Notes under the pieces: model-generated
What the model saw: only the letters and a program-made list of their open reading frames with translations
Told to the model about the DNA's origin: nothing
Databases searched by the model: none
Shown here: piece after piece, positions 1 through 64,000 of the stretch
Layout of the letters: every line of letters starts with the position of its first letter
Position numbering within the stretch: position 1 is the first letter of the stretch
Program-made: the position numbers and the translations under genes
Assembly (NCBI RefSeq): GCF_026015625.1
Contig: NZ_JAPDVG010000001.1
Coordinates: 3,090,501-3,154,500 of the forward strand
Reading direction: 5' to 3'
Source of the DNA: Segatella copri
GTDB taxonomy: Bacteria; Bacteroidota; Bacteroidia; Bacteroidales; Bacteroidaceae
DNA length: 64,000 bases

Positions 1-357
1 GAACTCTTCCTCTGTGAGTTTGAGATGCTCCTTGCGGAAGTTTACATCAGCTTCGCTGTTCATTGGGATGAGGTGGATATGGGCATGAGGAACCTCCAGA
101 CCCAAAACAACCTGTGCCACTTTCTTGCATGGGAAGGCTGCCTTGATAGCCTTGGCTACCTTCTTGGCGAAAACCTCAAACTCAGCCAGGTCTTCGTCTT
201 CCATATCGAAGATGTAATCAACCTCCTTGCGGGGAATTACCAGAGTATGACCTTTGCCGATAGGGCTAATGTCGAGGAAAGCATAGAACTTGTCGCTTTC
301 TGCACACTTGTAGCTAGGAATCTCTCCTGCTGCAATCTTTGAAAAAATGCTTGCCAT
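1..357 (-). CDS. HIT family nucleotide-binding protein, 3' end missing
   Basis: The first 119 codons are present; the C-terminus lies beyond the left edge. The protein starts MASIFSKIAAGEIPSYK, the typical opening of a HIT (histidine triad) protein, continues through IGKGHTLVIPRKEV, and carries the triad HAHIHLIP near residue 97, where the middle histidine is the usual nucleophile. Family members hydrolyse or transfer nucleoside monophosphates (AMP-lysine, Ap4A-like substrates) in the cytosol. Bacteroidetes versions are about 130 aa, so only a few residues are missing. It lies downstream of greA on the same strand, but a hairpin separates the two, so it is probably a separate unit. Exact substrate cannot be told. 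Confidence 0.93.
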   Translation of the reverse strand, partial: MASIFSKIAAGEIPSYKCAESDKFYAFLDISPIGKGHTLVIPRKEVDYIFDMEDEDLAEFEVFAKKVAKAIKAAFPCKKVAQVVLGLEVPHAHIHLIPMNSEADVNFRKEHLKLTEEEF

Positions 358-486
358 AATCGCTAATCAATTTATAATTAATAATTTATAATTTACAATA
401 CATATTATCTTATTTTCTTTTTGATGTTGTTGCATCGGCTACTTTCATTTTCTATAGAATATATCGGGTAGGCTTACATATAACAT

Positions 487-533
487 AAAAGGAACCGTCA
501 TACGGGCATCGCTGCCGATATGATAGTTCCTTT
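487..533 (-). terminator. Hairpin terminator after greA
   Basis: AAAGGAAC and GTTCCTTT form an 8-bp stem, with an inner TCATA/TATGA pairing. It lies just past the greA stop and is followed by an A/T-rich run, as in intrinsic terminators. Confidence 0.7.
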
Positions 534-542
534 TATTCCGTT

Positions 543-1010
543 TTATTCAAATGAAATCTTGTCGATGCGAAGGTTGATGGTGCCGCGAGGAATCTTGATT
601 TCTGCAATCTCACCTACCTTCTTGTTGAGCAATCCCTGTGCGATAGGAGTCTTGATGGAAATCTTGCCTTCCTTCAAGTTTGCCTCGCTCTCGCTCACGA
701 TGGTATAAGTCATCTTTGCCTTGTTAGCCATGTTGGTCATCTCTACCTTCGACATAATCTGCACGCTGTCGGTGCTGAGCTGCTTGGTATCGATAATCTT
801 GGCCTCGGCAATGGTGAGCTTCAGGCGATTGATCTTATCTTCCAGATGAGCCTGTGCCTCTTTAGCGGCATCATACTCAGAATTCTCACTTAAATCACCC
901 TTGTCGCGGGCTTCAGCAATTGCGGCTGATGCCTTAGGGCGCTCTACAGATACGAGCTGTTTCAGCTCAGCTACGAGTTTGTCGTAGCCTTCTTGTGACA
1001 TGTAAGCCAT
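543..1010 (-). CDS. greA: Transcript cleavage factor GreA
   Basis: This 155-aa protein starts MAYMSQEGYDKLVAELKQL and has the GreA two-domain layout: an N-terminal coiled coil (about residues 1-75) with the acidic tip DLSENSEYDAAKEAQ, and a C-terminal FKBP-like domain with PIAQGLLNKKVGE. GreA enters the RNA polymerase secondary channel and stimulates cleavage of backtracked transcripts; the acidic tip carries the catalytic Asp/Glu. Length is normal for the family (about 158 aa). It is monocistronic, between two hairpins, with the large helicase upstream on the same strand. Confidence 0.97.
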   Translation of the reverse strand: MAYMSQEGYDKLVAELKQLVSVERPKASAAIAEARDKGDLSENSEYDAAKEAQAHLEDKINRLKLTIAEAKIIDTKQLSTDSVQIMSKVEMTNMANKAKMTYTIVSESEANLKEGKISIKTPIAQGLLNKKVGEIAEIKIPRGTINLRIDKISFE

Positions 1011-1069
1011 AATTTTCTTGTTGTTTTAATGTTATTAATAATCGGTTGGCAAGTAGCATAAAAAATAAA

Positions 1070-1099
1070 GAATTCCAGTGCCAGTGGAGCACCGGAATC
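1070..1099 (-). terminator. Hairpin terminator after the helicase gene
   Basis: On the minus strand GATTCCGGTGC and GCACTGGAATTC form the stem around a 7-nt loop, followed by TTTATTTTTT. It lies about 100 bp past the helicase stop. Confidence 0.75.
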
Positions 1100-1198
1100 C
1101 TATATCTGTATTTATGTCTCTTGTTTATCCTTTTGTGTATAATCCGAATGCAAAGATAGGACTTTATTTCCGTATCACCAAATTTTTTGGGGGAAATT

Positions 1199-4100
1199 TT
1201 AAAAATATCCTCCTTTTTCCTTCACATAGTTCATTAATTCGCTAAAAATCTGATTATTGCGCAATATCTCCGGGTTGCCTGTCATAATCATCTGCTTTCG
1301 GGCACGGGTGATGGCTACGTTCAGCTTGCGGTCGATGATGGCGCCGTCTTCTACGAAACTGTTGCCGGCAAGGAAGTCGAGCTGCCAGATGTTCTGGATG
1401 GTGAAACTGTAGATGATGACATCTCGCTGGCTGCCCTGGTACCGCTCTACGGTATCGATACTGATTTTCTCCAGTTCCGGAATACCGAGCTTTTCGATGC
1501 CTTTGCGCACCATGGCTATCTGGTTGCGGTAAGGAACGATGACGCCTACCGTCTTTTTGGCATCGAAACGCTCTCCATAGAAGCGGTGGATGCGGCGAAG
1601 CAGGTCTACCACGATTGCTGCCTCGTTGGCATTGATCTTATCAGATACATTCGGTTCCTTGCAGAATTTGGATGGGAGGAATATCATGCGGTGCTCCTTC
1701 AGCAGGTCGTCGAGCGCATCTTCTGATGGGAGAGTATATGACAGCTCCGTCTCCAACTGGTGTGAACATGGCACGGGTTCCAGTTTCTCCCGACGGTAGA
1801 ACATCCGATTAGGAAACTCTGCAATCTCGGGATGCATTCTGCCCTGGCGGCGCAGAATGCCGATGAATTCGCTGCGCTCTTCGTGATCTTCCCAATGAAT
1901 CAGACGTTCGAAGAGGGAGTTGCGGCAGTTGGTAAGACAGATGTCCTGCAGGATGCTCATGTCGATGACGCCACCTTTCTGACTGTCGTTGATGGTAGGA
2001 ATGCCTGAATCCTGCTCGCTCTGCTGCACCACGGCTGGCAACTGCTTGTAGTCGCCGATGAGGATGAACTTATCCACGGCAGACAGGAGACCGATGAGAT
2101 TAGGCTCCAGTATCTGGCTCGACTCGTCGATGATGGCAAGCTTGAAGTGCTTCAGCGAGAAGATGAACGGTTTGGAGGTCATCATCGAAGTGGTGCCCAC
2201 GATTACACGCGTACCTATTATATATTGTTTGATGGCTTCGAGCTTCGGACAGTCGCTGATGGCTTTCTCTATCAGATAAGGGCGGAACCGCTCATCGCAG
2301 GAGTACTCGCTGCCGAGGCGAAGGAATGGGATGCCGGAATCTACCAGCATCTCGCAGATTTCATCTACGGCTCGGTTGGTATAACTCATCAGGAGAATGG
2401 AGGATGCAGGCTGCTGAGCCGTCTTGCCTCCTGAGGCGATGCTTTCTGCTGTCGGCATTCCCGTTCCATCGTTCAATGCTTCTTCTACCATAAACTTCAG
2501 GGCACGACTGGTCTTTCCTGTTCCCGGAGGTCCCACGAGCAGGAAGTAATCCTGTGCCTGCTTGGCACGGAGAATGATGTCGTCCAGTACATCATCGTAA
2601 TGTCTGGTCAATGACAGCGAGGCGTCTCTTTGCGGGGCACGCTGCCCTAACAGCAGGTCGCGTTTCTCCTTGGGTGCACAGATAAACTGGTGCAGGTTAC
2701 GTATGCTTCCGCCTGTCGATGCATCGCTCGTTCCATGTTCTATGGCGTAAGGCAGATTCATCTCGAAGATATCGGCATTCTGCTGTCCGTCGGTGAGATG
2801 CACCACAATCTCATCGCTGTGAATCTCCTGCAGTACACCTTTATATAATATAGCTTTTCTCACATCGGGTTCTTCCTTCAGCTTGTAGGTATAGAGATAT
2901 ACCATGTCGCCGATGCGGAAGTTGGGCAGGAAGTCCTTTCCCTGGTCGGGCACGCTGAGGGTGATGGTATCATATCCGCTTCCTGCGCTGCTCTGTTCCT
3001 TCCGGATGATGTGCAGGTCGGTATAGATGTTGCCGGCATCTTTCTTTTCGGCGAGTGGCATGGTCCAGAGGTCGGAACTGGATGTGTTGGTGCCTTCCTG
3101 TGCGCCTACCTTGCTGATCATCTGCTCCCGCAAGATAAAGGTCATCATGCGGCAGAAGTAGGCTTCCTCTAATGGAGAGAGGGTGTGGAGCGGACTGGTG
3201 ATGGCTTCTATCTGCGGCTTCAGATACTTGTTGTAGAAGAAGTCCTGGGTACCTGCCACATTCAAAACTTCGGGGGTAAATTCATTCAGTGCATGCTCGA
3301 ATCCCTCCTTGGCTATCTCGAAGGAGGCGGCAACGAGCTGGTTGCGGTATTCGATGGCCTCCTTGAAGAGCTTTTGGTAGTAAGCTACCACCATCAGTCC
3401 GTCTTGCGGCTGATACTTGGAGTAGAGCAGACGGATATTCACGCGGTCGTTGCTCAGCTTGAAGTTGTGCTGCAATACGCCATAGTAGAGCAGCAGCTGT
3501 ACATAGTGGGGCTCCAGCTGATAACTGTGATAACCCGGATCTACCTGATGGGTTTCGATATTCATGTTGCGTCCCGATTTCTGCTCCACCAGCAGTTTGC
3601 AGTCGGTGGTCATCAGGTCCACACGTCCCTGTATGCCGAGTGCTTCGCAGACGAACGAAGGTTCGAGGATGGCTTTCTTCCTGTCGTAAAGACTTTCGCC
3701 ACGGAAGGCTGACATCTGTGCCTGCGATGCGGTGCGGGGGAAGAGAATATCCACTACCTGCTGCAGATTGAATGCCTGCTGGTTGGCATCGGTATAGAAT
3801 TTCTTGGCATCAAACCAGGGACAGGTGCAGAACTCCAGGGCTTTCTCCCTGAAATTCGTCTTTATGGTTTCGTTCATCTGGTATTTGCCGTTTGTATTGA
3901 TGATGTCATCCAGCGCAGCACCGGCAAAGTTACCGAGCAGGGTAGCCTGGGTGTTGGCACGGGGTTTCATCTGGTTCAGCAGATAGAGCAGAGGATGATG
4001 ACCGAAAGCCGTGAAGCAGGTGGCGATACTACTGATATCTACCAGATAATCGGGTTCCACCACGATGAGTCGGGGGGTGATGACGGGCTGCTTTACCTGA

Positions 4101-4684
4101 CAGTCGAGCAGGTTGAGCTGCATACCTTCCTTCAGGATATCCCAGAGGTAGGTATGGTCGATATGGTTCTCTTCATCTTTCAGTTGAATGAGATATTCCT
4201 CTTCATCAGCATCCTGGTCAATATCCACGCGGATGAAATCGCTGTCCCAGTTCTTCACAATGCATCGGATACGGCGGTTGTTGATTTCCAGTCCTTTCTG
4301 ATAAGGGCGGTTGGTATGGGGAATGAGCACGTTCAGCTCGTGGGGAACATCCACTCCGAATACGGCAGAGATGAAGATGGCTAGGGCACGTGCATCATAT
4401 TTCAAATCTTCGCTTGAGAGTGGTTCCTGCGAATTACTGTGCCGGCGCATGGTCTGGATGGCAATCTTGTCTGCCACCTTGATGCCGTGAGCCTTACAGA
4501 GATAATCCACCTGGGAGAAAAGGTTACCGAAAGCCTGTTTCGTTTCCTTCACTCCTTCGTGGCAGCAGAGGATGAGCGTATCGTGCATCATCTTGTTGCG
4601 TGTCTTCGGCTCCAGTTCGGGGAGTATCAAAAGTTCTCTTACCCTAAGGAAGAGTTCTGCGGCGCTGATATTGTTTTGATTCAT
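1199..4684 (-). CDS. Large Dna2/UPF1-like SF1 helicase with PD-(D/E)XK nuclease domain
   Basis: This 1161-aa protein combines a Cas4/RecB-like nuclease region with a superfamily 1B helicase. Near residues 355-372 GIQGRVDL and LVEQKSGR match the D...ExK core of PD-(D/E)XK nucleases. The helicase follows: Walker A GPPGTGKT near 718, Walker B IIDESSQ near 853, GDYKQLP near 878, VERYQGSQRD near 1078 and the arginine-finger motif NVAITRARKQ near 1127. This is the order of the eukaryotic Dna2/UPF1 group, so a role in DNA end or flap processing is inferred. No partner gene is adjacent. The -7 box lies only 6 bp before the ATG, suggesting a leaderless or nearly leaderless message. A hairpin terminator follows. 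Function as a defence nuclease-helicase is an alternative that context does not support. Confidence 0.85.
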   Translation of the reverse strand: MNQNNISAAELFLRVRELLILPELEPKTRNKMMHDTLILCCHEGVKETKQAFGNLFSQVDYLCKAHGIKVADKIAIQTMRRHSNSQEPLSSEDLKYDARALAIFISAVFGVDVPHELNVLIPHTNRPYQKGLEINNRRIRCIVKNWDSDFIRVDIDQDADEEEYLIQLKDEENHIDHTYLWDILKEGMQLNLLDCQVKQPVITPRLIVVEPDYLVDISSIATCFTAFGHHPLLYLLNQMKPRANTQATLLGNFAGAALDDIINTNGKYQMNETIKTNFREKALEFCTCPWFDAKKFYTDANQQAFNLQQVVDILFPRTASQAQMSAFRGESLYDRKKAILEPSFVCEALGIQGRVDLMTTDCKLLVEQKSGRNMNIETHQVDPGYHSYQLEPHYVQLLLYYGVLQHNFKLSNDRVNIRLLYSKYQPQDGLMVVAYYQKLFKEAIEYRNQLVAASFEIAKEGFEHALNEFTPEVLNVAGTQDFFYNKYLKPQIEAITSPLHTLSPLEEAYFCRMMTFILREQMISKVGAQEGTNTSSSDLWTMPLAEKKDAGNIYTDLHIIRKEQSSAGSGYDTITLSVPDQGKDFLPNFRIGDMVYLYTYKLKEEPDVRKAILYKGVLQEIHSDEIVVHLTDGQQNADIFEMNLPYAIEHGTSDASTGGSIRNLHQFICAPKEKRDLLLGQRAPQRDASLSLTRHYDDVLDDIILRAKQAQDYFLLVGPPGTGKTSRALKFMVEEALNDGTGMPTAESIASGGKTAQQPASSILLMSYTNRAVDEICEMLVDSGIPFLRLGSEYSCDERFRPYLIEKAISDCPKLEAIKQYIIGTRVIVGTTSMMTSKPFIFSLKHFKLAIIDESSQILEPNLIGLLSAVDKFILIGDYKQLPAVVQQSEQDSGIPTINDSQKGGVIDMSILQDICLTNCRNSLFERLIHWEDHEERSEFIGILRRQGRMHPEIAEFPNRMFYRREKLEPVPCSHQLETELSYTLPSEDALDDLLKEHRMIFLPSKFCKEPNVSDKINANEAAIVVDLLRRIHRFYGERFDAKKTVGVIVPYRNQIAMVRKGIEKLGIPELEKISIDTVERYQGSQRDVIIYSFTIQNIWQLDFLAGNSFVEDGAIIDRKLNVAITRARKQMIMTGNPEILRNNQIFSELMNYVKEKGGYF

Positions 4685-4690
4685 AGGCTA

Positions 4691-4698
4691 CAAAGTTA
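4691..4698 (-). promoter_or_regulatory. -7 box of the helicase gene, abutting the start codon
   Basis: TAACTTTG on the minus strand fits the Bacteroidetes -7 consensus TAnnTTTG. Only six bases separate it from the ATG at 4684, so the mRNA would have almost no 5' leader. Confidence 0.55.
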
Positions 4699-4870
4699 CG
4701 AAAATTATAACTACTCTTATAATAAAGGTATTTATAATTATTGATAATTAACTGTTGAACAGGAATGCGTATTTAAGGAAATTTAGGGCGTTCGTGCGAA
4801 AAAGTGTATCTTTGCAGCAAAAGTACTAAAAAATAATGTAAGAAATGCTTGCCGTATCATTTCTTTTTTG

Positions 4871-4878
4871 TATATTTG
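4871..4878 (+). promoter_or_regulatory. -7 box of the guanine deaminase gene
   Basis: TATATTTG matches TAnnTTTG and lies about 50 bp before the ATG. A second match, TATCTTTG at 4807-4814, could be an alternative start site. Confidence 0.55.
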
Positions 4879-4928
4879 TAGCCCCCAATTGAAAAGAAGG
4901 GGTATTATTAATCTAAAAATATTAAACA

Positions 4929-5396
4929 ATGACAAAGGAAGAATTGATGCATAGAGCCATTGAGCTCTCAAAGAATAGCGTGAAGACGGGGGGCGGACCT
5001 TTTGGTGCTGTGATTGCCAAGGACGGTATCATCATCGCTGAGGCTTCCAACAGTGTAACCATCGACCTCGATCCTACGGCTCATGCCGAAGTGAACTGTA
5101 TCCGACAGGCTACCCGCAAACTGAAGACCTTCAATCTGGAAGGTTGCGAAATTTATACCTCCTGCGAGCCTTGCCCGATGTGCCTGGGTGCCATCTATTG
5201 GGCACATCTCGACCGTATCTATTATGCCAACGACCGGAAGGATGCGGCAAAGATAGGTTTCGATGATGAGTTTATCTACGAGGAGATAGACCGCAAGATA
5301 GAAGACCGCCACAAGCCGATGATTGCGCTGATGAGAGATGAGGCGCTCGGTGCCTTCCGTATGTGGGAGGAAAATGCGGAAAAGACGGAGTATTAA
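4929..5396 (+). CDS. guaD: Guanine deaminase
   Basis: This 155-aa protein belongs to the cytidine/deoxycytidylate deaminase-like fold. It shows HAEVNCI (zinc ligand His plus catalytic Glu) near residue 54 and SCEPCPMCLGAIYW (two Cys zinc ligands) near residues 83-88. The full length and the C-terminal DEFIYEEIDRK followed by an aromatic-containing tail match the Bacillus GuaD type. It converts guanine to xanthine and ammonia in the cytosol. Just downstream is a xanthine permease and, further on, xanthine phosphoribosyltransferase, which supports the guanine assignment over tRNA adenosine deaminase (TadA), the main alternative. It has its own promoter and a strong terminator. Confidence 0.9.
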   Translation: MTKEELMHRAIELSKNSVKTGGGPFGAVIAKDGIIIAEASNSVTIDLDPTAHAEVNCIRQATRKLKTFNLEGCEIYTSCEPCPMCLGAIYWAHLDRIYYANDRKDAAKIGFDDEFIYEEIDRKIEDRHKPMIALMRDEALGAFRMWEENAEKTEY

Positions 5397-5411
5397 TGAG
5401 ATAAGATAAAA

Positions 5412-5455
5412 AGGGAAGGTTGCACGGAATATGAACCGCAGCCTTCCTTTTTTTG
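5412..5455 (+). terminator. Intrinsic terminator after guaD
   Basis: GGAAGGTTGC pairs with GCAGCCTTCC (one G-U pair) and is followed by TTTTTTT. Confidence 0.9.
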
Positions 5456-5529
5456 TAGATTCTTCTTGTATTCTATCATGCGGGATAGAGAAAAATGGAG
5501 AAAAGGAACGATTTCTCAGATTTTCTTTG

Positions 5530-5537
5530 TAATTTTG
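5530..5537 (+). promoter_or_regulatory. -7 box of the xanthine permease gene
   Basis: TAATTTTG fits the -7 consensus. It places transcription start near 5544, downstream of the first possible ATG at 5495, and so favours the ATG at 5603 as the true start. Confidence 0.6.
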
Positions 5538-5602
5538 TCGCCAAATTCAGAAAAGACACTGAATTGATGGACAATGGAAATTCTCTAATTATTATAACGA
5601 CA

Positions 5603-6910
5603 ATGGAACAGTCAATAGAAAATCTCTACAAATTAGACGGCAGAGTGCCCGTTGGTAAAGCACTCCCATTTGGTCTTCAGCATGTGTTGGCGATGTTCGT
5701 CAGCAATATTGCGCCAATCATGATTCTCGCTGGTGCGATAGGTTTGGACAGTTCGATGAGCGCCGTGCTTATCCAGAACTGTATGGTCATCGCCGGTATC
5801 GGTACCTTGGTGCAGCTTTATCCGGTATGGCGTATCGGTTCTCGCCTTCCTATCGTGATGGGTATCTCCTTCACCTTCCTTTCGCTCGCCATCGCCATTG
5901 CCGGTGCTCATGGTATGGGTACTTTGATAGGCGCTGTCATCATTGGTGGTCTGGTAGAAGGAACACTCGGACTTTTCGCCAAGTATTGGATCAAGCTCAT
6001 TCCGCCTGTAGTAGCCGCTACCGTGGTAACAGCCATCGGTTTCTCGCTCCTTCCTGTTGGTGCCAACTCTTTTGCGGGTGGTCAGGGTGCTGCTGATTTC
6101 GGTAGCATGAACAACTGGGTTGTGGGTTCTGTCACTTTGCTGGCTTGTCTGCTTTGTCAGATTTTCGCCAAGGGTTTCTTGCGTTCTCTCTCTGTATTGG
6201 TAGGACTGCTGGTAGGTTACATCCTGGCTCTGTTTATGGGAATGATAGATTTCAGTGGACTTTCTGGTCTCTCTATCGTAGCTTTGCCAAAGATTTTGCC
6301 ATTTACACCTGAGTTTAATATTGGTGCTATTCTCTCAGTTGTAGCTGTATATCTGGTTTCTGCCACAGAGACGATTGGTGATACTTCTGCGCTCTGCAAC
6401 AGTGCATTGAAGCGTGATCCTAAGACCAAGGAGATGGGTGCGGCAGTCTGCTGCGATGGTTTCGTAAGTTCGGTTTCCGGTCTTTTCGGTTGTACTCCTA
6501 TCACTTCATTCAGTCAGAACGTAGGTTTGGCAGCGATGTCGGGAGTAGTGAACCGCTTTACCATTGCCATGGGTGCTATCATCATGATTATCGGTGGTAT
6601 CTTCCCAGCTATCGGTTATGTATTGACTACGATTCCTCAGGCTGTATTGGGCGGCTGTACCATCATGATGTTTGGTAGCATCCTCTTTGCCGGTTTCGGC
6701 ATGATGGCGCGTACCGGCTTCTCTCAGCGCAACATGGTCATCGTGAGTCTTTCGCTCAGCGTAGGTCTCGGATTCACATCTGCAACAGGTATGTTCAACA
6801 TCTTCCCAGAGATTGTGCGCACCGTTTTTGCAGATAACTGTGTGGCAGTAGTCTTCCTGCTCGCCGTTATCCTGAACCTCGTGTTGCCGAAGAATCTGGA
6901 TAAGGCATAA
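5603..6910 (+). CDS. NCS2-family xanthine/uracil permease
   Basis: From the ATG at 5603 the protein is 435 aa with about 12-14 hydrophobic membrane segments. It starts MEQSIENLYKLDGRVPVGKA, then FGLQHVLAMFVSNIAPIM, the usual NCS2 first helix. SATETIGD near residue 255 and SQNVGLAAMSGVVNRF near residue 308 are the signature substrate-binding region (Glu and Gln-Asn-x-Gly) of UraA/XanQ transporters. It acts in the inner membrane as a nucleobase:cation symporter. The neighbours guaD and xpt argue for xanthine or guanine rather than uracil. An upstream in-frame ATG at 5495 is rejected because the promoter lies after it. Confidence 0.88.
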   Translation: MEQSIENLYKLDGRVPVGKALPFGLQHVLAMFVSNIAPIMILAGAIGLDSSMSAVLIQNCMVIAGIGTLVQLYPVWRIGSRLPIVMGISFTFLSLAIAIAGAHGMGTLIGAVIIGGLVEGTLGLFAKYWIKLIPPVVAATVVTAIGFSLLPVGANSFAGGQGAADFGSMNNWVVGSVTLLACLLCQIFAKGFLRSLSVLVGLLVGYILALFMGMIDFSGLSGLSIVALPKILPFTPEFNIGAILSVVAVYLVSATETIGDTSALCNSALKRDPKTKEMGAAVCCDGFVSSVSGLFGCTPITSFSQNVGLAAMSGVVNRFTIAMGAIIMIIGGIFPAIGYVLTTIPQAVLGGCTIMMFGSILFAGFGMMARTGFSQRNMVIVSLSLSVGLGFTSATGMFNIFPEIVRTVFADNCVAVVFLLAVILNLVLPKNLDKA

Positions 6911-6931
6911 GAATCAAAGATATTTATAGAT

Positions 6932-6976
6932 AAAAAGGTGCAACTCACAAGTAAGAAAGTGAGTTGCACCTTTTTT
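6932..6976. terminator. Bidirectional terminator
   Basis: AAAAAGGTGCAACTCAC and GTGAGTTGCACCTTTTTT form a 15+ bp stem flanked by A and T runs. It sits between the convergent permease and hydrolase genes and can serve both. Confidence 0.92.
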
Positions 6977-7017
6977 GCTATAAACTGTTAACTATAAACT
7001 ATTAACTATTAACTAAA

Positions 7018-8004
7018 TCACTGTCCTCCCAGTCTTTCGAAGAAGGTGATGATTTCTTCGAAGGTCTTGAATTCATCGCTACCGTATTCTATCGTCGTAC
7101 CCATGAAACCATCGCATGGGCTAGGGTCGATGAAGTAATCGCCGTAGAGCAGGTTCTTCTGGTTGCAGAAGATGATGTGGTTGTAGGCTGGGGTAGAGAG
7201 ATATTCCTCCACCCAGGTCTGTACTTTCGCCATGTATTCATGGTCGTTGGTTGGCGCTGGGGCTACGATATATACGTTGTAATGCTCTATCAGCATCTCG
7301 TAAGCCTTGTGCATCGAGCTGGTTGCCTTCATGTAACTGTCGTGCAGGGCATCGAAGTCGATGTATACGATAGGGCGCTCCTTGCCGTTCTGCTTGTCGT
7401 CAATCCAGCGGATAACCGGACAGAGATAGTGGAATGCTACCTTGTCGATAAGTCGGTGCTCGCCATGGAATGGGATGGCGAGCGGATAGTGCTCATGGAA
7501 GAGGTCGAAGGTATGGACCAGCGGATCAGCATCGCCGAAGAGACCGTAAACACGTTGCTGCTCCTCGGGAGTAATGTCCTGGAAGCAACGCTCGGTAAAG
7601 TCACGGTATTCCTTGATGAGGCCTTTGTTAACCATCAGTTCGTTCACTCCGTCCTTTCTCGGGTTCTGGAATTCCTGCTTGCCGGTCATGCTGCTCATCG
7701 TATCGCCCATCTTGAAGGCTGGGTTTACGAGGATGCGGTCGAATCCTTTCAGCAGTTCGGTATACATGCCTCCCATCGAGGTACCGATGATGAGGTCAGG
7801 CTTCTCAGTCTCCGCCATCTTCTGCAGCATCTCTATGCCCTCTTCCGGATGTACCGGGATGTCTTTAGCCACGAGGGTGGCATTCGGCATCAGTTCCTGC
7901 AACATCTTTACGGTGCCGCTCTGTGCAGAAGAGAGGAAACCGTGAACATACATGATTTTCTTGCCCGACATGAGGTCGGGGAATTGTTTGATATATGGGT
8001 TCAT
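7018..8004 (-). CDS. YqiA-like alpha/beta hydrolase fused to a 5'-nucleotidase (HAD) domain
   Basis: This 328-aa protein appears to be two domains. Residues 15-195 resemble the short YqiA/YcfP esterase family: IMYVHGFLSSAQSG, nucleophile elbow GTSMGG (Ser76), FGDADPLV (Asp about 158-160) and GEHR (His183). From residue 210 PIVYIDFDALHDSY looks like the first HAD motif (DxD) of the NT5C-type 5'(3')-deoxyribonucleotidases, followed by VYIVAPAP and GDYFIDPSPCDGF, which fit the later HAD motifs. No signal peptide, so cytosolic. It sits between xanthine permease and xpt, so a nucleotide-related role is plausible but inferred. Transcribed alone from a promoter divergent to xpt. Confidence 0.75.
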   Translation of the reverse strand: MNPYIKQFPDLMSGKKIMYVHGFLSSAQSGTVKMLQELMPNATLVAKDIPVHPEEGIEMLQKMAETEKPDLIIGTSMGGMYTELLKGFDRILVNPAFKMGDTMSSMTGKQEFQNPRKDGVNELMVNKGLIKEYRDFTERCFQDITPEEQQRVYGLFGDADPLVHTFDLFHEHYPLAIPFHGEHRLIDKVAFHYLCPVIRWIDDKQNGKERPIVYIDFDALHDSYMKATSSMHKAYEMLIEHYNVYIVAPAPTNDHEYMAKVQTWVEEYLSTPAYNHIIFCNQKNLLYGDYFIDPSPCDGFMGTTIEYGSDEFKTFEEIITFFERLGGQ

Positions 8005-8067
8005 ATTCTTATAGTTTTATAGGGGGCATCATATCATGCTCCCTGAACATCTTATTCATTTCTGCTG

Positions 8068-8146
8068 CAAAATTACGCTAAATTGCAGACAAAACAAAAT
8101 TATTGGGCGATAAACTTCCTTGTTTGCGAAAAAAGTAGTAATTTTG
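8068..8146. promoter_or_regulatory. Divergent promoters of the hydrolase gene and xpt
   Basis: A minus-strand -7 box TAATTTTG at 8068-8075 faces the hydrolase; a plus-strand TAATTTTG at 8139-8146 faces xpt. The xpt leader would be only about 25-30 nt, too short for a purine riboswitch. Confidence 0.6.
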
Positions 8147-8178
8147 CACCCAATAACCATATTAAAGTTCAAGTCATA

Positions 8179-8745
8179 ATGGATTTACTGAAAGAAAGAA
8201 TTATGCAGGAGGGCAGATGCTTTCCTGGTGGAATCTTAAAAGTAGACAGCTTTGTAAACCATCAGATGGACCCTATTCTGATGATGGACTTAGCTAAGGA
8301 ATTCGTGCGCCTTTTCAAGGACATTAAGTACAACAAGATTATTACTATCGAGGCTTCGGGCATCGCGCCTGCCATCATGGTAGGTTATCTGACCAATCTT
8401 CCTGTTGTGTTCGTCAAGAAAAAGCAGCCTAAGACTATGGAGGGTATGATTACCTCTGTGGTTCACTCTTTTACAAAGGACCGCGATTATACGGTTTGTG
8501 TGAGCAACAGTTATCTTACTCCTGAGGACCATGTTATCTTTATCGATGACTTCCTTGCCAATGGTAATGCGTCTAAGGGCGTGATGGACCTTTGCGAGAA
8601 GGCAGGTGCCAAGATAGAGGCGATGGGTTTCATCATCGAGAAGGCTTTCCAGCATGGTGGTGACTTCCTGCGCAAGGAGGGAATCCGTTATGAGGCGCTC
8701 GCTACCGTAGAGAGCCTGGATGATTGCAAGATTGTCTTGAAGTAA
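8179..8745 (+). CDS. xpt: Xanthine phosphoribosyltransferase
   Basis: From the ATG at 8179 the protein is 188 aa, close to Bacillus Xpt (194 aa). It shows [15 protein letters not shown], the KKKQPKTM loop, and the PRPP-binding segment [16 protein letters not shown] with the two acidic residues of the type I PRTase motif. It makes XMP from xanthine and PRPP in the cytosol, closing a guanine to xanthine to XMP salvage route with guaD and the permease. An upstream in-frame ATG (8083) is unlikely because the -7 box at 8139 lies downstream of it. A terminator follows directly. Confidence 0.93.
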
Positions 8746-8765
8746 AACATCTTATTATATATAGT

Positions 8766-8796
8766 AAAAGCCGCCTGTAATAGGGCGGCTTTTTTC
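8766..8796 (+). terminator. Intrinsic terminator after xpt
   Basis: AAAAGCCGCC and GGCGGCTTTTTT form a tight stem with an 8-nt loop. It touches the stop codon of the convergent esterase gene and may serve both directions. Confidence 0.92.
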
Positions 8797-9990
8797 TTAC
8801 TTGACAATATCAGCGGCATAGATTCCCATCGCCTTGTAGCCTGCAGGATTCGGATGGAGCCAGTCGCTGCTGGCATATTCCCGTTTCATCCTTCTGTCAT
8901 CATTCGGATCTTGAAGCAGCTTGGCGAAGTCTAGAATGCCATCTGCTTTCTTTGCCTGACTTCGAATCCAATCGTTTACATAGAGTCGGGCTGCTTCGTG
9001 GAAGTGGCTGTAGTAGCCGGCACCCTTGAAAGGCGTGATGGTGCCCAGATAAACTTTCATCCTCCGGGCTTTCGCCTTCTTCATCATTCCCTGTATGCTC
9101 TCTATAATCTGGCGGGCTACCGTTTCGCTGTTGCCGCTCTTGGCAGCACCTATGTCGTTGATGCCTTCAAAGATAATTACCTTCTTTACGCCGCTCTGCA
9201 TCAGAATGTCTCGGTCGAAGCGTTCCTTGGCGAGTGCCCCGAAACCGCCCGGCACGGTTACGCGGTTGTTGCCGATGCCTAGGTTCAGTACACCCTGGTT
9301 GGTTATCTTATGCTTCAGCTGCAGCATCTCCGACATTACATCGGGCCATCGGTTCTGGGCATTATCCGTAGAACATTTGCCGTCGGTGATGGAGTTGCCC
9401 ATGATGGCGATGGCACTCATGTTGGTGCTCATCGTATACACATCGATACCGCTGATGTTGTACCAGTGGTTCTCGCGGAAAGCCTTTTCGAAGTTGGAGT
9501 GGGCATTGGTTACTCCCTTCATGATATAAGAGGTGGTACGTGAGCCCATGTGAACGGTAGGCACATCGGGAGCCGAGGTGTAGTTGATGGTGATGGCTAC
9601 GCGCTCCAGGTTCTTGAGATTGAACTTCAGCGCATCGCTCACTATCTGTCTGCCGGCAGGGATAGTAGCTTTGTAGCTGTTGCCGAACTTGAAGTATTGA
9701 GCCGATTTGGCATCAATCTTGAAGGAGTCTTTGGCGTGGGCGATATAGATGGAGCGTATCACTACGGGTTGCATCGAGTAGATATTGCTCAGTTTCAGTC
9801 TTATCACGTCGCCTCCCACGCTTACCTTTACTATCTGGCGAACCGAACGGTTTGTCATGTTGTTATTATAGGGCATAAACGCTTTCACCACAGTCTGCGG
9901 TGCCGTAGCCCAAGTTCCAATCCATGTTTGTGCCGCCATCTGTAGTGTGTATGTGCAGATGAAGCATAGTATCATTATAAATCTTTTCAC
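8797..9990 (-). CDS. Secreted SGNH/GDSL hydrolase (esterase), paralogue of the gene at 33.2 kb
   Basis: This 397-aa protein has a signal peptide (MKRFIMILCFICTYTLQMAAQ) and a GTWATAPQ start to the mature part, then a beta-rich N-terminal domain (about 22-185). The SGNH catalytic domain follows: block I IMGNSITDG (Ser200), NLGIGNNR, block III FEGINDIG (Asn278) and block V SDWLHPN (Asp376, His379). Such enzymes deacetylate or de-esterify carbohydrates in the periplasm or outside. Its whole architecture and many blocks (SRTTSYI, RFDRDIL, GTITPF/T) match the xylan-cluster esterase at 33235-34437, so it may also act on acetylated sugars; substrate is inferred. It is alone here, with a repeat-rich region upstream. 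Confidence 0.86.
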   Translation of the reverse strand: MKRFIMILCFICTYTLQMAAQTWIGTWATAPQTVVKAFMPYNNNMTNRSVRQIVKVSVGGDVIRLKLSNIYSMQPVVIRSIYIAHAKDSFKIDAKSAQYFKFGNSYKATIPAGRQIVSDALKFNLKNLERVAITINYTSAPDVPTVHMGSRTTSYIMKGVTNAHSNFEKAFRENHWYNISGIDVYTMSTNMSAIAIMGNSITDGKCSTDNAQNRWPDVMSEMLQLKHKITNQGVLNLGIGNNRVTVPGGFGALAKERFDRDILMQSGVKKVIIFEGINDIGAAKSGNSETVARQIIESIQGMMKKAKARRMKVYLGTITPFKGAGYYSHFHEAARLYVNDWIRSQAKKADGILDFAKLLQDPNDDRRMKREYASSDWLHPNPAGYKAMGIYAADIVK

Positions 9991-10040
9991 CTTGTTGTAT
10001 TTTAAAAGTATATATTTGTATGTTAATGGGGTGTTGTCAT

Positions 10041-10106
10041 TAGGCTCGGCAGACCTGCTGACTGCAGTCGGCAGAGCTGCTGACTAGGCTCAGCAGAGCT
10101 GCCGAG
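10041..10106. repeat. 22-bp tandem array A (3 units)
   Basis: Three units start at 10041, 10063 and 10085, sharing the core CGGCAGAGCTGCTGAC with substitutions. Unit 1 begins TAGGCTCGGCAG, and CTGCCGAGCCTA at 10099-10110 is its perfect 12-bp inverted copy, so the whole array can fold as one hairpin. It lies upstream of the minus-strand esterase. Confidence 0.85.
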
Positions 10107-10115
10107 CCTAGTGGA

Positions 10116-10203
10116 AATCATCAAGAAGCAGTCTGCTTGAACCTCAGATACTGTCTCTCTGAACCTCAGATACCGACTGCTTGAACCTCCTAATCTATAT
10201 CTT
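10116..10203. repeat. 22-bp tandem array B (about 4 units)
   Basis: TGAACCTCAGATAC recurs at 10138 and 10160, and TGAACCTC again at 10182, spaced exactly 22 bp. A degenerate unit at 10116 shares the unit ending (AGTCTGCT). The sequence is unrelated to array A but the period is the same. The last unit runs into a -7 box. Confidence 0.8.
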
Positions 10204-10205
10204 TG
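10198..10205 (+). promoter_or_regulatory. Orphan -7 box
   Basis: TATCTTTG fits the Bacteroidetes -7 consensus. No plausible protein gene lies directly downstream; a terminator-like hairpin follows at 10305-10335. Confidence 0.4.
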
Positions 10206-10209
10206 CCCC

Positions 10210-10340
10210 AGCTCAGGCGTATCCTTGTGCCAGATGAGCCGTCTCGTTACGTTTATTCAGCCGCATTGTTATACTTGCTCAGCCGCCTTGTTGACCATGT
10301 TTTTCGTTTAAGGTCTCAATTTGCGACCTTAAACGTTTTG
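10210..10340 (+). ncRNA. Candidate short non-coding transcript
   Basis: About 130 nt bounded by an orphan -7 box (10198) and a hairpin, CGTTTAAGGTC paired with GACCTTAAACG (10305-10335), followed by TTTTGCTTTT. Inside are two CAGCCGC(A/C)TTGTT segments. No convincing reading frame is present. This is a guess from promoter plus terminator only. Confidence 0.25.
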
Positions 10341-10353
10341 CTTTTGCATACCT

Positions 10354-10497
10354 TTATCTCAAATGTGGTGCAACTTCTCCATTAGGTAAAAGAATTCCTG
10401 CCCTAATTAAAAAGGCACGTGCAGCTTCTTTACTGGCAGTAGAAGCCTTTCTTGCAGCCTCTAATCTTTCTTGTCTTTTGCTATCAAATAAATCCAT
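10354..10497 (-). CDS. Orphan copy of the 47-aa partner protein
   Basis: This 47-aa frame starts MDLFDSKRQERLEAARKAS and ends GEVAPHLR. It is identical in protein sequence to 16987-17130, with one silent change. As there, it has an exceptionally good ribosome site (AAGGAGGT before the ATG) and the same repeated leader. Homology to the other copy begins at its stop codon and extends upstream, so the ART-like gene that follows the other copy is absent here. The middle (RLEAARKASTASKEAARAFLIRAG, read as two parts) looks helical and basic. Function is unknown; an antitoxin or immunity-like role is inferred only from pairing with the ART-like gene at the other locus. Confidence 0.7.
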   Translation of the reverse strand: MDLFDSKRQERLEAARKASTASKEAARAFLIRAGILLPNGEVAPHLR

Positions 10498-10535
10498 ATT
10501 CTACCTCCTTGTTTTAAAAGTTGAACATTTCTTCT

Positions 10536-10667
10536 GCAAAGATTATGCAAACGAGCGCAATGTAAGCTTGCTTACAGATTGCCGAGCGCCGCTAATCTTC
10601 TGCAAAGATTATGCCAGCGAGTGCAATGAAAGTTTACTTTCAGATTGCCGAGCGCCGCTAATCTTCT
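10536..10667 (-). repeat. Two 66-bp leader repeats with a covarying hairpin
   Basis: Two units of exactly 66 bp. Each contains GCAATG..ATTGC around an inner stem: TGTAAGC/GCTTACA in the first unit and TGAAAGT/ACTTTCA in the second. Two stem positions differ, each with its partner changed to keep pairing. The same unit occurs twice at 17169-17300. It lies between the promoter and the 47-aa gene, so it would be in the 5' leader. Confidence 0.85.
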
Positions 10668-10668
10668 G

Positions 10669-10676
10669 CAAAGATA
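10669..10676 (-). promoter_or_regulatory. -7 box of the orphan 47-aa gene
   Basis: TATCTTTG on the minus strand immediately upstream of the 66-bp leader repeats; conserved in the second copy at 17302-17309. Confidence 0.6.
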
Positions 10677-10855
10677 CGCTTTTCTTCTGAAAGATGCAAA
10701 GAATTATTGAAAAATGTTTGAGGATGAGGGAAATAAAAAGAAAAACAAAAAAAACGGGTCATCACCAGCATCGAATAATCTGGGAGAGGGCTTTACCGGG
10801 ACAGCGCTGCAAAGATAATAATTAAAATGGAATATGCCAAAGATCTTTTCGAAAA

Positions 10856-10965
10856 ATTACGTCCCGACGTATCTGTTGCTACGTCGGGACGCGTCTGTTG
10901 CTACATCGGGACGTAGGAAATGCTACGTCGGGACGTAATTTTTGCTGCATCGTGGGAGGTTTTTC
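10856..10965. repeat. 22-bp tandem array C (5 units)
   Basis: Units start at 10856, 10878, 10900, 10922 and 10944. The shared core is GCTACGTCGGGACG; the first unit carries the central triplets inverted (ACGTCCCGACGT), so units 1 and 2 can form a hairpin. The fifth is degenerate (GCTGCATCGTGGG). The rest of 10677-11072 holds no gene I can support. Confidence 0.88.
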
Positions 10966-11150
10966 GATAAAGAGCATAGAAAAGCACTAAAAAATGAATA
11001 GAAAATAAGCGTTTTTGCTCAATGTTTTCAACCTTTTAGCTCCAAAAACACCTCTAAAACGCCCGAAAATCGCTGTTTTTGTAAGCGTCTCCGCGTTTAT
11101 ACCTTGCATAATTCAAAAAAAAGCAGTAACAGCTGATTAAACTAATGCTG

Positions 11151-12731
11151 TTACTGCTTTTTCCATCGGTCAGGAAGTAAGTCTCTATATTTTTTCAATG
11201 GGGTATTGGGTTGCCATTCTGCAGTCTTTTCTATTACGTCGCATATGTATTCAAACAGATTAATGCCATTCAGCCTGCATGAGATGGCGATGGAATATAG
11301 GATAGCCGCCCGGCTTGCTCCTTCGTGCGAACCAAAGAACATTGAGTTTCTTCTTGATAGTGATATGTACCTCTGGATTCTCTCAATATAGTTGTTATCG
11401 AGAGCCGTATCACCTCTTTTGAAGATGTCACAAATGGCATTATATTCATTAAGGGCATAACCGACCGCCTGCGCCAAGGTAGACTTGGGCAGCAAATCCT
11501 TCCTGGAAGATATTTCCTCCAGTTTCTCCAATAAATCCTGTAAAATGTCCGGTGCATATGACTGCCGATAGGCTAGATGGCCTTCAACGGTCCATCCATT
11601 TACCCCAACCTTATGTTTTTTGTCTTCTCGATAAAATCTGTTGAGGATATCTACGACTTCCTGAGCATCCTTGTCTTCCTTGCCGCAGTCGATGAAGTCT
11701 CTCTTGACATGCTGTAGACAGGCGATTCTCATAATGTCAGGATAAGCATCCGACTCCAGTTTCCGGTAAGGAGCATATGCATCACTCTGTATGGTACCTT
11801 TATAATCTGAGAATACGTTAAGTATGACCTGCTCAGAGCGTGAACCATCCTCATATACGAAGAAGACAAGTCCCAATTTAGACGCACTTACAGCCCAGAG
11901 GTAGCCTTTCTTCGACCCCTTGTCTGTAGGCTTTGTCTTGGCTAACAGCACTTTATGGTATGTCTCGTCTGCCGAGACATAATCCTGCTGCAACACTACT
12001 TGGCAGATAGCCTTATAGAAGTTTTCCAGTACATCAGCACTTCTGGCAATCAACTTGTTTGCCGTAGCTTTCCTTAACGTAAACCCATTGTCGGCAAAGT
12101 ATTTGGTAATTCGCTCTACCGGCATGGAATAGATGTATCGCATCTGCAGGAGTCCTGCTGCAAAGGAAGGTGAATAGGAAGAATTCAACAACAGAGCCGG
12201 CGGAGTTTTCCCCGGATACATGATACTTCCATCAGTATAAGTGTTGATGTGATACACGGTCTTGATGAATTTGATGGGTTCCATGCTGTAACGTATACAG
12301 GTACGAGTTCCGAAGAGACGCAACGTCTTCAAAAGCCCTGCATCCATGACTGGATCTATCGTAACATGCACCTCTTTCATCTCGTAATGCATGTCACGCT
12401 TGGCACCGTTGTTTTTGCGTGCCTTTCTCTTTTCGGCCTGCTCTGTTTTCCTCTTGTCAAATTCCTCCTGGGTCATCGAGTCTTGTGGATTCTTTTCCTG
12501 ACGTTCGGACTTCTTGCCTGAAACGAGCTTGCCGAGTGCCTTGTTCTGACGATTCGCTTTGTCAATGGCGATTCCTTTCTGGACGAGCAGTTCTTCTAAT
12601 GACTTTATACGTTCAATGAGTTCGTTGACCTGTGTAGTCAACGAACTCACCGTAGCATTAGCTTGCTGAAGCTGTTCGTTTGCAAGCTGAAGCTGTTCCT
12701 TTAAAAGTACTATAATTTCGTCCTTTTTCAT
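11151..12731 (-). CDS. tnpC: IS66 transposase TnpC
   Basis: From the ATG at 12731 the protein is 526 aa, the usual size. It has an N-terminal leucine-zipper-like coiled coil (LLKEQLQLANEQLQQANATV), a zf-IS66-like and helix-turn-helix region, then the DDE catalytic core: DYVSADETYH (Asp, near 253), TIQSDAYAPY (Asp, near 315) and NNYIERIQRY (Glu, near 445), ending with the IS66 C-terminal segment GSHEGASRAA. The first possible ATG (12776) is disfavoured because the -7 box TACCTTTG (12736-12743) lies between it and 12731, leaving almost no leader. It cuts and joins IS ends. No internal stops are seen. Confidence 0.95.
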   Translation of the reverse strand: MKKDEIIVLLKEQLQLANEQLQQANATVSSLTTQVNELIERIKSLEELLVQKGIAIDKANRQNKALGKLVSGKKSERQEKNPQDSMTQEEFDKRKTEQAEKRKARKNNGAKRDMHYEMKEVHVTIDPVMDAGLLKTLRLFGTRTCIRYSMEPIKFIKTVYHINTYTDGSIMYPGKTPPALLLNSSYSPSFAAGLLQMRYIYSMPVERITKYFADNGFTLRKATANKLIARSADVLENFYKAICQVVLQQDYVSADETYHKVLLAKTKPTDKGSKKGYLWAVSASKLGLVFFVYEDGSRSEQVILNVFSDYKGTIQSDAYAPYRKLESDAYPDIMRIACLQHVKRDFIDCGKEDKDAQEVVDILNRFYREDKKHKVGVNGWTVEGHLAYRQSYAPDILQDLLEKLEEISSRKDLLPKSTLAQAVGYALNEYNAICDIFKRGDTALDNNYIERIQRYISLSRRNSMFFGSHEGASRAAILYSIAISCRLNGINLFEYICDVIEKTAEWQPNTPLKKYRDLLPDRWKKQ

Positions 12732-12735
12732 AGTG

Positions 12736-12743
12736 CAAAGGTA
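12736..12743 (-). promoter_or_regulatory. -7 box before tnpC
   Basis: TACCTTTG on the minus strand ends four bases before the tnpC ATG at 12731, suggesting a leaderless transcript and supporting that start. Confidence 0.4.
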
Positions 12744-12832
12744 CGAAAAAATATCGAGATATGCAAGTATTTTCAAATATTTATTTTTATTATCTTGCTG
12801 ATATACAATACGTTAAACACAGCATAGCAAAG

Positions 12833-13180
12833 CTATAAGTTAAGCCGTTTTCTATATCTCATACTTTTCAGGCAAATTCCGCTCATGATGGCAGATAGCG
12901 TCTTGTAAGGCATTTTGCATTGTTTGCTTTGGGGATCAAAGAATGGTAATTCAAAGGTTCCTCGCTCCAGTCGCTTCTGATACAGCAAGAAACCGTCGCC
13001 ATCCCATTTTAGCATTTTTACCTGCTGGCGATTCTTTGAGAAGAAGATGAAGACGGCACCACCGAGTGGCGGCAGCTCCATCTCCGTCCTCACAATCTGG
13101 TACAGGCCATTTATGCCCATGTTCATTCGGACATATCGCTGGCAGACGTAATACTGGGTGTTTTCGTTTAATCCAAACAT
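12833..13180 (-). CDS. tnpB: IS66 accessory protein TnpB (Orf2)
   Basis: This 115-aa protein has the typical IS66 Orf2 pattern: MNMGINGLYQIV, GAVFIFFSKNRQQVKML and DGDGFLLYQKRLERGTFELP. Orf2 is needed for efficient IS66 transposition though its role is unclear. It overlaps the end of tnpA by 13 nt, suggesting coupled translation. Confidence 0.95.
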   Translation of the reverse strand: MFGLNENTQYYVCQRYVRMNMGINGLYQIVRTEMELPPLGGAVFIFFSKNRQQVKMLKWDGDGFLLYQKRLERGTFELPFFDPQSKQCKMPYKTLSAIMSGICLKSMRYRKRLNL

Positions 13181-13578
13181 AGCAAGTCCTCCTTCTCGTA
13201 AAGTTTCATCAGATGCATGACTGATTTGGCACTACCTTTCTTGATGGTAACTATCGTTCCATTGGGAAAGGTTAAGGTTATGCCGAAAAGATAGTTCTCT
13301 GGACAGACGGAATCGGATGGCATTTCCATGGGAAGGAACATCATCCCAGTGTCCTTGGCTGTTGCTTCGGAACATTCCTTACGGGCTTCGGCCTGAAGCA
13401 GACGAATCTGTTGTTTGGCTAACCTAACAGAATAACCTTTCTCTGACATCCATCTATGCATCGAGCGATGGCTTACATGCCGTTCCTTTAAAAAAGGAAT
13501 CAAACTGGCTTTTGGATTATGATTCAAATGAATCTGGAAGGCATTCCATGCCCTCTCATAACGTTCTGTTGCTCTCAT
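13168..13578 (-). CDS. tnpA: IS66 accessory protein TnpA (Orf1)
   Basis: From the ATG at 13578 the protein is 136 aa. It has a helix-turn-helix-like stretch (SLIPFLKERHVSHRSMHRWMS) of the IS66 Orf1 type and ends TIVKKGSAKSVMHLMKLYEK-like residues found in this family. The longer frame from 13608 is rejected because the -7 box TACCTTTG (13606-13613) overlaps it. First gene of the IS operon, overlapping tnpB. Confidence 0.85.
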   Translation of the reverse strand: MRATERYERAWNAFQIHLNHNPKASLIPFLKERHVSHRSMHRWMSEKGYSVRLAKQQIRLLQAEARKECSEATAKDTGMMFLPMEMPSDSVCPENYLFGITLTFPNGTIVTIKKGSAKSVMHLMKLYEKEDLLCLD

Positions 13579-13605
13579 AATTTCGTTGCTTTTAAAATTA
13601 TGGTG

Positions 13606-13613
13606 CAAAGGTA
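13606..13613 (-). promoter_or_regulatory. -7 box of the IS66 operon
   Basis: TACCTTTG on the minus strand, about 28 bp before the tnpA start at 13578 and just inside the right inverted repeat. Confidence 0.55.
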
Positions 13614-13667
13614 AGAACTTTTACGATAAAGGGCAAGGTATAAATGCGGAGCCGCTTACCTGTTTTT

Positions 13668-13889
13668 TGCAAAATGTGGCAATAGGTGGCAATAAGGTGG
13701 CAATAAAAAAGCCCCTTATTGCCACCCATTATGCTCTTATTATCAGTTACTTATAATAAGCGTGGCAAATGTGGCAATAAAATTGAGAAAACATATTCAT
13801 ATGCGTAGAAGATCTTTGTTTCTCAAACATTCCATCAAAATCCGATAGGTATAAATGCTATTGCCATCGTTTCTCCTTGGGAAAATGTT
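13668..13889. other. Gene-free repeat DNA right of the IS
   Basis: Matches 17707-17940 closely. It has three GTGGCAATA copies (13676, 13686, 13697) and a perfect 11-bp hairpin GGTGGCAATAA / TTATTGCCACC (13696-13726). A segment around TTTCTCAAACATTCCATC (13827 onward) recurs at 17870 and 19880. It ends with GAAAATGTT, the left boundary of the ATPase cassette. No gene seen. Confidence 0.7.
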
Positions 13890-13947
13890 CTAGCTGTAAT
13901 GGTAGAAGTTTTTCGGGAAAAGTTTTGGAGATTAGGAGATAAAGTAT

Positions 13948-13955
13948 TATCTTTG
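13948..13955 (+). promoter_or_regulatory. -7 box of the AAA-ATPase gene
   Basis: TATCTTTG, 35 bp before the ATG at 13991. Confidence 0.6.
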
Positions 13956-13990
13956 CCATCAGATTCAAAAACGAATAATCAAACTGAGTT

Positions 13991-15748
13991 ATGATAGTAA
14001 GACCAAAGCGCATTTATCGCAAGCGCATACCATACGGTATGCAGAATTTTGAGGATGTCATAAAAGAGGATTGTTACTATGTGGACAAGACTCCTTTCAT
14101 AGAGCAAATAGAAGAATCCAACAAGTATTTCTTCTTCATTCGCCCTCGCCGTTTCGGCAAGACACTTACCCTCTCCATGCTTGAGAATTACTATGACATC
14201 AATAAGAAAGACAAGTTTGAGGAAATCTTTGGCAAGCTATACATCGGGCAGAATCCTACACCAGAGCATAATACATATCTCATCATCCACCTCAATTTTG
14301 CCGAGGTGGCAGCAGGATTGGATGATTATAAGGATGGACTGGACAACCATTGTAGCCTTGTGTTCAATTTCTTTTGTGACATCTATGCACATATTCTTCC
14401 TGCCAATACCAAGGAAGGATTAGAAAAGTTAACAGATGCAGTGTCTCAACTGAGGTTTCTTTGCCAGAAATGCCAGGAGGTAGGAAAGAAGATTTATCTC
14501 TTCATCGATGAGTACGACAACTTCACCAACATGATTCTCGCCCATGAGGAGCATCTTATGAGGTATCGCAACCAGACTCACGGAGAGGGATACTTGCGCC
14601 AGTTCTTCAACACCATCAAGGGTGCGGCTGGCAATACTCTGGGCAGAGTGTTCGTCACGGGAGTAAGCCCTGTGACCATGGATGACCTGACCAGCGGATT
14701 CAACATCGGAACCAACTATTCGCTCTCACCCGACTTCAATGAGATGACGGGATTTACCGAGGAAGAAGTGAGAAAGATGCTGGATTATTACGGCAGCGTT
14801 CTGCCGTTTAATCATACCACCGATGAGCTGATCAAGGTGATGAAGCCTTGGTATGATAACTATTGCTTTGCAGAGGATAGATATGGTGAGACCACCATGT
14901 ACAACTCGGTAATGGTACTCAACTTCGTAGATAATTACATCCGAAGCAATTACCAAATCCCTAAGAAGATGGTAGAGACCAACATCCGCATCGACTATGA
15001 CAAGTTGCGAATGCTCATCCGCCACGACAAGGAGTTCGCCCACGACGCTAGCATCATCCAGCAGTTGGTAACCCAGGGATTCGTGATAGGCACGCTCAAC
15101 GAGAACTTCCCTGCCGAACGAATCAACGACCCAGACAACTTCCTCAGCCTGCTGTTCTATTTCGGCATGGTGACGATAGACGGAACATACAAGGGTGAGA
15201 CCAAGTTCATCATCCCGAATGAGGTGGTGCGTGACCAGATGTACACCTACCTGCTCGACACCTACAAGGAGAACGACTTGGTATATGATAGATATAGCAA
15301 GGGTAAACTGGAGAGTAAACTGGCATACGATGGACAATTCAAGCCATACTTTGAGTATATCGCCGACTGCCTGAAGAAGTACTCCTCCCAGCGAGACAAG
15401 CAGAAGGGAGAGGCTTTCGTGCATGGCTTCACCTTGGCGATGACAAGCCAGAACAAGTTCTATCGCCCTATCTCTGAGCTGGACAATGACGGCGGCTATG
15501 CCGACATCTTCCTCTCTCCGCTCTGTGACATCTACAAGGACATGGTAGATTCATATATCATCGAGTTGAAATATTGCAAGAGCCAAACCACAGATGAGCA
15601 AGTAAAAAAGCTCTTCGAAGAGGCTTCAGCTCAAATCTCTCGCTATGCGGACAGTGATATGGTCAGAGAGGCAGTAAAGACTACAAAGCTCCACAAGCTG
15701 GTGGTTATCTACCGCGGAGCGGAAATGGTGGCTTGCGAGGAAATATAA
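13991..15748 (+). CDS. AAA-ATPase-like protein with C-terminal PD-(D/E)XK domain
   Basis: This 585-aa protein is of the Bacteroidetes AAA-ATPase_like/PDDEXK_9 type. The N-terminus has KRIPYGMQNFEDVIKEDCYY, YVDKTPFIEQIE and the family's atypical Walker A FIRPRRFGKTLTLSML (near 50-65), with Walker B YLFIDEYDNF near residue 175. The C-terminal 110 residues hold GFTLAM, GGYADIFLSP (Asp) and SYIIELKYCK (ExK), the PD-(D/E)XK core. Members occur in many copies per genome; their function is not established, and phage defence or mobile-element roles are only proposed. The gene sits in a 1.9-kb cassette between 9-bp direct repeats (GAAAATGTT), inside a repeat that is uninterrupted in its second copy. 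It has its own promoter. Confidence 0.88.
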   Translation: MIVRPKRIYRKRIPYGMQNFEDVIKEDCYYVDKTPFIEQIEESNKYFFFIRPRRFGKTLTLSMLENYYDINKKDKFEEIFGKLYIGQNPTPEHNTYLIIHLNFAEVAAGLDDYKDGLDNHCSLVFNFFCDIYAHILPANTKEGLEKLTDAVSQLRFLCQKCQEVGKKIYLFIDEYDNFTNMILAHEEHLMRYRNQTHGEGYLRQFFNTIKGAAGNTLGRVFVTGVSPVTMDDLTSGFNIGTNYSLSPDFNEMTGFTEEEVRKMLDYYGSVLPFNHTTDELIKVMKPWYDNYCFAEDRYGETTMYNSVMVLNFVDNYIRSNYQIPKKMVETNIRIDYDKLRMLIRHDKEFAHDASIIQQLVTQGFVIGTLNENFPAERINDPDNFLSLLFYFGMVTIDGTYKGETKFIIPNEVVRDQMYTYLLDTYKENDLVYDRYSKGKLESKLAYDGQFKPYFEYIADCLKKYSSQRDKQKGEAFVHGFTLAMTSQNKFYRPISELDNDGGYADIFLSPLCDIYKDMVDSYIIELKYCKSQTTDEQVKKLFEEASAQISRYADSDMVREAVKTTKLHKLVVIYRGAEMVACEEI

Positions 15749-15878
15749 AACTATTTCAACCATACTGGTCGAAAATGTTTGAGAGAGATAAAAAGAAATT
15801 TTTCGACGACCTCTATTGTTTGACCTTTCGATCTACATGCAGTGATTACAAAGTCACAATTCATTTATAGTATTTCGG

Positions 15879-15917
15879 TTCAGGGGAGATTGTCCGTGTA
15901 TAGACAATCTCTCCTGA
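15879..15917. repeat. REP-like palindrome, copy 1
   Basis: TCAGGGGAGATTGTC pairs with GACAATCTCTCCTGA across an 8-nt loop. Copies at 18031-18068 and 19783-19827. No T-run follows, so it is not a classical terminator. Confidence 0.8.
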
Positions 15918-16112
15918 GCCCATTTATGTCATTTTTTGGGAACGAGAAAATGGGAAAGTGACGAAAAGTGGTAAAACTACCACTTTTTGCTTGTAAAGCA
16001 AGGGATAACTGGGAGGTCAGGTTTGTTACCTGTCCAATAGCAAGAATGCCCTATAATCTAAGGATAGAGCGGCTGGTAGGCACACCTTTTTAGTATAATA
16101 AATCTAAAAATT

Positions 16113-16144
16113 TTTGGTTAGAACTCTACTTTCGCATATCTTTG
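16113..16144 (+). promoter_or_regulatory. Orphan promoter with both elements
   Basis: TTTG at 16113-16116 and TATCTTTG at 16137-16144 have the ideal Bacteroidetes spacing (20 bp). Downstream is only a short palindrome (GGCACATGTGCC, about 16158-16169) and then the terminator of the minus-strand gene. It may be the remnant of a lost gene. Confidence 0.45.
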
Positions 16145-16302
16145 CACTTTAAAAAAGTGGCACATGTGCCATAAATTTTAAGTAGAGGCATCTATTCGAG
16201 CCCACACGCATTTGCAGGTGATCCTTTTTTTGCAAAGATACGCTTTTCTTCTGAAAGAAGCAAGGATTTATTGGAAAATGTTTGAGGGTGAAGGAGATAA
16301 AA

Positions 16303-16360
16303 ATAAAAAAGGTGTATCCTCGCTTGCCCGATGTATGGGGCAAGAAGGATACACCTTTTT
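16303..16360 (-). terminator. Terminator of the ART-like gene
   Basis: GGTGTATCC (16311) pairs with GGATACACC (16347), flanked by A and T runs on both sides, with an inner TTGCCC/GGGGCAA stem. The same outer stem is reused at 19973-20015. Confidence 0.85.
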
Positions 16361-16363
16361 ATA

Positions 16364-16984
16364 TTATGGGTTTGGATAATCTTGATTGATACCTCTAGGA
16401 AGAAAATAACCCTTGATGCAATTAGGATTGCAGACACAAATCTGAATATGATTCTTTTCTCTGAATCCTGCATTAGGATATAGTTCCTGTCCTTCCCAAA
16501 ATACTCCTTTTACTGAATCGTATGGATGGGCATTGGCATCCTGATTGTATGTTAAAGCAGTTTGTACAACTGCACAATCCAATTTTCTAATCAATAAATC
16601 TGTAGAATTTCCGATAGATGTATTCTTCGGTAATTCAATCCCTGATTCTTTATAAACAGTAACCATAGACTCATAAGCAGCCTTTAATTCCTGAAGATAT
16701 GTGCTATCTGTTAAGTCAAAACAATACCCCAAGTCTATAATTGCACCAACAACTGCAGGCTCTTTGATTTGTGAGTTCTTTCTTTTGGCTAAATCTTTAG
16801 CCCATTGCCAAGCTCGTTCCTCATTATTTTCCCAAAAATAGATGCCGTTTCCTAACCAGTCATAGTCATTAGTGCTGGAAAGAAGATCGGTCTTACCAGC
16901 AACTACGGCATCAACAACAGACTTGTCGCAGCCATGAAATCCTATTACTAGGTTGGAGCGCCTTGAATATAAAGACTTATCCAT
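16364..16984 (-). CDS. ADP-ribosyltransferase-like protein (candidate toxin), second gene of a two-gene operon
   Basis: This 206-aa protein has no signal peptide. Two features resemble the ART/PARP fold: GFHGCDK near residue 16 (His of the first strand) and DWLGNGIYFWENN near residue 43, close to the PARP G-x-GIYF motif with the conserved Tyr. The third catalytic position, expected in NHIQICVCNPN near the C-terminus, is not the canonical Glu. DUF3990-type and other ART-like bacterial proteins share this look. It starts two bases after the stop of the 47-aa gene (TAATTATG), implying translational coupling. Small protein first, then the ART-like gene, is a layout typical of toxin-antitoxin or immunity pairs, but that role is inferred. 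A strong terminator follows. Confidence 0.6.
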   Translation of the reverse strand: MDKSLYSRRSNLVIGFHGCDKSVVDAVVAGKTDLLSSTNDYDWLGNGIYFWENNEERAWQWAKDLAKRKNSQIKEPAVVGAIIDLGYCFDLTDSTYLQELKAAYESMVTVYKESGIELPKNTSIGNSTDLLIRKLDCAVVQTALTYNQDANAHPYDSVKGVFWEGQELYPNAGFREKNHIQICVCNPNCIKGYFLPRGINQDYPNP

Positions 16985-16986
16985 AA

Positions 16987-17130
16987 TTATCTCAAATGTG
17001 GTGCAACTTCTCCATTAGGTAAAAGAATTCCTGCCCTAATTAAAAAGGCACGTGCTGCTTCTTTACTGGCAGTAGAAGCCTTTCTTGCAGCCTCTAATCT
17101 TTCTTGTCTTTTGCTATCAAATAAATCCAT
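16987..17130 (-). CDS. 47-aa protein, first gene of the ART-like operon
   Basis: The frame MDLFDSKRQERLEAAR... to GEVAPHLR is 47 aa and is too short for usual gene finding. Support: a strong ribosome site AAGGAGGT seven bases before the ATG, unusual in Bacteroidetes; 2-nt spacing to the ART-like gene; and an identical protein at 10354-10497 with a silent change. The sequence is rich in Ala, Arg, Lys and Glu and likely one or two helices; the end RAGILLPNGEVAPHLR may be a short folded tail. Function is not recognised. As the upstream partner of a possible toxin it could neutralise it, or act as its regulator or specificity factor. Confidence 0.75.
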   Translation of the reverse strand: MDLFDSKRQERLEAARKASTASKEAARAFLIRAGILLPNGEVAPHLR

Positions 17131-17168
17131 ATTCTACCTCCTTGTTTTAAAAGTTGAACATTTCTTTT

Positions 17169-17300
17169 GCAAAGATTATGCCAGCGAGTGCAATGAAAGT
17201 TTACTTTCAGATTGCCGAGCGCCGCTAATCTTCTGCAAAGATTATGCCAGCGAGTGCAATGAAAGTTTACTTTCAGATTGCCGAGCGCCGCTAATCTTCT
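17169..17300 (-). repeat. Two 66-bp leader repeats, second locus
   Basis: Two nearly identical 66-bp units carrying the TGAAAGT/ACTTTCA hairpin; same family as 10536-10667. They lie between the -7 box and the 47-aa gene. Confidence 0.85.
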
Positions 17301-17301
17301 G

Positions 17302-17309
17302 CAAAGATA
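17302..17309 (-). promoter_or_regulatory. -7 box of the ART-like operon
   Basis: TATCTTTG on the minus strand directly upstream of the leader repeats. It gives a 5' leader of about 165 nt. Confidence 0.6.
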
Positions 17310-17489
17310 CGCTTTTCTTCTGAAAGATGCAAGGAATTTTGGGAAAATGTTTGAGGATGAGTGAGATAAAAAGAAGAATTAAAACCCCGGGGTCATCACC
17401 AGCATCGAATAATCTGGGAGAGGGCCTTACCGGGACTGCGCTGCAAAGATAATAATTAAAATGGAATATACCAAAGATCTTTTCGAAAA

Positions 17490-17593
17490 ATTACGTCCCG
17501 ACGTAGCTACGTCGGGACGCGTCTGTCGCTACGTCGGGACGTAGGAAACACTACATCGGGACGTAATTTTTGCTGCATCGTGGGAGGCTTTTC
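17490..17593. repeat. 22-bp tandem array, duplicate of array C
   Basis: Same array as 10856-10965 but unit 1 has lost 6 bp; later units start at 17506, 17528, 17550 and 17572, keeping the 22-bp period. Substitutions differ from copy C, so the arrays are evolving separately. Confidence 0.85.
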
Positions 17594-18030
17594 GATAAAA
17601 AGCATAGAAAAACACTAAAAATTGAATAGAAAATAAGCGTTTTTGCTCAATGTTTTCAACCTTTTAGCTCCCATAACGCCTCTAGAACGCCCGAAAATCG
17701 CTGTTTTTTGCAAAACGTGGCAATAGGTGACAATAAGGTGATAATAAAAAAGCCCCTTATTGCCACCCGTTATACTCTTATTATCAGCTACTTATAATAA
17801 GCGTGGCAAATGTTGCAATAAATATGAGAAAACATGTTCCTATGTGTAGAGGATCTTTGTTTCTCAAACATTCCATCAAAAACCGATTTGTATAAATACT
17901 ATTGCCGTCGTTTCTTCTTGGGAAAATGTTTGAGAGAGATAAAAAGAAAATTTTCGACGACATCTATTGTTTGGCCTTTTGATCTACATGCAGTGATTAC
18001 AAAGTCACAATTCATTTATAGTATTTCGGT

Positions 18031-18068
18031 TCAGGGGAGATTGTCCGTGTATAGACAATCTCTCCTGA
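18031..18068. repeat. REP-like palindrome, copy 2
   Basis: TCAGGGGAGATTGTC / GACAATCTCTCCTGA, the same as at 15879-15917. Confidence 0.8.
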
Positions 18069-18107
18069 GCCCATTTATGTCATTTTGGGGGAACGAGAAA
18101 ATGGGAA

Positions 18108-18282
18108 AGTGACGAAAAGTGGTAAAACTACCACTTTTTGCTTGTAAATCATGGTGAAAGCCTTCGTTTGAATCTTTTCAGTGACGAAAAACGGTAAGTT
18201 TACCACTTTTTGATAATAAAGTTGCGCATTCTTAGATATTTTTTGTATCTTTGCAGTGACGAAAAGTGGTAATGTTGCCACT
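18108..18282 (+). repeat. Three direct repeats upstream of the DUF4143 ATPase
   Basis: AGTGACGAAAA followed by an imperfect palindrome ending CCACTTTTTG occurs at 18108, 18180 and 18255 (spacing 72 and 75 bp). The palindrome is best in copy 1 (GTGGTAAAACTACCAC). The third copy begins just after the -7 box, so it would lie at the start of the transcript. Operator-like; copy 1 is also present at about 15956. Confidence 0.75.
18246..18253 (+). promoter_or_regulatory. -7 box of the DUF4143 ATPase gene
   Basis: TATCTTTG, 50 bp before the ATG and immediately before the third AGTGACG repeat. Confidence 0.6.
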
Positions 18283-18303
18283 TTTTGATAATATAGTATA
18301 ATT

Positions 18304-19557
18304 ATGGATATCAAAAGACAACAATATTTAGACCAACTAATCGCAAGCCAAAGGAATGGCTTGATTAAGATTATTACAGGTATCAGAAGATGTGGAAAGT
18401 CATATCTTCTGTTCAAGTTATTTCATGAGTATCTAAATTCGCAAGGGATTTCAGATGACCATATCATAGAGGTTGCCCTCGATGATCGTACCAATAAGGA
18501 ACTGCGTGATCCAGATAATCTGTTGAAATACATCAAGGAGCAGATAACAGACAAAAATCTCTACTACATCATGCTTGATGAGGTACAGATGGTAGATGAG
18601 TTTACGGATGTATTGAATAGCTTGCTGCATATATCAAATGCAGATGTATATGTTACAGGCAGCAACTCGCATTTTCTATCGACGGATGTAGTGACAGAGT
18701 TCCGTGGTAGAGGTGATGAGATACATTTATTTCCATTGTCATTCTCTGAATACTGTGAAGGATATAAAGGGACAACAGACAATGCATGGAAAGATTATTA
18801 TACATACGGAGGGCTTCCTCTTATTTTGACGCTTGATACAGATAAGAAAAAAGAAGATTATCTGAATAACTTGTATAAGAGTGTGTATCTCGTAGATGTG
18901 TTGGAACGACATAAGGTAAAAAACATGGGAGAGTTTGATGAATTGCTGCGAATTATCGCCTCTTCCATTGGTGCTCCATGCAATCCAACGAAGCTTGCCA
19001 ATACATTCAAGAGTGTCAAGAATGTGGTCATTCATCATCAGACGATAAACAAGTATCTAGGTTTTTTAGAAGATGCGTTTCTTGTGGAAAAGTCCATCAG
19101 ATACAATATCAAGGGGAAGAAGTATATCAACACCTTGGCAAAATATTACTTTTCGGATCTTGGAATCAGAAACGCTCTCTTAGGCTTTCGCCAGCAAGAA
19201 GAGACACATATCATGGAGAATATCATATACAATGAATTGCGTACGAGAGGATATCATGTAGATGTGGGTATGGTGGAAGTCAGAGAGCCAGACAAAAGTG
19301 GCAAGTTGATCAGGAAGCAGTTGGAGGTGGATTTTGTGGTGAATCAAGGAAGTCAGCGATATTACATCCAGTCAGCTTTCGCCATGCCAACATTAGAAAA
19401 AGAGGCGCAGGAATCTGCATCACTATTGAGAATCAAGGACTCTTTCAAGAAAATAATCATTGTGAAAGATGATATTAAGCCCAAGAGAAATGAAGATGGC
19501 ATCCTTACAATTGGGCTGAAAGACTTCTTGTTAGACAAAAACAGTTTAAATTATTAA
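18304..19557 (+). CDS. AAA_14/DUF4143 family ATPase
   Basis: This 417-aa protein has the AAA_14 layout: Walker A TGIRRCGKSYLL (near residues 26-37), Walker B YIMLDEVQMV near 94, sensor VYVTGSNSHFLS near 118, then the DUF4143 region (about 205-360) with winged-helix-like TINKYLGFLEDAFLV and the C-terminal nuclease-like LEVDFVV..YYIQSAFAM. The usual ExK of PD-(D/E)XK domains is IQSA here, so the domain may be inactive. These ATPases are abundant in gut Bacteroidales and their function is unknown. Three palindromic repeats precede the gene, and a relic of a different subfamily member lies at 26.5 kb, also behind repeats. Single-gene unit. Confidence 0.88.
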   Translation: MDIKRQQYLDQLIASQRNGLIKIITGIRRCGKSYLLFKLFHEYLNSQGISDDHIIEVALDDRTNKELRDPDNLLKYIKEQITDKNLYYIMLDEVQMVDEFTDVLNSLLHISNADVYVTGSNSHFLSTDVVTEFRGRGDEIHLFPLSFSEYCEGYKGTTDNAWKDYYTYGGLPLILTLDTDKKKEDYLNNLYKSVYLVDVLERHKVKNMGEFDELLRIIASSIGAPCNPTKLANTFKSVKNVVIHHQTINKYLGFLEDAFLVEKSIRYNIKGKKYINTLAKYYFSDLGIRNALLGFRQQEETHIMENIIYNELRTRGYHVDVGMVEVREPDKSGKLIRKQLEVDFVVNQGSQRYYIQSAFAMPTLEKEAQESASLLRIKDSFKKIIIVKDDIKPKRNEDGILTIGLKDFLLDKNSLNY

Positions 19558-19662
19558 TGCTTAAAATATGGAAAAGTGCCATTCTGCAGGGATGAACTAA
19601 TTATAAATACCACATATATTATCTTTCCATTATAACCATATCTCTGCAAAAGAAGGTGGTAC

Positions 19663-19703
19663 ACAAAGTCAGCCGTGAGAAAAATTCTTGCGGCTGATTT
19701 TGT
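19663..19703 (+). terminator. Probable terminator of the DUF4143 ATPase gene
   Basis: ACAAAGTCAGCCG pairs with CGGCTGATTTTGT with an inner AGAA/TTCT pairing. It is about 105 bp past the stop; the T-run is short. Confidence 0.5.
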
Positions 19704-19782
19704 ATTACGATTGTTCTACAGGATAGTCGCAAGAACGAAAGTATATAAATCAAAAAGCGATTATCAGGAATGGAAAGAAAAA

Positions 19783-19827
19783 GGCTCAGGGGAGATTGTC
19801 TGTGGATAAGACAATCTCCCCTGAGCC
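19783..19827. repeat. REP-like palindrome, copy 3 (perfect)
   Basis: GGCTCAGGGGAGATTGTCT and AGACAATCTCCCCTGAGCC form a perfect 19-bp stem with a 7-nt loop. Longer and cleaner than copies 1 and 2. Confidence 0.85.
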
Positions 19828-19964
19828 AGTATTTACCTCAGTTCGGGATAAGAAATGTTGTCATGTATTGAGGATCTTTGTTTCTCAAACATTCCATCAA
19901 AATCCGATAGGTATAAATTCTATTGCCATCGTTTCTTCTTGGGAAAATGTTTGAGAGAGATAAA

Positions 19965-20020
19965 AAGAAAAAGGTGTATCCCTTTGCCCATTGTATTGAG
20001 CAATAAGGATACACCTTAAT
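19965..20020 (-). terminator. Terminator of the SusC/D operon
   Basis: GGTGTATCC (19973) pairs with GGATACACC (20007). It uses the same outer stem as the terminator at 16303-16360, and as there it is preceded by the GAAAATGTTTGAG repeat. Confidence 0.8.
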
Positions 20021-20043
20021 TATATAGTATTTATAATTTCTGA

Positions 20044-20562
20044 TTACTCAGTGAAACCTGAGTGGCGAGTACCAGCGATACGATAAATAGCACCCTTGTC
20101 ATCATCTGTGAATTTGACAGTATAACAAATGCTGTCTACAGGCATACCATGAAGGTTCTTGCCCTGACCATAGAAAACCTGACCTTTGAGGAACTCGATG
20201 TTGCCAGCCCGTGCATCTGAAGGATTGTAAGAGGTGTTTGGTGTTCCTTCAAACTTACCATTGTTATAGTCTGTTACGTTCACCTTCATCTTGACCCCAT
20301 AGAATGCATTATCATCAAGCCACATCTTATCAGCATCATTAGCTGCTGTATTATAAGTGTTAATGTTGATTGTGCCAAGTCTAAATGGATCTTCACTGAG
20401 TACATTGCCTTGTTCATTAACAACATCTACTGTTACATCCCAAAGACCTGCCATTTTCTCAACAGCTGTACCTCCAGCTTTCTCATCTGTCTCAGGATCA
20501 CAAGAAACAAATGTAAAAGTTGCAACCAAGGCAACCATAAACATTGAAATATATTTCTTCAT
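20044..20562 (-). CDS. Surface lipoprotein, lipid-binding/hydrolase-like family
   Basis: This 172-aa protein has a lipoprotein signal peptide with lipobox TFVSC (Cys20). The mature part has AGLWDVTVDVV, DPFRLGTININTYNTAAN and MWLDDNAFYGVKMKVNV, a pattern I associate with the small Bacteroidetes lipid-binding putative hydrolase family (beta-sandwich or lipocalin-like). It is the last gene of the SusC-SusD operon, so an outer-membrane accessory role in binding the imported compound is likely. The true ligand is unknown. Confidence 0.7.
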   Translation of the reverse strand: MKKYISMFMVALVATFTFVSCDPETDEKAGGTAVEKMAGLWDVTVDVVNEQGNVLSEDPFRLGTININTYNTAANDADKMWLDDNAFYGVKMKVNVTDYNNGKFEGTPNTSYNPSDARAGNIEFLKGQVFYGQGKNLHGMPVDSICYTVKFTDDDKGAIYRIAGTRHSGFTE

Positions 20563-20586
20563 AATCTTATACTTTAACTAAAATAT

Positions 20587-21309
20587 TTATTTTTGCAAAG
20601 TAATGAAAAACTCATGGTTGTAATATGAATTTTCATAACTCATTTCATATGAAATTTTACCTGTTGTAGGGTCGTACTTACCATTGGTAATTTCGTCAGC
20701 TCCATTGTCAAAAGCAGAACAATAACTAGATAGCATAACAATACTATTGTCTGCTAACAACTGAATATATCCACTCATATCACAAGCTGTACCATTACCA
20801 AATGTTTGGTTCCATAGACCACCCATAAAGTCGCTTATATAAAAAATACCTGAAGCTTTTTTTGTTATCTTTATTGTATTATTTGCAATAGGATAATTGT
20901 TTTTTATGCCTACGAGATTTACATAAGTATCTGCTGTAGTTTTATAAGTGCCAGAAATATCAGTTGTAATACTTGGGTCACAAACAGCTACAGTTCTTTG
21001 TGTTGATGTCTTATAGCCCTGCTCATTGGTATATGTATAATTGATATTGTATAAACCAGGAGTATTGACATCAACAGTTCCTGATGTTACAATACCAGAG
21101 GTGCAGTCTTCACCACGCAAAACACCCTTACATCCCAGCTCAGTATATGTTGTACCAATAGGAACTTCCACAAATTTAGCACCTTGGATTTCCAAAGTAG
21201 GATAGTATGTAACCTTAGCATCTGTCAGTTCATCATTGTCATCATTACAAGATGTCAGTGCAAATGATGAGAGGCAGAGCATCAAGGTATAAAATAATAT
21301 CTTTTTCAT
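20587..21309 (-). CDS. Lipoprotein with Ig-like and DUF5012-type domains
   Basis: This 240-aa protein has a signal peptide ending ALTSC (lipobox, Cys20). Residues about 35-110 look like a bacterial Ig-like domain (YPTLEIQGAKFVEVPIGT, PGLYNINYTYTNEQGY), and about 115-240 a beta-rich module with ITKKASGIFYISDFMGGLW and a terminal NHEFFITL, as in DUF5012/BT_2262-type proteins that follow SusD in Bacteroidetes. It probably sits on the cell surface beside the SusC/D complex. Gene 3 of 4 in the operon. Confidence 0.72.
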   Translation of the reverse strand: MKKILFYTLMLCLSSFALTSCNDDNDELTDAKVTYYPTLEIQGAKFVEVPIGTTYTELGCKGVLRGEDCTSGIVTSGTVDVNTPGLYNINYTYTNEQGYKTSTQRTVAVCDPSITTDISGTYKTTADTYVNLVGIKNNYPIANNTIKITKKASGIFYISDFMGGLWNQTFGNGTACDMSGYIQLLADNSIVMLSSYCSAFDNGADEITNGKYDPTTGKISYEMSYENSYYNHEFFITLQK

Positions 21310-21363
21310 ATTCTTCTTGTCTTTTGTGAATTAATGAATCTCACTATTCTTTTGTATAGTGAA

Positions 21364-22866
21364 TTATTTTACATCCCAGAATACTGGGTCTGCCAAAGTC
21401 TTGACAGCAGGTGTATTCTTGTTGTACTTGCGGGCATTCTCTGGGTAAGGCATACGCTTGCAGAGATTATTGTTGCCATAATAGTTAAGACCTGGATTGA
21501 TCATATCACCTGCTATGTACTTAGTAGAACCCTCAAATACTTCCTTGGCAGTAGCAGTGGAAAGTGCAGGAACGTCTGTACGACGCTGCTCAGACCATGC
21601 CTCCATATGATTGCGCATAAAGAAGGAAGCCCACTTCTGCATATAGATGAGTTTGAGCTTGTCAGCAGTTGTAGCCTGAGTGTCAAAGTTTACTTTAGCA
21701 CCAGACAAGAAAGTACTCACAGCACTGTCGTCGATTCCGCGAGAAACGAGATCTGCACGAACAGCATTCTCATAATTCACCTTAGCTGCAGCTGCATTGT
21801 TGTTGAAGCGAAGTTCAACCTCTGCCTTCAAGAACTCAGCCTCTGACTGCTGCATGATGTAGATAGGCATTGCAGCAATCGCTCCATATTTAATTTCGCT
21901 TACTTCCTTGTTCTTCCAGTCCTTGCCAGTCCACTCCTTGTAGAGAGTCTTAGCACCAGGAATCTGGCCAACATACTTTCCTGCGGCTTTATTAGCCTCC
22001 ATTGTAGTTGACAAGCGAGGGTCGTTGGTCAAGTTGTAATATGAAACAATAGGGTAAGCTGCGCAGAAATTATTGGTCTTTAAACCGCGAATGGCTGCAT
22101 ACCATGGGTTCCACTGCCCCTCTGCATTACTATATACATTGAATGTGCAATCTTTATTTGGTAACAAGTTCTCTACCACCAATGCCTTAGCCTTGGCAGT
22201 ATAAGAATCTACATCCACACCACCATCTATCAAACGCATGTACATACGCAGACGAAGACCATTAGCAAAACGCTTCCATGCATCCAAAGAACCATTGAAC
22301 ATAGGGTCTGTTACAGAAAGGGTTGTTGTCCCCTCAGGAATAGCAGCCTCAGCCTCATCCATGGCAGCTAAAACCGAAGTATAGACAGTCTTACCATCGT
22401 CCCACTTTGGAGTAGGATTGGCGTTGCCTTGGCACATTTCGGTATAAGGAGCATCGCTACATGCATCTACCATGTATTGCATGCCCAAGGCTGTCATCAC
22501 TTTGCAAGCGAACAGGTCTGCCTTGTTATTTGTCTTGCTCTCTACATCTTTGATATCCATCATGGCACCTGCATAGATGGTGCGATAACAACGGTCGAAC
22601 AATGATGAAGACTCGTCGAAATGAAGCTCAGCCTCATCGTTATACTGGTTAGCCTCAGGGCGCTGTTCGAAATACTGGGCAAAGAAACCAGCATTTGTGA
22701 ACATAGCATCACCAGGCACTGCTGCCAAGGCATTTTCCACAGAAGGGAAAACCAATGTTGGTGTCACGTCACCATTGTTTGGATAGTTTGGGTTGTCATT
22801 GATATCCATGTCGCAGCTCGAAAGCGCCAAGAGGCAAGCTGCGCTATATACTAATATTTTCTTCAT
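21364..22866 (-). CDS. SusD/RagB-like substrate-binding lipoprotein
   Basis: This 500-aa protein has a lipoprotein signal (MKKILVYSAACLLALSSC) and starts DMDINDNPNYPNNG, the hallmark opening of the SusD-like_2 subgroup. An alpha-helical TPR-like body follows, with DACSDAPYTEM, RLRMYMRLIDGG, EAEFLKAEVELR and, near the C-terminus, AWSEQRRTDVPAL. SusD-like lipoproteins cap the SusC barrel and capture ligand outside the cell. Gene 2 of the operon, 14 nt after susC. The SusD-like_2 group is often not linked to glycan-degrading enzymes, and none is in this operon, so the cargo could be a peptide or other compound. Confidence 0.92.
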   Translation of the reverse strand: MKKILVYSAACLLALSSCDMDINDNPNYPNNGDVTPTLVFPSVENALAAVPGDAMFTNAGFFAQYFEQRPEANQYNDEAELHFDESSSLFDRCYRTIYAGAMMDIKDVESKTNNKADLFACKVMTALGMQYMVDACSDAPYTEMCQGNANPTPKWDDGKTVYTSVLAAMDEAEAAIPEGTTTLSVTDPMFNGSLDAWKRFANGLRLRMYMRLIDGGVDVDSYTAKAKALVVENLLPNKDCTFNVYSNAEGQWNPWYAAIRGLKTNNFCAAYPIVSYYNLTNDPRLSTTMEANKAAGKYVGQIPGAKTLYKEWTGKDWKNKEVSEIKYGAIAAMPIYIMQQSEAEFLKAEVELRFNNNAAAAKVNYENAVRADLVSRGIDDSAVSTFLSGAKVNFDTQATTADKLKLIYMQKWASFFMRNHMEAWSEQRRTDVPALSTATAKEVFEGSTKYIAGDMINPGLNYYGNNNLCKRMPYPENARKYNKNTPAVKTLADPVFWDVK

Positions 22867-22880
22867 AATTAGCTTTCTTA

Positions 22881-25800
22881 TTAGAATTTAACTGAAACAT
22901 TGAAACCAATCTTTCTAGAACTTGGGTTGGCAGAATACTCACCATAGTTACCAGACAAGTCGTTACCGAAAGAGGTTGACTCTGGGTCGATGAAAGTATT
23001 GCTAGAAGGTGTCCAGAGGAACAAGTTGTTTCCAAAGACAGAAACCTTCACACCTGTCAAGAATGTCTTGGCAAGCCAAGCCTTAGGAAGATCCCAAGAA
23101 AGTACTACGGAACGAAGTTTTACATAGCTCTTGTCAACCAAGAAATCGGCATCGTAATTGTCTGCACCATTGTTCCAGTAGTTATAAAGGTTGGTTGCAT
23201 TCAATGCTGTTGTGTTCTCGCCATATACAGGAGCGCCGTTGGCATCTGTGCCTGTCTGAACTACAGAGTTCGGAACGATGAATGGATGACGGCTGTTGTA
23301 AGCAGTCTGAATAGCGTTACCAACGAAATAGTTGACGCTCTTGGTACGAGAATACATCACACCGCCCTTACGAATATCGAAATCGAATGACAAACTTACG
23401 CCCTTGTAAGAGAAGGTATTGGAAATACCCATCTGATACTTGCTGTTCATGCTACCAACAATCTGCTGCTCTGTAGTCTTAAGAGGAAGACCGGTCTTAG
23501 GGTCTACGATAATGTGACCTTCGGCATCACGCTGTGAAGTGTAAGCCTTGAACACACCAAGCTCCTCGCCAACGATGGCATAGAGACCTGTGCCGCCACT
23601 CAAGCCATAGATTACAGACTCTCCACCGAGTTCTTCTGGAAGAGAAATTACCTTGCTGCGGTTCAATGTCCAGTTGAGGGAAATATCCCATTTGAAATCC
23701 TTTGTCTTAATTGGTGTGCCGCTGATCAAAGCCTCGACACCACGGTTACGAATCTTACCGAGGTTGGTGTTCTGTGCGGTATAACCAGAAGCAGGATCCA
23801 TAGCCAGAGAGAATATCTGCTTGTCTGATACTCTATTGTAGTAAGATACATCGAATGACAAGCGATTCTGAAGGAATGCCATGTTCAAACCGAGCTCAAA
23901 CTCTGTTGTCATCTCTGGACTCAAAGTAGGGCTACCCAATACGTTACCTACAGAATATGCATTATAGTTACCATTTGTGAATGGGAACTGGCTAGTACCC
24001 CAACCTGATGTGTTTGCTCCACCTTGTGCAAATACAGAAGAGGTCATGTATACATTTGCATCATTACCTGTCTTACCCCAAGCTGCGCGTACTTTACCAA
24101 AGGTGATAATCTTCTGCATCTCTGGTGTTAAGAACTGAGAGAAGATAACACTACCGGTAACACCTGGATAGAAGAAAGAACGATTGCCCTTAGGTAGGGT
24201 AGATGACCAGTCGTTACGAGCAGTCATTGTCAAGTATGCCCAGTTGTCCCAGCCAAGATCAATCTGACCGTATGCACCCATCAAGCGACGAAGCTGCTTG
24301 TACTGATCTACTGTCGGCTTCTCTGAAGAGTTGTTCAAATTATAGAATGTAGGGATAGTCAGGTTGGTGACCTCTGCATAGAAATAGTTGTATCTACGCT
24401 CATTACCATTAAGACCAGCTACTGCATTTACGTCCAGTTTATCCATGAAATTATGACTATAGCTCAACATTGCATTCAAGTCGATTTCACGAGTACGTTC
24501 TGTCTGCTGGCTTGCCTTACCTGTCAAAGCAGACAACGCATCTGCCCAGTTTGGAGTGCCCTGATAGAGTTTAGACATATTTGGCTGACCTTCATCGTGA
24601 TGACCTGTTGTAGTATCCAAACCGAAACGACCAGAGAACTTCAAGTCCTTGATGATGTCCCAATCCAACTGCAACTTGCCATAGAAACGCTCCTGCTCAT
24701 ACTGATTTTTATTGTTGTTCAAAAGGTAGTATGGGTTGGTTACACCATATGGAGTATAGTAATAACCTGGAGTATTGAATGGATTGTTCAAATCCTTAAG
24801 CTCAGCTATGCTGATGTCGCGAGGAGTCTGCATGATACAGTTGTACATAGAACCAGCCTGCTGACCGGTGCTTACGAAATTATTCTTTTGGTAAGCATAG
24901 TTGGCAGACATGCTCAAAGTTACGTTCTTGATCTTGTGACTAGCACGACCTGAGAATGTATACTTGTTGTAGCTATCTGCGTCTGTTGGGATGATACCAT
25001 CATCGTGAATCTGTGACAGACTCAAGAAGAAGTTGCTTACATCTGTTGCACCATTGAAAGATACACTGTTGTTATAGCGAATACCTGTATCGAAGAAGTC
25101 CTTCACGTTGTCCTTGATGGCACGATAAGTCTTATATTGCTGAGAGTTATCGTAAATATTACCATATCGCAAAGAAGAACCATCAAACTCAGGACCCCAA
25201 GAACCGTTTTCCAGGTCGGTCTTGTTACCATACCAACCCATACCGAACTGGTTCTGCATCTGAGGCAAACGGAGAACAGACTCAAGTTGCAAACCGCCGT
25301 TATACTCAATACCAACTCCCTTGCTTTGTTTCTTACCACTCTTGGTGGTAATCAGGATGACACCATTGGCAGCACGGCTACCATAGAGAGCTGTAGCAGC
25401 GGCACCCTTCAAGATGGTCATGCTCTCAACGTCGTCTGGGTTGACAGCATTGGCTCCATTACCGAAGTCGTAGCTTTCATTCAAGCTGTTAGCACTTGCT
25501 ACCATAGAAGTCTCACTACTTGTTGAGCTGTTTGACAATGGTACACCATCTACAACATAAAGAGGCTGGTTGTTGCCAGACAAAGAGCTGACACCACGAA
25601 TAACAACGGAATTAGAAGCACCTGGGTCAGAAGAAGAAGCTGAAATCTGTACACCAGCCACCTTACCTGCGATACCAGACATGATGTCGCCTGTGCGTGA
25701 CTCAGAAAGTTTCTCACCACCGACAACAGAAGCCGAGTAACCCAAGGCCTTGCTCTGACGGGTGATACCCATAGCTGTAACTACGACCTCATCAAGGCTT

Positions 25801-26096
25801 TTTGAATCTGAAGCTAAAACGATTTTGTTGTTGCCTGCTTTGAGGACAACGGTTTTGTCTTGCATACCAATGTAAGACACTTTTACAGAGTTCTTTCCGT
25901 TAGGAAGAACCAAAGAGAAGTTACCATCAATGTCGGTAACCGTACCAGTATTGGTGCCTACCACTTTGACAGATGCACCAATGATTGGCTCACCATCCTC
26001 TGCAGAGGTTACTTTACCGGAAACTTGAGTTTGCGCCAACGCCATTCCTAAACTAAGGAAGAGGCAGGCAATAAACGTCATGAGTCTTTTTTCCAT
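22881..26096 (-). CDS. SusC/RagA-type TonB-dependent transporter
   Basis: This 1071-aa outer-membrane protein starts with a signal peptide (MEKRLMTFIACLFLSLGMALAQ). A carboxypeptidase-regulatory-like domain follows (GKVTSAEDGEPIIGASVKVV, about 25-100), then the plug (SLDEVVVTAMGI, GKVAGVQISA, IRGVSSLSGNNQPLYVVDG, MTILKGAAATALYGSRAANG) to about residue 255, then the 22-strand barrel ending SSRKIGFNVSVKF. The TonB complex powers uptake through it. It heads the four-gene operon. The -7 box at 26309 implies a leader of about 200 nt, long enough for post-transcriptional control; the leader is G-rich near 26222-26232. Confidence 0.95.
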   Translation of the reverse strand: MEKRLMTFIACLFLSLGMALAQTQVSGKVTSAEDGEPIIGASVKVVGTNTGTVTDIDGNFSLVLPNGKNSVKVSYIGMQDKTVVLKAGNNKIVLASDSKSLDEVVVTAMGITRQSKALGYSASVVGGEKLSESRTGDIMSGIAGKVAGVQISASSSDPGASNSVVIRGVSSLSGNNQPLYVVDGVPLSNSSTSSETSMVASANSLNESYDFGNGANAVNPDDVESMTILKGAAATALYGSRAANGVILITTKSGKKQSKGVGIEYNGGLQLESVLRLPQMQNQFGMGWYGNKTDLENGSWGPEFDGSSLRYGNIYDNSQQYKTYRAIKDNVKDFFDTGIRYNNSVSFNGATDVSNFFLSLSQIHDDGIIPTDADSYNKYTFSGRASHKIKNVTLSMSANYAYQKNNFVSTGQQAGSMYNCIMQTPRDISIAELKDLNNPFNTPGYYYTPYGVTNPYYLLNNNKNQYEQERFYGKLQLDWDIIKDLKFSGRFGLDTTTGHHDEGQPNMSKLYQGTPNWADALSALTGKASQQTERTREIDLNAMLSYSHNFMDKLDVNAVAGLNGNERRYNYFYAEVTNLTIPTFYNLNNSSEKPTVDQYKQLRRLMGAYGQIDLGWDNWAYLTMTARNDWSSTLPKGNRSFFYPGVTGSVIFSQFLTPEMQKIITFGKVRAAWGKTGNDANVYMTSSVFAQGGANTSGWGTSQFPFTNGNYNAYSVGNVLGSPTLSPEMTTEFELGLNMAFLQNRLSFDVSYYNRVSDKQIFSLAMDPASGYTAQNTNLGKIRNRGVEALISGTPIKTKDFKWDISLNWTLNRSKVISLPEELGGESVIYGLSGGTGLYAIVGEELGVFKAYTSQRDAEGHIIVDPKTGLPLKTTEQQIVGSMNSKYQMGISNTFSYKGVSLSFDFDIRKGGVMYSRTKSVNYFVGNAIQTAYNSRHPFIVPNSVVQTGTDANGAPVYGENTTALNATNLYNYWNNGADNYDADFLVDKSYVKLRSVVLSWDLPKAWLAKTFLTGVKVSVFGNNLFLWTPSSNTFIDPESTSFGNDLSGNYGEYSANPSSRKIGFNVSVKF

Positions 26097-26308
26097 AAAT
26101 CTCTCTCGTTTAATTAATTAATAAATATATAATGTTTTATATTTCTTTCTCACTACATATCCTCCCAACTTTTATTGAGCGTGGGGACTCATTTCTTGTC
26201 TCCAACTCTTATTCCGAACTGGTGGGGGTGGGTATGTTGCCATACCTTATTATATATAGGGAAGTATCTCAAACTTCACTAAATTTTAATAATATTTTTA
26301 ATCGGCTG

Positions 26309-26316
26309 CAAAAATA
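26309..26316 (-). promoter_or_regulatory. -7 box of the SusC/D operon
   Basis: TATTTTTG on the minus strand, about 213 bp before the susC start, giving an unusually long leader. Confidence 0.45.
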
Positions 26317-26424
26317 AGCATTTTTTAGGAAATCACCAAACTTTTTTCTAGAAAAGTTGCACTTTACCCGACATTTTATTATAAATATGCGGTTTTTATA
26401 CACTTTTGCTTATGAAAAACAAGA

Positions 26425-26457
26425 GAAAGCGGCAGTTTTGTCAAAAACTGCCGCTTT
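26425..26457 (-). terminator. Terminator after the ATPase relic
   Basis: GAAAGCGGCAGTTTT pairs with AAAACTGCCGCTTTC around a 3-nt loop; on the minus strand it is followed by TTGTTTTT. Confidence 0.8.
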
Positions 26458-26467
26458 CGCTGAAATA

Positions 26468-26663
26468 CTAACTTTCTGCCTTTAATTCTTTGTCTAGAAC
26501 AAAGAGCATATAGAGGGGGATGTTGATGGTTTTTGAACTGTTGTTTCTCTCGTATGGCAAGAGACTGGTGCGAACCGACTTGTCTTGCACCTTCCAGTAT
26601 GAGTGGCTTCCTTCCGTGACTGTCTTTCCATTTTAACAATTGGGATATAAGTAGTCTTTCCAT
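26468..26663 (-). pseudogene. Internally deleted AAA_14/DUF4143 ATPase
   Basis: The start MERLLISQLLKWKDSHGRKP, then ILEGARQVG, is the exact N-terminus of the GARQVGKT subgroup of AAA_14 ATPases and stops just before the Walker A lysine. In the next frame the sequence continues SLLPYERNNSSK, NIPLYMLFVLDKEL, which looks like the C-terminal end of the same family, and ends at a TAG (26468-26470). So about 350 codons have been removed and the two ends joined out of frame near 26575. It keeps its promoter, upstream repeats and terminator. Cannot make a working ATPase. Confidence 0.75.
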
Positions 26664-26684
26664 ATGCTAAAAATTATGTTTTGG

Positions 26685-26692
26685 CAAAGATA
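26685..26692 (-). promoter_or_regulatory. -7 box of the ATPase relic
   Basis: TATCTTTG on the minus strand, 21 bp before the relic's ATG; the 33-bp repeats begin about 30 bp further upstream. Confidence 0.55.
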
Positions 26693-26720
26693 CTAATAAA
26701 CAGTGAATTACGCAAGTAAA

Positions 26721-26819
26721 ATCACATTTTCCTAAGGACTTTTAAGTATATTTATCACATTTTCCTAAGGACTTTTCTGTTAAATCATCACATTTTCCTA
26801 AGGACTTTTAGGGGTTAAA
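26721..26819 (-). repeat. 33-bp iteron-like array (3 units)
   Basis: Units start at 26721, 26754 and 26787, exactly 33 bp apart. In each, 23 bases are identical (core TTTTCCTAAGGACTTTT, containing the palindrome TCCTAAGGA) and 10 vary. 33 bp is about three helical turns, so bound proteins would sit on one face of the DNA. It lies upstream of the relic ATPase promoter. Confidence 0.88.
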
Positions 26820-26828
26820 ATCGAGAAT

Positions 26829-26920
26829 TCTGTCGTAATCTCAGAAAAAAAGCAAGATTACGACAACTTTTAAACGAGAAATCTGTCGTAATCTCGATAA
26901 AAAAGTGAGATTACGACAGA
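26829..26920. repeat. Two related hairpins
   Basis: TCTGTCGTAATCTC occurs at 26829 and 26882. The second pairs perfectly over 14 bp with GAGATTACGACAGA (26907-26920); the first pairs over 10 bp with GATTACGACA (26856-26865). They lie between the GH67 stop and the 33-bp array; the second may terminate GH67 transcription. Confidence 0.75.
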
Positions 26921-26942
26921 TTTTCATGAATTTTCTCTTTAA

Positions 26943-28979
26943 TTACTTGTCTACGGTAGAAGAAACATTGTTCTTCTCATAGATCTTCATTTTAGAAAAG
27001 GTTTGAAAATACTTGAGACAGGTATTGCGCCATTCCTTGGCGTTTTCCAACTGTACATTGAGTAATGAATCGGTATGTTGCCATTCCTGTTCATGACCCT
27101 TCATATACTGTTTGGCTGAGGTGTGCCAGAAGTCGCGATATACTTCAACCATTGCTACACCCATGTTGTACTTCATGCAGAGTTCCTGCCAGAGGGTGCT
27201 GCCTGATTTCATCTTGTAAGTCCAAGGCACATGATGGAACCATAGGAGATATTCCTCAGGGCAAGTTGTGATGTTGTCATACATACTGCGGTAAGGTTCC
27301 GGATACTGACCGACAGCATCTGTGCCCTTGGATGAACGATCGAAACCTACACCCTGAGCATCAGCCTTATGGTAGTATACCGGGCACCATTCCAAAGGAT
27401 AACTTGCGATGAAACCATCTGGCTCCGGACCGTAGTGGTGGTCGAACTTGAAGATATGGTGCAAACCCAAAGGCATCATATAGTTGACACAAGCTTCACG
27501 TGAGGTCATCATCATCATCTCTACCGGCTTGGTAAATTTCTCGTCCTGGTTTTCGTAGGTCTGTACGAGCCATTCGTGAGCAATCTCCTCGGCTGTAAGT
27601 GAAGGATTCCATGCCAATCGGCCAAAAGCATACCAGTTAGCCTGAGAGAAAGGATGACCGCACCAGTTGGCATCATCACCGATATTGGCTACACCTGAGA
27701 TTCCAACCAGTCTGTCTGGATTAACAAAGCCAAAGAATTCCTTCCACATAGGAGCGAGATAGGTGAGGTGCTTAGACTGACCAAGATATTCCTGGGTAAT
27801 CTGAAGTTCTGCTATCTGAGGAGTCTGTTTGATGTTGTCGAAGATTGGAGCGTATGGTTCACGTGGCTGGAAGTCGAGCGGACCATTCTTTGACTGTAGG
27901 ATTACATTGTCACGGAACTTTCCATCCATACCTTTGAATTCGCTGACAGCTTGCTTTACACGGTCTTCTCCCTTATGGTTAGCACCATATACAAAGCTTC
28001 GCCACATGATGATGCCTCCGTATGGTTTGACGGCGTCGGCAAGCATGTTGGCTCCATCGGCATGTGTGCGGTGGTAATCGCCAGGACCAGGCTGTCCTTC
28101 AGAATTGGCTTTTACGAGGAAACCGCCAAAGTCTGGGATGGTAGCATATATCTCCTTTGCCTTCTTCTTCCACCACTGCTGAACCTTCTTATCCAGTGGG
28201 TCGGCAGTCTTGGTATAGCCCAATGCCATAGGCGAAGCGAAGTTGATGCTGAGGTATACCCGGATGCCATAAGGACGCAGAATGTTGGCGATGACTTTCA
28301 CCTTATTAATATATTCAGCCGTCATCATCTTTGGCGATGCGTTTACATTGTTGAGTACGCTGCCGTTGATGCCCAAAGAGGCGTTGGCACGGGCGTAGGT
28401 GATAAGACGGTCGTGCAGACTCTTACTGATGCTGCCGCCCTTACCGTTTTTGCCGAGTTTGATTTCTTCCCATTTGAAGATGCTCTTTCCGGCATAGCCA
28501 CGTTCGATGCTGCCATCGAGATTATCCCAATGGTTGAGGATGCGGAGACCCACTTGTGGCTTCTCGGTCTCATCAATAGCTTTGCTGAAGTTCTGCTGAT
28601 TACCGCTACCTGTGTTGTAGGCATCAGTGTTCTGAAGTCGAATTAACTCGTAGGCACCATAGAGCAAACCGATAGGATTGCTGGCGGTGATAGTTGCTTC
28701 GTACTGAATGTTGTCGCCTTGCTGTGCAGGACGGGCGTAGATGTTATAGCCCTCGCCCAGGTTGAGACTCTTGTCTATCTTGAGCTCAACATTCTTGCCA
28801 CGCCAGTTGTTTTCTAACTCCTGCTTGGCAATCTTGGCTGTTGCATCATCAGGCAACTGTGAGATGACTTGGCATGAGTTAGCATACTGCTTTCCGAGCC
28901 ATAACTGTGAACCATCACTCTGTGCAGAAACATGGAGTGATGTAAGTACCGTAAATAATAAAATGAGGTATTTCTTCAT
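26943..28979 (-). CDS. Secreted GH67 alpha-glucuronidase
   Basis: This 678-aa protein has a signal peptide (MKKYLILLFTVLTSLHVSAQ). The N-terminal domain (about 20-130) is followed by the GH67 barrel with RILNHWDNLDGSIERGYAG, GINGSVLNNVNA, RVYLSINFASP, VKANSEGQPGPGDYHRTHAD (near 285-300), WRSFVY and WNPSLTAEEIAHEW, then YNHITT-like LLWFHHVPW near the C-terminus. GH67 enzymes remove 4-O-methyl-glucuronic acid from the non-reducing end of xylo-oligosaccharides. Length is usual for the family. It lies next to and on the same strand as the HTCS regulator, with its own -7 box, opposite the GH10/GH43 genes. Confidence 0.95.
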   Translation of the reverse strand: MKKYLILLFTVLTSLHVSAQSDGSQLWLGKQYANSCQVISQLPDDATAKIAKQELENNWRGKNVELKIDKSLNLGEGYNIYARPAQQGDNIQYEATITASNPIGLLYGAYELIRLQNTDAYNTGSGNQQNFSKAIDETEKPQVGLRILNHWDNLDGSIERGYAGKSIFKWEEIKLGKNGKGGSISKSLHDRLITYARANASLGINGSVLNNVNASPKMMTAEYINKVKVIANILRPYGIRVYLSINFASPMALGYTKTADPLDKKVQQWWKKKAKEIYATIPDFGGFLVKANSEGQPGPGDYHRTHADGANMLADAVKPYGGIIMWRSFVYGANHKGEDRVKQAVSEFKGMDGKFRDNVILQSKNGPLDFQPREPYAPIFDNIKQTPQIAELQITQEYLGQSKHLTYLAPMWKEFFGFVNPDRLVGISGVANIGDDANWCGHPFSQANWYAFGRLAWNPSLTAEEIAHEWLVQTYENQDEKFTKPVEMMMMTSREACVNYMMPLGLHHIFKFDHHYGPEPDGFIASYPLEWCPVYYHKADAQGVGFDRSSKGTDAVGQYPEPYRSMYDNITTCPEEYLLWFHHVPWTYKMKSGSTLWQELCMKYNMGVAMVEVYRDFWHTSAKQYMKGHEQEWQHTDSLLNVQLENAKEWRNTCLKYFQTFSKMKIYEKNNVSSTVDK

Positions 28980-29031
28980 ATCTTTCCAGATCGTTAGTTT
29001 GTATTATTATTGTTTCTGCTGCAAAGATACG

Positions 29032-29039
29032 AAAAAATA
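29032..29039 (-). promoter_or_regulatory. -7 box of the GH67 gene
   Basis: TATCTTTG on the minus strand in the 83-bp gap after the regulator, about 53 bp before the GH67 start. It allows expression apart from the regulator. Confidence 0.55.
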
Positions 29040-29062
29040 CCTTATTCTCTTCTATTTGTTGT

Positions 29063-32000
29063 TTATTTCTCATTTCTCTTTGTTTCAGCATACTCGCTAG
29101 GCGACATGCCATAGTGTTTTTTGAACACGGTAGAGAAGTGGGTCTGGTTGTTGAAACCTACAGAGTAGGCTACCTGCGTGATATTAATCTGCCCCTCTTC
29201 GATGAGTCGTGCCGCCTGTTCCAGTCGGAGGTTACGGATAAATTCTCCGGCAGAAACACCAGCAATCTCCTTCAGTTTACGGTGGAGCTGTGCACGGCTG
29301 ATACCTACCTCCTCGGTAAGTTTCTCTACATTGAGGTCGGGATCGGCAAGGTGGGCGTTGATATATTTCATCACGCGTTCCATCAGGGCATCGTTATTGC
29401 CCTTTACCTGAATCTGCTCAATCTTCGCCTTTTGGCCCTGTGCTCCGCTGTATTTGCCGCGGATACGTCGCACATTATCCACCAGGTTGTCGATAAGGAT
29501 GTGCAACTCTTCCATGTCGAAAGGCTTTGCCAGGAAAGCATCGGCTCCTCTGCGAAGTCCCTCCAACCGGTGTTCCACCTCGCTCTTCGAGGTGAGCAGG
29601 ATGACTGGGATATCGCTGATGTTGCTGTTACTCTTGATGTTCTTGAGCATGGTGATTCCATCCATCTCCGGCATCATCACATCGCTTATCACGAGGTCGT
29701 ACTTGCCGGTGAGCAGCATCTTCAAACCCTCCTTGCCGTTGCAGGCATGCTCAAAGCGGTACCAGTCGCTCAGTTCGGTCTTGATGTATTGGGCAATCTC
29801 GCTGTCATCGTCAACTATCAGGATATTGAAGTTACGGTTGGCCTGTACTTTCTTTTTGGTAATCTCCTGCTCCTTCTTGTCTTCTTCTTCCAGTATCTCG
29901 CCTGGCTGCAGATGGCTGTTGCCCAGCGGAATGCTTACTTCGAAGCAGGAACCCTTGATGCCGTCGGTACGGTTGTAGGCCTTGATTTTGCCTCCGTGCA
30001 TTTCTACAAATGCCTTACAGAGGTTGAGCCCGATACCGGTTCCTTCGATATGGAGACCGCTGCTGTTGTTTCCCTGATAGAAACGTTCGAAGAGGCGGTC
30101 GGTCTTCTCTTCTTTCAGTCCGATGCCTGTATCTTCTACCCTGATGATGGCATTCTTTTCGTCTTTGCCTATGATAACAGTAATCTCGCCGCCATCAAAG
30201 GTATACTTCATGGCATTGGAGAGCAGGTTGGAGATAACCTTGTCGAAGTTGATGCGGTCTATCCAAACCTTCAGCTTGCCTTTATCGCTGCTGAGGCTTT
30301 CGTCTTCTTTGAGCGAAAGGGTGATGTTGCGCTCCTGTGCATTGAAGCGGTAGAGCGATACGATGCCATGCAGGAAATCCTTGAGCGGAGTCTCCTGGCA
30401 ATGGAGATGCATCTGGTTCTTGTCTATCTTTCGCTCATCAAGTATCTGGTTTACCAGAAGCAGGAGGCGCTGGGCATTGCGGTCGATGGTATCGATATCC
30501 TGTTTGCTTTCGGCATCTGTTAATCTTGTTTTCAGCTTGTTGAGCGGCCCCATGATTAATGTCAGCGGCGAACGGATATCGTGGGTAGCATTGATGAGGA
30601 ACTGCATCTTGGTCTCTTCCAGGTCTGCCTTGCGGTGGCGCTCGTATGTATAGATAACATACAGGATGACGCTTGCTATGATCAGAATATAGAGGAGATA
30701 TGCCTCGGGCGATGCATACCAAGGGTCGCATACCTTGATGTTGATGATGGTAGGATTCTTGGAATATCTGCCATTGCTGGTAGCTCTCACCTCCAGCGTA
30801 TAGTCGCCCGGTTTCAACTTGTTGAATGCTACGGCATTGGCTCCCTCATTGGTGCTGTTCCATTTGCCGTCGTTGATGCGGTATTGGAAACTGATATTAT
30901 CGGTGTTCCTGTAGTTGAGCAGCGAGAACTCCAGAGTGAATGAATTCTGGGAGTAAGGAATGCTGAAGTCTTTGACCATACAGTTGATTGGCTTTCCGTC
31001 GATGATGAAGTTGGTGAGATGTACATCTCCCAATTCCATCTTCTTGGCTCTGACAACGTCAGGATAGAAGGTTGTGATACCGTCACTGGTTCCGAAGGCA
31101 ATAAGGTCGCTGGCGGTATGCATGGAAGAGCCCAGCACGTACTCACGGGTAGTAAGTCCGTTGCCGTTGATGTGCCCGATAAACTGTCTGTTCTTCTGTT
31201 CGTACTGCCAGATGCCCATGGTTGTACTTACCCACAAGTCACCCTTCTGGTCTTTGATGATGCTGCAGACCTGCTTGCCTTTCAACGCTTCTGCATGAGG
31301 GAAGTTCTTCGTCTTGTTGCTCTTTCTGTCAAACAGATAGAGTCCTTCTTCGGTACCGATGATAATATCGCCGTTCTTTCCTTCGCAGATACCATTCGCC
31401 TGTCTGTCTTTCAGAATGTTGAGCCATCCAAAATCCTTGAAACTGAGAGTTCGGGTATTGAGGCAGGAAACTCCATTAGAGGTTCCTATCCATAAATGTC
31501 CTGTATGGTCGAGCGCCATGCTTCGCACCCAGTCGTTGCAGAGAAATCCTTTATCGCCTCTTTGCTGCATATTCAGAACGGTAACTTTGCCGCTTTCCAC
31601 ATTATATATATATAGGCCTTTGCTGTATACTGAAATGTAAAGGTTGCCCTGTGCATCGTCGGTCATACAGTAGATGCCGGCACTGGTAAAGGTGAGTTTC
31701 TGCTGGTATGTACCTGTATGAGGGTTGTAGCTGTAGAGTGCGCTGCCATTGCTGATCCAGTAATCGCCACGTCGGTCTTTATAGATGATGCAAGTACCGG
31801 CAGGTGACTGAGGGTGGGCGATAATCTTGCCTGAAGCATCAAAACAGAATACGCCACTGTTCTGTACCGTACACCATGTTTCACCATTCTCGCCTTGTGC
31901 AATAGATGAAACGCTGCTGCCGATGATATAGTTCTGTGCCGAAAAGCTCCAGCTGTTGAAAGCCTGCTGGCGCTGGTTAATCAGGTACAGACCTTTCTTG

Positions 32001-32983
32001 TAACAGCCTATCCAGAGATTGTTGTCCTTATCTTCGATGATATCGTTGACGAAGGCGGTAGCCAGATTGAAACTGCTGTTGCTGTTCTCCAACTGTTCTA
32101 CCCTGTTGCTTCCCTTTCTGATCATGAGAACACCATGCTCAGAGGTGCTGATATAGAAGTTGCCTTCGTGGTCGAAGGTAGCATTGTTGATGGTTACATT
32201 ATTCTGATAACCGCCAAAGTCGTAGCCGGCATCAGCGATGCGGCCTGTCCGGTAATCATAATAGACGATGCCATACATGCAGACGATGAGCATAGCCTGC
32301 GGACGATGTTGGATGAAAGCCACAGGTGCTCCGCATGGCGATTTGAAGTCTTTGCGCTGCACCTTGCCTTGTTTCTTGATGAAACGGGTGAAGATAGAAA
32401 GGTGGCTACTCTGCCAGAGATAATGATGCTTATCTTCGTAGATATGGGTAAAGAATACATCAGAATCGCGCTCAGCGTATTGCCTTTCCTGTCTGATAGT
32501 GAAAAGGTTGTCTGTTGCTTTCTTGGTATTTCTGTCTTTTACAGAATAGAGACCATATCCTGCTGTACCCAGCAGGATATCGCCATTGTGACTTTCTACC
32601 ATAGAATAGATACGTGGCTTTCTGCCATCAGGAAACTGGAGACGGGCGAAATCGTTCGTTTCATAATTATAGCGCATCAGTCCCTTGGCACAACCTATCC
32701 ACAGATTACCTTTCTTATCTACCAGCAGGTCGGAGATAATGTTGTCGGTAATGGAGGTTGTGTCTTCTTCGTTGTGCAGATAGTTGGTAAAGCGGTAGCC
32801 GTCAAACTTGCTGAGTCCATATTCGGTTCCCACCCAGATATATCCGTATTTATCCTGCACCATGCAGTTGATGAGCGAACTTGACAGTTTGCCCGATGTG
32901 AAAAGTTCACCACTGTCTGCCCATACCATGAGCGAAATGATGATAGCCATAAATGCCATGAGGCAATGTTTCGTATATTTCAT
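29063..32983 (-). CDS. Hybrid two-component system regulator of xylan use (XynR-like HTCS)
   Basis: This 1306-aa protein has all HTCS parts in one chain. An N-terminal signal/TM (about 5-22) is followed by periplasmic two-component propeller repeats (YIWVGTEYGLSKFDGY, LWIGCAKGLMRYN and others, to about 680) and a Y_Y_Y domain (about 690-755). Next come a TM helix (about 758-780), histidine kinase DHp (NATHDIRSPLTL, His near 799), ATPase (NLLSNAMKY, EDTGIGL), receiver (ILIVDDDSE, ISDVMMPEMDG near 1101) and C-terminal AraC-type HTH (ISRAQLHRKLKEI, VAYSVGFNNQTHFSTVFKKH). It senses a xylan oligosaccharide in the periplasm and activates the cluster. Neighbouring xylan genes make the XynR assignment likely; the ligand is inferred. 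Confidence 0.95.
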   Translation of the reverse strand: MKYTKHCLMAFMAIIISLMVWADSGELFTSGKLSSSLINCMVQDKYGYIWVGTEYGLSKFDGYRFTNYLHNEEDTTSITDNIISDLLVDKKGNLWIGCAKGLMRYNYETNDFARLQFPDGRKPRIYSMVESHNGDILLGTAGYGLYSVKDRNTKKATDNLFTIRQERQYAERDSDVFFTHIYEDKHHYLWQSSHLSIFTRFIKKQGKVQRKDFKSPCGAPVAFIQHRPQAMLIVCMYGIVYYDYRTGRIADAGYDFGGYQNNVTINNATFDHEGNFYISTSEHGVLMIRKGSNRVEQLENSNSSFNLATAFVNDIIEDKDNNLWIGCYKKGLYLINQRQQAFNSWSFSAQNYIIGSSVSSIAQGENGETWCTVQNSGVFCFDASGKIIAHPQSPAGTCIIYKDRRGDYWISNGSALYSYNPHTGTYQQKLTFTSAGIYCMTDDAQGNLYISVYSKGLYIYNVESGKVTVLNMQQRGDKGFLCNDWVRSMALDHTGHLWIGTSNGVSCLNTRTLSFKDFGWLNILKDRQANGICEGKNGDIIIGTEEGLYLFDRKSNKTKNFPHAEALKGKQVCSIIKDQKGDLWVSTTMGIWQYEQKNRQFIGHINGNGLTTREYVLGSSMHTASDLIAFGTSDGITTFYPDVVRAKKMELGDVHLTNFIIDGKPINCMVKDFSIPYSQNSFTLEFSLLNYRNTDNISFQYRINDGKWNSTNEGANAVAFNKLKPGDYTLEVRATSNGRYSKNPTIINIKVCDPWYASPEAYLLYILIIASVILYVIYTYERHRKADLEETKMQFLINATHDIRSPLTLIMGPLNKLKTRLTDAESKQDIDTIDRNAQRLLLLVNQILDERKIDKNQMHLHCQETPLKDFLHGIVSLYRFNAQERNITLSLKEDESLSSDKGKLKVWIDRINFDKVISNLLSNAMKYTFDGGEITVIIGKDEKNAIIRVEDTGIGLKEEKTDRLFERFYQGNNSSGLHIEGTGIGLNLCKAFVEMHGGKIKAYNRTDGIKGSCFEVSIPLGNSHLQPGEILEEEDKKEQEITKKKVQANRNFNILIVDDDSEIAQYIKTELSDWYRFEHACNGKEGLKMLLTGKYDLVISDVMMPEMDGITMLKNIKSNSNISDIPVILLTSKSEVEHRLEGLRRGADAFLAKPFDMEELHILIDNLVDNVRRIRGKYSGAQGQKAKIEQIQVKGNNDALMERVMKYINAHLADPDLNVEKLTEEVGISRAQLHRKLKEIAGVSAGEFIRNLRLEQAARLIEEGQINITQVAYSVGFNNQTHFSTVFKKHYGMSPSEYAETKRNEK

Positions 32984-33026
32984 AAGTTTCAGTTTGTTGC
33001 TTGTTTAAAATAGGTTGTTACGGCTG

Positions 33027-33191
33027 CAAAAGTAACAAAAAACAATGAAAGAAACAAATTCTAATGCAACAAAATGTTTCATTTCTTTTTGTTTCTTTAT
33101 CTTTTTGCGCTCTTTTTGCAGGTATGAAACAAATAGAAAAGTAATGGTAACTATTAAATACCTGTTATTTCATTACTTATTAGTAAATTTG
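33027..33191. promoter_or_regulatory. Divergent control region of the xylan cluster
   Basis: A minus-strand -7 box TACTTTTG (33027-33034) serves the HTCS gene; a plus-strand TAAATTTG (33184-33191) serves the esterase-symporter-xylanase operon. Between them AAAGAAACAAA (33048-33058) and its perfect inverted copy TTTGTTTCTTT (33088-33098) make an 11-bp inverted repeat, and GAAACAAAT recurs near 33125. A good candidate site for the HTCS AraC domain. Confidence 0.55.
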
Positions 33192-33234
33192 CATCGTCAA
33201 CAACAATAGAAACATTAAAAGCATCATAATAACA

Positions 33235-34437
33235 ATGAATAGACAAGCAATCAAAATCTTATCGCTGGCGCTCGTATTGGCTACGTCAGGTTCTGTAGCT
33301 TTTGCTCAGAAGGTATGGAAAGGATCTTGGGCTACTGCAGTGGAATGGACTGGTAAAGGAGATATGCCTAAGGAAAGCTTGAGCAACCGTTCTTGTCGAC
33401 AGATAGTTCATGTATCTTTTGGCGGAGAGGAACTCAGAGTGAAGCTCAGCAACGAGCAGAGTAAGGAGCCGGTAGAAATCAAATCGGTGTATATAGCAGA
33501 TACCGATAAGGACAGCAACTGGTTTGTGAATGGTAAGACCGTGAAGTATCTCAAGTTTAATGGCAAGAAGAATGTAACCATTGCTCCTGGCAAGGCTATC
33601 TTCTCTGATGATTTGAAATATGCCTTGAAGAGTGGACAGCGCCTCACGATTACCATCGACTATGGCAAGCAGACTCCAGTGAATGCAACATCCCATCGTG
33701 GTTCACGTACCACATCTTATATAGTAAACGGTTTGCATCGTACTCCTAAACCGATGGATAAGAGTTTTGATGATGGCGAGGAGGCTGACCACTGGTACAA
33801 TCTTTCTGCCATTGATGTGAAGACCGATAAGGCTACCCCTGTGGTAGCTATCCTCGGAAACTCTATTACCGATGGCCGTGGAAGTACTACTAACCATCAG
33901 AACCGCTGGACCGATTTTCTCTCGGATGCCTTGAATGCAGAGAAGCCATACGGCGTATTGAATCTTGGAATCGGTGGCAACTGCGTGGTGCAAGGTGGAT
34001 TGAGCGAACCAGCCATGAAACGTTTCGACCGTGATATCCTGGGACAGACAGGTGTAGATAAACTCATCATCTTCGAGGGAACCAACGATATCGGTTGCTG
34101 CAGCGGAAATTATGAGCATGTAACAGATACCCTGATTGCCTGCTACAAGGTGCTGATAGCGAAAGCCAAGGCAAAGGGAATCAAGGTGTATGGCGGAACC
34201 ATCACCCCAACCAAGGGAAACGGCTGGTATTCTTACTGGCATGAGGCGATGCGACAGACCGTGAACGAATGGATCAGAAAAAGTGGTGCCTTCGACGAGG
34301 TCATCGATTTCGATGAGCTGACCCGCGATCCGAAAGACCCTCAGCGTCTGAAGGCTGAGTATTCTGACGACTGGCTGCATCTCAATCCGAAGGGATATGA
34401 GGCAATGGGCAAGTTTGCCGCAGAGAAATTGAAGTAA
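33235..34437 (+). CDS. Secreted SGNH hydrolase, probable acetylxylan esterase
   Basis: This 400-aa protein has a signal peptide ending SVAFAQ, an N-terminal beta domain (KGSWATAVEW onward), and SGNH motifs: ILGNSITDG (Ser210), NLGIGGNC, FEGTNDIG and DDWLHLNPKGY (Asp379, His382). First gene of the plus-strand xylan operon, so it probably removes acetyl groups from xylan or xylo-oligosaccharides in the periplasm, opening them to GH10 and GH67. Its position recalls the esterase gene of the Prevotella bryantii xyn cluster (from memory). Paralogue at 8797-9990. Confidence 0.87.
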   Translation: MNRQAIKILSLALVLATSGSVAFAQKVWKGSWATAVEWTGKGDMPKESLSNRSCRQIVHVSFGGEELRVKLSNEQSKEPVEIKSVYIADTDKDSNWFVNGKTVKYLKFNGKKNVTIAPGKAIFSDDLKYALKSGQRLTITIDYGKQTPVNATSHRGSRTTSYIVNGLHRTPKPMDKSFDDGEEADHWYNLSAIDVKTDKATPVVAILGNSITDGRGSTTNHQNRWTDFLSDALNAEKPYGVLNLGIGGNCVVQGGLSEPAMKRFDRDILGQTGVDKLIIFEGTNDIGCCSGNYEHVTDTLIACYKVLIAKAKAKGIKVYGGTITPTKGNGWYSYWHEAMRQTVNEWIRKSGAFDEVIDFDELTRDPKDPQRLKAEYSDDWLHLNPKGYEAMGKFAAEKLK

Positions 34438-34487
34438 ATATATTATATGCATCTTTTATGTTATATATATAATAAGGTGTAAACTTA

Positions 34488-35936
34488 ATGACAGAATTAA
34501 ATATGGAACAGACATCTGTAACACAGGAATCTAAGGGATTCTACAAACTGAATTGGCTACAACGCATCGGATTCGGATCTGGAGACTTGGCGCAAAACCT
34601 CATCTACCAGACCATCTGCATGTATCTGTTGTTCTTCTACACCGACATCTATGGACTTAATCCTGGTGTTGCTGCCACCATGTTCTTGGTGGTTCGCTTG
34701 GTCGATGTACTTTGGGACCCATTGGTGGGAACTTATGTAGATAAGCATAATCCGCGTTGGGGTAAGTATCGCTCTTATCTCGTTTTGGCGGGTTTGCCAC
34801 TCACCGTACTTGCCATCCTCTGTTTTTGGAATGGTATGGAAGGACAGACAGAAACCATCAAACTTATCTATGCCTATGTAACATACGTAGGCTTGTCTAT
34901 GCTCTATACATTGATCAATGTGCCTTACGGAGCCTTGAACTCTTCGCTGACTCGCGATACAGACGAAATAACCATTCTTACCTCTGTACGTATGTTTATG
35001 GCAAATGTGGGTGGACTCTGTGTATCGGCAGGTGTTCCAATCCTGGTAGCGATGCTCGCTGCAGCCAAGGATCTTCCTATCGAGATGGCGCTCTTCATGG
35101 GTTTGGGCTCTTTGCCATCCTTCATCTTTATGCCACTGGTTCCTGCCATCAAGAAAAAGGTGGGCAAGAAGAATATGTTCTATATCTTCCTTACTGTGGC
35201 TATCGTGGGTATGGCGATGCTTTATATCATCAGCAAGATGGGATCTGTAAAGGATCATATCACGCTGGTTTATATCGCTCAGTTCATCAAATCAACAGGC
35301 GTAATCGTAGCTACAGGATATATGTGGGCTTTGATTCCGGAGGTTATCTCTTTTGCAGAATATACCAGCGGCAAGCGTATTGCCGGCATCGTCAATGCCC
35401 TGACCGGTATCTTCTATAAGGCAGGTATGGCTCTGGGTGGTGTTATTCCTGGTGCAGTTCTTGCATGGACTGGTTATCAGGCAGCAGCTGCTCAGGAGAG
35501 CAACTCTCTTCCTACCGACAGTAATGCTTGGTTTGTTGCCATGCTGATTTTTGCCCTGGTAGGTTTCGCCCTTCTGGTATTCTGCTTTACCCAAACCAAG
35601 GAACGTGTGGTAATGGATGAGAAGGAAACCAAGAATGTAAAGGTGAGCGACCTGTGGACAGAATTCTTCCACAACCGTCCTCTCCGTATCGTTGCTCTCT
35701 TCTTTATTACAGCCTTCGCCATGATGTCGGTAGGTAATGCTGCCGGTGCTTACTTCATGAATGATTTGGAGCAGCAGACTCCTCTGGCACAGGAGGGTAT
35801 CCGCTGGCTGGTATGTGTGATTCCTGCCATCCTGCTGGGTTTGGCGATGTTCATCATCTCTAAATATGAGTTGACCGATGAGGTTATCGACGACATCAAC
35901 AAGAAGATTGAGGCCCGACACAAGGAAGAAAACTAG
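34488..35936 (+). CDS. GPH-family sugar:cation symporter
   Basis: This 482-aa membrane protein has 12 predicted hydrophobic segments. LQRIGFGSGDLAQNLIYQT, LVDVLWDPLVGTYVDKHNPRWGKYR (split here as LVDVLWDPLVGT and NPRWGKYRSYLV) and VPYGALNSSLTRDTDE match the glycoside-pentoside-hexuronide (MelB/XynP-like) family. It imports short xylosides into the cytosol with Na+ or H+, feeding the cytosolic GH43. It lies 50 nt after the esterase and 37 nt before GH10. The ATG at 34503 is an alternative start five codons in. Confidence 0.93.
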   Translation: MTELNMEQTSVTQESKGFYKLNWLQRIGFGSGDLAQNLIYQTICMYLLFFYTDIYGLNPGVAATMFLVVRLVDVLWDPLVGTYVDKHNPRWGKYRSYLVLAGLPLTVLAILCFWNGMEGQTETIKLIYAYVTYVGLSMLYTLINVPYGALNSSLTRDTDEITILTSVRMFMANVGGLCVSAGVPILVAMLAAAKDLPIEMALFMGLGSLPSFIFMPLVPAIKKKVGKKNMFYIFLTVAIVGMAMLYIISKMGSVKDHITLVYIAQFIKSTGVIVATGYMWALIPEVISFAEYTSGKRIAGIVNALTGIFYKAGMALGGVIPGAVLAWTGYQAAAAQESNSLPTDSNAWFVAMLIFALVGFALLVFCFTQTKERVVMDEKETKNVKVSDLWTEFFHNRPLRIVALFFITAFAMMSVGNAAGAYFMNDLEQQTPLAQEGIRWLVCVIPAILLGLAMFIISKYELTDEVIDDINKKIEARHKEEN

Positions 35937-35973
35937 AGACTATAATTATTAACGAGAAAAATAGATATAAGAT

Positions 35974-37098
35974 ATGAAAAAGATCACAACTCTGGCACTG
36001 GGGCTGATGCTTGCTTCAACAGCTTTCGCTCAAAAAGCGAACTCAGCAGCTCAAATCCCAACATTCCAGGAAACTATGGGTAAGTACTTCCTGGTAGGTG
36101 CTGCCATTAATACCGATTTGCCTGATGGACAAGACCCTGCAGGTGAGGAAGTAGTGAAGAAACAGTTTAACCAGGTAGTTGCCGAAAACTGTATGAAGGG
36201 CGAGAAGAATCATCCGGAGGTGAATCGCTTTGATTTCACTGATGGCGATAAACTCGCCGACTGGGCAGAGAAGAACGGCAAGACCTTGATCGGGCATTGT
36301 CTGGTTTGGCATTCTCAGCCACCTAAGTGGATGTTTACCGATGATAAGGGTAATCTGGTAAGCCGTGAAGTGCTTATCGGCAGAATGTATAACCATATTA
36401 TGAATGTGGTTACTCATTATAAAGGTAGAGTAAAGGGTTGGGACGTTGTGAACGAGGCTTTCGAGGATGATGGTTCTTACCGCAAGTCTTTATATTATAA
36501 GATTATCGGTCCGGAGTTCATCGAACTGGCTTTCCGCTTTGCGCATGAGGCTGATCCAAACGTAGAACTCTACTACAATGATTATTCTACTTCGAAACCA
36601 GCTAAGCGAGAGGCTATCTGCAAACTGGTTCGCGATTTGAAGGCGAAGGGTCTCCGTATCGATGCAGTAGGTATGCAGAGCCACAATGGTTTTGATTATC
36701 CTGATTATGCTGAGTATGAGAAGAGCATTGAGGCTTTTGCTGGTGAAGGCGTGAAGGTGATGCTGACTGAGCTGGATATGAACATGCTTCCTAATCCGGA
36801 AGGATTCGGCGGAGCGGAAATCAGCCAGAAGTTTGAACTTCAGAAGAAGTACAATCCATACGTGAAGGGACTTGACAAGAAGGCGCAGAAACTCTTCAAC
36901 CAGCGTTATCTCGATCTCTTTAAGATTGTAGAGCGTCACAAGGATGTCATCAGTCGTGTTACCTTCTGGGGTGTCAACGATGGTCACTCTTGGTTGAATG
37001 GCTGGCCTATCCCTGGCAGAACCAACTATCCGCTGCTCATCGATCGTAACAACAATGTGAAGCCAGTGGTGAAGGAAATCGTCAATCTCTTTAAGTAA
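35974..37098 (+). CDS. Secreted GH10 endo-beta-1,4-xylanase
   Basis: This 374-aa protein has a signal peptide (MKKITTLALGLMLASTAFAQ) and a single GH10 barrel. WDVVNEAF carries the acid/base Glu161 and MLTELDMN the nucleophile Glu266; AENCMKGEKNHP, GHCLVWHSQPP and VTFWGVNDGHSW are the other GH10 landmarks. No carbohydrate-binding module, so probably a periplasmic enzyme acting on imported xylo-oligosaccharides. Third gene of the plus operon. Confidence 0.97.
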   Translation: MKKITTLALGLMLASTAFAQKANSAAQIPTFQETMGKYFLVGAAINTDLPDGQDPAGEEVVKKQFNQVVAENCMKGEKNHPEVNRFDFTDGDKLADWAEKNGKTLIGHCLVWHSQPPKWMFTDDKGNLVSREVLIGRMYNHIMNVVTHYKGRVKGWDVVNEAFEDDGSYRKSLYYKIIGPEFIELAFRFAHEADPNVELYYNDYSTSKPAKREAICKLVRDLKAKGLRIDAVGMQSHNGFDYPDYAEYEKSIEAFAGEGVKVMLTELDMNMLPNPEGFGGAEISQKFELQKKYNPYVKGLDKKAQKLFNQRYLDLFKIVERHKDVISRVTFWGVNDGHSWLNGWPIPGRTNYPLLIDRNNNVKPVVKEIVNLFK

Positions 37099-37144
37099 AA
37101 TCTCTTTAGATAATATTGTACATCTCTTAAAATAATAAACAACA

Positions 37145-38107
37145 ATGAAAGCAAGATATTTGTTCCCAAAGGATTATATGGCAGATCCATCTGCCAATGT
37201 GTTTAACGGTCGCCTGTATGTTTACCCATCTCATGACTGGGATAGCGGCGAAAGTTTCGACGATGATGGCGGTCACTTCCAGATGAAAGACTATCATGTT
37301 CTCTCTATGGACGATGTGATGGAAGGTGAGGTAACCGATCATGGTGTGATTCTCGACGTGAAGGATGTGCCATGGGCTGAGAAGCAGATGTGGGACAACG
37401 ATGTAGTAGAGAAGGATGGCAAGTACTATCTTATCTTCTCTGCCAAGGATTATAATGGTGTGTTCCATCTCGGTGTGGCTGTGGCTGATAAGCCTGAAGG
37501 TCCTTTCATTCCGAATGCCGACCCTATCCGCAAGTCATACAGCATCGACCCTTGCGTGTTCAAGGATGATGATGGCAAGATTTACTGCTACTTCGGTGGT
37601 ATCTGGGGCGGTCAGCTTCAGTGGTACAAGGACAACAAGGCACTGAAGGATGAGCATCTTCCAGAGGGCAAGGAGAATCCATTGCCATCTCGTGTAGCCA
37701 TGATGACGGATGATGTGCAGCAGTTTGCAGAAATGCCAAAGCCTGTTGTCATCGTTGACGAGGAGGGTAAGGTATTGCCAGCTGATGATCCACATCGCTT
37801 CTTCGAGGCCAGCTGGATGCATAAGTATAAGGGCAAGTATTACTTCAGCTACTCTACCGGTGATACTCATTATCTCTGCTATGCTGTAGGTGATAATCCT
37901 TATGGTCCGTTCACTTACAAGGGCGTCATCCTGGAACCGGTAGTAGGTTGGACAACCCATCACAGTATCTGTGAGTACAAGGGACAGTGGTATCTGTTCC
38001 ATCACGACTGTGTGCCATCAAATGATACAACCTGGCTTCGCAGCGTAAAGGTGGCTCCTCTCTTCTATGATGAGGATGATAACATCTTGCCGGTTCAGCC
38101 TGAATAA
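37145..38107 (+). CDS. Cytosolic GH43 beta-xylosidase/arabinofuranosidase
   Basis: This 320-aa protein lacks a signal peptide, unlike its GH10 and esterase neighbours, so acts in the cytosol. The five-bladed propeller carries the GH43 triad: ADPSANVF (Asp14, base), SIDPCVFKD (Asp135, pKa modulator) and FFEASWMHK (Glu221, acid). The sequence from MKARYLFPKDYMADPSANVF matches GH43 subfamily 1 xylosidases such as Prevotella XynB. It would release xylose (or arabinose) from oligosaccharides brought in by the symporter. Last gene of the operon, followed by a terminator. Confidence 0.94.
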   Translation: MKARYLFPKDYMADPSANVFNGRLYVYPSHDWDSGESFDDDGGHFQMKDYHVLSMDDVMEGEVTDHGVILDVKDVPWAEKQMWDNDVVEKDGKYYLIFSAKDYNGVFHLGVAVADKPEGPFIPNADPIRKSYSIDPCVFKDDDGKIYCYFGGIWGGQLQWYKDNKALKDEHLPEGKENPLPSRVAMMTDDVQQFAEMPKPVVIVDEEGKVLPADDPHRFFEASWMHKYKGKYYFSYSTGDTHYLCYAVGDNPYGPFTYKGVILEPVVGWTTHHSICEYKGQWYLFHHDCVPSNDTTWLRSVKVAPLFYDEDDNILPVQPE

Positions 38108-38207
38108 GAGTATTATAAGTTTTAGATGACATACGTTTAGGTTGACTTTTAGGTTTATAATAGTTTTGATGAATAGTTGATATATAAGTTAATGTTAGTT
38201 TGGAAGA

Positions 38208-38240
38208 AACGGCATCTTCGTGAGGAGATGCCGTTTTTGC
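38208..38240 (+). terminator. Terminator of the xylan operon
   Basis: AACGGCATCT pairs with AGATGCCGTT, followed by TTTTTG; about 100 bp past the GH43 stop. Confidence 0.9.
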
Positions 38241-38350
38241 GTATGTTCCTATTCTTTCTTTTCTTCTCTTTCCGTTTTCTCTTACTTTTCATCTAATGTT
38301 ATTTTTAAGTTATTTCTATCAGTTTGTAGGAGATTTCGGATATTTTTGTT

Positions 38351-38358
38351 TACCTTTG
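38351..38358 (+). promoter_or_regulatory. -7 box of the ABC exporter operon
   Basis: TACCTTTG, about 29 bp before the membrane-subunit start. Confidence 0.5.
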
Positions 38359-38386
38359 TGCCCGTAAACCATAAAAAGAATAATTT

Positions 38387-39787
38387 ATGTTGAGATTACT
38401 TTTAAGGCTTTGGTGGTTGCAGCAGCGCCGTAACTTCCACAAGCGAGATGCCTTCGTGGCGTGCTACATCATCTTCCTGTATGTGGTGATGGGCGTGAGC
38501 TTCTTTCTCAGCTTCACCGAGAATGGGGGAGAACTTGGGGGCGAAGACATGCCTGCCCTGTTGGGAGCCGGTATCGTTGTCGGTATGCTGATTCCTGACA
38601 TCATCATGAAGATGGTGATGAAGCGGGATATTACAGCAATGGATGATTATGTGAAGTCGCGCCCTGTGCCAGAGAAGATCTGGAACAAGTTCCTGCTCAC
38701 CACCAATCTCGTGAGCTTCTGGAACTATGTGCTTCCGGTGCTTATGCTTCCGGTATTTATCTATTTCCTGCCTGCAGGTCAGGTTATTGCCAGCTTCTTT
38801 CTGTTCCTGGCGTTTTCTTATATTGACGGCATCTACATCACCTGTTACCGCAAGGCTACGGAGTGGATTCTGAAATGGCCCTTGATATTGGGATGGATGG
38901 GAATGTTTGCCGTGCTGATAGGGTATATGTTTGTGGCTTCCTTCTTCCCGGTATGGATGGGATGGGTGGGTATCTTCTTCCTTGCCGGAGCGGTATTCGC
39001 CGGACTTACCATCTATCTCTATCACGAAAAGATTTATAACGAGCAGAAGCAGAAGGTTTCCAGGTTCCGTGGTTTCAGCCATATCAACCTCTTCAGTCTG
39101 CAATATATCGGCACATTGAGAGCAAAGCGTGTCCGTACGATGGTGATTATGATTACTGCCATCTTCCTTTTCGATGCCTATCTCTTTGCCTTGCTACCGG
39201 CAGAAGCGGGACAGGAAATGGGGGACAAGGTGGCTATGACTACCCTCTATGTGGCGGGTGCCATCCTGCTGCCATCGGTGGTGTTGTCGCAGTGGACCTT
39301 TGGCATTGAGGCAAACTTCTTCCATGGTTTGATGACCAAGCCTGTCAAGGTTAAACAGATGCTGCAGAATTGCTTCTATTATTATATGGTGGTGAGTGCT
39401 GTCGCTTTGTTGCTTACTCTTCCGTTCCTTTTCCTGCAGGCAGGAATCGGAATCCAGGTGCTTATCAGCGGTTTCTGTCTGGCAGTATTCATCAATCTCT
39501 TTAATCTGCCTACGGCACTCTTCTCTTCCCGTCTGGAGATATTCCAGACTTCCATGTTCAGCATGCAGGGAGCTAATCTGAAGATTAATCTTTATGCCAT
39601 CGCCTTTCTTTTCCCGCTGGCTGGTGTCTGTGCTGTCTATTATTTCTTCGGTGAGACGGCATGGTTTATCACCTGCGTAACGCTGGCAGTCTTCAGCATC
39701 GCCATCCACAAATGGTTCATCGCCAAGATAGCTGCCATCTTCGAGAAGAACAAGTATAAGCGCATGGAGAAGTTCATGGAAAGCTAG
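38387..39787 (+). CDS. ABC exporter membrane subunit (DUF5687-like)
   Basis: This 466-aa protein has about 12 hydrophobic segments in two sets, between which the soluble stretch VSRFRGFSHINLFSLQYIGTL-like loop (about 220-240) repeats the N-terminal pattern LRLWWLQQRRNFHKRDAF. It resembles the DUF5687 family seen next to ABC ATPases in Bacteroidetes. Substrate unknown. It is followed 95 nt later by the ATPase, with a low-complexity AAGTTCAAAGTT-type spacer. Confidence 0.65.
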   Translation: MLRLLLRLWWLQQRRNFHKRDAFVACYIIFLYVVMGVSFFLSFTENGGELGGEDMPALLGAGIVVGMLIPDIIMKMVMKRDITAMDDYVKSRPVPEKIWNKFLLTTNLVSFWNYVLPVLMLPVFIYFLPAGQVIASFFLFLAFSYIDGIYITCYRKATEWILKWPLILGWMGMFAVLIGYMFVASFFPVWMGWVGIFFLAGAVFAGLTIYLYHEKIYNEQKQKVSRFRGFSHINLFSLQYIGTLRAKRVRTMVIMITAIFLFDAYLFALLPAEAGQEMGDKVAMTTLYVAGAILLPSVVLSQWTFGIEANFFHGLMTKPVKVKQMLQNCFYYYMVVSAVALLLTLPFLFLQAGIGIQVLISGFCLAVFINLFNLPTALFSSRLEIFQTSMFSMQGANLKINLYAIAFLFPLAGVCAVYYFFGETAWFITCVTLAVFSIAIHKWFIAKIAAIFEKNKYKRMEKFMES

Positions 39788-39882
39788 GAGAATTAAGTGA
39801 AGAGTGAAGAACGAAGAGTGAAGAATTCAATAGCTTTACTAATCATAAAGTTCAATGTTCAAAATTCAAAGTTCAAAGTAAT

Positions 39883-40590
39883 ATGATTAAGATTCAGAAT
39901 CTCAAAAAGATATATAATGGCAATACCGTACTCGATATTGATAATCTGGGTGTTGCAAAGGGCGAGTTGATAGGACTCGTAGGTAATAATGGTGCGGGCA
40001 AGACCACCTTGCTCCGTCTGATTCTCGACCTGATTCAGGCTGATGATGGTTTCGTGGAAAGCAATGGACAGAAGGTGAACGAGAGTGAGACCTGGAAGGA
40101 ATATACCGGCAGTTACATCGACGGCAGATTCCTCATCGACTTCCTCACCCCTGAGGAATACTTCGATTTCATTGCTGATGTTTATCACATTGACGATGAA
40201 ATCTTGCAGGAGCGATTGGCTCAGTTTGAGGGCTTTATGCACGATGAAATCATGGGAACCAAGAAGTATCTCCGCGATTTTTCTCAGGGCAACCGACAGA
40301 AGATTGGTATCATCGGAGCGATGATTATTAATCCGAAGGTTCTTCTCCTAGATGAGCCGTTCAACTATCTCGACCCATCTTCTCAGATGACTATCGCCCA
40401 CATGATTCAGCGCATCTGCAAGGAGCAGGGCACCACGGTCATCATCTCCAGCCATAACCTCAACTTCGTTGCCGACATCTCCTCCCGCATCCTCCTGCTG
40501 GAGAAAGGCAAGCTGGTGAAGGATCTTCCTAATGCCGATGGCGCTGCCATCGCCGAACTCAACGAGTACTTCGGTATTCAGGCGGAATAA
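39883..40590 (+). CDS. ABC transporter ATP-binding protein
   Basis: This 235-aa protein has Walker A GNNGAGKTTLL (near 36), Q-loop region around SYIDGRFLIDFLTPEEY, signature FSQGNRQKIGI near 137, Walker B VLLLDEPF near 156 and switch ISSHNL (His near 191). Works with the preceding membrane protein as an exporter. Cargo not evident. Confidence 0.93.
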   Translation: MIKIQNLKKIYNGNTVLDIDNLGVAKGELIGLVGNNGAGKTTLLRLILDLIQADDGFVESNGQKVNESETWKEYTGSYIDGRFLIDFLTPEEYFDFIADVYHIDDEILQERLAQFEGFMHDEIMGTKKYLRDFSQGNRQKIGIIGAMIINPKVLLLDEPFNYLDPSSQMTIAHMIQRICKEQGTTVIISSHNLNFVADISSRILLLEKGKLVKDLPNADGAAIAELNEYFGIQAE

Positions 40591-40628
40591 ACTTTTTCCG
40601 TTAATATTATACAAATTCCATGATATGA

Positions 40629-40660
40629 TTTGTATAATTATCGTTAAATGCTTACCTTTG
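40629..40660 (+). promoter_or_regulatory. Promoter of trmB
   Basis: TTTG (40629-40632) and TACCTTTG (40653-40660) at 20-bp spacing. It covers the first in-frame ATG (40648) and so supports the start at 40687. Confidence 0.65.
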
Positions 40661-40686
40661 CACTCAAACGAAGAAAAAAAGAATCA

Positions 40687-41457
40687 ATGAGCAAAGGAAA
40701 ATTAGCTAAGTTTGCGGATATGGAGCGTTTCGAGAACGTGTTCCAGTATCCATATAGTGTAGTAGATGACGTGCCTTTCGATATGAAGGGCAAGTGGCGT
40801 GAGATGTATTTCCACAATGATAACCCTATCGTGCTGGAGTTGGGATGCGGCAAGGGTGAATATACCGTGGAACTTGCCAAGCTCTATCCTGAGATGAACT
40901 TCATCGGTGTGGATATCAAGGGCGCACGTATGTGGACCGGTGCCAAGAAAGCGATAGAGGAAGGACAGAAGAACGTGGCTTTCCTCCGTACCAACATCGA
41001 GATTATCGACCGCTTCTTTGCCGAGGATGAGGTGCAGGAAATCTGGCTCACCTTCTCTGACCCGCAGATGAAGAACCCTCGCAAGCGTCTTACATCTACT
41101 TACTTCATGAACCGTTATCGCCATTTCCTCGTGGATGGCGGCATCATCCATCTGAAGACGGACTCCAACTTCCTCTTCACCTATACTACTTATATGGTGG
41201 ATGGCAACCATCTGCCTGTGCTCTTCCGCACCGAGGACCTCTATCATCAGGAGGGTATCGATGAGGAAACCCGTAAGATTCTCTCTATCCAGACCTATTA
41301 TGAGAGTATGTGGATAGAGCGTGGCTTGAACATCAAGTATCAGAAGTTCGCCTTGCCACGTGAGGGGGAGTTGGTGGAACCTGATATTGAGATTCCGCTG
41401 GATGATTATCGCAGTTATCGCCGTGATAAGCGAAGCTCAAAGGATACAGCGAAGTAG
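40687..41457 (+). CDS. trmB: tRNA (guanine-N7-)-methyltransferase
   Basis: From the ATG at 40687 the protein is 256 aa. The SAM-binding motif [16 protein letters not shown] lies near residue 55, [12 protein letters not shown] near 80, and the TrmB catalytic/tRNA-binding segment [16 protein letters not shown] near 128. It makes m7G46 in the variable loop of tRNAs. The C-terminal tail is lysine/arginine rich (YRRDKRSSK), likely for RNA binding. Single gene with a clear promoter. Confidence 0.95.
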
Positions 41458-41561
41458 ATTTTTACAATGATTTGAATAAGCTTCCGCAATGCTTTGAATG
41501 CCTTTCCTCAAGCGTTATTGGCGTTTGAAGAATGCGTCATAAGTATCTGAAAGAAGTAACT

Positions 41562-41605
41562 GAAGTTGTTTGGAGATACAATAGAAGTTGTTGGAACAGT
41601 AAGTA
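41562..41605. repeat. 22-bp array D (2 units)
   Basis: GAAGTTGTTTGGA at 41562 and GAAGTTGTTGGAA at 41584, exactly 22 bp apart; the second half of each unit is diverged. Confidence 0.55.
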
Positions 41606-41620
41606 TCTCGAAGCGCACAA

Positions 41621-41708
41621 CAGTTGATATGCGGTCGCACATCAGCTGTTGTGCGCTTGTCTTTCAGCTGTTGTGCATGCGTAGAACAGCTGTTGTGCGG
41701 CTTTTTAA
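41621..41708. repeat. 22-bp array E (4 units)
   Basis: Units start at 41621, 41643, 41665 and 41687. The last three share CAGCTGTTGTGC exactly; the first is diverged (CAGTTGATATGCGG). GCGCACAACAG at 41613-41623 is the inverted copy of CTGTTGTGCGC at 41646-41656, so a hairpin can form. Confidence 0.88.
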
Positions 41709-41951
41709 TGGCAATTCTATTGATTGTCTTTGTTAATCAAGTTGACGACTACTTTTACCATAACATCTTTTTCCTCAGTTCTTCTTTTTGATGAAATTTG
41801 CGAAAGATTGAAATGGAAGGAATGTTTTGTTTTTGATTACTTCCAGATTAAATATCAGGACTAGTCTTAGGTTAGGGATATGTATAGTATGTTATGTTCT
41901 TCCTATACCTTTTGTTAAATCCGGGAATAATCTTGTTGAATTCAAGAAAAA

Positions 41952-41985
41952 AAGGTGGAAATGCTTGGTGTTTCCACCTTATTTT
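41952..41985. terminator. Terminator-like hairpin upstream of the GH3 promoter
   Basis: AAGGTGGAAA pairs with TTTCCACCTT, flanked by A-rich and T-rich sequence. It ends three bases before the GH3 -7 box. Confidence 0.55.
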
Positions 41986-41987
41986 AT

Positions 41988-41995
41988 TATATTTG
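41988..41995 (+). promoter_or_regulatory. -7 box of the GH3 gene
   Basis: TATATTTG, giving a leader of about 95 nt. Confidence 0.55.
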
Positions 41996-42096
41996 CAGCA
42001 AGTTTTTGAAGAAGTGCAGTATTCTCAGGGACTGCATGGAACTGACGAAACGACTAAAAGAATAGAAAAGTAATAACTAACTAAATAAACGACAAA

Positions 42097-44451
42097 ATGA
42101 TGAACTATAAGAAATTGGCTCTTACCGTTGCGGCTGGAGCGATGGCAACTACAATGATGGCGCAATCAGCACCAAAACTGAATGCCAATAACATCGAAGA
42201 AGTAATCAAGGCGATGACCTTGGAAGAAAAAGCCCAGATGCTGGTGGGCGGTGGTAACGATGGATTCGTGGGCAGCGGTGCTATGCTCGGACATCAGAAG
42301 AAGTTCGTGCCGGGTGCTGCGGGTACTACTGTAGCCATCCCTCGTCTCGGCATTCCTACTACCGTTCAGTGTGATGGTCCTGCCGGAGTTCATATCGATG
42401 CTCATCGCGAAGGTGACAGCCGTAGCTACTTTGCCACTGGTTTCCCTATCGGAACCTGTCTGGCTTCTACCTGGAACACCGACCTGGTGCGCAAGGTGGG
42501 TGAGGCTATCGGTAACGAAACCCTGGAGTATGGCTGTGATGTTGTACTCGGACCGGGTATGAACCTGCATCGCAATCCGCTCTGCGGCCGTAACTTTGAG
42601 TATTATTCTGAAGACCCAATCGTAACGGGTCTTATCGGAACCGCCTTTGTACAGGGTGTGCAGAGCCAGGGCGTGGGTGTAAGTGCCAAGCACTTTGCCG
42701 TGAACTCTCAGGAAACTGACCGTACCAAGGTGGATGAGCGATTGAGCCAGCGTGCTCTCCGTGAGCTGTATCTGAAGGGGTTCGAGATGATGGTTCGCAA
42801 GAGCAATCCTTGGACTATCATGTCTGCCTATAATAAGGTAAACGGTGTTTATGCGCAGGGCAACAAGGGGCTCTTGACTGATATTCTCCGCAACGACTGG
42901 GGATATAAGGGAATCGTGGAGACCGACTGGATTGGTAAGCGTGCCGACCTTCCTCTGGAACAGGAAGTAGAGGCTGGCAACGACCTGATGATGCCGGGTT
43001 ATCCAGCTCAGGTGCAGGATATTGTTGATGCCGTAAAGAATGGCAAGCTGGATATCAAGGATGTGGACCGCAATGTTCGCCGTATGCTCGAATATATTGT
43101 GAAGACTCCTCGATTCAAGGGATATAAATATAGTGGTGAGCCAGACTTGAAGGCTCATGCTGCCATCACCCGTCAGAGTTCTACCGAGGGTATGGTGCTC
43201 CTGAAGAATGATGCCGCTCTTCCTATCCAGGGTTTGAAGACCGTGGCACTCTTCGGTGTCAACTCTTACGACTTCATGTCGGGTGGCCTCGGTAGTGGAG
43301 CCGTTAATGTAGGCTATTCTGTAGATATGGTTACCGGTTTGAAGAACATCGGCGTGGCAACTACTCCTCAGCTTACGGAAATCTATCAGAATTATGTGAA
43401 GTATGCCAAGGCTAAGTTGAAGGCAGACAAGAATCCGATGATGTGGTTCCTGGATCAGGGTCAGCCTAAGCTCGATGAAATTGAGATTACTGAGCGTTGT
43501 GTAGCTGGCGAGGAGCCAAAGGCTGATGCTGCCATCATCACCATCGGCCGTCAGGCAGGTGAGGGAATGGATCGCCAGATCAATGGTGAGTTCAACCTCA
43601 GTCAGATAGAGCAGGATATGATTTTCCGTGTATCTGATGCTTTTCATGCCAAGGGTAAGAAGGTGATTGTCATCATCAACTCTGGTTCTGTGATGGAGAC
43701 TGCCAGTTGGAGAGACCGTGTGGATGCTATTCTCGTAGCTTGGCAGCCAGGTATCGAGGGCGGCAACTCTGTAGCTGATATCCTGACCGGTAAGGTGAAT
43801 CCATCGGGTAAGTTGACCATGACCTGGCCTATCGCTGCTACCGATCATCCTTCTACTGCCAACTTTGCCAAGGATTACGATATGTACACCTACAAGAATC
43901 TGCTGGATTGGAGCAAGGGCAACATCAAGGGTTACGACTATAGCAACCACGAGGAGGATATCTACGTAGGTTATCGCTACTTTGATACCTTCAAGAAGAA
44001 TGTGGCTTATCCTTTCGGTTATGGTTTGAGCTACACTACCTTCGAGTTTGGCAAGCCATCAGTCAAGGCTAAAGGCAACAATATCGAGGTTAGCGTAACT
44101 ATCAAGAATACCGGTAAGGTTGCCGGCAAGGAAGTTGCTGAGGTTTATGTCACCGCTCCTAAGGGCGCTTACGAGAAGCCAGCCAAGGAACTCAAGACCT
44201 TCGGCAAGACCAAGTTGCTGAATCCAGGTGAAAGTCAGACTTTGAAGATGACCCTCGAAAAGCGCGATCTTGCCAGCTTCGATGAGGCCAATAGCCAGTG
44301 GAAGGTAGATGCAGGTAACTATCTCTTCAAGGTAGGTAGTGACGTAGAGAACATCAAGGGTACTGCTACTTTAAAGGTTGCAGAATATACCGAGAAGACA
44401 AGCAATGCTTGCGCTCCTAAGGTTCAGTTGAACTATCTGAAGCAGAAGTAG
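42097..44451 (+). CDS. Secreted GH3 beta-glucosidase/xylosidase
   Basis: This 784-aa protein has a signal peptide (MMNYKKLALTVAAGAMATTMMAQ). The TIM-barrel domain shows QCDGPAGVHI, LGPGMNLHRNPLCGRNFEYY, SAKHFAVNSQE and IVETDWIG, where Asp277 is the nucleophile. The second alpha/beta domain (ALFGVNSY, GRQAGEGMDR, WQPGIEGGNSVADIL, YPFGYGLSYTTFE) and a C-terminal fibronectin III-like domain (about 650-765) follow. This domain order is typical of periplasmic beta-glucosidases; beta-xylosidase activity is also possible given the xylan cluster 4 kb upstream. It is a single gene with its own promoter and terminator, and not clearly part of that cluster. Confidence 0.93.
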   Translation: MMNYKKLALTVAAGAMATTMMAQSAPKLNANNIEEVIKAMTLEEKAQMLVGGGNDGFVGSGAMLGHQKKFVPGAAGTTVAIPRLGIPTTVQCDGPAGVHIDAHREGDSRSYFATGFPIGTCLASTWNTDLVRKVGEAIGNETLEYGCDVVLGPGMNLHRNPLCGRNFEYYSEDPIVTGLIGTAFVQGVQSQGVGVSAKHFAVNSQETDRTKVDERLSQRALRELYLKGFEMMVRKSNPWTIMSAYNKVNGVYAQGNKGLLTDILRNDWGYKGIVETDWIGKRADLPLEQEVEAGNDLMMPGYPAQVQDIVDAVKNGKLDIKDVDRNVRRMLEYIVKTPRFKGYKYSGEPDLKAHAAITRQSSTEGMVLLKNDAALPIQGLKTVALFGVNSYDFMSGGLGSGAVNVGYSVDMVTGLKNIGVATTPQLTEIYQNYVKYAKAKLKADKNPMMWFLDQGQPKLDEIEITERCVAGEEPKADAAIITIGRQAGEGMDRQINGEFNLSQIEQDMIFRVSDAFHAKGKKVIVIINSGSVMETASWRDRVDAILVAWQPGIEGGNSVADILTGKVNPSGKLTMTWPIAATDHPSTANFAKDYDMYTYKNLLDWSKGNIKGYDYSNHEEDIYVGYRYFDTFKKNVAYPFGYGLSYTTFEFGKPSVKAKGNNIEVSVTIKNTGKVAGKEVAEVYVTAPKGAYEKPAKELKTFGKTKLLNPGESQTLKMTLEKRDLASFDEANSQWKVDAGNYLFKVGSDVENIKGTATLKVAEYTEKTSNACAPKVQLNYLKQK

Positions 44452-44641
44452 CCTGTGTAAATAATATTCTAGAAAGAGATTATCTAGAAGAAACTCCCGG
44501 AAAATGGGGAAAGAAGAGATTGAGAATTTTTCCTTAAGGGAAATAAAATCTTCCCTTAAGAGATATTTTTCACCACATTTGGTCTGTAAAGTTATTTCTT
44601 TATAAATTTCGCAGCACCTATTTTCCTATCCTCAAAAGCAA

Positions 44642-44677
44642 AGAACTCCCGTCTCTTTTCTGAGATGGGAGTTCTTG
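44642..44677. terminator. Bidirectional terminator
   Basis: AAGAACTCCCGTCTC pairs with GAGATGGGAGTTCTT (one G-U pair) around a 6-nt loop, between the convergent GH3 and TonB-receptor genes. A second pair of CCTTAAG boxes 22 bp apart lies upstream (44532, 44554). Confidence 0.85.
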
Positions 44678-44678
44678 T

Positions 44679-47231
44679 TTAGAAGGAATACTGGGCGGAA
44701 ATCATCAGTTCGCGAGGGCGAAGATAATAGCAGTCGGTCAATGTACTGATGCCGCTATAGATGGTTTCCATATAATTCTTCTTATTGAATAGGTTTCGAA
44801 GCTCTGCTGAAAGGCGGAGCTTTTTCATTCTCCAAACTGCAGAGGCATCGCCAAGGAGGGTGTTAAGATGGCTGCCCTCTTGCAGTTCATTGCGATAATG
44901 TACGAGCGAGAAGGAGAGGTCCACATGGCTGATGGTAGCGGTGGCAGATACGCTTTGGTGCCAATTAAATAACGATGACTTCGCCATTTTTTGACGTTTC
45001 GAGTTGTAAAAAGAGAATTCTCCCTCATAGCTAAAGGCGCACCAGGACGGCGAGAAGTCGATGCTAGGCTTTACAGTATAGTTGTCGGCGGTGTAGCTGA
45101 TGGCTTTGCCGCTGCTGTATTGCTCCCCCTTGCTGTAGTTGTAACTGCCCTCCAGGCGGGTCTTCAGATGTAGGTCGTAGAAACCCTTCGATATGTAGAG
45201 TGATGCCCCTAGGTTGTTGCTCTTGCTGTCCTGCTTATATAATGAGGTATAGTATTTGCCATCCTCGATGCGTAGGTCGGATGCCGTGTTCATCCAGTTT
45301 TTGCTGGCATTGACCGATGCGCTGAAGAAGATTTCCTTGATAGGACGCTTGTAGTCGTAACTCAACTTGCCATAAAGAGAGCGAGTTATCGGAATGATGT
45401 CGCTCGAAGTGTACCAAGAGCGATAACTTTGACGATATTGCTTCATGGCGTAGTTGGTGGCATTGCCTGTTCCTGTACTGTATCCTGTGTAGATAGTCAA
45501 CTCTCTTCGGAAATCTAATTTCTTATATAAGTAAAGGTAGGGTGATATGGTAAGTAGAGTTTTCTGTGGATAGGTGAAGCGTTCCCAGATGAAATCGGGA
45601 GAGAACGACATACGGAACGTCTCGGTCTTGTATTGCCAGTAAGGGGTGAACTTCCCTGTGATGTTAAGATTGTTTTTGCCGATTTCATCGTGACTGTTTT
45701 CGGTGAATCCGTTGTTTTTTCCGATTTCATCGCTTCTTTCCTGATATTTCGCATAGATGTTGTTGAGGTCGATACTCATTCTATATTCCTGTGTCCAGTG
45801 GAAGCGATTCCTCATCCACTGTAAGGCGTGGGCAGTATGCCAAAGGTTGGTGCGGATGCGATTCCGATCGTCGTTAACGTAGAGGTCCGCCACACCATGG
45901 TGATAGTCGGCAGTGCTACGCCAAGAGAGTTGACTTTTCTTGAAGATGAAGAGGCGGTAGATACTTGCCGAGAGGTCGAGCTTTGGGATGCGGACACGTT
46001 GGGTAAGCGTGTCGTTGATGTTTGACAAACCATCGTTTTGTGCTGCGCTGAGGCCGATACTCTTGTTGCCATAATGCTCAGCCTTGTTTACCTTGTTCTC
46101 CCATTGCAGATTGAAGGCATCGCTGATCATCGTCTTGTGGTTATGCTCCGTGGTAACTGTAGGAGCTTCGCCGCCGAGGTCGTAGATACTCATGTTCTCT
46201 CGCTCTTGTCGGGTTACCGTACGAAGATAGTTGGCTTCTATGCGAGTCTCTGCATCGTCCTTGTTCTTCTTGATATGGTTGATGGAGTATTTTTGCGAGG
46301 TGTTGAAGCGCAGGCGTTCTTCGTCGATAGGAGCGTCAAGCGATGGTACTGATATCCATGATGGAAGGGAGGCTGGAGCCAGACGATTGCTGTAAGATGC
46401 GAGTTGGTTAAGTGCATAGCCGAGATTTTTGCCTGTTCTGTCGTATTCTGCATCATACATCATCTGTTTTTTCTTGCCAATTTGCATGATATTGATGCTT
46501 CCGCCTACGTGGGATGGATGCCCTACGAGCATGTAAGGCTTGAGGGTGGGCATCAGTTTGTCGCGGGCACTATCTTTCAGGGCGATGTTCATCGCCACAT
46601 TATCCGTAAAGGTCTTGTTCTGGAGCGCCTTGATAGGCTGGTCATGCTCGATGACTTCGGCCTTTTTTACGTCTTTTGCCTTGATATTCTCTTCTAGTTG
46701 GTTATATTTGCCACCGGTCAGGTCGAGACCTTCCACAGTGAATCGGTTGATGGGCTTACCATTGTAGTTGATACGGCCATTCTTCTCTATATCCACGCCT
46801 GGCAGCTTTTTCAGTATATCTTTCAGGGAGTTATCTCGTTCGTTGGCAAAGCGGGTGAGGTCGAAAGATATGGTATCCCGCCCTGTGATACGAGATCCTT
46901 TTACTTGTACTTCCTTCAAGACAAAAGCTGTTGAAGTCATACTGATGATGGTTTCTTTTCCCGATGAAACCGCCGTTTTTTGCTTTTTATAGCCTATATA
47001 GGAAGCTTGCAGCATATCGCCAGTTTGCTTTTGTGCTATGGAAATCAAGAAAGTTCCGTCTTCCTTGCTGCGTGTAAACTTCAAGGGCTTTCCATTGCGC
47101 AGCAGCGTAACCGATACGTTGGTCAGACGGTTGTGTGTAAGTGAATCTTCCACATAACCACTAATCTTCTCTTGGGCAAACGCATGGCACGTCACGAACA
47201 GAATAGTGAAAAGAACTATTATTTTCTTCAT
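44679..47231 (-). CDS. TonB-dependent outer-membrane receptor partner of a GLPGLI protein
   Basis: This 850-aa protein has a signal peptide (to FAQ, about residue 20), a carboxypeptidase-regulatory-like domain (ISGYVEDSLTHNRLTNVSV, about 22-105), and a plug with SFDLTRFANERDNSLKDILKKLPGV and INRFTVEGLDLTGGKYN, then a beta-barrel ending LRPRELMISAQYSF. It is shorter than SusC proteins and has no SusD. The order regulator, GLPGLI gene, then this gene suggests a dedicated uptake or surface system, possibly for peptides or metal-bound compounds; substrate unknown. Cotranscribed with the GLPGLI gene (87-nt gap). Confidence 0.87.
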   Translation of the reverse strand: MKKIIVLFTILFVTCHAFAQEKISGYVEDSLTHNRLTNVSVTLLRNGKPLKFTRSKEDGTFLISIAQKQTGDMLQASYIGYKKQKTAVSSGKETIISMTSTAFVLKEVQVKGSRITGRDTISFDLTRFANERDNSLKDILKKLPGVDIEKNGRINYNGKPINRFTVEGLDLTGGKYNQLEENIKAKDVKKAEVIEHDQPIKALQNKTFTDNVAMNIALKDSARDKLMPTLKPYMLVGHPSHVGGSINIMQIGKKKQMMYDAEYDRTGKNLGYALNQLASYSNRLAPASLPSWISVPSLDAPIDEERLRFNTSQKYSINHIKKNKDDAETRIEANYLRTVTRQERENMSIYDLGGEAPTVTTEHNHKTMISDAFNLQWENKVNKAEHYGNKSIGLSAAQNDGLSNINDTLTQRVRIPKLDLSASIYRLFIFKKSQLSWRSTADYHHGVADLYVNDDRNRIRTNLWHTAHALQWMRNRFHWTQEYRMSIDLNNIYAKYQERSDEIGKNNGFTENSHDEIGKNNLNITGKFTPYWQYKTETFRMSFSPDFIWERFTYPQKTLLTISPYLYLYKKLDFRRELTIYTGYSTGTGNATNYAMKQYRQSYRSWYTSSDIIPITRSLYGKLSYDYKRPIKEIFFSASVNASKNWMNTASDLRIEDGKYYTSLYKQDSKSNNLGASLYISKGFYDLHLKTRLEGSYNYSKGEQYSSGKAISYTADNYTVKPSIDFSPSWCAFSYEGEFSFYNSKRQKMAKSSLFNWHQSVSATATISHVDLSFSLVHYRNELQEGSHLNTLLGDASAVWRMKKLRLSAELRNLFNKKNYMETIYSGISTLTDCYYLRPRELMISAQYSF

Positions 47232-47318
47232 CTTTTTTCTCTCTTTTCTATTTTACCTTAGACACTTATCTTGCTGATGTCTTTAAGACGCTTGTTTGGC
47301 AAAAAAGTAAACTGCTAA

Positions 47319-48203
47319 TTATCTTTCAATCGGATTGTATGGCTCAGCACGCTTGGAATGCTTCAGGATATTTCCTTTTTCATCCTTGATCTTTACAATT
47401 GCAGCATACTTGGCATCTTGAAGCAGATAGCCGATAGGGTCGGCATAGTATTTCTTGTAAATGGAGGTCAATGATTTGCGGTCGATAGGCTCGAATGTCT
47501 TACCTTTATAATAGATAGGTGTGGAGCCTTTGTCTGTAGTGAGTCCTACAGCCGTAAATCCATAATCGTTCTCGGAGTCGTGAGCCTTGAGTATCAATCC
47601 CGGCAGTCTGCTCAGTTTCCAGGGACCATTGTCAATAGGGATGTCTTCCGTATACCAAGCTATCCATGTTCTACCTTTAAACTTGGCAATTGCCTGGTGG
47701 CACTCGTAACCGCAGATGGAATCGATGCTGTCTGTGAGTTGCCAGTCTATCGGTTCCATCGGCTCTATGCACACATATCTGTCGGCAGCAAAGAAATCGA
47801 GATAGGCAGTTTTGCCCGGTTCTGGATAGTTCTTATATATTTTCCAATTAATCTGTCCGCCATTACCGGAGAAATTGACAGGTATTCCTTTTGCCATATT
47901 CGCAGAGATGGTAGAGTCTCTTTGGAATATCGGATAACTGTAGAATGCGGAATACTTGTTGCCAATCTGCAAGAGCATTTTCTCTTCGATGTGGCCAAAG
48001 ATGGTGTCGGTCTTGGTATATTTCTTTTCGTAAATATACTCGGCATCATATACTACCTGATACTTTACCTGATCAATGGAATCTCCCATGCCAATGCTTG
48101 ATTCATCGAACAGGTTTACTGTTTGCGCTTGGAGCATGCAAGCATATAATGCAAGCCATGCCATCAATAATACCTTTTTCATAATCTTCGTCTTTTTATT
48201 CAT
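47319..48203 (-). CDS. GLPGLI family secreted protein
   Basis: This 294-aa protein has an N-terminal signal (KKVLLMAWLALYACMLQAQ) and the family motif in GPWKLSRLPGLILKAHD near residue 200. Such proteins are Bacteroidetes-specific, export-bound and usually encoded beside TonB-dependent receptors; their job is unknown. The ATG at 48182 (MKKVLLMAW) is a plausible alternative start giving a more usual signal peptide. First gene of a two-gene operon, divergent from the membrane-bound regulator. Confidence 0.85.
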   Translation of the reverse strand: MNKKTKIMKKVLLMAWLALYACMLQAQTVNLFDESSIGMGDSIDQVKYQVVYDAEYIYEKKYTKTDTIFGHIEEKMLLQIGNKYSAFYSYPIFQRDSTISANMAKGIPVNFSGNGGQINWKIYKNYPEPGKTAYLDFFAADRYVCIEPMEPIDWQLTDSIDSICGYECHQAIAKFKGRTWIAWYTEDIPIDNGPWKLSRLPGLILKAHDSENDYGFTAVGLTTDKGSTPIYYKGKTFEPIDRKSLTSIYKKYYADPIGYLLQDAKYAAIVKIKDEKGNILKHSKRAEPYNPIER

Positions 48204-48234
48204 TATTTTATCTGTTTCATTCGTTTTTGTGATG

Positions 48235-48358
48235 CAAAAATACTGAGATTATCCGATGAAATCGATGATTTCTGTTACTGAGTTATTACTTTTGCTTCTT
48301 TTCGCCTATTATTATTTTATTACTCTTGCTTTTGTTTACGGATTTTTCAGTAACTTTG
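48235..48358. promoter_or_regulatory. Divergent promoters of the GLPGLI operon and its regulator
   Basis: Minus-strand -7 box TATTTTTG at 48235-48242 for the GLPGLI gene and plus-strand TAACTTTG at 48351-48358 for the regulator. The latter lies after the first in-frame ATG (48326), favouring 48386 as the regulator start. Confidence 0.55.
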
Positions 48359-48385
48359 CCGTCAAATTCAAAAGATCTGGAATGT

Positions 48386-49465
48386 ATGAAAAGTAACAGT
48401 AAGCTGAAAATAGTATGGATGGTATGTGGGGTAGCAATCGTATTGTTGTTCTGCACGCAGGCATATTGGCTCCATCTTCAATGTCAATATAGCTTAGACC
48501 AGCAGGTAGAGCAATTCAAAAAGGATTGTGATGAGGTGTTAGCGCAAGATTTGAAGAATAGAAAAAAGTTGCAGGAGAATTCATCTACGAAAGGTAGAAG
48601 AGATACGGTTATGCTTAAGATAGAATCTGAATATGATATGAAGAAGGGATGTAGCCGTACTACGCTTTCTTTTTGGAACAATCACCGCTTTCTTGTCCGT
48701 TTGAATGATCCTGATCTTACGGGTGATGATGCTTATCTCATCATCAGCAGATATCTGGCTTATATAGGTAAGCATCCCTCGTTGGCTTCTTATCAAAGAT
48801 TACTGGATGATAAGGGATATGGGAAGATATCCTTTTTTCGCCATCTGGATTACAAGACTGTCTTCCTGAATGCAAAATATGATGTCGAAGGCAGATGGTC
48901 ACGTGTGGTGACGGTAAAGTATCAGACGAACCCAATGTTTCGCCAAGGTATTTCTTTTCAGGTGCCCATTCCTATTACTCGAACGCTCAAAGCCATGATG
49001 TGGCAATTGATAGGAAGCATCTTTCTCTTTTTCATCTTGATAGGATGTCTGTATTATCTGGTTAAGACCATAGTCTTCCAGAAACGCATTGATGGCATTC
49101 GCCATGAGTTTCTGAAGAATATGATTTATGAGTTGAAGCAACCGAAAGAAGGCGACAAAGGTGAAGAATCTGCTGTTTTTATCGGTTCCATTGCTTTCTA
49201 CTATGCGCAGAATGAACTGCAATGTGGTAATTCCAGAGTAGTCATCACATCTCGTCAAGCTGAAATTCTGAAGCTTCTTGCCGAGAACCAGAACCAACTT
49301 GTAGAGCGGGATTTCATACTGAATGAAGTATGGGGTGATGACTCATACTCCAATTCCCTTGCCCTGAACGTGCAGATTACCTATCTTCGCCGGGCATTGA
49401 ATCTGGATGAAAAGGTAAGTATCGAAGCTGTCATCAAGAAGGGATATATCCTGCGAACCTGTTGA
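48386..49465 (+). CDS. Membrane-anchored winged-helix regulator, apparently derived from a histidine kinase
   Basis: From the ATG at 48386 the protein is 359 aa: TM1 (about 7-29), a periplasmic domain of about 170 residues, TM2 (about 202-225), a short linker and a C-terminal OmpR-type winged helix (about 285-359: SRQAEILKLLAENQNQLVERDF, split as SRQAEILKLLAE and QNQLVERDFILNEVWG; SLALNVQITYLRRAL; KKGYILRTC). Right after TM2, EFLKNMIYELKQPKE resembles a kinase H-box (F-x-NM-x-HE-x-K-x-P) with Tyr where the phosphorylated His should be, and no ATPase domain follows. So it looks like a sensor kinase whose catalytic half was replaced by a DNA-binding domain. It probably controls the divergent GLPGLI/TonB operon directly from the membrane. 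Confidence 0.82.
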   Translation: MKSNSKLKIVWMVCGVAIVLLFCTQAYWLHLQCQYSLDQQVEQFKKDCDEVLAQDLKNRKKLQENSSTKGRRDTVMLKIESEYDMKKGCSRTTLSFWNNHRFLVRLNDPDLTGDDAYLIISRYLAYIGKHPSLASYQRLLDDKGYGKISFFRHLDYKTVFLNAKYDVEGRWSRVVTVKYQTNPMFRQGISFQVPIPITRTLKAMMWQLIGSIFLFFILIGCLYYLVKTIVFQKRIDGIRHEFLKNMIYELKQPKEGDKGEESAVFIGSIAFYYAQNELQCGNSRVVITSRQAEILKLLAENQNQLVERDFILNEVWGDDSYSNSLALNVQITYLRRALNLDEKVSIEAVIKKGYILRTC

Positions 49466-49522
49466 TCTTGTTATCAACTCTCATCTTTTTAGAAAGGTGG
49501 AAGTTTTTTTATCTTAATTTAT

Positions 49523-49553
49523 TTTGTCCTTCACCTATTTTGTTGTAACTTTG
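49523..49553 (+). promoter_or_regulatory. Promoter of gpmI
   Basis: TTTG (49523-49526) and TAACTTTG (49546-49553) with 19-bp spacing; it rules out the earlier in-frame ATG at 49524. Confidence 0.65.
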
Positions 49554-49589
49554 CAGTCGAAATTCGAATTTAAATTATTTTATGTAATT

Positions 49590-51107
49590 ATGGCAAAAAA
49601 AGCTCTTTTAATGATTCTCGACGGATGGGGAATCGGTAAGCATGATAAGGGTGATGTTATCTTCAAGACTCCAACTCCTTATCTCGATTATTTGACAGCA
49701 GTTTCAGCACATTCTACTCTCCAGACTTGTGGCGAGGACGTAGGTCTTCCTAAAGGTCAGATGGGTAACTCTGAGGTAGGTCACCTCAACATCGGTGCAG
49801 GTCGTGTGGTATATCAGGACCTCGTTAAGATCAACAAGGCTTGCGAGAGCGGTGACATCTTGAAGAATCAGGAGATCATCAATGCTTACAGCTATGCTCA
49901 GAAGACTGGTAAGAAACTCCACTTGATGGGCTTGACTTCTACCGGTGGTGTTCACTCTTCTTTGGATCACCTCTTCAAGTTGATTGAGATTGGTAAGGAA
50001 TATGGTTTGAAGGAGACATACGTTCACTGCTTCATGGATGGTCGTGATACAGACCCTAAGAGCGGTAAGGGCTTCATCGAGGAGGTGCAGGCTTGCTGCG
50101 ACAAGAACGGTGCACACATCGCTAGCATCGTGGGTCGTTTCTATGCTATGGACCGTGACAAGCGCTGGAACCGTGTAAAGGAAGCATACGACTTGCTCGT
50201 TGAGGGTAAGGGTAAGCAGGCTGACGATATGGTGAAGGCAATGCAGGAGAGCTATGATGAGGACGTAACTGACGAGTTCATCAAGCCAATCAATAACTCA
50301 AAGGTTGACGGTACTATCCAGGAGGGTGATGTTGTTATCTTCATCAACTACCGTAACGACCGTGCCAAGGAGTTGACACAGGTATTGACTCAGCAGGATA
50401 TGCCAGAGGAAGGCATGCACACCATCAAGGACTTGCAGTACTACTGCATGACTCCATACGATGCAAGCTTCCAGGGCGTTCACATCCTCTTCCCTAAGGA
50501 GAACGTAATGAACACTCTCGGTGAGTACTTGAGCGCTCAGGGCAAGAAGCAGCTCCACACTGCAGAGACAGAGAAGTATGCTCACGTAACATTCTTCTTC
50601 AATGGTGGTCGTGAGACTCCATACGAGGGTGAGGACCGTATCCTGGTTCCTTCTCCAAAGGTAGCTACATACGACCTGAAGCCAGAGATGAGCGCTTACG
50701 AGGTAAAGGATAAGTTGGTTGGTGCTATCAACACTCAGGAGTACGACTTCATCGTTGTAAACTTCGCTAATGGTGATATGGTAGGTCACACTGGTATCTA
50801 CAACGCTATCGCTAAGGCTGTTCACGCTGTTGACAACTGTGTAAAGGACGTTATCGAGGCTGCCAAGGCTAACGATTATGAGGCTATCATCATCGCTGAC
50901 CACGGTAATGCAGACCACGCTATCAACGAGGACGGCACACCAAACACCGCTCACTCTTTGAACCCAGTTCCATTCATCTACGTAACTGATAACAACTCAG
51001 CTACCGTTAAGGATGGCCGTTTGGCAGACGTTGCTCCTTCTATCCTCCACATCATGGGCTTGGAGCAGCCAGCAGACATGACTGGTGAGAACTTGATTAT
51101 TGACTAA
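49590..51107 (+). CDS. gpmI: 2,3-bisphosphoglycerate-independent phosphoglycerate mutase
   Basis: From the ATG at 49590 the protein is 505 aa, the usual size. It starts [17 protein letters not shown] (first metal Asp), has [17 protein letters not shown] with the phosphoserine Ser61, [12 protein letters not shown], the metal-binding NGDMVGHTG and ADHGNAD near the C-terminus. It interconverts 3- and 2-phosphoglycerate in glycolysis using Mn2+. Codon use is strongly biased (GGT, AAG, GTA), fitting high expression. Monocistronic with a strong promoter and terminator. Confidence 0.98.
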
Positions 51108-51119
51108 TAATAATTTCGG

Positions 51120-51152
51120 AAGTCAAGGCTTTTTTGAGCCTTGACTTCTTTA
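51120..51152 (+). terminator. Terminator of gpmI
   Basis: AAGTCAAGGCT pairs with AGCCTTGACTT around TTTTTG, followed by CTTTAACTT. Confidence 0.88.
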
Positions 51153-51164
51153 ACTTAAATCATT

Positions 51165-51830
51165 ATGGACGTAAAGATAGAAGAAAGTTGGAGACAGCAT
51201 ATAGAAGGAGAGTTTGACAAGCAATATTTTGTTGACCTCACAAACTTCGTGAAAGAGGAATACCTGCGTACGCCCTGTTATCCTCCTGGTCGCTTGATTT
51301 TCAATGCCTTCAATCTCTGTCCTTTTGATGATGTAAAGGTAGTGATTATCGGACAGGATCCTTACCATGAGCCGGGTCAGGCGATGGGACTGAGTTTCTC
51401 TGTGCCAGATGGAATCACTTTTCCACCATCATTGATTAATATATTCAAGGAGATTCAGATGGATCTCGGTACTCCGATGCCAGCTACGGGCGATTTAACC
51501 CGCTGGGCAAAGCAGGGAGTACTGCTTCTCAACGCCACGTTGACCGTTCGTGCCCATCAGGCAGCGAGCCATCAGCGCAAAGGCTGGGAGGAGTTTACCG
51601 ATGCTGCCATCAAGGCGCTCAGCAAGGATAAGGAGCACCTGGTGTTTATCCTTTGGGGCGGTTATGCCCGAAGCAAGGCGAAACTCATCGATACGAGCAA
51701 GCATCTGATATTGGAGAGCGTGCATCCTTCGCCATTATCAGCCAATAGAGGCGGCTGGTTTGGCAATCATCATTTCTCCCGCTGCAATGCATATCTGCAG
51801 CAGAACGGAATTGCGCCTATCCAATGGTAG
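51165..51830 (+). CDS. ung: Uracil-DNA glycosylase
   Basis: This 221-aa protein is a family 1 UDG: GQDPYHEPGQAMGLSFSV (catalytic Asp65), LLNATLTVRA (uracil-binding Asn), FILWGGYA and ESVHPSPLSANRGGW (His187, leucine loop). It removes uracil from DNA to start base-excision repair. Single gene, 57 nt after gpmI and beyond its terminator. Confidence 0.97.
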   Translation: MDVKIEESWRQHIEGEFDKQYFVDLTNFVKEEYLRTPCYPPGRLIFNAFNLCPFDDVKVVIIGQDPYHEPGQAMGLSFSVPDGITFPPSLINIFKEIQMDLGTPMPATGDLTRWAKQGVLLLNATLTVRAHQAASHQRKGWEEFTDAAIKALSKDKEHLVFILWGGYARSKAKLIDTSKHLILESVHPSPLSANRGGWFGNHHFSRCNAYLQQNGIAPIQW

Positions 51831-51924
51831 GTACACCTATTTTTATATATAGCTATCCACTTATGGGTAGCTATCCTTATTTTTATTATACACTCAAAGA
51901 AATTTATTCATCTCAAAAAACATT

Positions 51925-52560
51925 ATGAAGAAAGACGAACTGCGTATTCTGCAGGTGGGCAACGTATTGGTTTCACCTGATATTATCACCGAAAAATTCT
52001 GTTGCGACCTTGATGCCTGCAAGGGCGAGTGCTGCATCGAAGGCGATGCGGGAGCTCCTGTTACCCTGGATGAAATCATGGAGATAGAGAATGCGCTCGA
52101 TGTAGTTTGGGATGATCTCTCAGCTTCTGCCCAGGCTATCATTGATAAGCAGGGTGTGGCTTATACCGATATTGAAGGCGATTTGGTAACGAGCATTGTG
52201 AATGGTAAGGATTGTGTGTTTACCTGCTATCAGGACTTGAAAGATTTAGGCGATGGACATACGATTTCTAACTGTTGTCTCTGTGCTCTGGAGCGTGCTT
52301 ATCGCGAAGGAAAGTCGAAGTTCAAGAAGCCTATCTCCTGTGCCTTGTATCCTATACGTGCCAAGGATTTCGGCAACGAGGTGTATGGCATCAACTATAA
52401 CAAATGGCGTATATGCAAGGATGCCATCAAGAAAGGAGAGGAGTTGAATCTTCCGGTTTATAAGTTCTTGGAGGGTCCGTTGGTAGAGAAATTCGGCAAG
52501 GAATGGTATGATGAGCTTTGCGAAGTGGCAGAGCAAGTACTTGCGGATTTGGAAGATTAA
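51925..52560 (+). CDS. DUF3109 family cysteine-rich protein
   Basis: This 211-aa protein is of the DUF3109 type, related to YkgJ-like metal-chelating proteins. Conserved cysteines are in FCCDLDACKGECC (near 26-38), CVFTC, NCCLCALERAY and ISCALYPIR, enough to bind a metal or an Fe-S cluster. No signal peptide, so cytosolic. Function unknown. It lies after ung on the same strand but 95 bp away, and has its own terminator. Confidence 0.87.
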   Translation: MKKDELRILQVGNVLVSPDIITEKFCCDLDACKGECCIEGDAGAPVTLDEIMEIENALDVVWDDLSASAQAIIDKQGVAYTDIEGDLVTSIVNGKDCVFTCYQDLKDLGDGHTISNCCLCALERAYREGKSKFKKPISCALYPIRAKDFGNEVYGINYNKWRICKDAIKKGEELNLPVYKFLEGPLVEKFGKEWYDELCEVAEQVLADLED

Positions 52561-52570
52561 GTTCTGTTAG

Positions 52571-52607
52571 AGACTTTGGAAGATAATAGTTCCGAAGTCT
52601 TTTTTTG
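52571..52607 (+). terminator. Terminator of the DUF3109 gene
   Basis: AGACTTTGGAA pairs with TTCCGAAGTCT (one G-U pair), followed by TTTTTTT. Confidence 0.9.
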
Positions 52608-52609
52608 TT

Positions 52610-52658
52610 TTATAAAAAAGAGATTTCGAAACGCTGTTGAGCTTATTCCGAAATCTCT
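52610..52658 (-). terminator. Terminator overlapping the end of the GH95-partner gene
   Basis: AGAGATTTCG (52619-52628) and CGAAATCTCT (52649-52658) pair, with the stop codon of the minus-strand gene inside the loop and a T-rich run beyond. The last codons form one arm of the stem. Confidence 0.7.
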
Positions 52659-53536
52659 AATCCTTCTATATTTGTGATATTACTTCTTCTGAAGCCTTTA
52701 TCCCAAGTTATCACGAAATCTTTTTGATGCTCAGCATGGATGCGGTAATAGGCTTGTTCGTCCATTTCGCCACTGCATACATATTGGTTTCCGTTAATAT
52801 GAAGTGTTGTTCCTTTGCTGGCATTGCGTATCGTGAGCCGGATGGTTCCACGGAACGGACGCCCGAAGTCTATACGGCATCCCTGATGATCGAATTCCTC
52901 CTCGTATGGTTCTAATACCATTTGAAGTTTGTTCTGGGTGAGGTATGGCAGCTGGTCTACAAAGATATACTTTACCGTATCATTGAAGGCACCTGTCGGA
53001 TGAACCCATCCTGAAGATTGGTATTCAGCCGATTTCCACTCAGTAGTGTATATTCTATTATCAAAGTGTTCTTTTTCGTTGTAACTGCACCCCTTCAGCG
53101 GTTTGCACCACCATGTTTCGTCTGCTTTATGATAAAAAGGAACAGAGTCAGTATACCAGCCATAAAATTCCAATGACAGTTGTTTGCTTTTGCTTCTTGT
53201 TCTTCCTGGTGCATACCAGACTGCGATGATATTCTCTCCCTTTTTCAGATATCTGGAGATATCTGTAGATTGCATCAGAAGGATGCTGTCTCTGGCTCCT
53301 TCGTTGAAAATGCTTGGCGTAACATTTCTTTCGTTGATGTATAGACGGGTATTTCCTCCACTTGCCATGCTTATCTCAGCCTTTAAAGGCTTTTGGTCAA
53401 GATGATAGATTTTCCTGTATAATATCTCAGAAGAATCGTTGGGGAATGGGTATGATACCCAATGGGTACCGAATTCCTGTGCATAGGAATTCAGTACCCA
53501 GAGAGTTGTAAAGATGAGAATTGTAAAATATCTCAT
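52643..53536 (-). CDS. Secreted beta-sandwich protein, non-catalytic partner of the GH95 enzyme
   Basis: This 297-aa protein has a signal peptide (MRYFTILIFTTLWVLNSYAQ). The rest looks like two jelly-roll domains as found at the N-terminus of GH2 and GH78 enzymes: YRKIYHLDQKPLKAEISMAS with TRLYINERNVTPSIF, and later GRPFRGTIRLTIRNASKGTTLHINGNQY. No glycosidase catalytic domain is present. It starts 14 nt after the GH95 gene in the same operon, so it probably binds the same glycan or stabilises the enzyme. I do not recognise a named family. Confidence 0.6.
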   Translation of the reverse strand: MRYFTILIFTTLWVLNSYAQEFGTHWVSYPFPNDSSEILYRKIYHLDQKPLKAEISMASGGNTRLYINERNVTPSIFNEGARDSILLMQSTDISRYLKKGENIIAVWYAPGRTRSKSKQLSLEFYGWYTDSVPFYHKADETWWCKPLKGCSYNEKEHFDNRIYTTEWKSAEYQSSGWVHPTGAFNDTVKYIFVDQLPYLTQNKLQMVLEPYEEEFDHQGCRIDFGRPFRGTIRLTIRNASKGTTLHINGNQYVCSGEMDEQAYYRIHAEHQKDFVITWDKGFRRSNITNIEGLEISE

Positions 53537-53550
53537 AGATGATTATTTGT

Positions 53551-55923
53551 CTATTTTATGAGTTTTGTTTCGCCAGCCTTGAAACTTAATGCTTTCAACT
53601 TACCATTATACTTGACGGTCAGGTTACCGGCATTCTTGCTGGTGATGGAAACTTTGCTGACTTTTCCATTGTTCCATACGAGATCAATCTCGTAGTTTCC
53701 TCGCGCTTTGATACCCTTAATTTCGCCTGCTGGCCATTCTTTAGGTAGAGCAGGAAGAAGATGCATAGTCTCGCCATCGCATTGCATCAGCATCTCACAT
53801 ATACCTGCTGTGCCTCCGAAGTTGCCATCAATCTGGAATGGTGGGTGAGCATCGAAGAGATTTGGATAGGTTCCTCCTGAAGGGCGATTCTTCGGATTGT
53901 TGTAATTGCCCGGATGTACATAGTTAAGCAATTTCCTGATCATAGAATATGACTTGTCTGCTCTGTGCAGGCGAGCCCATAAACTGATGCGCCATCCTGT
54001 GCTCCAACCGGTAGAGAAGTCTCCTTTTATCTCAAGAGTCTTGGCAGCAGCTGCAGCTAAATCAGGGGTCTTATCTAATGAAATCTGATAGAATGGGTGT
54101 AACCCGAGGAGGTGTGACTGGTGGCGATGATGCCAATCCTGGTCATCCCAATCGTAATACCATTCCTGCAGGTTGCCTCGCTTTCCTATCTGATAAGGGT
54201 GGAGACGATTGATAGCCTCCTGTAACTTTGCCTGATAAGCTTGATCAATACCGAGGATCTGAGCACCTTTGAGTGTGTTTTTAAACAATTCTCTCAAGAT
54301 GGCAAGATCGGCGGTACCTCCATAGAAACTGCAGCCTTGATAGCCCTTGTCGGTGATATATTCAGCCTCTGGTGAAGTGCAAGGGGCAGTAATCAGTTCG
54401 CCCGGCTTCTTTGGGTTCTCTATCATCCAGTCAAGCATGAAGTCTGCTGCACCTTTCATCAATGGATAGGCTGTCTTGCGCAGATATTCCTTATCGCGGG
54501 TGTAATCGTAGTGATCCCATAAGGTTTGTACAAGCCAGGCCCCTCCCATGTTCCAGTTGCTCCACTTAGGACTTTCTTTCTTGGTTCCAACTGGGTTTGT
54601 CATCGCCCATGCATCAGTGTTGTGTCCACCGCACCAGCCATTTTCAATTCCATAATAGTGCTTTGCTGTATATTTTCCTGTTACAGACATGGCTTTCACC
54701 AGTCCGTCTACAGGCATTACTAGTTCAGACATATTGGTAACTTCTGCTGGCCAATAGTTTTCTTCCAGGTTGATGTTGATGGTGTAGTTTCCACGCCAAG
54801 GAGATTTTCGTGCCGGAGCCCAAAGACCCTGAAGATTGGCCGGAATGCCGGGAGTTCTCGAACAGCTGATCAGAAGATATCTTCCATATTGGAAGTATAG
54901 CATTTCCAGGTAAGGATTTTGCTCTTCTTTCTCTGTGTAATCAAAGAGTTGCTGGTCGGTGGTTCGTCTGTTGTCGAACTTAGCTCCCTTGAGTGCAAAC
55001 TTGGCACGGTTGAAGATGTTCTGATAGTCGGTTATATGACGCTGTTTTAACTCTGGATAGGTATAGTTGACCAAGTGCCAGGCATTGTCGTTAACCTTTT
55101 CAATATATGGAGCTCCTTCTTTTACAGGATGCTTGTCGAATCCGTTGTAGCTGGTTTCATTCACTAAATAGATAACCGCTTCGCTTACGTCCTGCAGATG
55201 GAGAGTAGAATCAGAGGCTGTAATGGTTCCGTCCTGGTTCTTGATGCTGAGGATGGAGCAGAAGTGGGTACTGTTCTCAGGCTTTCCCATAGCATGCCCC
55301 GTGATGGTGAGCTGCTTATTGGAAGCTTTTACCTGATGAGGAATTAGAGAGGTGAGAGAGATATCGCAGTTGATGGCTTTCTTCTGGGAAGCTGTCAGGC
55401 GAATAGCAATCATCTTGTCCGGATGTGATGCGAAATACTCTCGCTGGTATTTTATTCCCTCTCTTGTATAACTCAATGTAGCCATAGCGTTGTCAAGGCT
55501 CAATTCGCGCTTGTAGTTGCTGAATTGTCCTTTATTTGCATCTTTGATATTGATGATGGCAAGTGGCTGATAATATTCTGAATTGTGTCCTTGTACATGC
55601 AGTTGTAGAGAATCGGCTGCCTTGTAATCCTCTTTGAACAGAGCCTCGCGGATCTTAGGTATCCATTTGTAGGCATCCCCTCCTTCCTCGCGATTGACAG
55701 GCTTTCCTGTCCACAAGGTGATGTCGTTGAGATAGATAGAGTCATTGTTGGCTCCACCATAAATCAATGCACCTAACTTGCCGTTACCGATAGGTAGCGA
55801 TTCTTCAAAGGCTGTAGCCGGCTTATTGTACCAAAGCTTCAGCGGTGGAATATTACTCTTCGGGGCAGCCTGAAGTGTGCCTGCTGCAGAGAGTAATAGG
55901 CAAGAGATAAGTAAATGTTTCAT
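53551..55923 (-). CDS. Secreted GH95 alpha-L-fucosidase (or alpha-L-galactosidase)
   Basis: This 790-aa protein has a signal peptide (MKHLLISCLLLSAAGTLQAA). The N-terminal beta domain with LPIGNGKLGALIYGG and YLNDITLWTGKP is the GH95 opening. The (alpha/alpha)6 barrel has NLEENYWPAEVTNMSEL (near 385), APCTSPEAEY (catalytic Glu near 518), HHRHQSHLLGLHPFYQIS (Asp/His region near 600), GWSTGWRISLWARL and FDAHPPFQIDGNFGG. The C-terminal beta-sandwich follows. GH95 enzymes cleave alpha-1,2-linked L-fucose by inversion; some act on L-galactose in plant xyloglucan or xylan. No transporter is nearby, so the target glycan is unclear. Confidence 0.94.
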   Translation of the reverse strand: MKHLLISCLLLSAAGTLQAAPKSNIPPLKLWYNKPATAFEESLPIGNGKLGALIYGGANNDSIYLNDITLWTGKPVNREEGGDAYKWIPKIREALFKEDYKAADSLQLHVQGHNSEYYQPLAIINIKDANKGQFSNYKRELSLDNAMATLSYTREGIKYQREYFASHPDKMIAIRLTASQKKAINCDISLTSLIPHQVKASNKQLTITGHAMGKPENSTHFCSILSIKNQDGTITASDSTLHLQDVSEAVIYLVNETSYNGFDKHPVKEGAPYIEKVNDNAWHLVNYTYPELKQRHITDYQNIFNRAKFALKGAKFDNRRTTDQQLFDYTEKEEQNPYLEMLYFQYGRYLLISCSRTPGIPANLQGLWAPARKSPWRGNYTININLEENYWPAEVTNMSELVMPVDGLVKAMSVTGKYTAKHYYGIENGWCGGHNTDAWAMTNPVGTKKESPKWSNWNMGGAWLVQTLWDHYDYTRDKEYLRKTAYPLMKGAADFMLDWMIENPKKPGELITAPCTSPEAEYITDKGYQGCSFYGGTADLAILRELFKNTLKGAQILGIDQAYQAKLQEAINRLHPYQIGKRGNLQEWYYDWDDQDWHHRHQSHLLGLHPFYQISLDKTPDLAAAAAKTLEIKGDFSTGWSTGWRISLWARLHRADKSYSMIRKLLNYVHPGNYNNPKNRPSGGTYPNLFDAHPPFQIDGNFGGTAGICEMLMQCDGETMHLLPALPKEWPAGEIKGIKARGNYEIDLVWNNGKVSKVSITSKNAGNLTVKYNGKLKALSFKAGETKLIK

Positions 55924-55952
55924 AAGTTGGTTTGTTGGGTTTTATACAAGCA

Positions 55953-55988
55953 GAGGCTGTGTCATTTGTAGGTAAATGGCACAGCCCC
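55953..55988 (-). terminator. Hairpin after gyrB
   Basis: On the minus strand GGGGCTGTGCCATTT pairs with AAATGACACAGCCTC (one G-U pair). The following T-run is weak. Confidence 0.6.
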
Positions 55989-56011
55989 TTATGTAAATTA
56001 GTTGAATTGTC

Positions 56012-57982
56012 TTAAGCGTCGATGTTTGCGTATGTGGCATTCTGCTCGATAAATTCGCGGCGTGGTTCCACATCATCACCCATCAACATAGAGAAGATCT
56101 CATCAGCCTGGGCTGCGTTCTCGATAGTAACCTGTTTGAGCAAGCGTGTAGATGGGTCCATAGTGGTTTCCCAAAGCTGCTCTGGGTTCATCTCACCCAA
56201 ACCTTTGTATCGCTGGGTGTGGATGTTCTTGTCTTCTAATCCATCTCCATACTTGTCGATGAATGCTTGGCGCTGCTGTTCTGTATAGCAATATTCGCTT
56301 ACCTTGCTGCGATAAGTACACTTGTAGAGTGGTGGGGTAGCGATATACAGATGGCCTTCTTCGATAACCTTTGGCATGAAACGATAGAAGAGTGTCATAA
56401 TCAGTGTGTCGATGTGAGAACCATCGACGTCGGCATCGGTCATGATAATAATCTTGTCGTAACGCAACTTGTCTGTATTAGCCTCCTTGCTGTCTTCGCC
56501 GTCTACACCGAAACGGACACCGATACTCTGGATGATGTTCATGACAGACTCCGCTTCGAATACCTTGTGCCACTGTACCTTTTCTACGTTCAGAATCTTA
56601 CCACGCAATGGGAGAATAGCCTGACGGAAACGGTCGCGACCCTGCTTGGCAGAACCACCGGCGGAATCACCCTCGACGAGGAAGATTTCGCATTCCTTAG
56701 GGTCCTTCATTGAACAATCGGCAAGTTTACCAGGAAGACCACCACCTGTCATGAAGTTCTTGCGCTGTACGCTCTCACGTGCCTTGCGGGCAGCGATGCG
56801 GGCAGTAGCAGCCAGGACAACCTTTTCGCAGATGCGCTTAGCCTCGTCTGGATGCTCCTCCAGGTAATCAGACAAAGCCTCGTTTACAGCCTGCTGAACG
56901 GCACCCTGTACCTCGCTGTTACCGAGCTTGGTCTTGGTCTGTCCCTCAAACTGAGGTTCAGCTACCTTGATGGAGATAACGGCAGTAAGACCCTCGCGGA
57001 AGTCTTCTGGTGCAATCTCTACTTTTGCCTTTTCAATCTGCTTAGAGATGGTTGGGTCAGCTTCTGCGTAAGCCTTCAAGGTGCGGGTCAACGCCATACG
57101 GAAACCAGTCAGGTGGGTACCACCTTCAATGGTGTTGATGTTGTTAACGTATGAGTGGATGTTCTCTGAGTAATCAGTATTGTACATCACAGCAATCTCG
57201 ATAGGAATACCCTGCTTCTCTGTCTTCAGATAAATAACATCATCGAAGAGATGAGTGCGGTGACGGTCTACGTAACGGACGAATTCCTTCAAACCATCCT
57301 TAGCGTGGAAAACCTGCTCCTTGGTCTTACCTTCCTCGTCAGGGCGCAAATCTTTCAAGGTAATCTTGATGCCTGCATTAAGGAAAGCTAACTCGCGCAT
57401 ACGGTTGGCGATGATATCCCATTTGTAGACGGTGTGAGTAAAGATGGTTGGATCTGGCCAGAACTGCTGGCGTGTACCGCGCTTGTTGGTCTCACCTACC
57501 ACCTTAACCGGATAGAGAGGCTTACCCTTCTCATATTCCTGCTGGTAGATTTTGCCGCCACGGAACACCTGTGACAACATGTGGGTAGAAAGTGCATTCA
57601 CACAACTTACACCCACACCATGTAAACCGCCAGATACCTTGTAAGAACCCTTGTCGAACTTACCACCTGCGTGAAGCACGGTCATAACGACTTCGAGGGC
57701 TGATTTATGTAGTTTCTCGTGCATATCCACAGGGATACCACGACCATTGTCTTCTACGGTGATAGAGTTGTCTTCGTTGATGGTAACTTCGATGTCGGTA
57801 CAGTAGCCCGCCATTGCTTCGTCAATAGAGTTGTCTACTGTCTCGTTTACCAAGTGATGAAGACCCTTCTCGGAGATGTCACCAATATACATCGCCGGAC
57901 GTTTGCGAACAGCTTCCAGGCCTTCCAGAACCTGAATGTTACTCGCAGAGTAATTATTTGCGTTGTTTTGATTTTCTGCCAT
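56012..57982 (-). CDS. gyrB: DNA gyrase subunit B
   Basis: This 656-aa protein has the GyrB ATPase (AVRKRPAMYIGDISEKGLHH, split as AVRKRPAMYIGD and LHHLVNETVDNSIDEA; ENDNGRG-like VEDNGRGIPV; GGLHGVGVSCVNALS), transducer (KTKLGNSEVQGAV) and TOPRIM domain (FLVEGDSAGGSAKQGRDR, TDADVDGSHI, RYKGLGEMNPEQLWETTMDP). The size fits the short bacterial type without a C-terminal insert. It supercoils DNA with GyrA. Single gene with a -7 box 24 bp before the ATG. Confidence 0.97.
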   Translation of the reverse strand: MAENQNNANNYSASNIQVLEGLEAVRKRPAMYIGDISEKGLHHLVNETVDNSIDEAMAGYCTDIEVTINEDNSITVEDNGRGIPVDMHEKLHKSALEVVMTVLHAGGKFDKGSYKVSGGLHGVGVSCVNALSTHMLSQVFRGGKIYQQEYEKGKPLYPVKVVGETNKRGTRQQFWPDPTIFTHTVYKWDIIANRMRELAFLNAGIKITLKDLRPDEEGKTKEQVFHAKDGLKEFVRYVDRHRTHLFDDVIYLKTEKQGIPIEIAVMYNTDYSENIHSYVNNINTIEGGTHLTGFRMALTRTLKAYAEADPTISKQIEKAKVEIAPEDFREGLTAVISIKVAEPQFEGQTKTKLGNSEVQGAVQQAVNEALSDYLEEHPDEAKRICEKVVLAATARIAARKARESVQRKNFMTGGGLPGKLADCSMKDPKECEIFLVEGDSAGGSAKQGRDRFRQAILPLRGKILNVEKVQWHKVFEAESVMNIIQSIGVRFGVDGEDSKEANTDKLRYDKIIIMTDADVDGSHIDTLIMTLFYRFMPKVIEEGHLYIATPPLYKCTYRSKVSEYCYTEQQRQAFIDKYGDGLEDKNIHTQRYKGLGEMNPEQLWETTMDPSTRLLKQVTIENAAQADEIFSMLMGDDVEPRREFIEQNATYANIDA

Positions 57983-58227
57983 TTTAGTATTGTCTTATTT
58001 CCGTGCAAAGATACTAAAAAAAGCTGAGAAACAGGAACTTTTGTTTGTGAAAAATCACCAAAAAGTGAAGAAAAAACGTAGAATGTGAACTTTAGCGGCA
58101 AAAGTGTCTTGAAAAAGCTGTTTAATAATCGTTTTGCGCGTTTTTATAGGGTATGTTGTAGTATAAACTAGTTGTGATGGGAAGATTTTATGATGCAGGA
58201 AATGGGTAGTCGGGTTCATAGAAAAAG
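57983..58227. other. Intergenic region between gyrB and rpsT
   Basis: Holds the gyrB promoter at 58006-58013. Otherwise A/T-rich; no gene or repeat seen. Confidence 0.6.
58006..58013 (-). promoter_or_regulatory. -7 box of gyrB
   Basis: TATCTTTG on the minus strand, 23 bp before the gyrB ATG. Confidence 0.6.
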
Positions 58228-58267
58228 AATAAGGCTGCGACCCCTATAAAGGATTGCAGCCTTATTT
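58228..58267 (-). terminator. Terminator of rpsT
   Basis: AATAAGGCTGC pairs with GCAGCCTTATT around a 17-nt loop. Confidence 0.75.
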
Positions 58268-58290
58268 ATTTCTTTGCTTTGACTTATAAG

Positions 58291-58545
58291 TTAGGCCAAC
58301 TTAGCGATGTGCTTTGTAAGACCAGACTTCAAGTTTGCAGCCTTGTTGTCGTGGATAACGTTGATCTTAGCCAACTTGTCTAAAAGCTTCTGAACTGTAG
58401 GATAGAGCTTTGCAGCCTCTTCCTTGTCAGACATGTTGCGCAACTTGCGGACAGCATTGCGCATAGTCTTTGCATAATACTTATTGTGCAAAACCTTCTT
58501 CTTGTCCTGACGGATTCTCTTGATTGATGATTTGTGATTTGCCAT
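58291..58545 (-). CDS. rpsT: 30S ribosomal protein S20
   Basis: This 84-aa basic protein starts [17 protein letters not shown] and has the S20 pattern [16 protein letters not shown] and [19 protein letters not shown]. Binds 16S rRNA. It lies 37 bp downstream of tRNA-Glu on the same strand and may be cotranscribed with it. Confidence 0.98.
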
Positions 58546-58582
58546 CTTCTTTATGTTATTTTTTTTATTTCTTAAATGTTTG

Positions 58583-58654
58583 TAGTCCCTAGCAGAGTCG
58601 AACTGCTCTTTAGAGAATGAAAATCTCTCGTCCTAACCGATAGACGAAGGGACC
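58583..58654 (-). tRNA. tRNA-Glu (TTC anticodon)
   Basis: The minus strand reads GGTCCCTTCGTCTATCGG at the 5' end, with D-arm GGTTAGGAC, anticodon stem AGAGA/TCTCT with loop TTTTCAT (anticodon TTC), T-arm with GTTCGACTC, and acceptor AGGGACT closing on GGTCCCT, then discriminator A. The 3' CCA is not encoded. 72 nt. Confidence 0.97.
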
Positions 58655-58743
58655 ATTGCTTATTTGCGGGTGCAAAGTTACTACTTTTATTTGAATCTAG
58701 CAAATTTTTTGTGGAAAATTTTCGCTAAATGCGCATTTTTTTG

Positions 58744-58751
58744 TATTTTTG
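58744..58751 (+). promoter_or_regulatory. -7 box of recO
   Basis: TATTTTTG, 27 bp before the ATG at 58779; it excludes the earlier in-frame ATG at 58749. Confidence 0.5.
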
Positions 58752-58778
58752 CCCTGTTTTTCACTAATATTAGGCAAA

Positions 58779-59504
58779 ATGGAGATAAAAACTAGTGCTA
58801 TCGTGTTGCAAACCATCAAGTATGGAGACTCTCAACTTATCGTGGATTTCTTCACCGAAAAGTTGGGAAGACTCTCTTTTATGGTGCGTGTACCTAAGTC
58901 ATCGAAGGGAAAGATAAAACGGCAACTTTTCCAACCGTTCATGGTCTTGAATCTCGAATTTGATTATCGCCCTAAGTCAAATCTGCAGCGTCTTAGAGAT
59001 GTCTCGATTCTGATTCCATTTGTTGATATCCCTTTTTCTCCATACAAACTGGGCATTTCCATGTTCTTGGCAGAACTGCTTTCGTATGCCACCCGTCATG
59101 AGCAGGCTAATGGCGTGCTCTATCTTTTCGTACAGAACAGTATCGAATGGTTAGACCGGGCTAAAGGTTCTATTGGTAATTTCCATATTGTCTTTATGAT
59201 ACAGCTGTCTTTTCATTTAGGCTTTATGCCCAATATAGAAAGCGGTATGTCTGGCGATTATTTTGATTTGGTAGATGGATGTTTTGTTGCTCATGTTCCT
59301 TCCCACGTACATTATTTAAATAAGGAAGATTCTATGCGGCTTGTGTCTTTGCTTCGTTTAGAGTATAAAACAATGCACCTCTACACAATGTCCCGTATCG
59401 AACGGAACAGGTGTGTAGAGGTGATATTGGAGTATTATAAACTTCATTTGCCAGGTTTCCCGGAAATGAAGAGTTTTGCTGTTCTTCAGGAACTGTTTGC
59501 TTAG
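58779..59504 (+). CDS. recO: DNA repair protein RecO
   Basis: From the ATG at 58779 the protein is 241 aa. The N-terminal OB-fold shows IKTSAIVLQTIKYGDSQLIV and EKLGRLSFMVRVPKSSKGK, followed by LELFQPF-like QLFQPFMVLNLEFDYR. The C-terminal helical part keeps FHLGFMPN but lacks an obvious zinc-finger Cys set, as is common in Bacteroidetes. RecO loads RecA with RecR in gap repair and anneals single strands. Convergent with ftsZ. Confidence 0.9.
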   Translation: MEIKTSAIVLQTIKYGDSQLIVDFFTEKLGRLSFMVRVPKSSKGKIKRQLFQPFMVLNLEFDYRPKSNLQRLRDVSILIPFVDIPFSPYKLGISMFLAELLSYATRHEQANGVLYLFVQNSIEWLDRAKGSIGNFHIVFMIQLSFHLGFMPNIESGMSGDYFDLVDGCFVAHVPSHVHYLNKEDSMRLVSLLRLEYKTMHLYTMSRIERNRCVEVILEYYKLHLPGFPEMKSFAVLQELFA

Positions 59505-59567
59505 TCTTTTCAGGTTTCCTCGCTTGCTTGATGTAAACGGGAAACAGACGTTGGCTATGTCCTCTGT

Positions 59568-60902
59568 TTAGGCAAAACTGATGACGCCCTGTACAGAAGA
59601 AGCATCATCGTTATTGTCTTCTTTTGGCTCTGTGTTGCCAGAAGCAATATTGCGGATCTCTTCCAGAGTCTGTCGGGTACGCTTATAGGTTGGCGTGTTT
59701 TCAACCTGTAGGATGACATCCTCGTTGTCAAGATCTTCCTGGCGGAACAGGAAAATGTGCGGGTGACGCTTGTACTGGGTTGTATTGCCATCGCTGCCAT
59801 AATAGCGCTTGCGGCGGTCTTCTCTTTCAGCACGTTTCTCCTCTTCTTCAGCGAGACGGCGAGATTCTTCCTCCGTATGCTTCTTGAGATGGCGGTTCAT
59901 GCCCTCTACATCCTCGAGTCCAAAACCGGTTGCAAGAACGGTTACCTTTACGCGGCTTCCCAATTCAGGGTCAATGGCAAGACCCCATTTCAATTCGAAG
60001 TCGTCGCCGAATTTCTCCATAAAGTCGTTGACATCATTCATCTCGTCCATGGTCAAGCCTGGATTATCCTTCTTCTCGCTTGCAAATGCGATGCTGAGCA
60101 GAATCTTCTTTGAGTTGAATACGTCATTATCGTTAAGGAGTGGTGAGTTCAAGGCATCTTCTATTGCCTTCTTCACTCTTCCTTCTCCCTCGCCGTAACC
60201 TGTACTCATGATAGCCACACCACCATCCTTCAGTACGGTCTTCACGTCATTGAAGTCGAGGTTGATGAGACCATGTACTGTAATGATTTCAGCGATACTC
60301 TTGGCAGCCACACTCAAGGTGTCGTCTGCTTTGCCGAAGGCATCGAGAACGGCAAGGTCTGGATAAATCTGGCGGAGACGTTCGTTGTTGATTACCAGCA
60401 AGGCATCTACATGCTTTGACATTTCCTCCACACCATCCAATGCCTGGTCAATCTTCTTTGGACCTTCGAAACGGAAAGGAATGGTTACGATACCAACGGT
60501 AAGAATGCCTAACTCCTTACTTACTCTGGCGATGACAGGTGCTGCACCTGTACCGGTACCACCACCCATACCTGCTGTGATGAATGCCATCTTGGTTCCA
60601 TCGTTGAGCATATTCTTGATATCCTCAAGGGTCTCTTCGGCAGCCTGGCGTGCCTTGGCAGGTTTGTTACCTGCACCCAGACCTTCCTTACCTAACTGCA
60701 GGTGTACAGGTACTGGTGAGTCGTTAAGCGCCTGGTTGTCGGTGTTGCAGAGCACGAAGCTAACGTCGTGGATACCTTCGCGATACATGTGGTTGACGGC
60801 ATTTCCACCGCCACCACCAACACCAATCACCTTGATGATGCTATTTTCTTTTTCTGGCTCCCCAAAGTCAAGGATATGAGGAGTGTTTCCATTATCTAGC
60901 AT
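59568..60902 (-). CDS. ftsZ: Cell division protein FtsZ
   Basis: This 444-aa protein has the tubulin-like GTPase: VIGVGGGGGNAVNHM near 25-38, the GTP-binding GGGTGTGAAPVIA near 115-128, and T7 loop NLDFNDVKTVL near 216. A highly charged linker (ESRRLAEEEEKRAEREDRRK) follows the core from about residue 345. It forms the Z-ring; it is the last gene of the murC-ftsQ-ftsA-ftsZ run, 87 nt after ftsA. Confidence 0.98.
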   Translation of the reverse strand: MLDNGNTPHILDFGEPEKENSIIKVIGVGGGGGNAVNHMYREGIHDVSFVLCNTDNQALNDSPVPVHLQLGKEGLGAGNKPAKARQAAEETLEDIKNMLNDGTKMAFITAGMGGGTGTGAAPVIARVSKELGILTVGIVTIPFRFEGPKKIDQALDGVEEMSKHVDALLVINNERLRQIYPDLAVLDAFGKADDTLSVAAKSIAEIITVHGLINLDFNDVKTVLKDGGVAIMSTGYGEGEGRVKKAIEDALNSPLLNDNDVFNSKKILLSIAFASEKKDNPGLTMDEMNDVNDFMEKFGDDFELKWGLAIDPELGSRVKVTVLATGFGLEDVEGMNRHLKKHTEEESRRLAEEEEKRAEREDRRKRYYGSDGNTTQYKRHPHIFLFRQEDLDNEDVILQVENTPTYKRTRQTLEEIRNIASGNTEPKEDNNDDASSVQGVISFA

Positions 60903-60989
60903 AGTTGTATAATCTTTATAGGGTTTATCAATCTGATTCTATTATCTGCCTCGTTGTGAAATCTGTTTTCTGATAGCCGTTTTGGCATC

Positions 60990-62435
60990 TTATTCTTCCT
61001 CAGAAATGGTATCTTTCACAAACTTCTTGAAACCTCTCATCATTTTATGGATGAGACTGTTTTCCTTGCGTTTCTTTTCTTCCTCTTCTGCTTCTTTTTC
61101 AGCCAGAAGTCTTGCCTCTGCTTCTTCCAGTTCTTTCTGCTTGCGGGCTGCCTCATCAGCAGCCGCTTTTTCAGCCGCCGTCAGAACCACGCCCTTGCCG
61201 GCTGTCTCGTTAGGATTTCTTGGAGCCTTGTGCTGCTCGGCTGCAAGTGGTTTCTCTGCTGAATTGCTGAAGAGATCTGTGCCGATTTCTTCACCAGCAC
61301 AATTCATGTCACCCTTAGCCAAGAGTCCCAATACGGTGTTCATTGTACCATCGTGGTTGGTAATCTTAGGATCCTTGGAGTTGACAGTTTGAGAAACAAA
61401 CTTGGCGATGCGTACCTTGTCGATGTGGGTATGTGTCTTGAAAACCTTATCGATCTCAGGCATGTTGCTGCCGCCACCTGTAAGGATGATACCACCCAAC
61501 AGCTTATCTGAGAATTCCACAGGAATCTGGAACCATGCGTTTTCTACGATTTCCTCTACGCGTGCTTCTACGATTTCGATGAACTTCTTGCTTTCAACCA
61601 CTCTATCCTTGTCGATAGGGTAGTTCAGGGTTGGGTCGATATTGTTGATATCGGTATAAGCCTTGGCATACTTGAGCTTCATCTTTTCTGCATCAGGCTC
61701 TTCAATCTGAAGACAAGTTAAGTCTTTGGTCACGTTGCCGCCGCCCAATGGGATGACAGAGAGATGACGGAGTATACCTTTATAATATACAGAAACGGTT
61801 GTCGTGTCGGCACCCAAGTCAACAAGCATACATCCTGCACGCTTTTCAGAGTCTGTCAATACGCTGTCAGCCATAGCCAAAGGAGCGAGATACATTTCTG
61901 CAATTGGAATGTTGGCATTCTCAAAACAGGTATTGATATTGTTATAGAAGTTCTTGCGCCAAAGTATATTCAGGAAGATGCCTTCCAGATGGTTACACTG
62001 TATTCCTACAGGGTCTATCTGGTATTGGTTGTCTATCTTGTATTCCTGAGTTGCAGCATCCAGAATTTCCTGGTCCGGATAGGTCATGTTGCGGTTGATA
62101 TCCATCAGTTCATTGATCATCTCTTGTGAGATGATGGTGTTACCTGGGAGATCTTTGACAATGACGTTCTTGATACTGCGTATAGAGCGACCGCCCACGC
62201 CTACATAGACCTGGACGATATCTTGTTTCAGTATATTTTTCAACTTCTTGATGATGTTGGTCAAACATTGGCAGGTTTTGTCAATGTTATAGATCACACC
62301 CTTTCTGATGCAAGAAGATGAATCTTCCTCTACGGTGGCAAGTACGGTGATGCTGCCGTCCAAATTCTTCTGACCTGCTATACCTGTCATCTTAGATGAG
62401 CCAAGTTCGATAGCTACAATAAATTCCTTTGGCAT
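60990..62435 (-). CDS. ftsA: Cell division protein FtsA
   Basis: This 481-aa protein has the actin-like FtsA core: IVAIELGSSKMTGIAG, the SHS2 insert region with VYVGVGGRSIRSI, LVDLGADTTTVSVYYKG and GIILTGGGSNMPEID. Beyond residue 400 a long charged coil (EKAAADEAARKQKELEEAEA) leads to the amphipathic membrane anchor LIHKMMRGFKKFVKDTISEE. The coil makes it longer than the E. coli protein (420 aa). It tethers FtsZ to the membrane. Confidence 0.97.
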   Translation of the reverse strand: MPKEFIVAIELGSSKMTGIAGQKNLDGSITVLATVEEDSSSCIRKGVIYNIDKTCQCLTNIIKKLKNILKQDIVQVYVGVGGRSIRSIKNVIVKDLPGNTIISQEMINELMDINRNMTYPDQEILDAATQEYKIDNQYQIDPVGIQCNHLEGIFLNILWRKNFYNNINTCFENANIPIAEMYLAPLAMADSVLTDSEKRAGCMLVDLGADTTTVSVYYKGILRHLSVIPLGGGNVTKDLTCLQIEEPDAEKMKLKYAKAYTDINNIDPTLNYPIDKDRVVESKKFIEIVEARVEEIVENAWFQIPVEFSDKLLGGIILTGGGSNMPEIDKVFKTHTHIDKVRIAKFVSQTVNSKDPKITNHDGTMNTVLGLLAKGDMNCAGEEIGTDLFSNSAEKPLAAEQHKAPRNPNETAGKGVVLTAAEKAAADEAARKQKELEEAEARLLAEKEAEEEEKKRKENSLIHKMMRGFKKFVKDTISEEE

Positions 62436-62474
62436 AGTTCTTATGTGTTATCTTAATCTGTTTCTATTTTCTAA

Positions 62475-63269
62475 TTAGCTATTTTTATGCTTTTTACATA
62501 TAATCTGGTTGTCGAATTCGATATTGATATACGAATACTTGTTCCAACCAGCTTGTGAGAGTCCATACTTATAGAATTTCTCTAATCGATTCATCTTCTT
62601 GTTGACGAAATCGTTGATGGCTTGCTCCCGTTTGTCGATGAGGTTGGTCTCTGGCAGGTTACCTATATATATAATGTGGTTGCCTACTCGCGGTACCAGT
62701 TCTATTCCTCTGTCAGGCAGAACATTGATCTGTTCTATCTGGTTTCGCCAGAGCTCGTTTGTCATCAGCGCTTTGCTTAGCAATGAGATGTATTTTTTAG
62801 CATACCACTTGTTGATGTAGCCCGTTGCGATGATGATGTCGCACGTATAGTTCGTGTTGGGCATAATCTGATTGTGGTCATCAATGTAATAGTCCTCGTT
62901 GCTGATGCTTTTGATCCTGACGATTGGCATGCGTTGGGTGAGGTAGATGTCTACAAGACCATCCTGAGTCTTTGAGCATTCTGCCGTCTTGACGAAAGGA
63001 CTGGTCTTCAAGGTTTCTTCTATCTTGCGGGCGTTCACCTCTTTGAGCGGTTCCCCCAGCGGATAGAGTTTCCTTGTTTCCAGTCGTTTCTTGATTTCCT
63101 TCGCATTCAGAAAGCCATTGGTCATCTCATCTTGTATGTTGATGTTCACCTTGGTGCATACCAACTTCGTTTCATCAGGTTTGTTAAACCTGGTGAAAGC
63201 GAATACCAGATAAGTACCGAGTACTAAATCCAGTGCGATGATGATGGTTTTCTTCCAATTGATATGCAT
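62475..63269 (-). CDS. ftsQ: Cell division protein FtsQ
   Basis: This 264-aa protein has one N-terminal TM (about 9-26), a POTRA-like domain (GFLNAKEIKKRLETRKLYPL, ARKIEETLKTSPFVKTAEC) and a beta domain with MPIVRIKSISNEDYYIDDHNQIMPNTNY (split as MPIVRIKSISNEDYYID and MPNTNYTCDI). It recruits FtsB/FtsL in division. Its ATG begins directly after the murC stop codon (TAAATG), so translation is likely coupled. Confidence 0.93.
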   Translation of the reverse strand: MHINWKKTIIIALDLVLGTYLVFAFTRFNKPDETKLVCTKVNINIQDEMTNGFLNAKEIKKRLETRKLYPLGEPLKEVNARKIEETLKTSPFVKTAECSKTQDGLVDIYLTQRMPIVRIKSISNEDYYIDDHNQIMPNTNYTCDIIIATGYINKWYAKKYISLLSKALMTNELWRNQIEQINVLPDRGIELVPRVGNHIIYIGNLPETNLIDKREQAINDFVNKKMNRLEKFYKYGLSQAGWNKYSYINIEFDNQIICKKHKNS

Positions 63270-64000
63270 TTATTTTTCTTCAAGTATTTTGGTAATTTGT
63301 GGAACATAGTTGTCCAAATCGCCAGCTCCTAAGATAACTAGAACATCGAAGTCTCGATTCTTTACCAGGTCAAGAACGTCTTCTTTGTGAATCATGCTCT
63401 TTTCTACACCTGGTCTCAGATTGTCGTAGATAAGCTTGGAGGTTACTCCTGGAATAGGCTGCTCGCGAGCTGGATAGATGTCGCAGAGAATTACCTCGTC
63501 CAAAAGACTCAAACTATTGGCGAAATCTTGATAGAAGTCGCGGGTTCTAGTATACAAGTGAGGCTGGAAGATGGCTGTTATCTTACGGTCCTTGTATAAC
63601 TCTCTGATACTCTTAGCACTCTGATATATCTCCTTTGGATGATGAGCATAATCAGACAGGAATACCAGTTTGTTATTCTTGATCTTAAAGTCGAAACGGC
63701 GGTCAACTCCTCCGTAGGTCTTCATGCCGTTACGGAGTTCATTGGCTGTACAACCATTCAACTGTGCCATTGCCATTGCTGCCACACCATTTGTGATGTT
63801 GATAGGCACAGGCTGTCCGAGTTCTACGCCCGTTACGTTCTCGATAGGAGAAATGAAATCAAAGGTGATACCTCCATTCTCTATCTTGATGTTCTCAGCG
63901 TGGAAGTCGCCCTCGTCCTGGCTGTATTCGTATATCTTGACACCGTCTTGTACGTGTTGCTTCATCTCCAGACCTTTGTGGATGATGAGTGCACCGCCCG
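63270..64000 (-). CDS. murC: UDP-N-acetylmuramate-L-alanine ligase, C-terminal part
   Basis: The frame runs off the right edge; 242 C-terminal residues are seen. AMAMAQLNGCTANELRNGMKTYGGVDRRFD fits the Mur ligase end of the central domain (read as AMAMAQLNGCT and GVDRRFD), and DYAHHPKEI, AIFQPHLYTRTRDF, YPAREQPIPGVTS and LGAGDLD are hallmarks of the MurC third domain. It adds L-Ala to UDP-MurNAc in peptidoglycan synthesis. Heads this part of the division and cell-wall cluster. Confidence 0.95.
   Translation of the reverse strand, partial: GGALIIHKGLEMKQHVQDGVKIYEYSQDEGDFHAENIKIENGGITFDFISPIENVTGVELGQPVPINITNGVAAMAMAQLNGCTANELRNGMKTYGGVDRRFDFKIKNNKLVFLSDYAHHPKEIYQSAKSIRELYKDRKITAIFQPHLYTRTRDFYQDFANSLSLLDEVILCDIYPAREQPIPGVTSKLIYDNLRPGVEKSMIHKEDVLDLVKNRDFDVLVILGAGDLDNYVPQITKILEEK

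Follow-up and report, generated by a model that had tools for sequence, protein, structure and literature searches.

Tandem repeats of constant size and variable sequence have already been described in bacteria. According to Subirana and Messeguer, such repeats are 20-23 nt long in individual species of many bacterial groups, several families share each length, and there is no obvious function; why some bacteria carry repeats of constant length and changing sequence is printed there as unexplained, and two helical turns together with a protein lattice have already been proposed for these satellites (PMC8161180). That study requires at least four repeats and treats Bacillus; Prevotella and the string "Bacteroid-" are absent from its main text (PMC8161180). 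Tandem arrays are also described as parts of composite elements: BrickBuilt, of the Bacteroidetes relative Porphyromonas gingivalis, is a dispersed intergenic MITE containing a 23-nt minisatellite of variable unit number, with a leader and a tail that have inverted ends (PMC4596501); BOX, of Streptococcus pneumoniae, joins fixed modules to a variable-number tandem array, has stem-loop potential, and has terminal inverted repeats (TIRs) that are similar to those of an insertion sequence (PMC3049150). Of known composite elements, these two come nearest to those considered below. In the iterons of R6K-type plasmids, tandem sites of about 22 bp place a protein on one face of the DNA; these iterons share one sequence and are bound by one Rep protein, unlike the arrays of Segatella copri, whose sequences differ between families. 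To what is already known of constant-size, variable-sequence tandem repeats, the S. copri arrays add a new genus, a link to a MITE, and evidence that spacing outlasts sequence. Among the literature matches listed, whose scope mostly left subscription papers outside, there is no report of 22-bp arrays of Prevotella or Segatella.

The window (the entire stretch of 64,000 nucleotides of S. copri DNA that was analysed) contains a TrmB-like protein with its best relative in S. copri (99% identity), and the comparison genome nearest to it is G001. A lag scan with no period preset (threshold 17/22 matches) found six regions at lag 22, one at lag 21, and none at each of the remaining lags between 16 and 32; 40 dinucleotide shuffles of the window generated a mean of 0.03 regions per lag, and a maximum of 1. 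TRF also assigns period 22 to array A (10041-10102) and array B (10133-10189). The 22-bp period that a sequence-only reading of the window had seen as common to all of its arrays is thus borne out, and the coordinates that it assigned are correct to within a few bases. Chance, or an artefact of reading, can be dismissed almost entirely: some arrays do consist of only two or three units, but the shuffles and three samples of related genomes refute it.

In each of these three samples, no intergenic TRF period above 14 is as common as 22 (the coding or intergenic status of arrays being set by our own ORF filter). Intergenic arrays at periods 20/21/22/23/24 number 2/3/13/0/3 in 27 systematic 20-kb stretches of G001 (540 kb), 0/0/9/0/0 in 20 stretches of G017 (400 kb; plus four at period 44), and 4/9/29/1/6 at 80 TrmB-flank loci (1.40 Mb; the best 80 of 520 confirmed loci, from named genomes that are nearly all Prevotellaceae). 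What the sequence-only reading had named as counting against itself, a period of 22 no commoner than 20, 21, 23 or 24 in the intergenic repeats of related genomes, occurred in none of the three. Thirteen further stretches of G001, targeted on the window's counterpart or on matches to the A family and accordingly biased by design, gave 2/3/28/3/1. The resemblance to the constant-size satellites is twofold: repeat length is concentrated at 20-23 nt in the non-coding DNA of the three S. copri-related samples, and several families of unrelated sequence share one length within a species, the units of A, B, C, E and G all being found at 22 bp in G001 (PMC8161180). Measured against the published requirement of at least four repeats, A has three units, C and E have about four, and B has five by profile, but these are diverged; the link to a MITE and the test for register under drift are further points of difference from that paper (PMC8161180).

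Two qualifications should be made. Outside the family, 20 stretches from eleven genomes in other families of the order (382 kb) yielded single intergenic arrays at periods 22 and 21: period 22 is unsupported as an order-wide rule, and the signal looks concentrated in S. copri's group. Nor does the "exactly 22" of the sequence-only reading hold as a law; 22 is the mode only, because the periods that TRF calls include 23 for family F and 21 for a further family.

If neighbouring arrays have different cores, how many independent events do they represent? Unrelated sequences there certainly are, but the events are fewer than had been assumed, because A and B are one element, the arrays at 10856 and 17490 belong to a single family, and those at 41562 and 41614 are probably one element. 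The first of these is a dispersed element made up of an F array, an 86-bp hairpin core and a B array. Its core in the window (10033..10118, + strand; TRF, an alignment of 86-bp slices, fold z) consists of three near-palindromic 22-bp units inside an 86-bp imperfect inverted repeat. A cores are found at 11 places in G001, 6 in G168, 2 in G059 and, as a partial copy, 1 in G169 (reverse-strand and secondary matches merged by hand); on its left side the core has between none and about 9 F units, mostly of 23 bp, and on its right side the B array. Sixteen of 21 A-core rows, some of them orthologous, align across 86 columns (L254, L256, L278, L279 and L280 were left out), and the fold predicted for the alignment is a single long hairpin that leaves the variable centres of the units unpaired; the inverted ends seen in this family belong to the core itself. 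Array B (10136..10289, + strand), whose diverging 22-bp units keep a constant register after A, is present as read but longer: five in-register units, starting at 10136, pass a leave-out profile, and later ones lie in a TRF array at 10246-10292. In the search for empty sites, the window's A-B locus proved to have different neighbours in G167 and G168. Near the counterpart of this locus in G170 (L250, from another clade), a different palindromic array, of the CCGTTCCGTGAT type and with steps of about 22 bp by eye, lies upstream of a GDSL lipase gene, between an A-tract and a T-tract.

Both TRF and the lag scans are biased towards arrays that are free of indels; the spacing of E units and the register of B units were therefore tested without an assumed period between units. 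E units located in this way are 22 or 44 bp apart in all 26 of 26 multi-unit clusters (three of which represent one orthologous site). The B profile was trained on the first three units of unrelated rows, with units cut at 22-bp steps, and applied to 20 of the 21 A-anchored rows (L279 having been dropped beforehand). With related rows left out of training, 79 of 91 matches are in register; for matches beyond the training units, 28 of 36 are in exact 22-bp register, or 19 of 25 when each related group is represented by one row, compared with an expectation of 1 in 22. The reversed-sequence control gave 12 matches in all. (A looser version of the test, in which related rows were kept in training for some copies, yielded 80/93 and 29/38.) The identity of B units is 0.67 between neighbours and 0.55 between units that are five apart. 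There are exceptions to the register: it is off by one base across five units of row L268, and it is lost in L269 and L278.

Changes of length between strains are mostly changes by whole units. The G001 ortholog of array B has one 22-bp unit more than the window does, and the conserved sequence of the next gene lies 177, 133 and 177 bp from A at one orthologous site in L272, L258 and L254, respectively: a difference of exactly two units, though the sequences of the units differ. B units that drift and yet keep register support the fixed period under changing sequence that the sequence-only reading had seen, and with it a tighter constraint on spacing than on sequence. Between the window and G001, indels and substitutions stand at 33:178 in other intergenic DNA and at 2:40 in arrays (the two indels having sizes of 22 and 6), the array class also taking in two 66-bp repeats, and one 45-bp stretch accounting for 6 of the 33 intergenic events; against the L031-L033 set the proportions are alike, 1:7 in arrays (the one event being of 44 bp) and 20:140 in other intergenic DNA. 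The deficit of indels in arrays is by itself weak because the events are few and the ratio is equal against L031-L033. A further lag-22 region, made up of TTCCTTAAGG palindromes (44523..44566, no strand assigned; lag scan), shows a 44-bp length difference relative to the same S. copri set.

It can be argued that all of this is the work of a mutational ruler: replication or repair slippage would prefer steps of about 22 bp, so that neutral minisatellites arise from any local sequence and decay, and serve no function. Gain and loss of mostly whole units between strains would follow naturally, as would the unrelated unit sequences of different species, and the absence of an indel deficit against L031-L033 is consistent with it. 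But several of the S. copri arrays come from dispersed families rather than from a local origin, register persists at 55-67% unit identity, and the enrichment of dyad symmetry described below is not expected from slippage alone. On balance, we regard a purely neutral origin as rather unlikely.

The C family is represented twice in the window and by other copies in G001. The first array (10850..10948, no strand assigned; TRF) consists of about four TACGTCGGGACGTA-like units, of which the first is inverted, is flanked by an A-tract and a T-tract, and forms one long hairpin on both strands. The second (17490..17578, likewise; lag scan, sequence comparison, fold z -5.0) lies inside a segment that is present twice. 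The "yet other cores" that had been read at 10856 and 17490 are not distinct: they are of the same family, with a common TACGTCGGGACGTA. The twice-present segment (10354-11080 and about 17000-17700) contains a short minus-strand ORF beginning MDLFDSKRQERLEAARKAS and two tandem 66-bp repeats, which, by their motif, we take to resemble Bacteroides-type promoters, followed by the C array. IS66-type transposase genes occupy 11151-13180 of the window, where the alignment to G001 breaks (between 11080 and 13660); the two flanks of the break adjoin in G001, with an overlap of 8 bp.

The E array (41614..41706, + strand; TRF, Pfam, fold z) belongs to a different dispersed family from the F-A-B element. 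In the window it lies downstream of a Methyltransf_4 (trmB-like) gene, as four units around GCACAACAGCTGTTGTGC, the last of which ends in a T-tract. The E palindrome is plentiful in 2 of the 150 genus genomes searched, G001 (43 strand matches) and G059 (41), ten others having one or two. Terminal inverted repeats of the GAGGGTGTGTCATAAG type, that is, of IS1182 type, enclose eleven E copies (9 in G001, 2 in G168). Their lengths are 223, 224, 226 (three copies), 227, 245, 247, 248, 270 and 292 bp: all 11 are at most 3 bp away from 226+22n, 6 of them exactly so, and it is the number of internal tandem units that varies. A 1785-bp insertion sequence in G059 (L320 285-2069) has the same ends as the E copies, and its ORFs, transposase pieces in broken frames, match the model of IS1182 with E-values of 7.5e-32 and 1.2e-18 that miss its curated cut-off. 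(G059 is apparently the same assembly as S. copri Indica, match positions being identical.) Judged by these ends, many copies of the E family are MITEs, with inverted repeats matching those of an IS1182-type insertion sequence. The terminal inverted repeats and variable internal unit number are shared with BrickBuilt, which is, however, one 23-nt family, while here there are several families at 22 bp, with IS1182-type ends on copies of one of them; the likeness is one of description (PMC4596501). The same applies to BOX, an element of another phylum (PMC3049150).

The interpretation of E as a MITE is weakened on several counts. A search for end pairs in ten G059 stretches holding 11 E clusters returned no bounded copy. 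The flanks of E copies show no clear target-site duplication, and searches with orthologous flanks found no clean empty site, the flanks of two copies giving dispersed repeats or a 98-bp match. The window's own copy (41530-41706) has a candidate left end, followed by two degenerate variable units and then by the four units of the E array; its right end was not found. The left end is a candidate decayed terminal inverted repeat, by eye (GAATGCGTCATAAG against GAGGGTGTGTCATAAG; 41530..41543, + strand). The degenerate units (41562..41605, + strand) are what survives of the separate array claimed at 41562: two weakly similar units only (15/22 matches by eye, under the threshold of 17/22), which, by their resemblance to the variable arrays of S. 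copri elements, are probably the remnant of the E element's variable array. Several E copies have an A-tract as their left flank and a T-tract as their right flank, which would suit insertion into a terminator stem or replacement of one. Two other small elements, L300 1127-1520 and L311 1501-1753, have the same IS1182-type ends with other contents, such as ACGCCCTGAAAGGGCAGAAGCTCC repeats.

Palindromes in tandem might also call to mind REP/BIME-like repeats mobilised by a RAYT (Y1) transposase, the more so as G001 has two Y1_Tnp genes, and the 7-kb stretch that contains them also has a C-type array (L323 6474-6531). However, E copies carry IS1182-type ends, no core of A, E, F or G turned up in that 7-kb Y1 stretch, and Y1 genes are present in 19 of 24 relatives searched, yet few of the genomes searched for A and E cores are rich in them. 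A RAYT origin is, we think, highly improbable. (The two Y1 transposase genes, L323 2128-2691 and 4119-4682, are identical, each lying beside a nearly identical larger ORF.)

Dyad symmetry exceeds that of shuffled units in 52 deduplicated arrays of 21-23 bp (mean z 0.85, p 3e-5), and there is no such excess in 55 arrays of 14-20 bp (mean z -0.09). Individual arrays of the window fold to different degrees: z is -8.8 on the + strand and -6.1 on the - strand for A, -6.9 and -8.6 for C (10850..10948), and -5.8 and -6.2 for E; B, whose units have weak dyads, folds weakly (z -2.9). The inverted units and hairpins previously read in A, C and E are accordingly real (z -5.0 to -8.8), but are largely due to units that are near-palindromic. 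By hand count, 6 of 23 pairs of neighbouring, different arrays have dyad registers that differ by no more than 1 bp modulo 22 (2.6 expected); an automated quality filter left 3 pairs, 1 of them agreeing. A hand calculation had put the dyads of the window's A and B arrays in register, and was set aside when the automated phase disagreed. Sequence-directed curvature was likewise discarded, AA/TT phasing at the half-unit period being absent (mean z 0.08).

Does this symmetry operate in RNA? The palindromic arrays, if transcribed, could serve as series of hairpins, chiefly as (bidirectional) intrinsic terminators or as 3'-end stabilisers. The strong folding of A, C and E favours such a function, and so does one site at the 3' end of trmB that bears, depending on the strain, a single 22-nt A-tract/T-tract hairpin (S. 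copri Indica, L031), a 44-nt hairpin (L033) or four units (the window, G001 and L032; hairpin lengths by eye), with T-rich sequence after the last stem. Yet in L034 the trmB 3' end has another long hairpin (by eye) without a 22-bp array. In the A core, the pair 16-71 varies over 16 rows as GU 6, AU 6 and GC 4, but none of 29 predicted pairs departs from its commonest type at both positions in these rows, and several are broken in 1-4 rows. Gaps between convergent genes hold 16 of 51 arrays against a background of 18.8% (p 0.03, a mild enrichment), but 14 of the 51 lie between divergent genes. Terminator-like hairpins accompany only 17 of 72 arrays, compared with 22 of 144 controls, an excess too weak for termination to be retained as the general function. 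B folds weakly, and the arrays have no Rfam match in six sources. An RNA-level function is, in sum, an unlikely account of the arrays.

The explanation that we prefer, and to which we would give about an even chance, is that small dispersed elements of intergenic DNA, of the BOX/BrickBuilt kind, contain the arrays as modules, E being a MITE in many of its copies and F-A-B a constant hairpin core with variable 22-23-bp arrays on either side, and that the spacing of the units is held as a DNA lattice. It takes up the observed dispersal, the terminal repeats on 11 E copies, the mostly whole-unit changes of length, the register under drift and the enriched dyad symmetry. The proposed steps are these: 1) an IS1182-type transposase would have spread the E family, acting in trans; 2) slipped-strand or unequal exchange would change the number of units; 3) the units, about two turns apart, would line up as a lattice along a single face of the DNA, to which a protein or a factor that recognises structure would presumably bind; 4) such a lattice would tolerate changes of base but not of spacing, and spacing would consequently be held. 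A two-turn lattice is the leading candidate for what may keep the spacing fixed, although it is weakened by the equal indel ratio against L031-L033, the weak dyads of B, the absent AA/TT phasing, and the existence of F at 23 bp and of another family at 21, and also by the one-base shift of L268, the loss of register in L269 and L278, and the dyads of the window's A and B, out of phase by the automated measure.

Extending the argument beyond S. copri puts it on more slippery terrain. Throughout the Prevotellaceae and, going by the literature, in other phyla also, unrelated intergenic elements might be selected for a length of two helical turns, with mobile elements supplying the arrays and with a component that is indifferent to sequence (a nucleoid protein, or a factor recognising hairpins or cruciforms) reading spacing and dyads; we consider this broad version doubtful. 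What S. copri does offer is a tractable case: a fixed core anchors the dispersed copies, so that substitutions can be counted against changes of spacing, and in the copies examined register outlasts sequence. If spacing is selected, then a factor that reads it should exist and can be sought directly. Unrelated 22-bp arrays adjoin in Xylanibacter brevis also (L109 16816-17032), just as they do in the window.
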